A stretch of DNA of 38,161 nucleotides from Planctomycetota bacterium (GTDB lineage: Bacteria; Planctomycetota; Phycisphaerae; Sedimentisphaerales; Anaerohalosphaeraceae), in assembly GCA_013349435.1 (NCBI GenBank), contig DUZQ01000024.1, positions 1 through 38,161 on the forward strand, written 5' to 3'. Shown here one piece after another: positions 1 to 38,161 of this stretch. The notes beneath the pieces are model-generated. The model searched no databases and was not told the origin of the DNA. It saw only the letters and a list, made by a program, of their open reading frames with translations. The position numbers and the translations under genes are program-made. The stretch's first letter is position 1. Each line of letters starts with the position of its first letter.

Positions 1-41
1 CGTTCCTCGTCATTGAGACGAACAATATACTTCTTATTCAT
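1..41 (-). CDS. IS630-like transposase, N-terminal fragment (cut by window edge)
   Basis: The minus strand reads ATG then MNKKYIVRLNDEE before the window ends. This opening (basic start, YIVRL, then D/E-E) is typical of IS630-family transposases, whose first residues belong to a helix-turn-helix DNA-binding domain. A GGAG ribosome-binding site lies about seven bases upstream (around 48-51). Only 13 codons are visible, so family assignment rests on a short match, and catalytic DDE residues and intactness cannot be judged. It lies just left of tRNA-Ser, which reads on the same strand. Confidence 0.6.
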   Translation of the reverse strand, partial: MNKKYIVRLNDEE

Positions 42-294
42 AATGGACTCCATAAAAAATAAAGTTTACAGAGTCATTATCGTACACATCGAATACGAAT
101 ATTTAATTTTTACAGAGCACTAGGCTCTGAGTTGGCTGTTTTTTGGCGTTTGCTTGTAGGTGACTTCTTCATTATCAAAAACCTCACTATCTGAAATCTT
201 TCACAATTTTTTTCACACGAGGGTTTCTGGTAATGATATCTTAAACGTAAGTCCTTGTCAAGCAAAGAATTCTAAAAAGGCAGGAAAAAATTAA
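42..294. other. AT-rich spacer between transposase start and tRNA-Ser
   Basis: No gene is seen. A short hairpin (CAGAGC, five-base loop, GCTCTG, near 114-130) is followed on the plus strand by GTTTTTT about eight bases later. It could be a terminator or part of the IS end. I could not identify the terminal inverted repeat of the element. Confidence 0.4.
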
Positions 295-382
295 CGGAGA
301 GGGCGGGATTCGAACCCGCGGTAGAGACAAGCCCTACACAGCCTTTCCAAGGCTGCTCCTTAAGCCACTCGGACACCTCTCC
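295..382 (-). tRNA. tRNA-Ser (anticodon GGA)
   Basis: The reverse complement folds as a class II tRNA. The acceptor arm GGAGAGG (376-382) pairs with CCTCTCC (296-302) and is followed by discriminator G. The anticodon arm reads CAGCC-TTGGAAA-GGCTG, giving anticodon GGA, which reads UCC and UCU. A long variable arm and the T arm GCGGG-TTCGAAT-CCCGC follow. The long variable arm plus GGA anticodon make serine secure. The 3' CCA is not encoded: the next bases on this strand are TTAA. Confidence 0.95.
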
Positions 383-482
383 GAGAAAGCTGCAGAATAA
401 CCACCGTAGGCCCGTTTTTCAACTTCAAATTTCAATCAACTGCGTTTCTTGGTTAAAATTATCGTTAACTAATGAACCATTT

Positions 483-1040
483 GTGCTGTTTCCAAGACTA
501 AGAAGGCAGATGAAAGACATTCTTTCGAGTATCAAAGACCAATTGCTGGTAATGGATGCCCGGGTTGGTGATTCCAAGGCTATGGAAAAACTTTCAGGCC
601 GATGGCAAAAACGCCTCTGGCTTTATACCTGCCGCATGACGAACAACAAAGAGGCTGCCTGGGATATTACACGGGAAACCTGGCTGGGAATAATAAGAGA
701 CTTGGGAAAATTACAACATCCAGCAAACTTCAAGCCCTGGGCATACAAGATAGCAACGAATAAATCAATTGACTGGATAAACAAATACAGAACCAATAAA
801 CATGTCGGCATCTAAGATGTTCACTACCACCAGCGCAAGGGAAAAAAGGACATTGGCGTCAGGGAACTATTGGAAGAATTAGATATAAAAAAGAAAACCG
901 TGCTCAGTCTGTATTATTTTGAACAGCTTAACATCTCGGAAATCAGTATGGCTCTGAATGTTCCTGAGGGAAAAGTGAAATCACGACTGCACAATATGAA
1001 GGAAAACCTGAAAAAAATCCGGCAAAATTATTTCGAATGA
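483..1040 (+). pseudogene. ECF-type sigma factor split by an in-frame TAA
   Basis: Codons 483-812 encode a sigma-70 region 2 segment (RLWLYTCRMTNNKEAAWDIT..TWLGI and NFKPWAYKIATNKSIDWINK). The frame is stopped by TAA at 813-815. The same frame then continues without further stops to TGA at 1038-1040. That second part is region 4: LLEELDIKKKTVLSLYY, then the helix-turn-helix EISMALNVPEGKVKSRLHNM. Together they make about 185 codons, a normal ECF sigma length, so one nonsense codon in the linker separates two intact domains. GTG 483 opens the frame; ATG 510, after AGAAGG, is the more natural start, although its spacing is short. A DUF6868-like membrane gene follows by 18 bases, probably a co-transcribed partner. 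It may be a recent pseudogene, a sequencing error, or a gene read through the stop. Confidence 0.8.
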
Positions 1041-1058
1041 TATTAAGGAGATACAAAT

Positions 1059-1298
1059 ATGGAGACGTTTGAGAAGATCACAATTCGATGTTTTGTTATT
1101 GCAATGGTACTAATGCTGATTTGGTTTTTCGTATTTCTTGTCTTTGGCGACTGCATGTATAAAATTCATTCGAAGTCGTTCGCACTGTCGAAACATGAAT
1201 TTGTGGTTGTCCATTACTGTGGACTGATGTTTACAAAGATTTATATTTTTCTGTTTTTCCTGGTTCCTTATCTCGCCTGTAAGTTATGTAGGAAATAA
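1059..1298 (+). CDS. Small two-helix membrane protein, DUF6868-like
   Basis: The product has 79 residues and two strongly hydrophobic segments, about residues 10-30 (FVIAMVLMLIWFFVFLVFG) and 55-75 (GLMFTKIYIFLFFLVPYLA). Between them is a short loop with IHSKSF and HYCG. The layout, including a GD..Y.IH motif after helix 1 and LVPYLA in helix 2, resembles DUF6868, a small inner-membrane family of unknown function often found beside ECF sigma genes. That family recall is from memory and was not searched. The start is well supported: AAGGAG at 1045-1050, eight bases before ATG. It is the probable second gene of a unit with the split sigma factor, so it may take part in signalling to or anchoring of the sigma factor (inference). 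Confidence 0.75.
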   Translation: METFEKITIRCFVIAMVLMLIWFFVFLVFGDCMYKIHSKSFALSKHEFVVVHYCGLMFTKIYIFLFFLVPYLACKLCRK

Positions 1299-1669
1299 TT
1301 TACCCCGTGTGATAATAAAGTCGGTAAGTTAGTTCTAATCTGGCTGTATTGGTCTTAGTTGTAGGTTGAGGCATGACGGGACTATCAGTTGCAAGCAGTA
1401 TCCTGCTGCTTAATTCCGACACAGTGCCCGGCAGGCAAATCAGTTAAATGTATACTGACAATACCACCGCAAGGCAGCAGAGTTACACCGAACAATTTCA
1501 GCTATAGTTTAGACACCGAATAATACTGGAGAAGCTTAAGGTTAAATTGCCAAAGCAGTCACCGCCGAAGGTATATAGCCATCAGTTGAAAAGTATGGTT
1601 TGTGGTGGAAGCCAACCGTCCTGGCGACATCAAAAATACCGATTTCAATGCCTAACTGCGAAAGTTGGG
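1299..1669. other. Non-coding stretch, nothing recognised
   Basis: Open frames on the plus strand here are short, start without ribosome-binding sites and have no recognisable protein pattern. I see no tRNA-like, CRISPR-like or terminator structure. The stretch is GC-moderate and could hold a structured RNA, but I cannot support one. Confidence 0.4.
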
Positions 1670-1933
1670 CTAATCAAGGGTAGCTACGGGGTGTATATGC
1701 TGGGGTTTTTCGTCGGGGGATGGGACAGGGCCTTGTTTGCTTTCGGCGGAAGTGATTCTGGAAATATCGGAAAGGAAACTTTCCTTTGTCATGCCAATGT
1801 TGAGCCGGTTATTGTTGAACCGGGCCATGAAGAAGAAATGGGCGATGGTCAAGATAATTGGAGAAGCTAAAAGAACGAAAAGTAAAATCAGTTCCACTGG
1901 GCCTAAAATTGCAGCTGAGACGTGCGTGGTCAT
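1670..1933 (-). CDS. Small hypothetical membrane protein
   Basis: The product is 87 residues from ATG 1933, which has AAAGGA seven bases upstream; a TTG at 1939 sits almost on that site and is unlikely. Residues about 9-35 form one long hydrophobic helix (ILGPVELILLFVLLASPIIL, then TIAHFFF). A polar tail of about 50 residues, rich in N, S, P and Q, follows and is presumably soluble. I do not recognise a family. It stands alone, opposite the nearby plus-strand genes, with no obvious partner. The good ribosome-binding site and clean membrane helix argue for a real gene; the lack of homology recall keeps confidence moderate. Confidence 0.5.
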   Translation of the reverse strand: MTTHVSAAILGPVELILLFVLLASPIILTIAHFFFMARFNNNRLNIGMTKESFLSDISRITSAESKQGPVPSPDEKPQHIHPVATLD

Positions 1934-1978
1934 TTCCAAGTCCTTTCAGAAAAAAGTTGCAGATAAAAAACCTCAGGC

Positions 1979-2000
1979 TTTCGCTACCTCGTTAGCGAAA
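1979..2000 (-). terminator. Hairpin, possible terminator
   Basis: A perfect 8-bp inverted repeat, TTTCGCTA / TAGCGAAA with a six-base loop, is followed on the minus strand by GCCTGAGG and then TTTTTT. It could end transcripts coming from tatD, about 230 bases upstream on that strand. The U-tract is separated from the stem by eight bases, so efficiency is uncertain. Confidence 0.35.
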
Positions 2001-2232
2001 TCCTCTACATCCGCACCCTCTCACCGTGACCACCCTCTCCGTCTGTTCATATCATACACATCAAATAGTAATGCTGCAAACACTATTTATAACGGCAAAA
2101 AGTTATTTGAACTTTAAAATTCCAGGCACAAAATCCTAAGCTTATCCCTATGAAGCCTGTCCCTGTGGAGGCAAAGAACGGGGATTCTAAACAATAACCA
2201 AAATCCAAAATCGGAATTCTCAAAACAACGAT

Positions 2233-3006
2233 TCAGGGCAGATTAAAGAAATTTCTGCTGGTTTTGGTAACTTGGCGGGCGAAATCGGCGAAATCCATAC
2301 CTTTCAACTCGGCTAATTTTCTTGCTGTATGGACCAGAAAGGCAGGTTCACAGGGCCGTTTGTTTCTCACAGGTTCAGGTGAAATATAGGGACAATCGGT
2401 CTCGAGCATCATTCTGTCAAGCGGTACTATCTTTGCGGCTTCTATCGTTTGGGCGACATTCTTTTTGAAAGTAACCATGCCCGTGAAGGAAATGTAATAA
2501 CCTCGCTCAAGAATAACCCTGGCCTGCTCGGCTGAGCCGCTGAAGCAGTGTATTACAACGCCGGTGAGTGTGCCTGCGAACCGGCCGAGGATTTGCATAG
2601 TATCGTCGAACGCATTTCGACAGTGCACAACAACCGGAAGTGAGAGTTTGGCTGCGATTTCAAGTTGTTTGCTGAACAGGCCTTTTTGTTCCTCGGCTTC
2701 TGAATATGTGTAATGGTAATCCAGGCCGGTTTCGCCGATGGCGACGACCTTGTCGGTTTGAGCGGCGGATTTGAGGAAAGAAATGTCTGCAGAAGATACG
2801 TCCTTTGCATAATGAGGGTGAATGCCGAGGGCGGCGTACATATTGTCGTATTTCGGCACAAGGGCAAGGACCTTTTCAATCTGAGCGCGGTCGGTGCCGA
2901 CGGTTATCCAGCCGGTGACTTTGGCCTCTTTGCTGCGGGCGATAACCGCTATATCATTTTCCAATTCAGCAAAAGTCAAGTGCGTATGCGTGTCAATCAG
3001 TTCCAT
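2233..3006 (-). CDS. tatD: TatD-family metal-dependent hydrolase
   Basis: The product has 257 residues, the usual TatD length. The TIM-barrel metal ligands are visible in order: THTHL near the N-terminus, GETGLDYHY around residue 92, VVVHCRNAFDDTM around 127, VIHCFSGS around 153 and LETDCPYISPEP near 205. The family contains Mg-dependent 3'-5' DNases/RNases with roles in DNA repair and RNA turnover; the physiological substrate here is not known. It is the last gene of the ffh-rpsP-trmD-rplS-yraN-tatD run, with 136 bases of degenerate repeat sequence between it and yraN. ATG 3006 is the natural start because MELIDTHTHL places the first histidines where the family has them. Confidence 0.93.
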   Translation of the reverse strand: MELIDTHTHLTFAELENDIAVIARSKEAKVTGWITVGTDRAQIEKVLALVPKYDNMYAALGIHPHYAKDVSSADISFLKSAAQTDKVVAIGETGLDYHYTYSEAEEQKGLFSKQLEIAAKLSLPVVVHCRNAFDDTMQILGRFAGTLTGVVIHCFSGSAEQARVILERGYYISFTGMVTFKKNVAQTIEAAKIVPLDRMMLETDCPYISPEPVRNKRPCEPAFLVHTARKLAELKGMDFADFARQVTKTSRNFFNLP

Positions 3007-3024
3007 TGTTTAGTCGTTAGTATT

Positions 3025-3116
3025 TATTTAGCACTCGAAGCGAAATTTCGAAATCGATCAATCGAGATTCTTCGCTGCGCCCTGTACCAAAGGTAACAGG
3101 ACTTCGTTCAAAATGA
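3025..3116. repeat. Degenerate interspersed repeat between yraN and tatD
   Basis: Imperfectly palindromic AT/TTCG-rich sequence (GCGAAATTTCGAAATCG, then ATCGAGATTCTTCGC) is followed by CCCTGTACCAAA and TTCGTTCAAAATGAC. The CCCTGTACCAAA word and the TTCG..TC(A/C)..ATGAC style recur at 13556-13650, which points to a shared intergenic repeat family. No coding capacity is seen. Confidence 0.4.
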
Positions 3117-3142
3117 CATCTATGTTTTCTCCAGAAAAATGT

Positions 3143-3541
3143 TTATGGTGTAAATGCATTTTCATAGTGCCTGATTTGCGGACGGCCTTTTCGGCCTAAG
3201 ACAACCGCAACAACATCAAAACGAAGCGGTCTGCCTTTGACCTTGTAGGTCTTCATGAAATACCGGGCCGTGCGAACGAGCCTTGCGCGTTTTTTCGGCG
3301 TAACCGTCCGGTGCGCCTCTGTGAAGCTTTCATCGGTTTTTGTCCTTACCTCCACGAAAACGATTGTGCCGTCGCTGTCGTTGACAATAATATCAATCTC
3401 GCCGAGTTTGCAGGTGAAGTTGCGGGCGATTGTCGTAAAGCCTTTGCGTTTCAAAAACCTCTCACACTTTTTTTCGCCCCACCTGCCAAGCAGCCTGCGG
3501 TCTTTTAAGAGCCTGCGTCTTGTACCCGGCAATAAGAACAA
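3143..3541 (-). CDS. yraN: YraN/UPF0102 family endonuclease-like protein
   Basis: The product has about 132 residues, typical for UPF0102. Family features are visible: GRWGEKKCERFLKRKGF, then ARNFTCKLGEIDIIV, FVEVRTKTDESF, and a C-terminal LRFDVVAVV. GEIDIIV and FVEVRTK carry the D and ExK of a PD-(D/E)XK-like nuclease fold. The biological role of the family is uncertain. The frame opens at TTG 3541, 17 bases after the rplS stop, and there is no nearby ATG; a TTG start is therefore likely but not proved. Its position directly after rplS is common in bacteria and supports co-transcription. Confidence 0.88.
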   Translation of the reverse strand: MFLLPGTRRRLLKDRRLLGRWGEKKCERFLKRKGFTTIARNFTCKLGEIDIIVNDSDGTIVFVEVRTKTDESFTEAHRTVTPKKRARLVRTARYFMKTYKVKGRPLRFDVVAVVLGRKGRPQIRHYENAFTP

Positions 3542-3558
3542 TGTTAATATGCCTTGTT

Positions 3559-3927
3559 TTACTTGATCACGGTATGTTCACTGTGGCGCTGAGAAAGCTT
3601 TACTCCCTTGCCGCTGCGCTTCCTCAGGTAGTAGAGTTTCGCTCGCCTCGCTTTTCCGCTCCTGACCGGCCTGACATCAAGAACGTTCGGCGAATGCAGA
3701 GGGAAGATTCTTTCCACGCCCTCGTCCGCAACAACACGCCGAACGGTAAAGGTTTCGCTCATCCCGCGACCTTTACGCGCAATAACCGTGCCCGTAAAGA
3801 CCTGTACACGGGTTTTATTGCCCTCCTGGATCTTGCAGTGCACATCGACTGTATCGCCTATCTCAAAATACGGTACCTTTTTCTTGAGGCTTTTGCTTTC
3901 CACAGAATCCAAAATTTCGGTTTTCAC
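3559..3927 (-). CDS. rplS: 50S ribosomal protein L19
   Basis: The 122-residue product has the L19 signature throughout: YFEIGDTVDVHCKI, TGTVIARKGRG, ETFTVRRV, GVERIFPLHSPNV and RSGKARRAKLYYLRKRSGK. L19 sits at the 30S-50S interface. It is slightly extended at the C-terminus (KLSQRHSEHTVIK). In the minus-strand cluster it follows trmD after a 300-base spacer with palindromic repeats and precedes yraN closely. The start ATG 3927 gives MKTEILDSVE, the normal length. Confidence 0.96.
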   Translation of the reverse strand: MKTEILDSVESKSLKKKVPYFEIGDTVDVHCKIQEGNKTRVQVFTGTVIARKGRGMSETFTVRRVVADEGVERIFPLHSPNVLDVRPVRSGKARRAKLYYLRKRSGKGVKLSQRHSEHTVIK

Positions 3928-4228
3928 AATTTATCCCTTGTTTTATACACAAATTACAGGTCCCCGCCGTCGCGGGGATGACAATATTAACACTGTTTTT
4001 CTTCTAATATATCAAGTTCAGTTAATTTGAGCCGGGCGCCCTCCTTGTCATGCCGGACTTTCTTGTCCTCCGTAGCCTTGTGCGAAGGAGGAATCCGGCA
4101 TCCAGAAAACTTACAATGTTCTTAGTAGGCTACATATCAGTCCTTTTTAACTCAAATTATTATTAGACACAGATTAATACTGTTTTAAGTCTTTTGAACG
4201 GCTTATTTTATCTTAAAGACCGGATTTG
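3928..4228. repeat. trmD-rplS spacer with two palindromic repeat hairpins
   Basis: The 300-base gap holds two elements. At 3961-3980 is TCCCCGC-CGTC-GCGGGGA followed by TGAC. At 4047-4107 is GTCATGCCGGA ... TCCGGCATCCAG with an inner CCTCC/GGAGG pairing. The GTCA(T) and ATCCAG ends match the style of the large inverted repeat at 20983-21054, so all three are probably one mobile palindromic repeat family. No gene is seen. As transcribed hairpins inside an operon they could shield or partly terminate mRNA (inference). Confidence 0.6.
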
Positions 4229-4903
4229 TCAAGTAAGTCCGGCCGGTTTTTTTTTTGTCCTTTCGAGGCTTTGCTTTTTACGCCATTCGGCGATTTTTGC
4301 GTGATCGCCCGACAGCAGCACGTCCGGCACCTTCATTTGGCAGAAAACCTCCGGCCTTGTATATTGCGGATATTCCAAGAGTCCATCGGTGAAAGATTCG
4401 TCCAGGGCCGAATCAGCGTCACCAAGGGCACCTTCAAGCAGCCTGACAACCGCATCTATCAGGACCATCGCAGCCAGCTCGCCACCGCTGAGCACGTAGT
4501 CTCCTATGGATATTTGCTCGGCATCGAGACCTATACGAATCCTTTCATCAAAGCCCTCGTATCGGCCGGCAATCAGTATAAGGCGTTTCTGGCTGCTGAG
4601 CCGGCGAACAATCTGCTGATTTAACCTTTCGCCCTGCGGCGACAGCAGGATGGCTTTACCCGCCTCGGCTGATTGAGCCTGCACATGCTCAAAGCACTCA
4701 AAAACCGGCCCGGGCATCATAACCATTCCGGGACCTCCGCCGTATGGTTTGTCATCTACTTTGTTGTATTTGCCCTCGGCAAAATCCCTTATATTTGAAA
4801 GAACTATCTTTACTATTTTTTCATCCTGCGCCCTTTTTAGTATCGAATAAGCCAAAGGTGATTCGAACATCTCCGGAAAAAGTGTAAGGACGTCAATTCT
4901 CAT
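4229..4903 (-). CDS. trmD: tRNA (guanine-N1-)-methyltransferase TrmD
   Basis: TrmD makes m1G37 next to the anticodon using S-adenosylmethionine, preventing +1 frameshifting. The 224-residue product has MRIDVLTLFPEMF at the start, KPYGGGPGMVM, GRYEGFDERI and IGDYVLSGGELAA, the last two forming the SPOUT trefoil knot that binds cofactor. LDESFTDGLLEYPQYTRP follows, with the conserved D and the tRNA-binding C-terminal domain after it. It starts nine bases downstream of the rpsP stop, so the pair is tightly coupled. In many bacteria rimM sits between rpsP and trmD; it is absent here. Confidence 0.97.
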   Translation of the reverse strand: MRIDVLTLFPEMFESPLAYSILKRAQDEKIVKIVLSNIRDFAEGKYNKVDDKPYGGGPGMVMMPGPVFECFEHVQAQSAEAGKAILLSPQGERLNQQIVRRLSSQKRLILIAGRYEGFDERIRIGLDAEQISIGDYVLSGGELAAMVLIDAVVRLLEGALGDADSALDESFTDGLLEYPQYTRPEVFCQMKVPDVLLSGDHAKIAEWRKKQSLERTKKKPAGLT

Positions 4904-4912
4904 TGCTCGCTG

Positions 4913-5611
4913 TTAACTTTCCGCCTTAGTTTTGTCGCCTTCGTCAGCCTGGGCTTCCTGGTCGGGATTTTCGGGTGTCTCCGGCGGCGGGGCACTTTCG
5001 GCTGCTTGCGCGGCTCGGCTTTTGTCTTCTGCGGATTCCTGGGCCTCGACGGTCTTGGCGGGTGTCTCCGGGGTCGGGGCAGGCTCGGGCTTTACAGTTT
5101 CCTCCGGAGCCGTGTCGGTTTCTTTGTTTTCGACTTTGACTTCTTCGTCCTTTACTGTTTCGGGAGCCTCGGCGGTCTTGGCGGGTGTCTCCGGCGGCGG
5201 GGCACTTTCGGCTGCTTGCGCAGCTCGGCTTTTGTCTTCTGCGGGCTCTTGGGCCTGGGCTTTTTCGGCGGCGACTTTTTCGGCTTTTGTGAAAAATTTA
5301 CCTTCCGCCCGGGCACGCAGCTTGGCCCTTTCTCTGCGCTTGGTTTTTTCCTGGCCGTGTTTGGTCTTTATGCCGAATCTTAACAATATCTGTGAAACCG
5401 CTTCAGTCGGCACGGCACCGGCATCGAGCCAGTGTTTTACCCTCTCAAGGTCAAGGACAACCTGCTTTTCCTCGTCCTTTTCGAGGGGGTCATAGTGGCC
5501 CAACTTTTCAAGAACCCTTCCTTTTTGCTGATTCCGGTTCTCGATGGCGTTTATCCTGAAAAAGGGCCTGTGCCGGCGACCGATTCGCATCATTCTGATT
5601 TTTACTGCCAT
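4913..5611 (-). CDS. rpsP: 30S ribosomal protein S16 with long low-complexity C-terminal extension
   Basis: Residues 1 to about 85 are a normal S16: MAVKIRMMRIGRRHRPFF, RGRVLEKLG-like KGRVLEKLGHYDPL, VKHWLDAGAVPTEAV and LLRFGI. After a basic linker (TKRRERAKLRARAEGKFFTK) comes a tail of about 125 residues made of A, E, P, K, T, Q and S. It contains a duplicated block beginning EDKSRAAQAAESAPPPETP near the middle and again near the end; the duplication is visible in DNA at 4973-5034 and 5184-5246. S16 is usually 80-130 residues, so this one is almost double. I chose ATG 5611, with AAAGG about ten bases upstream, over an earlier in-frame start because it gives the canonical S16 N-terminus. The tail is probably disordered and exposed on the ribosome. 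Confidence 0.95.
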   Translation of the reverse strand: MAVKIRMMRIGRRHRPFFRINAIENRNQQKGRVLEKLGHYDPLEKDEEKQVVLDLERVKHWLDAGAVPTEAVSQILLRFGIKTKHGQEKTKRRERAKLRARAEGKFFTKAEKVAAEKAQAQEPAEDKSRAAQAAESAPPPETPAKTAEAPETVKDEEVKVENKETDTAPEETVKPEPAPTPETPAKTVEAQESAEDKSRAAQAAESAPPPETPENPDQEAQADEGDKTKAES

Positions 5612-5680
5612 TTTATCTAACCTTTCAGTTTTTCTATGATTAATTCCCGCAACTTGCCCTGTGCAAATCACGAAACTCGT

Positions 5681-8600
5681 TTACAAGGATTTTTCAAAAC
5701 TTATACACTTTTTTTCAATATCTGGGTAAATCTTATCCAGTTTCTTCTGGATATTCTCTGTTTCCCTGACCGCAGTTACAATCCTGCAGTAATGTTTAAT
5801 ATCTGCCAGGGAAAGCCTCCTTCCTTTCCTCGACTTGAGCCACTTATCCAGAACCTGATAACCGCCTATGCGATATTCCCACATATCCGGCTTAACAGGC
5901 ACAAAATACCGGCCTTCATTGATATATACCGCTTTTTTTCCGGCATCATAGCTTATTTTCTCAACAAGATTATTACCTTTTCCTTCAAATTTAGCAACAG
6001 GTTTATCTAATTTTCTGGAAGTCATCAAATGCAGCTCTACCAAATTGTTACCCTGCCTGCTCATTAAGCGAAATACGCTAAAATCCCTGCAGACCGGAAT
6101 ACGCGGAAAATCGCTCTTGAGGAATTCGCCGTATTTGGTCCGGTAGGCGGGTGAATACAGAACTGCATATATGTAATAAAAGAGTGTCTCTGCTTTGATT
6201 TTTTTCCCGTAAGTTTTTTGAAGCGTCTCGAAAACCGAAGGATTTATGTTGACCTGACGCTGGTAACGCTCGGCTCCGTTAAACAAATCCACGTCCGGGT
6301 AAGTATAAAGAGGGAACACATACGAGCTTGAGGCGGTGTTGGGTGCGAGTACCGCCGCTGAAGAAATTGTCTTGCTAACCCAGCAATGCCTGAAAGACTC
6401 TCCTTTAACGATACGAGAGGTAATCATTGACAGATTTTCCTGCATCATGTGCCGCATGACCTCTCTCCGCCTTCTTTCTATAACCGCATCGTTGTAGAAA
6501 ATCCATCGACTGTCGAAAGGCCTGTAGAGGATATCCGTGACCTGCTTTTCCCATTTATCCTCCTGCCGGACTTTTTTGCGTGCGTCTTTGAGTTTCCACC
6601 TTGGGTTTTCCTTCAGGTCAAAGGCCTTTTTTATCATTCCATCAGGGATGCTTTCATCTCGGAACATCCTTAAGCGTTTGGACAGTTCAGCCTTCTCACA
6701 AGCGATGACTAACTTATCTCGGCTTGTTACGACCCCCACGCTATTTGTGCCGAATATATCCGTGATTTTTGTATACTTCTCATAACCGGCTAATAACTTT
6801 CCGTCTCGGCGCACAAAGAAATAAAAATCTTTTTCCGGTGTCAGTTTTTTCCACTTTGTGTTTTTGACATAATGACGTCCGAGCCAGTCATATTTTTGCT
6901 GCCGCAGTCCCCATAAATCGCTGTGCGAAACTTTCTTTTTCAGGCCTTTTTTCTTTACAGCTAAGATAATTGCTACGCCCTGCTGAATATCAAAGACATT
7001 CTCATCTTTAGAGCCGTCGGGGCATTTTTCTCTTTTCTTGCTGTTGCCGTGCAGGTCTAACACATAAATATGATTGAAGCTGTTCATTAAGGACCATCGC
7101 ATACCCCTGAAAGTCGGATTGTCTAAGTAGCTGTGATTGGTGATAAATCCGAGAACTCCTTCGCCCGCCTGGTCTATCTTCCACTGTGCAAAGCGGATAA
7201 ACTTTACATAATCATCCTGCAACCACTTGGGATTCTTTTCACCGAGGTCCTTCCCATCTACCTTATAATATTCTTTGATTTCCCTGCTTATCCACGGTCC
7301 CGTGTTGGCTGAATGTCCTGAATAAGGTGGATTTCCCAAGATGACAAGGATGGGCTTTTGTTTTTTTATTTCGCCGGCGGCGTGAGACTCTCTGGATAAG
7401 GAACTCGTACCCGGCAGGTTACTCTCTGCAAGCTCCTTCATATCGAGCGTATTTGTCAGGTAGAGCTTAAACCGGTCGTCCCGGTCGAGCGTGTATCCAA
7501 ATTCCTCAAGGAGAAAGCCCATCTTGAGGTGTCCTATTGCGTATGGCGCCATCATCAATTCGAAGGCATAGAAATTTTTCAGAATATGGTTTTTTATCAG
7601 CTCGCTTGTGCCGCCCCGGCCGTATTTATCCGCAAATTCCTGAACACCGACACTTGCTGCTTCGGCTAAGAACGTAAGTGTTCCGGCACCCGGGTCGAGT
7701 ACGGTTATCGAACCAGTCGCCAGGCCGTCCGGCTTATCAAAATAATCTTTCAAAATTGTGTTCAAAGAGTTAACAATGTAAGATACGACTTCTTGTGGAG
7801 TGTAATAAACACCACGCTGTTCTCTTTCTTTCGGGTCGTATTGGGCAAGAAATGTTTCATAGAAGTGCACAACAGGGTCTTTGCCTTTACCTTCAACGAA
7901 GTACTTGTGGAGAATTTGTTTTACATCGGCTGCTGCGAGTATGTCTGCAATATCATCAATTATCCAGACAAGTTCATCGCCCGGCTCTTCCAGTGAAACG
8001 AACCGAAACACATCCCGCAGAATGCCGATAGTTCTCGGGATATTGTCAAATGCAAGTTTTCTGTTAAATTCACCCTTACATCGCGTGCTCGCCGCAAAAA
8101 GACCGTAAGTGATGGTCTGTGCATAGATGTCGGCGAAATCCTCTTTTTTAAGGGCGGCAATCAGGTGTTCGCGAAACGCCTCATAAAATCCCGCCGGGTC
8201 GCCGGTGCCGCCGTCAAGTGCAAACAGAACCTGCTCTCTTAAGTAATGTGTCCTTTTGGCAAGTGCCTGAGCTAACGTTTTCGGCGTGTATGTTCGAGGT
8301 AGTGAAAAAGAGAAGAACTTGTCTAATAAACTTAAAAACTTTTCTTCGTTTTCCACCGGTGGGACCGTTTTTAGTTGTCCGGCGATAAAACGACGCCCGA
8401 TTTGAACTTTATCAGTCAAGGCGCCGTTCCGATATAATCGGAATTCAAAAAAATTTGTCAGTATTACGTTGGCAAAGGAGTTCAGATATCGCTTTAACTG
8501 CTGCGATTCGGCTATCTTATCAAGATTTTCTTCTGTCGGTGGTTTTGCTTCAATGTAACCTACTATATGTTGTCTGCCGTCCCAGATACGAAAGTCGGGA

Positions 8601-8767
8601 TTTCCCGCCTCTGTTCTTTTCGGTTGGACAGTAACCTCTGTTTTTGACCTGTTTATAGATTGCGCAAAGCTGCCCATCAGAGTTGACAGAGTGTTATAAT
8701 AGCTCTCTTCTCTGGCATCGCCTCTTTGGGCAACCTTGAATATTTCGTTCATATATGTTTTCAGCAT
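5681..8767 (-). CDS. Single-chain type ISP/IIG restriction-modification enzyme (nuclease + N6-adenine methylase + specificity domain)
   Basis: The product is 1028 residues. An N-terminal PD-(D/E)XK nuclease is visible at about residues 57-75 (GNPDF ... VGYIEAK), with QQLKRY at 89-95. A gamma-class N6-adenine methylase follows: GVYYTPQEVV at 319-328, VLDPGAGTLTFLAEA at 356-370 (motif I, SAM binding) and ILGNPPYSG at 477-485 (motif IV, catalytic NPPY). The last part, ending in PVKPDMWEYRIGGYQVLDKW and RKGRRLSLADIKHYCRIV, resembles the C-terminal specificity domain of type ISP enzymes such as LlaBIII. Unlike LlaGI/LlaBIII there is no helicase between nuclease and methylase. No separate methylase or specificity gene is needed. 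It lies between rpsP and the HIRAN/HipA-like pair, inside a translation operon. ATG 8767 or ATG 8752 could be the start. Confidence 0.9.
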   Translation of the reverse strand: MLKTYMNEIFKVAQRGDAREESYYNTLSTLMGSFAQSINRSKTEVTVQPKRTEAGNPDFRIWDGRQHIVGYIEAKPPTEENLDKIAESQQLKRYLNSFANVILTNFFEFRLYRNGALTDKVQIGRRFIAGQLKTVPPVENEEKFLSLLDKFFSFSLPRTYTPKTLAQALAKRTHYLREQVLFALDGGTGDPAGFYEAFREHLIAALKKEDFADIYAQTITYGLFAASTRCKGEFNRKLAFDNIPRTIGILRDVFRFVSLEEPGDELVWIIDDIADILAAADVKQILHKYFVEGKGKDPVVHFYETFLAQYDPKEREQRGVYYTPQEVVSYIVNSLNTILKDYFDKPDGLATGSITVLDPGAGTLTFLAEAASVGVQEFADKYGRGGTSELIKNHILKNFYAFELMMAPYAIGHLKMGFLLEEFGYTLDRDDRFKLYLTNTLDMKELAESNLPGTSSLSRESHAAGEIKKQKPILVILGNPPYSGHSANTGPWISREIKEYYKVDGKDLGEKNPKWLQDDYVKFIRFAQWKIDQAGEGVLGFITNHSYLDNPTFRGMRWSLMNSFNHIYVLDLHGNSKKREKCPDGSKDENVFDIQQGVAIILAVKKKGLKKKVSHSDLWGLRQQKYDWLGRHYVKNTKWKKLTPEKDFYFFVRRDGKLLAGYEKYTKITDIFGTNSVGVVTSRDKLVIACEKAELSKRLRMFRDESIPDGMIKKAFDLKENPRWKLKDARKKVRQEDKWEKQVTDILYRPFDSRWIFYNDAVIERRRREVMRHMMQENLSMITSRIVKGESFRHCWVSKTISSAAVLAPNTASSSYVFPLYTYPDVDLFNGAERYQRQVNINPSVFETLQKTYGKKIKAETLFYYIYAVLYSPAYRTKYGEFLKSDFPRIPVCRDFSVFRLMSRQGNNLVELHLMTSRKLDKPVAKFEGKGNNLVEKISYDAGKKAVYINEGRYFVPVKPDMWEYRIGGYQVLDKWLKSRKGRRLSLADIKHYCRIVTAVRETENIQKKLDKIYPDIEKKCISFEKSL

Positions 8768-8785
8768 GTTACTTATTCTGCATTG

Positions 8786-8856
8786 CTAAGATTTTTTGCA
8801 GTCGAGTTTATAGCCGTTGATGAAAATTGCAAGTATTGCGGGGTCAATTTTAGCGT
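8786..8856 (-). pseudogene. Duplicated 3'-end fragment of the small ORF downstream of ffh
   Basis: On the minus strand this reads AKIDPAILAIFINGYKLDCK, then KS and TAG (8786-8788). The small ORF at 10561 ends AKIDPAILAIFINGYALQAK and then KTDS. The DNA match is 44 of 46 bases (8811-8856 against 10592-10637), 35 of them consecutive and perfect. No start or N-terminal part is present, so it is a remnant. The stop codon of the HIRAN gene (8850-8852) lies inside this fragment. Confidence 0.75.
8811..8856. repeat. 46-bp direct repeat, copy A (flanks HIRAN/HipA-like cassette)
   Basis: It matches 10592-10637 in the same orientation with two mismatches (positions 8846 and 8852). Bases 8811-8845 are identical to 10592-10626. 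The two copies bracket the HIRAN and HipA-like genes, about 1.7 kb, as a target-gene duplication or recombination scar would. Confidence 0.85.
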
Positions 8857-9554
8857 TGCTTAACGGAAACAAAAAGATAAATGTCAGGACGTCCTTGCAT
8901 TCCATTTATCCTTTCCACGCTCGCATCAATTCTGCAGCGTGCCTCAAACCAGGAGTGGAATGATTCTGTTAAACCACGACAGACGTAACCCGCGCGAACT
9001 CCATTAATGATTATCTTTATAGCCCTAGGATCAAATTCGTTTCCCGGCTCGACTTCAAAAGTGGCCTCTTGCCCCTGCTCAATACAGTCAGGAGGTAATT
9101 TCTCCACATAGTAACGATAACCCTGTACACACATCAGCATTTCAAACGGCGGAACAGCGTTTTCAAAAGTGTGGACGACCGTAAAATCGTCATCCGGCAG
9201 CTTGGCACCCGAATAACCCAAAAGAGCAAAATCTGAAATCTCAGCGTCCCTCTGTATTCTCAGAGAATCGAGGTATCTTCCGAAATCCCCGCGTGTCCTC
9301 AGCGGGAGGCGCTTCATAAATACAGGAAGAACCTTTTCGTATCTTTGCTGCTTAGTCTCAAAACCTGGGTAGTTTTCAAATCCGAAGGACAGAGCTTTTT
9401 CGAATTCAATGCTATCAAGCAAATATATAAGATCGGCATCATTCCCAGTACGGACCAATTCTGCTACAAACATTCTTCCACGCCCCTCGGTTGGTTTTGG
9501 CTGCCACGAGAGCAGAAGCTTTTCAGGTTCAACTATATGTTCGATATACCTCAT
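8850..9554 (-). CDS. HIRAN-domain protein, partner of HipA-like kinase
   Basis: The product has 234 residues. The C-terminal third matches the HIRAN pattern: TFEVEPGNEFDPRAIKIIIN, then GVRAGYVCRGL and a closing beta-rich VERINGMQGRPDIYLFVSV. HIRAN domains are small beta-barrels that recognise DNA ends or single-stranded DNA in HLTF/Rad5-type proteins and occur as accessory domains in bacteria. The N-terminal 120 residues (from MRYIEHIVEPEKLLLSW) are not recognised; they could be a relic of the HipA N-terminal domain. ATG 9554 overlaps the stop of the kinase gene by four bases, so the two are translationally coupled. The stop codon lies in the flanking direct repeat. The pairing suggests a sensor or antitoxin role (inference). 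Confidence 0.75.
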   Translation of the reverse strand: MRYIEHIVEPEKLLLSWQPKPTEGRGRMFVAELVRTGNDADLIYLLDSIEFEKALSFGFENYPGFETKQQRYEKVLPVFMKRLPLRTRGDFGRYLDSLRIQRDAEISDFALLGYSGAKLPDDDFTVVHTFENAVPPFEMLMCVQGYRYYVEKLPPDCIEQGQEATFEVEPGNEFDPRAIKIIINGVRAGYVCRGLTESFHSWFEARCRIDASVERINGMQGRPDIYLFVSVKQR

Positions 9555-10522
9555 ATATTAAGGGCTTTTTTGAGCAATTCCTTGCGTTCGAATATCAGCT
9601 CTATTATAAAATTCAGCCTTTTTTGGCTAAGACAATATGTAGCATCAGATACCGCATCGGCAAGAGGACTGATTGCCTCTTCAACCTGGGCCTTGTTGAA
9701 ATTCAAATGCTTGCTAATTATAGGCTTAGTCTCAGGAAATTCCAGTACGAACTTTTGCATAAAGTCAAAGAAGTTCAAAGTTTCCTGCCCATCTATAGAC
9801 CACTTCATATGATGTCTGGCACGCCTGGGGTTAGTGAGATACCCCTCCCTTACAACAGGGTCACTGTATTTATCGATGTTTTTCTCGATTATCTCGTAAG
9901 CAAGTGCGGTCCCATTGTCAAAGGCAGGGGAAAAGTAAAGTGTTGGCTCTTTTATTATTTTCCCCCTAACTCCTTTTGCTATCAGCCCCCAGTTGTCCTG
10001 ATGTCTGTCTGTATTTCCGGTAAGACAATCCAAAGTGAACACTCCTGCCCAGTGTTCCTTAAATCCCGATAGATTTTTTAATTGGGCGATCGTCGTAAAG
10101 TTATGTTGGCTGCCCCTTTGGCGATCATAATCCTTAACGAACTGGACCATAAACTGTCCGCCCTCGAAATAGAGGTCTTGCTTGTCGTTATAGAACCACT
10201 CTATCAATGCCCCAAAAATAATTTGTCCTTCACTATATTTTTCACTTAATCCGATGTGTGCCGGTGGAACTTCAACACCCATAATCAAGCCGAGCCTGTA
10301 AGCAATTATCTCTCCCCAGAACTGCCACGGGCACCACGAGCGGGATAGTTTAAAGAGATATCTAAAGTTTGGTTTCAAACAATCCTCTTCGACACTTTGA
10401 GGTGAAAAGTAAGCGCTCTTGTCTCTTGCTCCCTTAGGATATACACCCTCATAAGTATCATCCTGCTGCCATTCGTCAATGACTACGGGCTTATTACACA
10501 AATTAAATTTCGTTTCTGCCAT
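9551..10522 (-). CDS. HipA-like serine/threonine kinase
   Basis: The product has 323 residues, shorter than E. coli HipA (440), and corresponds to the kinase core without the N-subdomain. Visible elements are RYLFKLSRS at 54-62 (candidate ATP-binding lysine), WGEIIAYRLGLIMGVEVPPAHI at 69-90 (conserved E and the A.RLG..VP pattern), CLTGNTDRHQDNWGLI at 166-181 (catalytic loop, D172 and N177) and YFSPAFDNGTAL at 196-207 (metal-binding D202). HipA kinases phosphorylate translation factors such as glutamyl-tRNA synthetase in toxin-antitoxin systems; the target here is unknown. There is no HipB-like helix-turn-helix antitoxin next to it; the overlapping downstream gene is a HIRAN protein. It may be a toxin-antitoxin or defence pair. 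Confidence 0.82.
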   Translation of the reverse strand: MAETKFNLCNKPVVIDEWQQDDTYEGVYPKGARDKSAYFSPQSVEEDCLKPNFRYLFKLSRSWCPWQFWGEIIAYRLGLIMGVEVPPAHIGLSEKYSEGQIIFGALIEWFYNDKQDLYFEGGQFMVQFVKDYDRQRGSQHNFTTIAQLKNLSGFKEHWAGVFTLDCLTGNTDRHQDNWGLIAKGVRGKIIKEPTLYFSPAFDNGTALAYEIIEKNIDKYSDPVVREGYLTNPRRARHHMKWSIDGQETLNFFDFMQKFVLEFPETKPIISKHLNFNKAQVEEAISPLADAVSDATYCLSQKRLNFIIELIFERKELLKKALNI

Positions 10523-10560
10523 TTTTAGAAAGTAATCGCTATGATATATCCGTATGCTTG

Positions 10561-10761
10561 TTATGAGTCGGTTTTTTTAGCTTGTAAGGCGTAGCCGTTG
10601 ATGAAAATTGCAAGTATTGCGGGGTCGATTTTTGCGTCGGCGGCGATTTTCTGGATTTGTTCGTCGGTCAGGTCCCCGGCGGCATTCTTTTCGCTGGATG
10701 TCATAATCGCGACTGCTTTTGTTAGCTGCTCCAGTTCGGCGGCGGAGGGGGATTGCAACAT
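10561..10761 (-). CDS. Small hypothetical protein after ffh; frame opens further upstream without canonical start
   Basis: From ATG 10761 the product is 66 residues and helical, ending in LTDEQIQKIAADAK, then IDPAILAIFINGYALQAK. The frame is open upstream to beyond the ffh stop and the upstream part looks protein-like (SIDAYLQKLAAFVDDDYGRQ, then VRRQFADNRGSS). No ATG, GTG or TTG is available there. ATA at 10872 or ATT at 10863, shortly after AAGGAAAGGAAA at the ffh end, could start a product of about 100 residues. So the start is either rare, lost, or the downstream ATG with only a weak AGTGAG site. Its 3' end is duplicated at 8786-8856. Function unknown. Confidence 0.55.
   Translation of the reverse strand: MLQSPSAAELEQLTKAVAIMTSSEKNAAGDLTDEQIQKIAADAKIDPAILAIFINGYALQAKKTDS
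10592..10637. repeat. 46-bp direct repeat, copy B
   Basis: Second copy of the repeat at 8811-8856, lying inside the 3' end of the small ORF (10561-10761). It has the same orientation and 44/46 identity. Outside the repeat the two ends diverge, so both copies carry different last codons. Confidence 0.85.
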
Positions 10762-10877
10762 AGCAAGCTCACTTGAGCCGCGATTGTCAGCGAACTGACG
10801 GCGAACCTGCCTGCCGTAATCGTCATCAACGAAGGCCGCCAGCTTTTGGAGGTACGCGTCAATAGATTTTATGTCGT

Positions 10878-12299
10878 TTACCGCCGTCGTTTTTTTCCTT
10901 TCCTTCTGATTACTCTTTTTCGCTTCGAGCGTTGTTTTATCTTTCTGCCACCGCCGGCCATAGCGCCGAACATATCGGTTTTGCCGCTGAACAGCCCTTT
11001 AAGACCGCCCATTCCGCCGGCGCTGAGGCTTTTCATCATATCCCTGCTGCGCTTGAAGGTCTTTATCAGACCCGCAACGTCCTGCAGGTCCCTGCCGCAG
11101 CCCTTGGCGATGCGTCTTCTTCGAGAAGCATTGATTATATCAGGCTGGCGTCTCTCCTGAAGCGTCATAGAATGGACTATCCCCTCCATCTTGCTTATCT
11201 CGCCGTCATCAATGTCCAAATCGCCCAATTGTTTGCCTACTCCGGGTAAAAGTTTGAGCATATCGGCCATGCCGCCCATTTTCTTTACGGCCTGCATCTG
11301 CTTGAGGAAGTCGTCGAAACCGAAGCTGCCCTTTGCCATTTTCTTTTGTAGTTTTTCGGCCTCTTCTTCGTCGAACTGCTCCTGGGCCTTTTCTACGAGG
11401 GTAACAACATCGCCCATACCGAGGATTCTCGAAGCCATGCGGTCGGGGTGAAATTCTTCGAGTGTGTCGAGCTTTTCACCGACCCCGATAAACTTGATGG
11501 GCTTTCCGGTAACGGCCTTTACACTAAGAGCCGCCCCTCCGCGGGCATCGCCGTCAAGCTTGGTCAGAATCACCCCGTCAAGTTCGAGCCTCTCATTGAA
11601 CTCTTTTGCCGAATTGACGGCGTCCTGTCCGGTCATAGCGTCGCAGACAAGGTAAATCTGATGGGGCGTAACGGTCCTGGCTACCTTGTCAAGCTCAGCC
11701 ATCATTTCTTCGTCTATGTGCAGCCTGCCGGCTGTATCGAGCACAACAACATCGCAATCAATTTTTCCTGCGTGTTTTATGCCGTTTTTGGCGACCTTTA
11801 CAGCGTCTTTGATTTGCTCGCTATAGACCGGGATTTGAAGTTGCTCACCAAGGGTTATCAGTTGTTCGATAGCAGCGGGCCTTTGAAGGTCATCAGCGAC
11901 CATAAGGGGCTTTTTGCCTTTTGAGACAAGATATTTCGCCAGTTTTGCCGCGGTGGTTGTCTTTCCGCCACCCTGCAGGCCGGCCAACATTATCACGGTC
12001 GGCCCCGGTGAGACGAAGTAAATCCTCGTGTCCACCGGTCCCATCAGCCTGGTCAGCTCGTCGTTGACAATTTTTACCATCACCTGGCCGGGATGCAGAC
12101 TTTTTATAACCTCGGCACCGAGGGCGGCTTGTGTGCAGTCTTTACAGAACTGCTTTACCACGTTGTAGTTAACATCAGCGGCGAGCAGGGCCTTGCGGAC
12201 GTCGCGCATCGCGTCGGAAATATTGGCTTCGGTTATCCGGCCCCTGCCCGACAGCGATTTGAAAACCGCATTAAATTTTTCTGTCAACGCTTCAAACAT
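10878..12299 (-). CDS. ffh: Signal recognition particle protein Ffh
   Basis: Ffh is the SRP54-type GTPase that binds signal sequences with 4.5S RNA and delivers ribosomes to FtsY. The 473-residue product has the N helical bundle, then the G domain with GLQGGGKTTTAAKLAKYL (P-loop, about 109-126), DTAGRLHIDEEMM and TKLDGDARGGAA. The methionine-rich M domain carries FGFDDFLKQMQAVKKMGGM and the RNA-binding NASRRRRIAKGCG, and the protein ends in a very basic tail (KQRSKRKRVIRRKGKKRRR). ATG 12299 is preferred over the TTG one codon earlier. It is the first gene of the minus-strand cluster and would normally be followed by rpsP; accessory genes are inserted between them here. Confidence 0.97.
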   Translation of the reverse strand: MFEALTEKFNAVFKSLSGRGRITEANISDAMRDVRKALLAADVNYNVVKQFCKDCTQAALGAEVIKSLHPGQVMVKIVNDELTRLMGPVDTRIYFVSPGPTVIMLAGLQGGGKTTTAAKLAKYLVSKGKKPLMVADDLQRPAAIEQLITLGEQLQIPVYSEQIKDAVKVAKNGIKHAGKIDCDVVVLDTAGRLHIDEEMMAELDKVARTVTPHQIYLVCDAMTGQDAVNSAKEFNERLELDGVILTKLDGDARGGAALSVKAVTGKPIKFIGVGEKLDTLEEFHPDRMASRILGMGDVVTLVEKAQEQFDEEEAEKLQKKMAKGSFGFDDFLKQMQAVKKMGGMADMLKLLPGVGKQLGDLDIDDGEISKMEGIVHSMTLQERRQPDIINASRRRRIAKGCGRDLQDVAGLIKTFKRSRDMMKSLSAGGMGGLKGLFSGKTDMFGAMAGGGRKIKQRSKRKRVIRRKGKKRRR

Positions 12300-12448
12300 C
12301 AAATATCAGCCCCAAAGACCGAACAGCTGTTTGTTTAATTCTCCAACAGGATAAAAATCCCCCGCCTAAAGTGCAAAATTCTACCCTGATTCGGCGTTCG
12401 ATTGCAAGAGGAAAATGAGAAAATGTAAAGCGTTACCATTTTTGCAGT

Positions 12449-12476
12449 TTGCCTTAATCCTCTCAGCGATTATAAT
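12449..12476 (+). promoter_or_regulatory. Likely promoter for the YhaM-like gene
   Basis: A perfect TATAAT at 12471-12476 is preceded after 16 bases by TTGCCT (12449-12454), a weak -35. The gene starts at ATG 12525, giving a 5' leader of about 40 bases. It lies in the divergent gap between ffh and this gene. Confidence 0.45.
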
Positions 12477-12524
12477 ACCAATCTAACAAGAAAATGCTTT
12501 TGAAAGGATGTTTTGGAGCGAATA

Positions 12525-13490
12525 ATGGCACATCTGTTCATAAACCAGATTGAGCCGGGCGTGCAGATAAACGATGTGTATATGGTTACCCAGCCGATTC
12601 TTAGAAACACGACTCGTGGTGACCTCTACATTGCGATGTATCTTTCGGATATGACCGGCAAGGTGAACGGCCGAATGTGGCGGACTACCGAGGCCGTTTA
12701 CAGCCGGCTGCCAAGTGAAGGCTTTATCCGAATCAGGGGCGTGGCCGAACTCTACCAGGGCACCCTACAAATAGTCGTAAACGATTTTGTGGTGGTTGAA
12801 GCCGACACAGTCAGCCTGTCAGACTATATGCCCAGGACCAAAAAGAACATCTCTGAAATGCTGAGCGAAACCAAACGGATTTTAGCCGAAGTTCGGCATC
12901 AGGGACTTAACGCACTGGTAGATGAGTTTCTGGGTGATGCGGATTTTATGCGCGAATTTGCCGCCGCTCCGGGCGGCATGCAAATCCATCATAATTACCT
13001 CGGGGGGCTGCTCGAACACACACATTCGATGCTCAAAGTCGCCCGCGCAATACTGCCCTTATACCCGCAAATACAGGCCGACCTCGTATTAACCGCCGTT
13101 TTCCTGCATGACGCCGGAAAGACAAAGGAGCTGTCCTACCAGATGGGATTTTCATATACGGATCCCGGCCAGCTTCTCGGTCATATGGTTCTAGGTATCC
13201 AGATGATAGATAAAAAGGTCGATGCCTTAGCCAAAAAGAATATTGTTATTGACCCGACCGTATTGGACAGCCTCAAGCACATCATCCTCAGCCATCACGG
13301 CCAATACGATTTCGGCTCACCCAAATTACCCGCTACTGCTGAGGCATTTTTTGTCTATTACATTGACAATTTGGATGCAAAGATGAACCAGGTTACGGAA
13401 CTGATAAACAATCACCCGGGCAATGCGGACTGGACCGCCTATCAAAAAACCCTCGAAACAAAGCTCTACAGAAAACGCCCCCTTAAATAA
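12525..13490 (+). CDS. yhaM: YhaM-like 3'-5' exoribonuclease (OB fold + HD domain)
   Basis: The product has 321 residues; B. subtilis YhaM has 314. The N-terminal 90 residues form an OB-fold nucleic-acid-binding domain (FINQIEPGVQINDVYMV, then YLSDMTGKVNGRMW, GFIRIRGVAELYQGTLQI). The HD domain follows with IHHNYLGGLLEHTHSM, the metal-binding FLHDAGKTKEL, and IILSHHGQYDFGSP. The combination is diagnostic for the YhaM family, which degrades short RNA 3' ends and single-stranded DNA. ATG 12525 has GGAG six bases upstream; the TTG at 12513 overlaps that site. It is transcribed alone, divergently from ffh. Confidence 0.92.
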   Translation: MAHLFINQIEPGVQINDVYMVTQPILRNTTRGDLYIAMYLSDMTGKVNGRMWRTTEAVYSRLPSEGFIRIRGVAELYQGTLQIVVNDFVVVEADTVSLSDYMPRTKKNISEMLSETKRILAEVRHQGLNALVDEFLGDADFMREFAAAPGGMQIHHNYLGGLLEHTHSMLKVARAILPLYPQIQADLVLTAVFLHDAGKTKELSYQMGFSYTDPGQLLGHMVLGIQMIDKKVDALAKKNIVIDPTVLDSLKHIILSHHGQYDFGSPKLPATAEAFFVYYIDNLDAKMNQVTELINNHPGNADWTAYQKTLETKLYRKRPLK

Positions 13491-13744
13491 CGGAATATCC
13501 GGTCATGTATGGCCCTGTTGTGTAGTACAGCGTTCCATAAATATTTCAACAATGAGATTGCTTCGGCTTCGCTCAGCATTTCAGAGATGACCCTGTACCA
13601 AATTACAGCATCGGCTGCACTCAGAACAAATCAAAACAAGAAATGCTGAGATTTATCGCAGCCTACAGTACTACGGCGGGTTTATGGGTGAACCTGGATT
13701 ATTGGTATTTCAATAACGGCCGAAACAAGAATTTTTTTGGGTGG
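13491..13744. repeat. Spacer with inverted repeat and degenerate repeat sequence
   Basis: The gap between yhaM and the end of trpA holds an 11-bp perfect inverted repeat, CTCAGCATTTC at 13572-13582 and GAAATGCTGAG at 13640-13650, 57 bases apart. Between them is CCCTGTACCAAA, also found at 3080-3091. GAGATTGCTTCGGCTTCGCT precedes it. This looks like a degenerate intergenic repeat element; no gene is seen. Confidence 0.45.
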
Positions 13745-14536
13745 CTATTCGAGAACTGATTTTACCTGAGTGATAAATACTGATATTTCGGACTGCATTT
13801 TTTGTTTGTCGTTCAGATTGTCTTCAATCATTTTTACGATTCTGCTTCCGATGATAACGCCGTCGGCGCCTGCGGCGGCAATTGCTTTCGCGTGCTGCGG
13901 GGAGCTTACCCCAAAACCTACGCACACAGGGACATCGGTAAGGGTTTTGAGTTTCGTTACGAGGGGTTTGACCATATTGGACAGGCTTGCCCTTTCGCCG
14001 GTTACGCCCAACAGCGAGACGGTGTAGATAAAGCCGGTGGTTTTTTCTGCGATTCGTTCGGCTCTCTCGTCCGTTGTAACGGGCGTTATCATAAAGACCG
14101 TTTCGAGTCCCGCTTCTTTTGCCGGGCCGGCTATCTCATCGGAATCGTCGATGCTCAGGTCCGCGACCAAAACGCTCGAGCCGCCCGCGGCCTTGAAGTC
14201 TTTGAGGAATTTTTCCGTTCCGTACTGGTAAACGAGATTGTAATAAACGAGCAGGCCAATGGGTATGGATTTGTAATCTGTAACGCGTTTTATGAAATCC
14301 AGGGCCTTTCGGACGGTCATACCGGCGTTGAGGGCGCGTATGTCGGCCTTTTGAATGGTCGGCCCGTCGGCAATCGGGTCTGAAAACGGTATGCCCAATT
14401 CGAGCACATCTGCACCGGCGTCAATCGCCGACTTCACAACCGAAAGGCTTGTCTCGAAATCCGGGTCGCCGATAACGAAAAAGGGTATCAACGCAGCTCT
14501 GTTTAGTTTTCCAAACGTTTCTTTGTATGTGGTCAT
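13745..14536 (-). CDS. trpA: Tryptophan synthase alpha chain
   Basis: TrpA cleaves indole-3-glycerol phosphate to indole and glyceraldehyde 3-phosphate and passes indole to TrpB. The 263-residue product shows PFFVIGDPDFETS, DVLELGIPFSDPIADGPTIQ (catalytic E in ELGIPFSDP), GLLVYYNLVYQYG, VLVADLSIDD (second catalytic D), GFIYTVSLLGVTGER and VCVGFGVSSPQHA with GADGVIIGSRIV. ATG 14536 has AAGGA nine bases upstream. It follows trpB by 12 bases and is the last gene of the trp operon. Confidence 0.97.
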   Translation of the reverse strand: MTTYKETFGKLNRAALIPFFVIGDPDFETSLSVVKSAIDAGADVLELGIPFSDPIADGPTIQKADIRALNAGMTVRKALDFIKRVTDYKSIPIGLLVYYNLVYQYGTEKFLKDFKAAGGSSVLVADLSIDDSDEIAGPAKEAGLETVFMITPVTTDERAERIAEKTTGFIYTVSLLGVTGERASLSNMVKPLVTKLKTLTDVPVCVGFGVSSPQHAKAIAAAGADGVIIGSRIVKMIEDNLNDKQKMQSEISVFITQVKSVLE

Positions 14537-14548
14537 TGTCTGCAATCC

Positions 14549-15724
14549 TTACTGCACGGGTCGGTGTTCTTCAACTATTCCAACATCCTTATCCCCCCTG
14601 CCCGAAAGGTTTATCACGGCGACGGTATCTTTTGGCAGTTTGCCCTTTTGGGAAATCAGAAACGCCAGAGCGTGGGCACTTTCAAGAGCGGGTAGTATCC
14701 CTTCGCTCTTAGTGAAGATTTCGAAGGCATCGAGCACATCCTCATCGTCCGCTGTAACATATTCGGCTCTTTGTGTATCTTTGAGGAAGCAGTGCTCCGG
14801 TCCGACTGCGGGGTAGTCGAGGCCCGCCGAAACGGAGTGTGTTTCATAAATCTGTCCTTCATCACTTTGCAGCAGGTAGCTTCTTGAACCGTGGAAGACG
14901 CCGATTTTCCCTTCCAGTAAGGTTGCGCAATGTTTTCCCGTCTGGACGCCTTCGCCCCCGGCCTCGACTCCGATTAATCTGACCTTTTTATCATCGAAAA
15001 ATCCTGAAAAGATGCCGATTGCGTTACTTCCACCCCCCACACATGCGACTACCATATCGGGCGGTTTTCCGATTTGCTCGATGCACTGTTTTCTGGCCTC
15101 GGTTCCTATGGGCATTTGAAAATGCTTAACCACAGTCGGATAAGGGTGCGGCCCGCAGACCGAACCGAAGAGGTAAAAAGTATCTATCACATTTGCCGTC
15201 CAGTATCTGAGAGCTTCGTTGATGGCGTCTTTCAATGTGCCTGTGCCGCCTGCGACCGGTATCACCTCTGCACCACAAAGCTTCATCTTGTGTACGTTTA
15301 CGCTTTGCCGCCGGGTATCCACCGTTCCCATGAAAATCTTTGTTTGCATCCCGAAAAGTGCCCCAATCATAGCTGTTGCCAGGCCGTGCTGTCCGGCGCC
15401 CGTTTCAGCAATGAGTTTGGTTTTTCCCATAAACTTTGCAAGCAGTCCCTGGCCGAGGGTGTTATTTACCTTGTGTGCACCTCCGTGGAGCAGATCCTCT
15501 CGCTTAACATAAACCTTAAAGCCGACATACTCACTGAATCGCTTCGCAAAGTACAGCGGCGTGGGCCTACCGGCGTAACGAGTGTAAAGCTCGTCGAGTT
15601 GGGCCACAAACTTAGGGTCGCCCTTGAAGCGATAAAAGGCCCGCTCGATTTCCTCGAGGGCGGGTATCAATACTTCAGGGACATAAAAGCCGCCAAAATC
15701 ACCGAATCTGCCGTTGTTTTCCAT
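14549..15724 (-). CDS. trpB: Tryptophan synthase beta chain
   Basis: TrpB condenses indole with serine using pyridoxal phosphate. The 391-residue product is full length: [49 protein letters not shown] with the PLP lysine in [30 protein letters not shown] (phosphate-binding glycine loop), [16 protein letters not shown] and the C-terminal NLSGRGDKD. This is the trpB1 type that pairs with TrpA. It lies 10 bases after trpF. Confidence 0.97.
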
Positions 15725-15734
15725 TTTAAGACCT

Positions 15735-16358
15735 TTAAGCTCTCACATGTTTGATGTTTTCAAATAACAATTTCATCTTCTCGTGGTCCTTTTTGCCTGG
15801 CTCCTTTTCGATACCGCTGCAGATATCTATACCATACACACCGGTCTCAATGGCAATTACGGCGTTTTGGGGATTTATACCGCCTGCCAGGAACACTCTT
15901 TTGTTGATTTGGTCCATCATTTCCCAGTCGAAGGATTTTCCGGTTCCGCCGTAATCTTTTGAATCGAAAGCGTCGAATAAGACGGCATCGGTATAATACT
16001 TCTGTGCTTTTTCGATATCGGCCTGCGATTTTACCCTTATCGCCTTTATGATTTTAGCTCCGGGACAGAAGACGGTCTCGCAAAAGTCCGGTTGCTCGTC
16101 CCCGTGCAATTGTATCCAGTTCAGGAAACATTTTTCGCCGGCCTCATTAATATACTCGGCTGTGGGATTAACAAAGACACCGGCGATATCAACAAAAGTG
16201 GGCAGTTTTTCTATGATATCGCAGGCCTTGTCGGGGGTAATATACCTTTTGCTCTTTGGATAAAAATTAAAACCGAGAAGGTCGGCGCCGAAATCGACCG
16301 CGGCTTCGGCGTCCTGAAGATTTGTTATACCGCAAATTTTTACTTTTACTATAGGCAT
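15735..16358 (-). CDS. trpF: Phosphoribosylanthranilate isomerase
   Basis: TrpF converts phosphoribosylanthranilate to CdRP. The 207-residue product shows [20 protein letters not shown] with the catalytic Cys, [48 protein letters not shown] with the catalytic Asp and the GGTG loop, [11 protein letters not shown] and [17 protein letters not shown]. The start overlaps the trpD stop by one base (TAATG), so the two are coupled. It is monofunctional: no TrpC domain is fused to it. Confidence 0.96.
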
Positions 16359-17395
16359 TATTGTTTTTGGGTTTTTAGTCCGGCATTTGAGATTTTAACG
16401 AGTTCATCCAGTGCTGCTTGTGCCTTGCCGCTGTTGATGGATGATTCGGCAACAGCGACGGCATCAGCAAAATCATGTGCAATCCCGGCAACTATCACCG
16501 CTGCTGCGGCATTTAGCACGACTATATCCTTTTTGGGCCCGGTGTCTTTTCCGGAGAGTATATCCCTTATTATCGCTGCATTTATTCCGGCATCGCCGCC
16601 CTTTAGCGAATCGAAATCGCCCAGGCTGATACCGTAGTCCGGCGGATTCAATTCGCGGCTGGTAATCCTGCCGTCTCTAAGTTCGAGTATTTTTGTAGGT
16701 CCCAAAGTGCTTATTTCATCAAGACCTTCGCTGTGTACGACCATCGCACAATCCGCGCCGAGCATCTTTATTGTTTCGACAATTCTGGTCATCAGGCCCT
16801 CTTCAGGCACCCCTAATACCTGGGCATTCGCACCGGCGGGATTTGCAAGGGGACCAAGAATATTGAATGCTGTTCTGAAATCCAGATTTTGCCTTACTGG
16901 TTGCACATATTTCATAGCGGGATGGAATTTCGGCGCGAACATAAAGCCGATATGTGCTTTTTTAATACATTCGGCGACACACTCGGGCCCCGGTGCAATA
17001 TTGACTCCGAGTTCTGCAAGGACATCGGCAGAGCCACACTTGCTTGTAATACCCCGATTTCCGTGCTTTGCGATATAGGCCCCCGCCCCTGCCGCTACTA
17101 TGGCCGCGGCGGTGGATATGTTGAACGTTTTGAGGACGGCACCGCCGGTGCCGCATGTATCGACCAGATTATCGATACCGGTATCGACCCTTACGGCGTG
17201 CTCTCGCAAAGAGGTTGCAAAGCCGGCAAGTTCGGCTACGGTAGCGGTTTTAGCCCTCATAGCGGCAAGAAAAGCAGCGATTTGAACGTCGGGGACCTCT
17301 CCTTCAAAGATTGTGTCGAGAAGAGTTTTGGCCAGTTCAAATGTCAGGTCATTACCTTCGAGGAGGGTTTCGAGAAATTCGGTTATTTTTGCCAT
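16358..17395 (-). CDS. trpD: Anthranilate phosphoribosyltransferase
   Basis: TrpD joins anthranilate to PRPP. The 345-residue product has LVDTCGTGGAVLKTFNIST (PRPP loop), AKHGNRGITSKCGSADVLAE, HPAMKYVQPVRQNL, FNILGPLANPA and the HSEGLDEIST metal-binding region. ATG 17395 opens the family-standard MAKITEFLETLLEG, with AAGGA about 12 bases upstream. The frame extends much further upstream, but that part overlaps trpG and does not resemble TrpD. The gene follows trpG by 16 bases. Confidence 0.96.
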   Translation of the reverse strand: MAKITEFLETLLEGNDLTFELAKTLLDTIFEGEVPDVQIAAFLAAMRAKTATVAELAGFATSLREHAVRVDTGIDNLVDTCGTGGAVLKTFNISTAAAIVAAGAGAYIAKHGNRGITSKCGSADVLAELGVNIAPGPECVAECIKKAHIGFMFAPKFHPAMKYVQPVRQNLDFRTAFNILGPLANPAGANAQVLGVPEEGLMTRIVETIKMLGADCAMVVHSEGLDEISTLGPTKILELRDGRITSRELNPPDYGISLGDFDSLKGGDAGINAAIIRDILSGKDTGPKKDIVVLNAAAAVIVAGIAHDFADAVAVAESSINSGKAQAALDELVKISNAGLKTQKQ

Positions 17396-17411
17396 TTGCT
17401 TTTTTGTTCCT

Positions 17412-18062
17412 TTATCTTGCCGGGTTCCTGCGGTCCGGTGTCCGGTTTTGGGTTTGATATGAATTTGCGATTTGAAGCAGGTTTTCGATAATTTTTCCTC
17501 CTGTGGGTGTAAGGACGCTTTCAGGATGGAACTGGACGCCGAAGATGGGCAAAGTTTTGTGCTGAACCCCCATAACGATACCATCATATTCTGCGGTCTG
17601 CTCGAGAGAATCGGGGACAGATAAAGCGCATAAGCTGTGGTATCTTCCCGCCTGCAAAGGATTCTCAAGTCCGGCGAAGATACCCTTTCCATTATGTGAT
17701 ATTCTGGAGGGCTTTCCGTGCATAACGGCCGGTGCGTGGTCAATTTTGCCTCCGAAATGCTGAACGATGCACTGATGTCCGAGGCAGACACCGAATATCG
17801 GCAGGTTTTTTTGGAAATTTTCTATTGCCTCAAGCGACACACCCGCTTTGTCGGGTGTGCCCGGTCCGGGGGATATAACCAGAAGCACCGGTTGAAATTT
17901 TCCGGCGACCTTTTTCAGTTCATCCAGCGGTGTGTCGGCCCGGTAAACCACGGTATCACAGTTTCGCTTTCCAAACTCGTCGACGAGGTTATAAGTGAAC
18001 GAATCAAAGTTGTCTACAAACAGCACCTTTGTTTTTACCGGCGGCATGTATAAAGTCCTCAT
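17412..18062 (-). CDS. trpG: Anthranilate synthase component II (glutamine amidotransferase)
   Basis: TrpG supplies ammonia from glutamine to TrpE. The product has up to 216 residues with VLFVDNFDSFTYNLVDEFG, VISPGPGTPDKAG, the nucleophile motif IFGVCLGHQCIVQHFGG, RYHSLCA and the catalytic FGVQFHPESVLTPTGG. Start ATG 18062 overlaps the trpE stop by four bases (ATGA); a second ATG five codons later is possible. In some bacteria the same subunit also serves PabB for folate synthesis. Placement right after trpE supports the tryptophan role. Confidence 0.95.
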   Translation of the reverse strand: MRTLYMPPVKTKVLFVDNFDSFTYNLVDEFGKRNCDTVVYRADTPLDELKKVAGKFQPVLLVISPGPGTPDKAGVSLEAIENFQKNLPIFGVCLGHQCIVQHFGGKIDHAPAVMHGKPSRISHNGKGIFAGLENPLQAGRYHSLCALSVPDSLEQTAEYDGIVMGVQHKTLPIFGVQFHPESVLTPTGGKIIENLLQIANSYQTQNRTPDRRNPAR

Positions 18063-19663
18063 AATTGCCCTCTAACCGCACGCAGACAGGATTGAGCCTT
18101 ATGCTGAGTTTCTTCAAACTCGCTTTTCGGGATGCTGTCGTGTACAATACCCGCACCGACACGGATGTATGCGGTATGGTCTTTTATCTGCAGCGAGCGG
18201 ATGGTGATGCAACTGTCAAAGCAGCCGTCAACGGTCAGGTACATCACGGCGCCGCCGTAGTATCCGCGCTTGTTTTTTTCGAGCTTACGAATAATCTTCA
18301 TCGCTTCAATTTTCGGCGCCCCCGTAAGAGTCCCCATATTCATGGTTGCAAGATAAGCACTCAGTGCGTCGAGGTCGTCCCTGAGGACCCCCTTTACATT
18401 GCTGACCAGGTGCATTACGGACTCGTATCTTTCGATAACCAGCATCTCGTTTACGATTCTTGAGCCGGGATCGGCGACTCTTGCAATATCATTCCTTGCA
18501 AGGTCAACAAGCATCATGTGCTCGGCCAACTCCTTTCGGTCAATCTTAAGTTCGGCCTCGTACCTGCCGTCGATGTCGGGGTCAATCTTGCCGTTTACCC
18601 TTCCCCGCGGCTTGGTTCCGGCAATGGGTCGGATTTCAACACATCGCTGCTTCGTTCCGCTGACTCGCAGATTCAGTTCCGGGCTTGCGCCCATCAATAC
18701 GGTATTCGGGGTATTCAGGTAGAACATGTAGGGTGAGGGATTCAGGGTTCTTAGCCGGCGGTAAACATCCAACGGCCCGTCTTTGCAAGGCTCGCTTATG
18801 GTCCTGCTCAGAACAACCTGGAAGATGTCGCCTTCGATTATGTGCTTTTTCGCGATTGTAACCATCTTCTCATATTCAGCCTGGTTCGTATCCGTAGCTG
18901 CGGGTGGCGGGTGAGCGTCAAATTCTTCGGGTGTTGCCGGAGCGGCTTGTGCCGCTTTGAAATAGTCGTCAAAACATTCCTCGGCCTGCCGGATAATTTC
19001 TTCGGTTTCACCGTCTGTAATCATCACATTCACAACGGCGTATCCTTTGGCCTGCTTATGGTCCATGATGAAGATGTTATCGGCGAAGTAAAGTTCATAA
19101 TCGGGATTTTGAAGTGTATCTTCCTTGTTGGCGGGTAGTTTCTCGAACTGGTCAATGAAATCATAGCTCAGCGCACCCAACAGCCCGCAGGTTACGCGGA
19201 ATGGTTTGCTGGCCAACTCGAATGCAAATGCCACGGCCCGCAGAACGTCCATCTGGTTAACCGTTTTAAGACGAGACCCTTCATCAATTGTCTCATCAAT
19301 CAGATTCAGCGTTCCGACTATACTGTCCCCCCCAAAATCCACCGACTTGCAAAAGTCGAATCTGCCTTTGTCCTGAGCCAGATATTTGAGCATTCGCCTT
19401 CCGGTATTGCTAAGCGCCCTGATTGTAAAATCGGCGCCGGTTCCGCAAAGGTAAAGGGCAGGATTTGCGGTCCCAAAAGTCAGTGTCCCGGTTTCATCTC
19501 CTGAAAGATGCTCGCGGGACTCAAACAGGCAACAATTGGTCTTTTTGCCGTAATCGGAAATCCCGGCGAAAAACTCCACCGGACAACCAATTTTTATTTC
19601 CTTCACAAGGGGAATGATATATCCCGGCTTTGTGGCTCGAATCAGCTTTGAGTAATCTTCCAT
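18059..19663 (-). CDS. trpE: Anthranilate synthase component I
   Basis: TrpE converts chorismate to anthranilate, the committed step. The product is 534 residues from ATG 19663, which has AAGG nine bases upstream; an earlier in-frame ATG at 19681 lacks a site. CCLFESREHLSG resembles the LLES tryptophan-binding motif, so feedback inhibition is expected. The chorismate-binding domain shows IFQVVLSRTISEPC, NPSPYMFYLN, GASPELNLRV, RPIAGTKPRG, LAEHMMLVDLARNDIARV, GTLTGAPKIEAM and RRG-like KRGYYGGAVMYL. It is the first structural gene of trpEGDFBA and is preceded by a leader/attenuator. Confidence 0.97.
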   Translation of the reverse strand: MEDYSKLIRATKPGYIIPLVKEIKIGCPVEFFAGISDYGKKTNCCLFESREHLSGDETGTLTFGTANPALYLCGTGADFTIRALSNTGRRMLKYLAQDKGRFDFCKSVDFGGDSIVGTLNLIDETIDEGSRLKTVNQMDVLRAVAFAFELASKPFRVTCGLLGALSYDFIDQFEKLPANKEDTLQNPDYELYFADNIFIMDHKQAKGYAVVNVMITDGETEEIIRQAEECFDDYFKAAQAAPATPEEFDAHPPPAATDTNQAEYEKMVTIAKKHIIEGDIFQVVLSRTISEPCKDGPLDVYRRLRTLNPSPYMFYLNTPNTVLMGASPELNLRVSGTKQRCVEIRPIAGTKPRGRVNGKIDPDIDGRYEAELKIDRKELAEHMMLVDLARNDIARVADPGSRIVNEMLVIERYESVMHLVSNVKGVLRDDLDALSAYLATMNMGTLTGAPKIEAMKIIRKLEKNKRGYYGGAVMYLTVDGCFDSCITIRSLQIKDHTAYIRVGAGIVHDSIPKSEFEETQHKAQSCLRAVRGQL

Positions 19664-19726
19664 TTTTCCGAACCTTCGCATATTTTTTATCGGCCTATCC
19701 TATTTTCTTACAAGGAATTATGCAAT

Positions 19727-19766
19727 AAAAAAATCGCAACCGGCTTTTTGACAGGTTGCGATTTTT
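19727..19766 (-). terminator. trp attenuator terminator
   Basis: A 13-bp stem (AAAAATCGCAACC at 19754-19766 read on the minus strand, pairing with 19729-19741) and a 12-base loop are followed by a run of seven T on the minus strand (19733-19727). It lies between the leader-peptide stop (19800) and trpE (19663), where a trp attenuator terminator is expected. The CAACC of the 5' arm could alternatively pair with GGTTG in the leader just before the Trp codons. Confidence 0.85.
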
Positions 19767-19799
19767 CAATACTAATTTCGTGAGTATAGCCGAATACCG

Positions 19800-19865
19800 C
19801 TACCCGTCGAGTATCTCGACAGGCCACCACCAACCAAACACGTTTTTGCGATTATTCAGCTTCAT
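19800..19865 (-). CDS. trpL: trp leader peptide with three consecutive Trp codons
   Basis: The minus strand encodes a 21-residue peptide that begins MKLNNRKNVFGWWWP and stops at TAG (19800-19802). Codons 12-14 (19832-19824) are TGG TGG TGG. Tryptophan is rare, so three in a row 160 bases before trpE, followed by an intrinsic terminator, is the hallmark of ribosome-mediated attenuation. A perfect hairpin (GTCGAG-ATA-CTCGAC, 19806-19820) lies within the end of the peptide and may be the pause structure. No ribosome-binding site can exist if transcription starts where the promoter predicts: the predicted +1 coincides with the A of ATG, so the peptide would be read from a leaderless message. Confidence 0.85.
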   Translation of the reverse strand: MKLNNRKNVFGWWWPVEILDG

Positions 19866-19871
19866 ATTTAT

Positions 19872-19900
19872 ATTAAACCAAAACAGGCCGCGAATGTCAA
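19872..19900 (-). promoter_or_regulatory. trp operon promoter
   Basis: On the minus strand a perfect TTGACA (19895-19900) is followed after 17 bases by TTTAAT (19872-19877), five of six to consensus. The -10 ends six bases before the leader-peptide ATG. No TrpR-like palindrome is evident. Confidence 0.75.
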
Positions 19901-20172
19901 GAAAAATCTTTTGACAATGAAACCCCGGCCACGGGTGCCGGGGCTAAATAATTTCCGGTACCACATAGGGCGGCTTGCGCCGCTGCGCTTCAGTTATTTG
20001 CCCCGCGCTTACGCTTGGGACTCTGATTTTTACCGGCAGTACATACAGGTCCGGGGGCTAAACAGGAGTTATTATACGTTACCTACAAATTAAAGATACA
20101 CCCCGACCTTGCCCTAAGGAAGCCGGCACTTTCCGCCGCAGGCAGGTTGTACCTGGCCCTTCACTTAACCCG
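19901..20172. other. Spacer with GC-rich hairpins between trp promoter and HEPN gene
   Basis: It contains CCCCGGC-CACGGGT-GCCGGGG (about 19923-19943), a strong hairpin that could end minus-strand transcripts from the HEPN/MNT genes. Further GC-rich degenerate palindromic text follows (CGGCTTGCGCCGCTGCGCTT, CCCCGCGCTTACGC). It looks like an intergenic repeat relic. No gene is seen. Confidence 0.4.
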
Positions 20173-20553
20173 CTACGCAAATTCAGGGCAATACTGTTTT
20201 ACGGCTTCTATTATACTTTCAGCTTTGGCAAGAGCCATTCCGGCATCATTTTGTGAAACACTAATCAAGCCGCCATAATCACCCGTTTCGCGCATATCTA
20301 TCAGAAAATCATACGACCGACCAATATCTGCGGACCATTGGCCGGTTTTGATAAGTTCACGGTGCAATGCCCCCCGCAGAGCAGAATGCTTTGAAAAAGT
20401 TTGTCCCCGAAGAGCAAAAAGGGCTGTTAATGCATGAAAAGCAGCATAATAAGCACGCGATGCGGCAGAGTCAGGGTCAGTATCAACGAGTTGTGAGCCC
20501 GAAGCTAATGTGCGAAGGGCACGTTGCCATTCCGTGGCAGCAAACTCTTTCAT
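20173..20553 (-). CDS. HEPN-domain protein (UPF0332-type), putative toxin
   Basis: The 126-residue all-helical product has the UPF0332 HEPN pattern: PDSAASRAYYAAFHALTALF at about 27-46, FSKHSALRGALHRELI and RETGDYGGLISVSQNDA with a late ALAKAESIIEAV helix. HEPN proteins of HEPN/MNT pairs are usually ribonucleases or inactive relatives. A clear RX4-6H RNase motif is not evident; R-ETGDY is the family's conserved C-terminal motif instead. ATG 20553 overlaps the stop of the upstream MNT gene by four bases (ATGA), which supports a coupled toxin-antitoxin pair with the nucleotidyltransferase first. Confidence 0.85.
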   Translation of the reverse strand: MKEFAATEWQRALRTLASGSQLVDTDPDSAASRAYYAAFHALTALFALRGQTFSKHSALRGALHRELIKTGQWSADIGRSYDFLIDMRETGDYGGLISVSQNDAGMALAKAESIIEAVKQYCPEFA

Positions 20554-20864
20554 ATCATTATCCCTTCACGATGAACGTTTTGATATAAGGGACAATCCAC
20601 ACTTTCATATTCCGAGGCAATCACCGGCTTGGCACTGATACGACGACCAAGCTGTAAAGACAAAGGATAAAGAACGTCAAGATTTGTTTCCAGGTCATGG
20701 CCATAATCGAGGGGCCCATGCAGCAAAACAAGCACATCAATATCACTGTCAGCCGAGGTGTCTCCGCGAGCCTCTGAGCCATAGAGCACCACACCACACA
20801 AACGCTCGTGGTATGCCGCCGCTAAACCAGCCTTAATTTCTTCTAAAAGTTCTTTTTTAAGCAT
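20550..20864 (-). CDS. MNT-type nucleotidyltransferase, putative antitoxin
   Basis: The 104-residue product has the minimal nucleotidyltransferase signature VVLYGSEARGDTSADSDIDVLVLL at about 25-48: GS, then DxD with both metal-binding aspartates. A third acidic strand near LDVLYPLSLQLG is expected. In characterised HEPN/MNT systems this protein modifies the HEPN toxin with AMP and so neutralises it. It lies upstream of and overlaps the HEPN gene. No third gene belongs to the pair. Confidence 0.87.
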   Translation of the reverse strand: MLKKELLEEIKAGLAAAYHERLCGVVLYGSEARGDTSADSDIDVLVLLHGPLDYGHDLETNLDVLYPLSLQLGRRISAKPVIASEYESVDCPLYQNVHREGIMI

Positions 20865-20982
20865 AAACCACGCTCCCGCAACCTTCGTACATCATTTCCG
20901 TTCGTAATTGTATCTGATGTTTAAAAAACAGTCAACACAGAGAACTTATCGACGTTTGAATAAGTAATTGAACGAACGTCCT

Positions 20983-21054
20983 GTCACTCCTGCGAAAGCA
21001 GGAGTCCAGAAAACGCACGCAAAACGACTGGATTCCCGCTTTCGCGGGAATGAC
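20983..21054. repeat. Palindromic intergenic repeat (two inverted hairpins)
   Basis: GTCACTCCTGCGAAAGCAGG..TCCAG on the left is mirrored by CTGGATTCCCGCTTTCGCGGGAATGAC on the right, given here in part. Each half forms its own hairpin (TCCTGC-GAAA-GCAGGA and TCCCGC-TTTC-GCGGGA), and the halves are inverted to each other. When read as protein it gives the familiar FPRKRESS and WTPAFAGVT strings seen in spurious ORFs of many genomes. It lies downstream of the NucS-like gene and may double as a terminator. Confidence 0.8.
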
Positions 21055-21157
21055 ATTTTGACAGTGCCTCCGTAGTTTTGTTCCATTAGACGTTGAAAGC
21101 TCAATAAGTTCTTATAATCCAAGAGGTGCCCGACTTTTAATTCAATTCTTTGACGTA

Positions 21158-22264
21158 TTACTCTAATTCCGGCGTTGAATCTAAAGAAAACTTTACCTGA
21201 TAAGTCATACACTTAATATCTTCTTGTCCGTCCAGCGCATACTGAAGCTTAATGTCAATTTGACTACAAATGATTAGCCCCTCAACTTTTTCCCCATTTG
21301 AAGCAAGGTTTTTACGTACCCAAGACATATACCTTAATATCTGGCCTACGGTACTATCGCTGGTCTGATGCTTCTTCAACTCGATGACAAGCCATTTTCT
21401 TTCGCTTTTGTGTTTTGCGAGTAAATCGATCTCCCCAACTTCCCCTGCATAATAATGTGACCCTACGATTTCCCCATCCTCTTCAAGCAAGCTCCACTCA
21501 TTTGACAATTCTGTTGCACTCCAGTTGTCTACCAAGAATTCATGAAGATATTTTTCAAGGGCAAAAACACATTCACTGTCTGTTGCTCCCTCGGTCATTT
21601 GAGTTTCCTCATCTTCTGAGATTCCGGCGACTCCATCTTTCGATAATCCTTTAGGCTTATGTGTGTTCGATACCCGCCACCAAAGCATATCGAGGGTCCA
21701 AAGGTCGATGTCAAGTTCTTTTGATACTTCTAACAGCACATGATTAATTTTTTCGTATTTTTCACCAAAAGATGCGCCCCTTGGAAACTCCGGCCACAAC
21801 TGTAGTTTCTTCATACCGGTTTCAGCCGTGTTATTTACCACACCGTACTTTTCAGGATGCATAATCTGCAGAATAGCTGTTATAACCGCCCGGCCTAAGC
21901 CTTTGACCATAGGGTCGCCATTAGTAGGTCTCAGTCTGTCTAAACGTGTCTTAATGGGCATATCTTCAGCGACCAATAATTTCAAGGCTTCTTTTAGCCT
22001 GCCCATATCTTCTGTCATCCAACCACCCTGACGATGTAAGCTATCCCAATGTTGGTTATTCTTGAATAAGAGAAATCCTTTAAAATCATCTACAGTAAGA
22101 TTATCAAGATTATCCGGCGAAAAAATCGGCTGATATTTGGTTAATACCTGCTCTTTAGCATTGCTGATTCGCGCACCTATTCTATAATATTCGTCAGTAG
22201 AATTGGGGGATACTTTTCCCAAAACACTTTTGAGCATATCAATTGCCTGTCTGTTTATAGCCAT
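21158..22264 (-). CDS. NucS-like PD-(D/E)XK endonuclease-domain protein
   Basis: The product has 368 residues. The C-terminal part (about 235-350) is a NucS-type nuclease: ALEKYLHEFLVDNW, EWSLLEEDGEIVGSHYYAGE, then VGEIDLLAKHKSERKWLVIELKKHQTSD with D280, E295 and K297 as the PD-(D/E)XK triad, and GQILRYMSWV at 307-316 (QxxxY). NucS/EndoMS cuts mismatched or branched DNA in archaea and actinobacteria. The N-terminal 230 residues (for example GLGRAVITAILQIMHPEKYG and LWTLDMLWWRVSN) are not the usual NucS N-domain and are unassigned; they may decide DNA binding or a defence role. It stands between HEPN/MNT and purH, in a small accessory cluster. Confidence 0.82.
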   Translation of the reverse strand: MAINRQAIDMLKSVLGKVSPNSTDEYYRIGARISNAKEQVLTKYQPIFSPDNLDNLTVDDFKGFLLFKNNQHWDSLHRQGGWMTEDMGRLKEALKLLVAEDMPIKTRLDRLRPTNGDPMVKGLGRAVITAILQIMHPEKYGVVNNTAETGMKKLQLWPEFPRGASFGEKYEKINHVLLEVSKELDIDLWTLDMLWWRVSNTHKPKGLSKDGVAGISEDEETQMTEGATDSECVFALEKYLHEFLVDNWSATELSNEWSLLEEDGEIVGSHYYAGEVGEIDLLAKHKSERKWLVIELKKHQTSDSTVGQILRYMSWVRKNLASNGEKVEGLIICSQIDIKLQYALDGQEDIKCMTYQVKFSLDSTPELE

Positions 22265-22323
22265 ATCTTGATCTTCCCAATGAAAATATTTTTGCGTCTA
22301 TTCTAAATTCCTGCAGGTGTCAT

Positions 22324-22352
22324 ATAATACTCCCCGAATACTGGGCGCACAA
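22324..22352 (-). promoter_or_regulatory. Possible promoter of the NucS-like gene
   Basis: On the minus strand TATTAT (22324-22329) lies 17 bases after TTGTGC (22347-22352), about 60 bases before the gene start. A second TATAAT (22352-22357) lacks a good -35. Weak evidence. Confidence 0.3.
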
Positions 22353-22430
22353 TTATAGCGGATATGAGGCCTGAAAAGATAATAGTTTCAGGATACAAAT
22401 CATAAATCACGCACAACGCATAAGGGACTC

Positions 22431-24041
22431 TTAATGCTTAAAGTGTCTCTTGCCTGTAAAGACCATAGCGATGCCTGCTTCATCGGCGGCGGCGATTACC
22501 TCATCGTCCTTCTTGGAGCCGCCCGGCTGAACGATACACGCGATTCCCGCTTTAGAGGCGTTGACCACATTATCCGGGAATGGGAAGAAGGCATCGGAGC
22601 CCATGGCGCAACCTTTGGCCTCGTCGCCGGCCTGCTTAAACGCTATCAGGCCGGATTCGACCCGGTTCATCTGGCCCGCACCGACGCCGACTATTCTTTT
22701 GTCCTTAACCAGCGTGATAGTGTTGCTCTTAACGTGCTTTGCAGTTATCCATGCAATCCGCAGGTCCTCTAATTGCTTTTCGGTCGGCTTTGCCTTGGTC
22801 GGGTACGTAAGGACATCAGGCTCCCAGGCGACAAGGTCGCGCCTCTGCAGCAGCATTCCGCCTACGATACAGCGGACATCAAACTCACCGGTGTCAATTT
22901 TCGCCCTGTCGATAGGTCCTGTTTCCATAAGTCTTACACGCTGGCCCCAACCCTTCAATGTCCTGATTGTCTCGACCGCATCTGCATCGAATTCGGGCGC
23001 TATAATCACCTCGGCGAAGAAACCGCTGGCACCTTTTGCCTTGCCGAACCTGCTGTAAGATTCCATAATCACAGTTGCGATATCCTTATCGACTTTTCTG
23101 TTCAGCGCTATGATGCTTCCGAAAGCGCTGACAACATCTCCGAGATATGCCTTTTCGTATGCAACGCAGATATCATCATCAACCGCACAACCACACGGAT
23201 TGAGGTGCTTAACAACAACCGCCGCCGGCTCACTGAATTCCTTCACAAGCTCAAAGGCCGCGTTCGTATCAAGCAGATTGTTAAAGCTGATACCCACCCC
23301 GCCTTCCAGAAGCTTACCGCTGCCCGTGCTCATCTCTCCACTTGCGCCCAGCTTGTAAAAGGCCGCATCCTGGTGCGGATTTTCGCCGTATCGAAGGTCG
23401 TTTTCCTTGGCAAGAGCAATAGAAACACGCTCCGGGAACCTTACGCCGGCCTGCCCGTTGAGGTACTTTGAAATCGCGGCATCATAAGAGGCGGTAAGTC
23501 CAAACGCCACCCTTGCACAATCGGTGCGCAATTCCTCGCTTACCGCGCCGTTATTGGCCTTCATTTCCTCGATAACCTTGTCGTACTGGTCGGGATTCGT
23601 TACGACGGTAACGTATTTGTGGTTTTTCGCCGCCGAGCGCACCATGCTCGGACCGCCTATGTCGATATTTTCTATCGCATCTTCAAACGCGCATCCGGGT
23701 TTTGCAATTGTCTGCTCGAAAGGATAAAGGTTCACACACACCAGGTCAATCGGCTCGATGCTGTGCTCTTTCAAAGCCGCAGCGTGGTCCGCCTTTTCCC
23801 GCAGCGCCAAAAGACCCCCGTGAATCTTGGGGTGCAGGGTTTTGACTCTTCCGTCCATCATTTCCGGAAACCCGGTTACAGAGTCAATACTCGCCACTTC
23901 AACACCGGCGTCGCTGATTTTTTTTGCGGTTCCTCCCGTGCTGATTATCCTTACACCCATCGAACTGAGTTGTTTTGCAAACTCAACAACACCTGTCTTG
24001 TCCGAAACACTCACCAAAGCAGTCTTAATCTTAACATCCAT
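22431..24041 (-). CDS. purH: Bifunctional AICAR transformylase / IMP cyclohydrolase
   Basis: PurH catalyses the last two steps of IMP synthesis. The 536-residue product carries the MGS-like cyclohydrolase domain at the N-terminus (TALVSVSDKTGVVEFAKQL, IISTGGTAKKISDAGV, MDGRVKTLHPKIHGGLLA, NIDIGGPSMVRSAAKNH). The transformylase domain follows: LRYGENPHQDAAFY, VVVKHLNPCGCAV with the catalytic KH, AFGSIIALNR, ITAKHVKSNTITLVKD, VGVGAGQMNRVES and DAFFPFPDNVV. It is full length with no odd features. It follows the PQQ-propeller gene on the same strand after 130 bases. Confidence 0.98.
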   Translation of the reverse strand: MDVKIKTALVSVSDKTGVVEFAKQLSSMGVRIISTGGTAKKISDAGVEVASIDSVTGFPEMMDGRVKTLHPKIHGGLLALREKADHAAALKEHSIEPIDLVCVNLYPFEQTIAKPGCAFEDAIENIDIGGPSMVRSAAKNHKYVTVVTNPDQYDKVIEEMKANNGAVSEELRTDCARVAFGLTASYDAAISKYLNGQAGVRFPERVSIALAKENDLRYGENPHQDAAFYKLGASGEMSTGSGKLLEGGVGISFNNLLDTNAAFELVKEFSEPAAVVVKHLNPCGCAVDDDICVAYEKAYLGDVVSAFGSIIALNRKVDKDIATVIMESYSRFGKAKGASGFFAEVIIAPEFDADAVETIRTLKGWGQRVRLMETGPIDRAKIDTGEFDVRCIVGGMLLQRRDLVAWEPDVLTYPTKAKPTEKQLEDLRIAWITAKHVKSNTITLVKDKRIVGVGAGQMNRVESGLIAFKQAGDEAKGCAMGSDAFFPFPDNVVNASKAGIACIVQPGGSKKDDEVIAAADEAGIAMVFTGKRHFKH

Positions 24042-24174
24042 TTCAAGTCTTCTCCTTCATTCTGAATAAGGCAATTTAGAACATTTAATAAAACGAATAC
24101 AATACGTACATTCCGAGCAAAAACAACCTCTACGCTCAGGGAGACAAACAAATCCTTTTATATAGGGTTCTCGA

Positions 24175-25317
24175 TTATTGTCTCTCACTAAAGCTCATGA
24201 GCCGTCCGCTGTTATCGCCCAGATAGATTGTCGAATCTACCGTATTTGTCGCGAATGCGGACACACCGGGCAAGTCAAGGGAAAACAGTTTCCTGCCGGT
24301 ATTGTTATTGAAACCTGCCAGCATACCCGGTTCGGCAAATACGTATGCTCTTTCACCCTTCTCTGTCAGCAAACCGATGCCACCTGGTACCTGCCAGAGC
24401 ATCTGTCCGGTTTCTTTGTCCACAGCATACAGACCGTTATGCCCGGCGTATTGATAAATCACGTTTTTGCCAGCAACGGCTGCGGTGCTTAATCGGTCTC
24501 CCGCATGAAAAGGCACAGCCCAGCCGCTTCTGCCGGTTTCAATTTCCAGTTTGTACAGTTTGTTGTTATCGCTGCCTACATAAATCCAGCCGCCGTCTCT
24601 GGTTATCGGCGCACTGATAGTTCCCGGGATATCCCGCTGCCACAATTTCTTAGGTGCCTCTGCCAGAGTCCTTATTATATTTCCCGACACAGTTGAAAAA
24701 ACCACAAAGTCCTCATCGACAACTATCGAGTTTATGAGCGAGTCGTTATCCGCCGTTACGGCAAACTCCTCCCAGTATTCATCAGCAACTATTGCATGTA
24801 TCCGCTTGTCAAGACCCGCAATGAAAAGATGTTTGGAATTTCGCTTTACCGGATAAACAGCGCCTTTGCCGATGTTCTTGAATCGCTTTCTGCTTTTAAT
24901 CGTACCGGAATTCGGATCAAGAGAGGAAATCTCAGATCCTATTGTAAAAATAATAAGACCATCATAGTATTGAGGCTCAAGGATCTCCAGCCCCGCAGGG
25001 GCAAGCCGCAACTGGAAACGAAGCTTACCATCCTCTCTGTCGACACAAAAGAGGTAATTTCTGTCGGTCAGGACATACAAATACCTTTGAAAGACAATCA
25101 TACGCCGGGGTCTTTCAGTTTTTTTCAGGGGCAGTTTAGTCTGCCAATCAGCCTGTAAACCCACCTCTTTCAGCAAGCCGGCTGAAACAGGCACATTTTT
25201 TGGGCTTTGTTTAAAGGATTCAATCCCGCCGATGACAGCGCTATAATTGCCAACGAAAAGGAACACCAACACAAATCTTTGAAGCATATGATTATCCCTC
25301 AGCAATGCTCTTTTCAT
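24175..25317 (-). CDS. Exported PQQ-type beta-propeller repeat protein
   Basis: The product is about 380 residues. The N-terminus carries a signal-like helix (MLQRFVLVFLFVGNYSAVIG), so export to the periplasm or envelope is likely. The rest consists of PQQ/WD-like blades with repeated patterns such as YLYVLTDRNYLFCVDREDGK, LIIFTIGSEISSLDPNSG, WIYVGSDNNKLYKLEIETG, GLYAVDKETGQMLWQVPGG and TIYLGDNSGRLMSF. These blades usually form a scaffold like BamB; no catalytic dehydrogenase residues are evident. I prefer ATG 25317, with GGGAGG seven bases upstream; ATG 25320 is adjacent and a TTG at 25350 is less likely. The 97-residue unknown gene is directly upstream. Confidence 0.8.
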   Translation of the reverse strand: MKRALLRDNHMLQRFVLVFLFVGNYSAVIGGIESFKQSPKNVPVSAGLLKEVGLQADWQTKLPLKKTERPRRMIVFQRYLYVLTDRNYLFCVDREDGKLRFQLRLAPAGLEILEPQYYDGLIIFTIGSEISSLDPNSGTIKSRKRFKNIGKGAVYPVKRNSKHLFIAGLDKRIHAIVADEYWEEFAVTADNDSLINSIVVDEDFVVFSTVSGNIIRTLAEAPKKLWQRDIPGTISAPITRDGGWIYVGSDNNKLYKLEIETGRSGWAVPFHAGDRLSTAAVAGKNVIYQYAGHNGLYAVDKETGQMLWQVPGGIGLLTEKGERAYVFAEPGMLAGFNNNTGRKLFSLDLPGVSAFATNTVDSTIYLGDNSGRLMSFSERQ

Positions 25318-25356
25318 CATCTTGCCTCCCGGGATTCTTGCGGGAAGCAATATTTA

Positions 25357-25650
25357 TCAAGTCAAATGCACGTATTGGGCCAAATCAACCCCGTGTTCGG
25401 CCTCGAAATCACGCATTTCTTCAATCCGCTGGATATCATCCTTTATTCTGTTTGCCAGCTTAAAAATGTAAGGCTTACCATCGAGTCGATTCCTCAGGTC
25501 ATCCAGCATCGGTTCCCACCTGCCGCCGTAAAGTTGGGCCTTGAGCACGACAAGCATCTTTTGCTCGTTGCCAAAGCCCCTTACGTAATTCCGGACGACA
25601 TCATCCGGCAAATCCTTCCGACCGGCGCCATTTTCAGAGATTTCGGCCAT
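25357..25650 (-). CDS. Small conserved-looking hypothetical protein
   Basis: The product has 97 residues, is soluble and mostly helical, from MAEISENGAGRKDLPDD to EHGVDLAQYVHLT. It is charged (R, K, D, E) with no signal peptide and no cysteine motif; I do not recognise a family. ATG 25650 has GAGG six bases upstream; a longer frame to 25722 begins in sequence without a site. It sits between the ATP synthase operon and the PQQ-propeller gene, with 37 bases to the latter, so those two may form a unit. Confidence 0.65.
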   Translation of the reverse strand: MAEISENGAGRKDLPDDVVRNYVRGFGNEQKMLVVLKAQLYGGRWEPMLDDLRNRLDGKPYIFKLANRIKDDIQRIEEMRDFEAEHGVDLAQYVHLT

Positions 25651-25814
25651 TGCAAACCTCGCTTGGGAGAAATAATAATCCCGCCCGGGCCAATTTGCAA
25701 AAAAAAATTGTAATTTATACAAAATCTATACAAGTTCTTTATGCAGTGATGTTTACGGACCGCCCCGTCTCCAGCTAACAGTTATAGCAGGATTTTGGGC
25801 ATTTTGAACAAGCC

Positions 25815-26252
25815 CTATTCGTTACTAAGGATCGATGACAGTCGGGCCAATTTGACTAACTGTGCGGCTCTTGCAGCGTCAGCGGTTCCGGTTTGAGTCC
25901 TTATATAAGCATCCCCAACAAGAACACTTCTTGCCTCTGATACAATTTTTTCGGCCTGCTCCCGCTCCATACCTTCGAAAGTAGTAACCTCGTGAGCCAG
26001 GATTGTGACAAAGTTCTCACTTATGCGTGCAAATCCCCCGTCAACAAGAAAGAATGCATCGTCCCTTCCGACAATATCTTTTACCTGCATAATCCCCCCT
26101 GCCAATTTGCAAAGCATCGGCGCATGATTTCTCAATACACCCCTGAAACCATCATGGGCGGGCAGAACAAGTGCCCCGGCCTTGCAATCCAATAACTTGC
26201 CGGCCGGCGTAAGCAAAACACAACGAAATGTTCCTGTCGATAACCGAACCAT
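25815..26252 (-). CDS. atpC: ATP synthase F1 subunit epsilon
   Basis: The 145-residue product has the epsilon beta-sandwich: FRCVLLTPAGKLLDCKAGAL, LPAHDGFRGVLRNHAPMLCKL, FFLVDGGFARISENFVTILA. The helical hairpin follows (EGMEREQAEKIVSEARSVL, then AARAAQLVKLARLSSIL). Epsilon links the gamma stalk to the c ring and can inhibit ATP hydrolysis. ATG 26252 gives the family-standard start; the frame extends upstream with basic sequence of doubtful meaning. It is separated from atpD by an unusual 288-base gap containing a repeat. Confidence 0.93.
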   Translation of the reverse strand: MVRLSTGTFRCVLLTPAGKLLDCKAGALVLPAHDGFRGVLRNHAPMLCKLAGGIMQVKDIVGRDDAFFLVDGGFARISENFVTILAHEVTTFEGMEREQAEKIVSEARSVLVGDAYIRTQTGTADAARAAQLVKLARLSSILSNE

Positions 26253-26334
26253 TATTTTTAACCCTATCGGATGTAAACGTCTTCTGTAACTCAAAACTAT
26301 TGATTTTTTAATAAATAACAGAACACGGAGCTAA

Positions 26335-26530
26335 ACTCTAAGTCCTAATATCGAAATCCTAAACAATGTCCAAATACAAAATTACCAAAATTCAAAACAC
26401 TGTTTAGTTGCCCTTTACTTTGCCTAAAGGCCGGTTTTGTACATTTGAATTTGGGAAATTCGGATTTGTTTCGAATTTTGGATTTAGTGCTTCGAATTTC
26501 ACTTGGTGTCCTTTTATTTTTTCAAAGAAC
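26335..26530. repeat. AT-rich imperfect inverted repeat between atpD and atpC
   Basis: The left arm (CGAAATCCTAAACAATGTCC, AAATTCAAAAC) is complementary in an imperfect way to the right arm (TTTGAATTTGGGAAATTCGG, TTCGAATTTTGGATTTAG). The centre near 26425-26440 reads AAAGGCCGG. Such TTCGAATTT/AAATTC-rich palindromes are a recurring kind of intergenic repeat. Here it lies inside an operon, so it is transcribed, and it could reduce or uncouple atpC expression (inference). Confidence 0.6.
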
Positions 26531-26540
26531 AATAAGAACT

Positions 26541-27959
<1,419 letters not shown>

Positions 27960-27997
27960 TTACTTTGGCTAAGTTAACTCGAACGATGAGCCGTTCG

Positions 27998-28885
27998 TTA
28001 TGTTATCGTTCCACTGACTATTTCCAGCAACTCTTCGGTGATATTTGCCTGTCTTGCGCGGTTGTACTGTCGTGTAAGCTCCCCGGCCATTTCATCGGCA
28101 TTATCGGTAGCGTTTCTCATAGCGACAACCCTTTCGAGGTGCTCGCTGAGAGCGGCTTCGAGAAAACAGGCCGACAGGCTGGCGCGAACCATCATTTTCG
28201 CCAGGCTGTCGAAAATTTTTTCGGCGGACGGAGACAAAAGGAAATCCTCGAAAGCAAGCTCCCATGGCCATATCACCGTCGCGCGAGTTGTAAGGTCATC
28301 GATAAGCTCGGCAACGGGCAGCACCATAAGAGTCTGGGCACGTTGACTGGCGGGCGAAAAAAAACGGGTGTAAACGACCGCGAGCCGCCCGATTCGGCCG
28401 GCTGCATATTGTGCCATAAAATCATCGGCGATAACCTGGACCTGCCGGGGCGAAGGCACCTCGTCAAAATCTTCGTATGTTTCCCGGAGCCGGATGCCGC
28501 GGTTTTTAAGGTAGCCTATCACCTTTGCACCCTTTGCATAAATTTTAACTTTCTTTCCGAATCTTCGGGCCATATCCACATGCACATCTATCAAGCGGCA
28601 GATATTCGCGTTATGCGCGCCGCACAAACCGCGGTCGCTGCCTATCGCCAATATCGCGTTGCAGTCGGATTTATTATCCAGCATTAAAGGATGCTCGATT
28701 GTCTTTTCCGCTGTGACTATAAGATAAGCAAGTTGTGCCAGGGTGTCGTAAAACTGTTCGCCTCCGGTCCACTTTTTGTAATACTGCTGGTATCGCACGG
28801 CGCTGACCGTCTCCATTGTGTGCGTTACTTTGCCGATGTCCCGTACGGCCCGGCGTCTATCGAGTATCTGACGTGTTGAAGCCAT
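27998..28885 (-). CDS. atpG: ATP synthase F1 subunit gamma
   Basis: Gamma is the rotating central stalk. The 295-residue product begins MASTRQILDRRRAVRDIGKV, the normal N-terminal coiled-coil helix, with THTMETVSAVRYQ after it. The signature AIGSDRGLCGAHNANI lies in the Rossmann-like middle. It ends with SEHLERVVAMRNATDNADEM, LTRQYNRARQANIT and EELLEIVSGT, the C-terminal coiled-coil helix. It is eight bases downstream of atpA. Confidence 0.97.
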   Translation of the reverse strand: MASTRQILDRRRAVRDIGKVTHTMETVSAVRYQQYYKKWTGGEQFYDTLAQLAYLIVTAEKTIEHPLMLDNKSDCNAILAIGSDRGLCGAHNANICRLIDVHVDMARRFGKKVKIYAKGAKVIGYLKNRGIRLRETYEDFDEVPSPRQVQVIADDFMAQYAAGRIGRLAVVYTRFFSPASQRAQTLMVLPVAELIDDLTTRATVIWPWELAFEDFLLSPSAEKIFDSLAKMMVRASLSACFLEAALSEHLERVVAMRNATDNADEMAGELTRQYNRARQANITEELLEIVSGTIT

Positions 28886-28893
28886 ATAGTTCT

Positions 28894-30417
28894 TTACTTT
28901 CCGTGCGAAAATTTATAAATAGTCTTAAATGCCGTTATTGCTTCGGTCAGGTTCTTTTCAAGCTCATCGCTCAGTTCTCCGGTTGTTTCTATTTGTTCGA
29001 TGTACTCGACCGCCTCAAGTCCGAGCCAGTCCAGCATTTCCTCGATGAATTGACCCACATCGGACAATTCAACATCATCCACCAGTCCGGAAGAGCCTGC
29101 TAATATACTAATCACCTGCCGGGCCGTCCCAAGCGGTGCAAACTGCTTCTGCTTTAGAATCTCAACCATCCTCTTTCCGCGTTCCAGTTGTGCACGGGTG
29201 GCATCGTCAAGCTCTGTTCCCAGCCGAGCGAAATCCTCCAATTCTCTAAAGGCCGCTAATTCGAGCCGAAGTTTCGGCGCGACCTTCTGCATGGCCTCGG
29301 GCTGTGCCTTTCCTCCTACTCTGCTGACGCTGATACCGACATCGACGGCGGGTCTTATGCCCGCCAAAAATAAATCTCGCTGCAGATATATCTGCCCGTC
29401 TGTAATCGAAATAATATTCGTAGGTATATAAGCCGAAACCTGCCCCTCGAGGGTTTCCACTATGGGCAGAGCGGTAAGGGAGCCTCCGCCCGAGTCTTTG
29501 TTGAGTTTTGCGCTCCTTTCGAGCAATCTGCTGTGAATATAAAATATGTCTCCGGGATAAGCCTCCCTTCCCGGCGGTCTGCGAAGAAGCAGACTCAACT
29601 GCCGGTATGCAACAGCGTGTTTGGTGAGGTCATCATAGACACACAAAACATCTCTTCCGTGCTCATAAACGAAGAACTCAGCCACCGAAGTCGCTGTATA
29701 TGGCGCGACAAACTGCATTGCGGCGCTATCTCCGGCGGACGCCGAAACCACAACTGTGTGTTCCATTGCGTGATGGTTCCGAAGCAAATGTACGATTTGT
29801 GCAACGGTTGATTCCTTCTGGCCGATAGCAACATATATACAGATGACGTTTTTATCCTTTTGATTTATTATCGTGTCCAGCGCGACCGCTGTCTTACCGG
29901 TTTTTCGGTCACCGATTATCAGTTCTCGTTGGCCCTTTCCGACTGGTATCATCGAATCGATGCATTTTATTCCCGTCTGTAAGGGCTGACAAACCGGTTC
30001 TCTTTGTGCGATACCGGGAGCGGGCGACTCAACAAGCCTGCGCGACTCGAAATTAATCTCATCTCCATCGTCAATCGGTTCACACAGCCCGTCAACAACC
30101 CTTCCCAAAAGTCCGAAACCGGCCGGTACGGTCAGTACCTGTCCGGTCGCTCTGACGGTTGACATTTCCTTAATCCCGACATAATCTCCGTAGATAACCG
30201 CACCTACGGACTCTTCGGTAAGGTTGAAAACTTCTCCGACTGCGCCGCTTTCAAACTCGAGCATCTCGCCGGCCATTGCGTTGTCAAGGCCGTATATCCG
30301 TGCTATTCCGTCGCCGACTTCAAGCACTTTTCCGACCCTGGCCACATCGACCCGGCCCTTATATCGCCCAATCTCGGCCTTTATGAGGCTGCTTATCTCG
30401 TCAACATTAAACTTCAT
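28894..30417 (-). CDS. atpA: ATP synthase F1 subunit alpha
   Basis: The alpha subunit is the non-catalytic nucleotide-binding partner of beta. The 507-residue product has GIARIYGLDNAMAGEMLEFE, the P-loop GDRKTGKTAVALDTI, YVAIGQKESTVAQI, CVYDDLTKHAVAYRQLSLLL and RPPGREAYPGDIFYIHSRLLER, then SLTALPIVETLEG and SVSRVGGKAQ. The start ATG 30417 overlaps the atpH stop by four bases (ATGA). Confidence 0.98.
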   Translation of the reverse strand: MKFNVDEISSLIKAEIGRYKGRVDVARVGKVLEVGDGIARIYGLDNAMAGEMLEFESGAVGEVFNLTEESVGAVIYGDYVGIKEMSTVRATGQVLTVPAGFGLLGRVVDGLCEPIDDGDEINFESRRLVESPAPGIAQREPVCQPLQTGIKCIDSMIPVGKGQRELIIGDRKTGKTAVALDTIINQKDKNVICIYVAIGQKESTVAQIVHLLRNHHAMEHTVVVSASAGDSAAMQFVAPYTATSVAEFFVYEHGRDVLCVYDDLTKHAVAYRQLSLLLRRPPGREAYPGDIFYIHSRLLERSAKLNKDSGGGSLTALPIVETLEGQVSAYIPTNIISITDGQIYLQRDLFLAGIRPAVDVGISVSRVGGKAQPEAMQKVAPKLRLELAAFRELEDFARLGTELDDATRAQLERGKRMVEILKQKQFAPLGTARQVISILAGSSGLVDDVELSDVGQFIEEMLDWLGLEAVEYIEQIETTGELSDELEKNLTEAITAFKTIYKFSHGK

Positions 30418-30980
30418 AATTTGCTTTCCTGCAGATTTTTGATGACGGTCTTTACCGCCCGCTGAAGAGTTGTTTTCACCGAGTTATCGATAACCACATC
30501 ATCCTTCTTTATTATAATGCCACCGATAATCGCCGGCTCGACAACCAAGGATAATTTAACCTCCTTGTTTATCGCATCTTTCAAATCCGCCTCAAGCATC
30601 CGAATCTGCTCATCATCTGGCGTCCTTGCCAGGGTAATCTCCACCAGCGCTCGACCCCGATGAACATCGACCAACATTTCATACTTGTCCGAAACAGGCC
30701 CCAAGAAACCTATCCGGTTTCTTTTGGCCAGGACGCTCATAAAATCAAGTGTCAAATTCTCGAGTTTTCCCTGAAAGACCCTCCGAATGATTTGCGCCTT
30801 CTCGGCGGGCTTTATACCGGGTGATGTCAAAATCGCGGCAAACTCAGGCTCGGCTTTTATCACCTCCCGAAGACAGGCCAAATCCTCCGTAACCGAATCG
30901 ACACAACCGGCCTGGTCTGCCAATTCAAACAGGACCTCACTGTAAACATCGCGAATAATCTGTCTTTTGGACTCATCCAC
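30414..30980 (-). CDS. atpH: ATP synthase subunit delta
   Basis: Delta (OSCP) connects F1 to the peripheral stalk. The 188-residue product is typical: VYSEVLFELADQAG, LREVIKAEPEFAAILTSPGI, AEKAQIIRRVFQGKLENLTL, DFMSVLAKRNRIG and the C-terminal VEPAIIGGIIIKKDDVVIDN with SVKTTLQRA. It starts nine bases after the atpF stop and overlaps atpA. Confidence 0.95.
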   Translation of the reverse strand: MDESKRQIIRDVYSEVLFELADQAGCVDSVTEDLACLREVIKAEPEFAAILTSPGIKPAEKAQIIRRVFQGKLENLTLDFMSVLAKRNRIGFLGPVSDKYEMLVDVHRGRALVEITLARTPDDEQIRMLEADLKDAINKEVKLSLVVEPAIIGGIIIKKDDVVIDNSVKTTLQRAVKTVIKNLQESKL

Positions 30981-30989
30981 CGCTTTGAG

Positions 30990-31586
30990 CTAATCCTTTT
31001 TACTTTGCTGCTGTTTCAATCGTTCCACGGCCTCTTGTATCATCTTCTGATTATCCCGGTCATCGATATTTCTTCCCAATATTTCCTGTCCAAGGCGCAG
31101 AACAAGTTCACCGGCCTGTTCAAGAAACTGTGCCCCGGCCTGGTTACCGGCCTTTTCGATATCAGCATGGGCTTTTTGTATCATTTCGTCCGCTTTGTCT
31201 TTAGCGCCGTCTATTATTTCTTTTGCCTGCCGCTCGGCCTTATCGAGGTGGGCGGCGATTATCGTCTCGCCCTGACTTTCTGCATTTTCAAGCTTTTTGT
31301 TGTACTCGGCCAAAATACGCTCAGCCTCTTTGCGGGTATGTTCGGCATCGGTGAGCTGCTTTTCTATATGCTCCTGTCTGGCGTTAAGGGCGGCCAATAT
31401 CGGCTTCCACGCCAGTTTCCACAGGACCACCAACAGAACAACGAATGCTATTATCGTCCATACAGCATCTGCAAACGCTCCGCTGAATGGGCTAAGCTCC
31501 GGTTCCGGCCCATGCGCGTCGGCACCAAATGCCGCCGGTCCTACGCACAGAAAGGCTAACAAAATACAGAACAATTTACTCTGCAT
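30990..31586 (-). CDS. atpF: ATP synthase F0 subunit b with N-terminal signal-like segment
   Basis: The 198-residue product has the b-subunit architecture: a membrane helix at about 40-60 (VWTIIAFVVLLVVLWKLAW), then KPILAALNARQEHIEKQL and a long charged coiled coil, ending LKQQQSKKD. In front of the membrane helix there are 35 extra residues that look like a cleavable signal peptide (MQSKLFCILLAFLCVGPAAF, then GADAHGPEPE). Normal b subunits lack this. GAGG lies close upstream of ATG 31586. It follows atpE by 14 bases. Confidence 0.95.
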   Translation of the reverse strand: MQSKLFCILLAFLCVGPAAFGADAHGPEPELSPFSGAFADAVWTIIAFVVLLVVLWKLAWKPILAALNARQEHIEKQLTDAEHTRKEAERILAEYNKKLENAESQGETIIAAHLDKAERQAKEIIDGAKDKADEMIQKAHADIEKAGNQAGAQFLEQAGELVLRLGQEILGRNIDDRDNQKMIQEAVERLKQQQSKKD

Positions 31587-31600
31587 TTTTCCTCATAGCT

Positions 31601-31963
31601 TTACGTGAGCAGGAATATCGCCACAAAACACACAATCAATCCGAAAAATGCGATGCCTTCTATCAGCGAAGCGGCTATTACCATGCTTGTAAAAATTCTG
31701 CCGCCGGCCTCGGGCTGACGGGCCACCGCTTCTGTGGCACCGCTGGCTATCCTGCTTATACCAAGTGCCGCCCCGAATACAATTATCCCCGAACCTAACA
31801 AACCGCCCAATACACCGAGGGTTTGAGCGTAGGAATTTGCGGCTGGTTCCGTTCTTGTATCGGTTTGAGCAGATTCGGTCGCCGCTTGCGCCGAGACCCC
31901 TGATGCAAACAAGACCGAAATTATCAATACGACTGTCAAAATCCTGAAAAGCAAATTAACCAT
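31601..31963 (-). CDS. atpE: ATP synthase F0 subunit c with N-terminal signal-like extension
   Basis: The product has 120 residues against 70-90 for most c subunits. Residues 1-27 resemble a signal peptide (hydrophobic ILTVVLIISVLFASG, then SAQA). The c hairpin begins at about 45: VLGGLLGSGIIVFGAALG, the polar loop ARQPEA at 81-86, and the second helix with the ion-binding Glu at 102 (ASLIEGIAFFGLIV). The Na+ signature (Gln in helix 1, Ser/Thr after Glu) is missing: the residues are I69 region and G103. So proton coupling is more likely (inference). GGAGG lies ten bases before ATG 31963. Confidence 0.95.
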   Translation of the reverse strand: MVNLLFRILTVVLIISVLFASGVSAQAATESAQTDTRTEPAANSYAQTLGVLGGLLGSGIIVFGAALGISRIASGATEAVARQPEAGGRIFTSMVIAASLIEGIAFFGLIVCFVAIFLLT

Positions 31964-31997
31964 CTCAAATAAACCTCCAAAATTTTAGACTACTATA

Positions 31998-32090
31998 AGT
32001 GGTGCGATATATCGCACCCCTACAAACCGCGTGGGCCACAGGCCCACCCTACGAACTACGAACTACGAACTACGAACTACGAACTAATCA
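31998..32090. repeat. Composite repeat in atpB-atpE spacer: palindromes plus heptamer tandem repeat
   Basis: Three elements lie in a row. GGTGCGATATATCGCACC (32001-32018) is a perfect 18-bp palindrome. GTGGGCC-ACA-GGCCCAC (32031-32047) is a hairpin. CTACGAA is then repeated five times without error (32049-32083), followed by CTAATCA. The tandem array runs up to the atpB stop codon at 32088. Confidence 0.85.
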
Positions 32091-32894
32091 GTGTTGGGGC
32101 TTAACCGCAAAACCAATGAAGATTATCGTCAGAAAGGTGAATATATAAGCCTGAAGGAAGGCAACAAACAACTCCAGCAGGCTCATCAGCACCACCCCGA
32201 TAACCGTCGCAGCGCCAACGAAATAATTCTTGAACAGGAAAATCAGTCCCAGCAGTGTTCCCAACACCACGTGCCCGGCCAGCATATTTGCAAAAAGTCG
32301 AATAGCCAGCGCAAAAGGCTTGACAATCGCTCCCACAACCTCCAGAAAATAAATAAAGGGCACCATCGGCCACGGAACATTCGGCGCAAAATTCCTCACA
32401 TAGCCCCACACTCCCTGCTGGCGCATACCGAATATATGTATAGAAAAAAAAGCAACCAGCGCCAGGCTTCCGGTAACCCAGATATTTGCAGTTGCAATGC
32501 CCCCGAGGTGGCTTTCGGCGCCGCTTATCAGAGTAATGAACTTATCCAACGGAACCATTCCGAGAAGATTCAAAGTGAGCACAAAGAAGAATACCGTCCA
32601 GACAAAACCTATATGCCTGTCGGTCGCTTCCCCCAAAAAAGGTCTGGCCATCTCCTCTCTGATGAACACACACACCGTCTCAATAAGATTCCCGAATCCG
32701 CGACTGACAAGCCCTTTTCCTCTGACCGCCAGCGGCAAAGCAATCAGCAGAATCGCCGCGGCAAGTGTTACCATGAACATGTGATTGCTTACCGTTATCC
32801 CCCAAACAGTGAACAACTCCCTGGAAACCACTTCCCTGAGTGGGTTGAACTGGGTTAAAACAATACCGCCGGTATCAAGCATTATCGGTTCCAT
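32088..32894 (-). CDS. atpB: ATP synthase F0 subunit a
   Basis: Subunit a provides the half-channels for ion flow past the c ring. The 268-residue, multi-helix product has TVWGITVSNHMFMVTLAAAI, FVWTVFFFVLTLNLLGMVPL, VGAIVKPFALAIRLFANMLA with the essential arginine in AIRLFANM, and FVAFLQAYIFTFLTIIFI at the end. ATG 32894 lies almost on AAGG; ATG 32882 (fifth codon), with GGATGG eight bases upstream, may be the true start. It follows atpZ by 33 bases. Confidence 0.96.
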   Translation of the reverse strand: MEPIMLDTGGIVLTQFNPLREVVSRELFTVWGITVSNHMFMVTLAAAILLIALPLAVRGKGLVSRGFGNLIETVCVFIREEMARPFLGEATDRHIGFVWTVFFFVLTLNLLGMVPLDKFITLISGAESHLGGIATANIWVTGSLALVAFFSIHIFGMRQQGVWGYVRNFAPNVPWPMVPFIYFLEVVGAIVKPFALAIRLFANMLAGHVVLGTLLGLIFLFKNYFVGAATVIGVVLMSLLELFVAFLQAYIFTFLTIIFIGFAVKPQH

Positions 32895-32927
32895 CCTTAC
32901 AAAGATTCGTTGCCGTCTCCATGATCC

Positions 32928-33143
32928 TCATTTCGATTCTTTGTAAAACAGGTACATCATTCCAATGAAGCTGATAAAGAAACCCGTTACAAGTAAAAAA
33001 GGCCCCCCCGTATTGAAAAATCCGTCAAGCCTGTGGCCGATATAGCAGAATATCGCGATAACACCGCAAAACTCTATACCCGCTCCCATCCACTCAAGGC
33101 CGCTTCTTTGCGGTTTGTCCTTTTGGCGGTCATCCTTTTCCAT
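32928..33143 (-). CDS. atpZ: AtpZ/AtpI-like F0F1 accessory membrane protein
   Basis: The product has 71 residues with a polar N-terminus (MEKDDRQKDKPQRSG) and two membrane helices (GAGIEFCGVIAIFCYIGHRL; PFLLVTGFFISFIGMMYLFY). G(I/A)EF....GY.L(D) between them, here IGHRLDGFF, matches the AtpZ pattern. AtpZ with AtpI forms a Mg2+/Ca2+ channel or c-ring assembly factor. Position directly before atpB is standard for atpZ. A separate atpI was not found. AAGG lies five bases before ATG 33143. Confidence 0.88.
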   Translation of the reverse strand: MEKDDRQKDKPQRSGLEWMGAGIEFCGVIAIFCYIGHRLDGFFNTGGPFLLVTGFFISFIGMMYLFYKESK

Positions 33144-33191
33144 ATCCGCCTTTGTAACAAAGAACTCCGTCCAAGAAATTCGTATTCGAAA

Positions 33192-34958
33192 CTAACCGGC
33201 TGCCTGGTCCAGGATCAGGTCTTTCACCCTTCGGCTGGGCAAATTAAGCGCACCATAAGCCGCTGCCGCGGCACTTCGAATCTGAGGCTCGGTATCTCCA
33301 GAACTGATTAACGAATAAATGGCGTCTATCTGTTCATCCGTCAGCAAATTGGCATTTAGCTTTGCGGAAATCGCCAAAGAGCCAAAGGCATATTTTCTGA
33401 TATCGGCGGGATTTTTCTCCGAAAGCGCCATATCCGCTATCGCCCGCTGAGCATCAGGGCTTTCAATCCTGGCAAGGACCTCACCGGCAAGATTCTGCAT
33501 CTGTTGCCAGGAGCTTTTTGTTGCGTCTGTCAAGTCCGGTAGTGCCTGCAACAAATCTACAACCTCATTTCTCCTTACCGCAAGCTCATTCATCACCTCC
33601 ACGGCCCGAATAGCGTATTCATCCGCTAAATCATCCCCCAATTCCTCGGCACCCTTTCTACCGACCGCTTCAGCAAGGTTCTCTATGACTTGTTTGCAGC
33701 CCATGAATTCCGATGTCGGGCCGGCCCCTCCAATTGCGATGGCCGCACTGTACCTGACCGACCGGTCGTCAAAAGTAAGGGCTTTGACCAAAGGCTGCTC
33801 GGTCCCAACCCGCCAAAGCAGAGATTTTTCACCCGCGTTGGCCGCTAAAGCTTCAACAATCCCCAGAGCCACATAGGCATTTTTTTCATTCAAGGCTCTT
33901 TCAAGGGCCTGATGGAGATATTCAGGCCCTGCCGTTGTTGCATAAGTCATCGCGTTTGCATGTCCCTGGCCGAAATATTGCGGCATAGCCAGTTGAGTGG
34001 CTTCCGCTTTGAAGAATGCAGCCAGCCACAGGGCAATGGCCTTTCCGAGATCCTCGTCGGCCTTGAGGGCCCACTCGCAGTTTTGCATCGCCATCAGCTC
34101 GTTAAAATATGCCTTATCAACCTCGTGTCGAACAAGGCTTTGGCTGTCCTGGTCCCAGAACCAGATGTTGGCGAAGTCATAGTCCGCGGCTGGAGCCAGC
34201 GATTCGGTGTGATAGTAATAGTCCTCGGCAAGCCCGAAGAGCAGTTGGGCCGCCGGCAGTTTTGCCGCCGAGGGGTCTATTTTTTCCATCGCCTCAAGTG
34301 CTGATTTGCGCAACTGTTCGGAAGGGTCCTGCTGGGCAACAAATTTCAAGTGTCCCTGCGATTGGGGATATCCTGTCTCGCCGAGCGCCCTGATTACTTC
34401 GACCTTTGCTGCGGTATTCTTCATTTGCAGTGAAGCCACCAAAGGCCTGACAGCATCACGTCCGATTTTTCCTAATGCATCGGCGATGTTGGCAAGTTCA
34501 TCTTTCCTGTTTTCATCGGCTAACGCTTCGAGCAGGTACGGTATGGCATACTCTCCGGCGTTCTTCAGTCGCTCCTGAGCCGCCAAGCGGCCGCGTATTG
34601 TACTGCTGAGCCTTTTGATTTCCTGCTTGATAACCTCTGCATCAGTTCGTCGAACAAACCTGCCCTGCTCAATAATGTCCAGTATCCGACCGCTCAAATC
34701 CTTTAGTTCTTTGTTTGTCGAATACATTTTCAGCAATATACCGTAACCGTTCGGATTCGACTCGCTAAGCTCAAGCAGTTCGACCGGGTCCGGATTGCTT
34801 TCTATCAGGTTTTGGGCGTAACCGGTCGCAAGGTCGAACCGACCTATAGCCGTGTAATGCAAGAAATCGTTCCAGTTGTCCTCTATGCTCCGGCAAATAC
34901 CCACACCAGAGACAAGTACTATACCAAAAAACGCAATAATACCTGTTTTCACATACAT
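33192..34958 (-). CDS. Exported HEAT-repeat protein upstream of the ATP synthase operon
   Basis: The product has 588 residues. An N-terminal signal peptide is evident (MYVKTGIIAFFGIVLVSGVG). The rest is alpha-helical with HEAT-like repeats, for example AIPYLLEALADENRKDELAN, IADALGKIGRDAVRPLVASL, VEVIRALGETGYPQSQGHLK, LRKSALEAMEKIDPS, ALTFDDRSVRYSAAIAIGG and EPQIRSAAAAAYGALNLPSR. Such repeats are protein-binding scaffolds; I cannot name a function. ATG 34958 has AGGAG seven bases upstream; a TTG one codon earlier is unlikely. It is 48 bases upstream of atpZ and may be co-transcribed with it, but any link to ATP synthase is unproved. Confidence 0.8.
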   Translation of the reverse strand: MYVKTGIIAFFGIVLVSGVGICRSIEDNWNDFLHYTAIGRFDLATGYAQNLIESNPDPVELLELSESNPNGYGILLKMYSTNKELKDLSGRILDIIEQGRFVRRTDAEVIKQEIKRLSSTIRGRLAAQERLKNAGEYAIPYLLEALADENRKDELANIADALGKIGRDAVRPLVASLQMKNTAAKVEVIRALGETGYPQSQGHLKFVAQQDPSEQLRKSALEAMEKIDPSAAKLPAAQLLFGLAEDYYYHTESLAPAADYDFANIWFWDQDSQSLVRHEVDKAYFNELMAMQNCEWALKADEDLGKAIALWLAAFFKAEATQLAMPQYFGQGHANAMTYATTAGPEYLHQALERALNEKNAYVALGIVEALAANAGEKSLLWRVGTEQPLVKALTFDDRSVRYSAAIAIGGAGPTSEFMGCKQVIENLAEAVGRKGAEELGDDLADEYAIRAVEVMNELAVRRNEVVDLLQALPDLTDATKSSWQQMQNLAGEVLARIESPDAQRAIADMALSEKNPADIRKYAFGSLAISAKLNANLLTDEQIDAIYSLISSGDTEPQIRSAAAAAYGALNLPSRRVKDLILDQAAG

Positions 34959-35111
34959 CAAACATCTCCTGCGTCAAACATCTTCTGTGATTATCATCTC
35001 ACTCCCGGCCACTGAACGACGGTCGTCATTATAAATCAACCGTCCCTCACGTCAACATAAAAGCCGGCCAATGGGCTAAAAATCTTCAAACAGCGAACCA
35101 AAAACCACGCA

Positions 35112-35729
35112 TTAAGCGATATAAAGACCGTTTTCTTTGATATATTCCAGCACTTTCGGGTCCAGCATTCCACTGACATCGGCCCCGGAGACCAATTTGC
35201 ATCTTATTTCGGTGCTATTGATGTCTATAAGAGGGGTTCTTATGACATTTCTTCGGAGCTTTTCCACTTGCGCCGGTTCGAGAACGCCGCCAAGGCCGGC
35301 AAAAACCGGCCGTTCAAAGCCGGCCCTGTGCATCACACACAAATTACATGCGTCAACAAGCTCTTTTATCCCGTACCAGCGGGCCAGGTCCTTAACGGCA
35401 TCAGCTCCAACCAGCCAGTAAAAGTTGACACCTTTTCCATACTCAGTGCGAAAATGTCTTACGGTGTCAAGGGTATAACTCGGCCCGGCTCTTTTCAGTT
35501 CACAGTCACTTACTCTGAAATTTTTTCTTTCCGCGAGTGCAAGTGAAATCATCTCGAACCGCGCCAATCCGTCGGCTGCCGGAAGAGATTCTTTGTGCGG
35601 CGAACACAGCACGGGAATCAACACGACCTGCTGCGCTTTTATTTTTTCGCAGGCATAATCAGCCACACGCAGGTGACCGTAATGAATCGGGTCGAAAGTT
35701 CCGCCGAAAAGTATAACTTTATCGTTCAT
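35112..35729 (-). CDS. nadD: Nicotinate-nucleotide adenylyltransferase
   Basis: NadD makes deamido-NAD from nicotinate mononucleotide and ATP. The 205-residue product has VILFGGTFDPIHYGHLRVAD (HxGH nucleotidyltransferase motif), VVLIPVLCSPHKES, CELKRAGPSYTLDTVRHF, FYWLVGADAVKDLARWY and IDINSTEIRCKLVSG, which is the ISSTxIR motif. ATG 35729 gives the standard MNDKVILFGG; the TTG four codons upstream is unlikely. It is a single gene, 150 bases downstream of nothing obvious, with no partner in the window. Confidence 0.95.
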   Translation of the reverse strand: MNDKVILFGGTFDPIHYGHLRVADYACEKIKAQQVVLIPVLCSPHKESLPAADGLARFEMISLALAERKNFRVSDCELKRAGPSYTLDTVRHFRTEYGKGVNFYWLVGADAVKDLARWYGIKELVDACNLCVMHRAGFERPVFAGLGGVLEPAQVEKLRRNVIRTPLIDINSTEIRCKLVSGADVSGMLDPKVLEYIKENGLYIA

Positions 35730-35741
35730 CGCAGCAAACAA

Positions 35742-36192
35742 CTAACAACAATCTGTTGATTTACAAAAAAATTTTACCACATTCTCAAAAAAAATACTAT
35801 TTATAAAAAAAATTTTCAACGGGTCTAAAAACCTTTTCCTTTTAATTTCACGCAACACAAAAACGGCCGACATTAATTCAGAGGATGCTTTTTCTAAATA
35901 TAACAGGAATGCTGAAAACGCCTTCCAAGGCCTCCAAAGGAGTCTTTCAAGAAAATTACTAAATCGCAGTCATTGCCTCAACATATTCAAACTTCTCTGC
36001 GCCGCATAACTTCGTACAACACGTTTCGATTTGTACCGCCAATACACGGCGACAAAACAGTTTTCAGTTTTTAGAAAACTATGAAGTATTTTTATTGATT
36101 TTGACGATAAATATATATAGTTTAAGACAGTAGTAAGTTTGCATTTAACAGGTTACGTAAGAAAAAACAAATGAGATTAAAATTAATTACCG
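35742..36192. other. AT-rich non-coding stretch upstream of the lysine-rich gene
   Basis: No gene is seen in about 450 bases. It is AT-rich with many A and T runs. A weak promoter is possible near 36095-36121: TTGATT (36095-36100), 15 bases, TATAGT (36116-36121). A transcript starting there would have a leader of about 85 bases before the lysine-rich gene. Confidence 0.35.
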
Positions 36193-36211
36193 AAAGGAGG
36201 TGATTAAGAGT

Positions 36212-36361
36212 ATGGCAAAGAAGAAAACCAAAAAGAAAACCAAAAAGAAAACCAAGAAGAAAGTAACCAAGAAGAAAGCCAAGAAGAAAGCCAAAAAGAA
36301 AGCTAAGAAGAAAGCCAAAAAGAAAACAAAGAAGAAAGCCAAAAAGAAGAAGAAGAAATAG
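36212..36361 (+). CDS. 49-residue lysine-rich KKKT/KKKA-repeat protein
   Basis: ATG 36212 is preceded by an almost perfect Shine-Dalgarno sequence (AAAGGAGGTGA, 36193-36203). The product starts MAKKKTKKKTKKKTKKKV, continues with KKKA and KKKT units, and ends in KKKKKK before TAG at 36359-36361. It has no acidic or hydrophobic core residue apart from one V, so it is disordered and extremely basic, like the C-terminal tails of histone H1-like proteins (Chlamydia Hc2, bacterial AlgP-like). Nucleic-acid binding or compaction is inferred. The strong ribosome site and a strong terminator 24 bases downstream argue for a real, well-expressed gene. It is a period-12 tandem repeat in DNA. Confidence 0.8.
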   Translation: MAKKKTKKKTKKKTKKKVTKKKAKKKAKKKAKKKAKKKTKKKAKKKKKK

Positions 36362-36384
36362 CCTGATATAACAAATGGTATTCG

Positions 36385-36430
36385 AAAATGGAAGGTTCTA
36401 TGACCACGGCAGAACCTTCCATTTTTTTTG
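36385..36430 (+). terminator. Intrinsic terminator of the lysine-rich gene
   Basis: A 15-bp perfect stem (36385-36399 with 36411-36425, core GGAAGGTTCT / AGAACCTTCC) has an 11-base loop and is followed by a run of eight T (36422-36429). It is 24 bases after the stop. On the other strand the stem is followed only by TTTT, so reverse termination is weaker. Confidence 0.93.
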
Positions 36431-36561
36431 ACTTTTCCCGAAGCAAACCTGTGCCACACCCTTCCGCCCGACACTTCCAGTTGACCGGATATTCGGACAA
36501 GATGTTAAAGCTCCGGCGCCTCAGGCTCAACAGAGGCCGGTAAAACTTCTGCCGGCGGCTT

Positions 36562-37356
36562 CTATCCGTTTTTTTCCAAACGAGCCGCCACGTAGTCGAA
36601 CACACATCTGGCTACCAGGTTGATGTCGTCCGTTCGGGGCAGTAAAGCCACAATCTGTTCGAGGGACTGGTGTTGCCGGATTTTAAGGAGGGTTTCGGCA
36701 AAATTCACATCAAACACCCACGCCAGTTGCATCAATTTCATGTCGTTCAGCGTTCTTAGTTGGCTGTAATCGAGGGATTCCTGCCTCAATACGGCCTCTA
36801 CTATGTGCCGGGAGTAACTCGGCTCATCTGGAAACTCTATTTCGAGCTTTAACCGGTCTGGCTCGACCAGGTTTTGCTTATAAGCCTCTATGACAACACG
36901 ATATATATCGATCTTGTCGGCGTCGCGTATCAGTTTTGCGAATATTTCGGCATCCTGGTCCAAATCAGCCGGCAAACTCTTTTGGCCATGTAACCTTATT
37001 GCTGTTTTGATTACCCTGCTCTGTCGCTCCTGAAGTTCATTAAGAACACCGTGCCGTCGCAACACATCAAGCGCAAGCTGGCAATGATTTACACTTTTCA
37101 GATCGTTGTATGTTCCGTATTTCGCAAACTGCTCGAAACGTCCAACATCGTGAAAAAGAGCGATGGTTTGTGCAATCAGGCGGTCTTCGTCCCCGATATT
37201 GAGTTTGTCGGCCAGATATGCCATCTGGCTGCAGACGGAATAAGTGTGATTTTCCTTCAACTTCAAATTGGCGTTGACATATTCATCGTCAGCGTAAAAG
37301 CCGGCCACATAATCGTGAAACCACTTTTTGTAGAAGTCAAGTTGCTCTTTTTGCAT
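36562..37356 (-). CDS. HD-domain phosphohydrolase
   Basis: The 264-residue product has HD-superfamily metal ligands in order: KENHTYSVCSQMAYLADKL (His), IALFHDVGRFEQF (HD pair), IKTAIRLHGQKSLP (His) and LIRDADKIDIYRV (Asp). HD proteins of this class hydrolyse nucleotides, phosphodiesters or related phosphate bonds; the substrate cannot be told from sequence. The frame continues after the TAG (36562-36564) for 18 further sense codons, rich in P, E and A, up to TAA at 36505-36507, which is suspicious (see findings). It reads away from the cupin gene. Confidence 0.85.
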   Translation of the reverse strand: MQKEQLDFYKKWFHDYVAGFYADDEYVNANLKLKENHTYSVCSQMAYLADKLNIGDEDRLIAQTIALFHDVGRFEQFAKYGTYNDLKSVNHCQLALDVLRRHGVLNELQERQSRVIKTAIRLHGQKSLPADLDQDAEIFAKLIRDADKIDIYRVVIEAYKQNLVEPDRLKLEIEFPDEPSYSRHIVEAVLRQESLDYSQLRTLNDMKLMQLAWVFDVNFAETLLKIRQHQSLEQIVALLPRTDDINLVARCVFDYVAARLEKNG

Positions 37357-37576
37357 AATCCTGTTCTGTATTTTTATGAGACGGGCCGGATGAAAGTATC
37401 GTCCTGTCCGGCATCATATACTGAAACCGCAATTATTTCCACCGGTAAATTGATGTGATGCCCGTCTGTTCAGGAAAAAGGTAACACAGGTGATGCTAAT
37501 GTGATATAATTAAACCGGTTCGAAAACCGGATAAGTACAAATATGTTCTCTTTGGTATTGATTTTGGAGCTTTAAG
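37357..37576. other. Divergent gap between HD protein and cupin, with possible promoter
   Basis: A perfect TATAAT at 37505-37510 is about 65 bases before the cupin gene, but no good -35 lies 16-18 bases upstream. CCGGTT-CGAA-AACCGG just downstream of it (about 37514-37529) is a small hairpin or operator-like palindrome. Confidence 0.35.
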
Positions 37577-37858
37577 ATGCCTACTGTCAAAGATATTGCT
37601 ATCCGAAAACCCGACGAGGACGAGGCAACCAGGTGCAAGAACTGGCCGATATGGACTTGCGAGGCGAGCAGATTCGACTGGGATTACACAGAAACAGAAA
37701 CGTGCCTGATTCTTGAGGGGTCCGTCGAGGTAAGCGATAGGCCCGAAAGCGGTGAATCCGTTTCCTTCGGCCCCGGTGATTTGGTTGAGTTTCCCGTCGG
37801 GCTTAAGTGTGTGTGGAATGTTAAGAAGCCTGTTAAGAAACACTACAACTTCGTTTGA
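37577..37858 (+). CDS. Small cupin-domain protein (DUF861-like)
   Basis: The 93-residue product is a single cupin barrel. It shows WPIWTCEASRFDWDYTETET, CLILEGSVEV (motif 1 end), SVSFGPGDLVEFPVGLKCVW (motif 2) and VKKHYNF. The pattern matches the DUF861/Cupin_3 group, where GDLVxFPxGxxxxWxV is diagnostic. Members are often enzymes of ureidoglycine or small-acid metabolism or have unknown role. Typical metal histidines are largely missing: motif 1 has T/E instead of HxH, so it may not bind metal in the usual way. GGAG upstream is about eight bases from ATG 37577. Confidence 0.82.
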   Translation: MPTVKDIAIRKPDEDEATRCKNWPIWTCEASRFDWDYTETETCLILEGSVEVSDRPESGESVSFGPGDLVEFPVGLKCVWNVKKPVKKHYNFV

Positions 37859-37897
37859 TTTTGTCCGTTATGATTAAATCGAGCTTGTTTGTTAGCG

Positions 37898-38161
37898 ATG
37901 GAACGTGCGACCAAAAAACTGCATATCCTTCTGCTTTACCCGGCCCTTTTCTTTCTGACCCTTTTTGCCTTTGAGCAGGTCAGACAGTGCAAATTTACCA
38001 ACACGGATGATATCAAGTTCACGGCCAAAAATCCCTATGTACAGGCCGGTCTTACTCCCGAATCGATTCGGTATGCCTTTACCACCACAACCACCGCCAA
38101 CTGGATGCCTCTGACCTGGCTGTCGGTTATGGCCGATTCACAAATCTTCGGTCCGGGCAGC
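37898..38161 (+). CDS. TMTC-like membrane O-mannosyltransferase/TPR protein, N-terminal fragment
   Basis: Eighty-eight codons are visible before the window ends. They begin with a membrane helix (LHILLLYPALFFLTLFAFEQ) followed by FTNTDDIKFTAKNPYVQAGL and then SIRYAFTTTTTANWMPLTWL and SVMADSQIFGPGS. The sequence D(D)..Y...NP.VQ.GLT..S(I/V)R.AFT....NW.PLTWLS.M.D.Q.FG is typical of the large bacterial membrane glycosyltransferase/TPR family related to TMTC O-mannosyltransferases. DD in NTDD is the place of the catalytic acidic pair. No good ribosome-binding site is seen, so the start is only probable. Confidence 0.8.
   Translation, partial: MERATKKLHILLLYPALFFLTLFAFEQVRQCKFTNTDDIKFTAKNPYVQAGLTPESIRYAFTTTTTANWMPLTWLSVMADSQIFGPGS

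Follow-up and report, generated by a model that had tools for sequence, protein, structure and literature searches.

The window, as the whole 38,161-nucleotide stretch of DNA analysed here is called, comes from a Planctomycetota bacterium of the order Sedimentisphaerales. On its minus strand the genes follow one another as ffh, a small conserved ORF, the kinase gene hipI, the HIRAN gene hipN, a type IIG restriction gene and rpsP. The pair hipI-hipN is bracketed by a 46-bp direct repeat, one copy of which (copy B) ends the small ORF while the other (copy A) lies between hipN and the restriction gene. An earlier note, made from the sequence alone, had outlined the same layout from ffh to copy A, and it was recovered here. 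The features, all on the minus strand, are as follows.

10878..12302, minus strand: ffh (SRP54), with Pfam matches SRP54, SRP_SPB and SRP54_N; conserved upstream neighbour.
10561..10881, minus strand: small conserved ORF, the target gene, present in 54 of 59 relatives; 139 of the 161 genomes from the order have its C-terminal part.
10592..10637, minus strand: repeat copy B, attL-like, within the intact small ORF.
10561..10591, minus strand: new 3' tail of the small ORF, ALQAKKTDS then stop, differing from the native tail at copy A.
9551..10522, minus strand: hipI, HipA-like Ser/Thr kinase (PDC-M03A), 323 aa; PADLOC PDLC04340, E 9e-37.
8850..9554, minus strand: hipN, HipS-like plus HIRAN (PDC-M03B), 234 aa; PADLOC PDLC04352, E 5e-24.
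8811..8856, minus strand: repeat copy A, attR-like, the displaced native small-ORF end, holding the hipN stop.
8786..8810, minus strand: displaced native tail, KLDCKKS then stop, running on into the restriction gene as in the related genome G001.
5681..8767, minus strand: type IIG/ISP restriction-methyltransferase, 1,028 aa; PADLOC PDLC03610, E 7e-264; Pfam Type_ISP_C, E 7e-88.
5635..5680, minus strand: conserved hairpin upstream of rpsP, with covariation, overlapping the small-ORF 3' end in insert-free genomes.
4913..5611, minus strand: rpsP (ribosomal protein S16), by sequence and the conserved order rpsP-trmD-rplS; far flank of the site.

The small ORF matches no Pfam entry and no known family; its listed ATG start is at 10761 and its conservation reaches upstream to approximately 10881, the true start being uncertain. 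The pair between the repeats, which the earlier note had described as HIRAN/HipA-like, could be refined by its PADLOC profiles to a known module: it is hipI-hipN (PDC-M03A/B), encoding a HipA-like kinase and a HipS-HIRAN putative antitoxin. The two genes overlap by 4 nt. Pfam by itself stayed below cutoff for both (hipI against HipA_C, E 1e-4), and the kinase motifs GNTDRHQDNW and FDNG of HipI appear intact by eye. When the modelled structure of HipN (mean pLDDT 95) was searched with Foldseek, the HIRAN domain of HLTF was matched at an E value of approximately 6e-5 and, more weakly, the HipBST chain 7ab3_E (E 0.034, TM-score 0.72 by target); a sequence search of the PDB returned only CtkA (E 0.13). 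The restriction gene between copy A and rpsP carries its methyltransferase and its ISP specificity domain on one chain. Elsewhere in the window, a HEPN gene (profile match) sits beside a gene with a nucleotidyltransferase-like motif at 20173-20864, possibly a toxin-antitoxin pair of the MntA-HepT type, and a nuclease-like gene with NucS_C and YhcG_C matches lies at 21158-22264.

HipN is the name that Gerdes et al. (2021, PMC8262856) gave to the HipS-HIRAN architecture, with the suggestion that hipIN could act in abortive infection. The window pair has in common with the hipIN/PDC-M03 module of that account the two-gene order with the kinase first, the HipS-like and HIRAN parts and both PADLOC profiles, and its 323-aa HipI compares with family averages of 279-321 aa in the text available; neither a Planctomycetota case nor a gene-end insertion is described in that portion of the paper. 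HipL, a single-chain kinase-HipS-HIRAN protein, has the same domains in one fused gene and in a prophage setting. A 519-aa protein of Escherichia phage 899 (PV533660) is probably HipL, and PHROG 26212 spans both hipI and hipN.

The repeat copies at 8811-8856 and 10592-10637 start 1,781 bp apart and, when re-measured, proved identical at 44 of 46 positions in direct orientation, with a longest identical run of 35 nt (8811-8845 and 10592-10626), the match counts being those of the earlier note. No match of this kind is expected by chance in shuffled sequence. The search of the genome for further copies that the note had proposed returned only the two bracketing ones, no third place being found for the core in the whole 3.14 Mb with up to three mismatches allowed, and a common genome-wide repeat is thereby ruled out. 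The hipN stop codon, TAA at 8850-8852, does fall inside copy A as had been observed, and is created by one of the two mismatches; the junction reads hipN..CGC-TAA followed directly by AAATTGACC, and 11 bp of distinct repeat sequence are joined to hipN ahead of the identical block. The 46-bp repeat holds no convincing recombinase-site dyad, the sole candidate being GCAAtacTTGC. A second AAACGTGTTTCGTGA was seen in the window genome (G000, contig C34, L234:3200-3500) near prfB- and transposase-like ORFs, probably by chance.

The direction of the event can be read from the empty site. G001, the one other genome of the genus compared, has a single copy of the small ORF, no cassette, and the restriction gene directly behind, and in DNA alignment its small-ORF/restriction-gene junction corresponds to copy A and its flank. 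Copy A with its KLDCKKS tail is therefore the native end, and the ALQAKKTDS tail together with hipI and hipN is the insertion. Sharply divergent tails behind 35 unchanged nt of core show that the new tail was brought in and did not arise by drift. Across the order (161 genomes, with the small gene found in 139) a second copy occurs in the window genome only, so the possibility that two copies are normal in relatives, which would have spoken against an insertion, is excluded. It is thus very probable that a 1,781-bp piece consisting of a new tail, hipI and hipN was pushed into the 3' end of the small ORF with regeneration of the gene end. Through the imported tail the small ORF kept an intact C-terminus, and its native end was pushed downstream. 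The central proposal of the earlier note, insertion at a gene 3' end with the end regenerated, is borne out by this empty site and by the same pattern at unrelated hipIN loci; its description of copy A as a remnant holds as far as the shared end with a different tail is concerned, except that copy A is not a mere remnant, being the displaced native end. Neither ffh nor the small ORF contains a clearly foreign stretch by sliding identity between the window genome and G001, a comparison that therefore cannot separate the two mechanisms weighed below.

The interval into which the cassette went has received other DNA. In most of the approximately 107 genomes surveyed, the small ORF and rpsP are 20-300 nt apart. 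Close homologues of the restriction gene were found in 13 genomes (62-83% identity), mapping to this interval; 11 of the 13 lie directly behind the small ORF or, in the window genome, behind the hipIN insertion, the one in G091 lies behind a 4.1-kb insert, and the position in G092, broken at a contig end, could not be judged. The type IIG/ISP gene is thus an older occupant of the site of hipIN. Its tree correlates with that of Ffh only moderately (r 0.42, Mantel p 0.016), which points to a mixture of vertical descent and exchange at the site. In G135 (L086) the restriction gene is nearest to that of another family (78-81% to G053 and G154) and the small ORF nearest to its own family, a pattern that suggests transfer into the same site. 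In G091 (L093) the 4.1-kb insert, with two large genes, occupies the position that hipIN has in the window, behind the small ORF and ahead of the restriction gene, and shows no clear repeat.

Other inserts at the site include PD-(D/E)XK (GxxExxY-like) genes, a 370-aa protein, membrane-protein pairs and large enzymes. In six genomes, namely G096 (L091), G069 (L097), G137 (L102), G114 (L109), G117 (L117) and G095 (L131), a second copy of the terminal 15-24 nt of the small ORF stands on the rpsP side of the insert, immediately ahead of that gene; whole-genome searches in five of the six (all but G117) located the duplicated motif at this locus only. The PD-(D/E)XK (GxxExxY-like) genes of L102 and L131 lie between inverted ACAGGATAACAGGAT-type sequences, and similar remnants were seen in G075, G098 and G100. 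To the gene-end insertion of the earlier note it can be added that the small ORF-rpsP interval appears to be a recurrent defence insertion site in the order, one that takes cassettes repeatedly and several of them with duplicated gene ends. Upstream of rpsP, an alignment of 52 sequences of the order (A2) revealed a conserved hairpin and a AATTGATTATA-like motif; the hairpin has 11 pairs and a covariation score of 0.576, compared with 0.277 for shuffles and no more than 0.215 on sliding, and Rfam gave no match in the region with E values up to 1. In insert-free genomes the last bases of the small ORF also open this hairpin. Because the small-gene end and the rpsP leader share bases, insertions would survive with the shared stretch duplicated.

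The brackets recur at hipIN loci of other lineages. At 65 of 69 hipI loci hipN stands directly behind hipI, and hipIN is a fixed pair. When 67 hipIN loci (the window and 66 others) were tested for a direct repeat within 600 bp on either side, tight gene-end brackets with only hipI and hipN inside were found at four, the window included, compared with none of 383 random 1.7-kb intervals of the same loci (Fisher p 4.5e-4, for a control unmatched in gene content and in distance from tRNAs). The three others are L169 in Ca. Saganbacteria (30-bp repeat, tRNA-Tyr 3' end), L178 in a Gammaproteobacterium (21-bp repeat, tRNA-Glu 3' end) and L213 in Omnitrophica (L213:5870-7727, 59-bp repeat, 90%), where it is the beginning of tsaE that is duplicated, hence a 5' and not a 3' gene end. 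At two further loci hipIN lies between tRNA-end repeats together with a tyrosine integrase: L185 in Ca. Accumulibacter (L185:3226-6228) is a 3.5-kb int-hipI-hipN unit with 48 bp of the tRNA-Met 3' end inside a 289-bp repeat (93%), and L207 has 47-50 bp of tRNA-Arg, with AlpA and an integrase within the wider bracket. Both use target genes other than that of the window, and their HipI proteins are 35-36% identical to the one studied here. An integrase gene is also found close to hipIN in L186 and L210, and 4.7 kb from it in L181. Within the order, gene-end repeats are absent from the remaining hipIN loci, so that the repeat belongs to the window insertion and not to hipIN as such. The module is rare on plasmids and phages, and 14 IMG/VR contigs carry it.

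As to how the cassette arrived, the best overall reading, to which we assign a probability of roughly 0.56 with the recombinase step included, is a gene-end integrative element whose integrase was lost or never carried, similar to a cis-mobilisable element (CIME). The 1,781-bp cassette, made up of hipI-hipN and a replacement 3' end, would have entered the 3' end of the small ORF, and the repeats would be the attL/attR outcome of gene-end integration by an enzyme that we infer to be of the tyrosine-recombinase type, the cassette being either an integrase-less derivative or a passenger that a recombinase moved in trans. The tRNA-end brackets and the integrase-hipIN elements at other loci favour site-specific integration, whether the integrase was lost or acted in trans. 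Between the repeats the ORF list shows hipI and hipN only, with no integrase or transfer genes, in agreement with the absence of an integrase that the earlier note had pointed out. Several points speak against this reading: an integrase linked to the small ORF-rpsP site was found in none of the genomes examined, the 46-bp repeat lacks a convincing dyad, the empty site is known from a single congener, and the repeat at the start of a gene in L213 is unusual for tyrosine integrases. So does the lack of a donor: searches by hipI of the order, phylum, class, GTDB contigs, viral contigs, plasmids and phages recovered no small ORF-hipIN junction elsewhere and no genome with the imported tail beside hipI.

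Housekeeping recombination is a serious if less probable rival, with perhaps one chance in three, since the duplications vary in position and length, the site has no integrase, and duplications by single crossover, hotspots free of mobile elements and orphan gene ends have all been published. DNA from a related species with a chromosomal small ORF-hipIN arrangement would have entered the cell, and either a single crossover within the short homology inserted a circularised piece, or homologous recombination in the small ORF was combined with an illegitimate join at the hipN end (homology-facilitated illegitimate recombination); the survivors would be only those insertions that leave the small-ORF end intact. 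Among E. coli clones with inserted gene-end fragments, 56 of 60 had a duplicated end, which was explained by circularisation of the DNA and one crossover (PMC3240628), many hotspots without mobile-element genes recombine at flanking core genes (PMC5635113), and T6SS and Rhs loci push orphan gene ends downstream (PMC5361080). At the present site, unrelated integrase-free inserts carry gene-end duplications of other places and lengths, in keeping with a mechanism that needs no fixed att site, and the hipN..CGC-TAA/AAATTGACC junction is compatible with microhomology. On its own, however, recombination of this kind leaves unexplained both the tRNA 3'-end brackets in other phyla and the integrase-hipIN elements, and it presupposes a donor in which hipIN stood 38 nt behind the small ORF beforehand, and the same searches found none. 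An assembly chimaera, with the 35-bp identical block as the point where sequences of two strains or species were fused, is very unlikely: the genome, in 139 contigs, does look like a metagenome-assembled one, as its named relatives are, yet the 11 bp of distinct repeat sequence beside hipN mean that a second copy is there anyway, and the same kind of structure occurs at other hipIN loci. Bracketing by direct repeats would also be expected from transposition with target-site duplication or from a local tandem duplication of the gene end; these were dropped as the least probable of the readings, as the ends have no terminal inverted repeats, no transposase is present, 46 bp far exceeds usual target duplications, and tandem duplication would not yield two different tails behind an identical core.

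The integrative-element reading can be set beside systems already described. With CIMEs, as defined in PMC5704250, the cassette shares gene-end attL/attR-like direct repeats and the absence of integration and transfer genes, and it abuts another occupant of the same site in an accretion-like manner; it differs in measuring only 1.8 kb, in holding one two-gene module and in having no known parent ICE or IME at the site. Small tyrosine-integrase elements at tRNA 3' ends, of which L185 carries int-hipI-hipN, likewise combine a gene-end repeat with a regenerated target, whereas the window cassette is integrase-free and sits in a protein gene. An integrase of its own, which would make it an IME, ICE or genomic island, is absent, as are the transposase, terminal inverted repeats and short target duplication of a transposon or IS. 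In the orphan 3' ends of Rhs and T6SS loci (PMC5361080), a new variable end with new genes similarly displaces the old end downstream as an orphan; the window differs in its target, which is no toxin gene but a small one linked to ffh, of unknown function. A literature search, with most subscription journals outside its reach, retrieved no paper describing a hipIN-only gene-end insertion. The parts are known; their combination, a hipIN-only, integrase-less insertion with the gene end regenerated and recurring across phyla, is new.

The hipIN pair is a probable toxin-antitoxin-type anti-phage module. HipN, with its HipS and HIRAN parts, would hold the kinase HipI in check, and upon infection or DNA damage HipI would be released and stop growth. 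HIRAN domains bind DNA ends, according to PMC8262856, and HipN may sense phage or damaged DNA before releasing HipI. A more speculative idea, which we consider unlikely, is that hipIN is not just cargo and forms the core of very small gene-end mobile elements across phyla (int-hipI-hipN of approximately 3.5 kb and integrase-less hipIN-only forms of approximately 2 kb), with the DNA-end-binding HIRAN domain of HipN possibly helping to capture or protect DNA ends.

The overlap of the small-gene end with the covarying rpsP-leader hairpin offers a possible reason why inserts at this site keep duplicated ends. The occurrence of hipIN between duplicated gene ends in four lineages, together with the integrase-bearing forms, makes the existence of very small toxin-antitoxin elements mobilised in trans a testable proposition. 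Above all, the locus provides a concrete case, complete with its empty site, of a minimal defence module entering a housekeeping gene that is left undamaged because the newcomer brings a replacement end.
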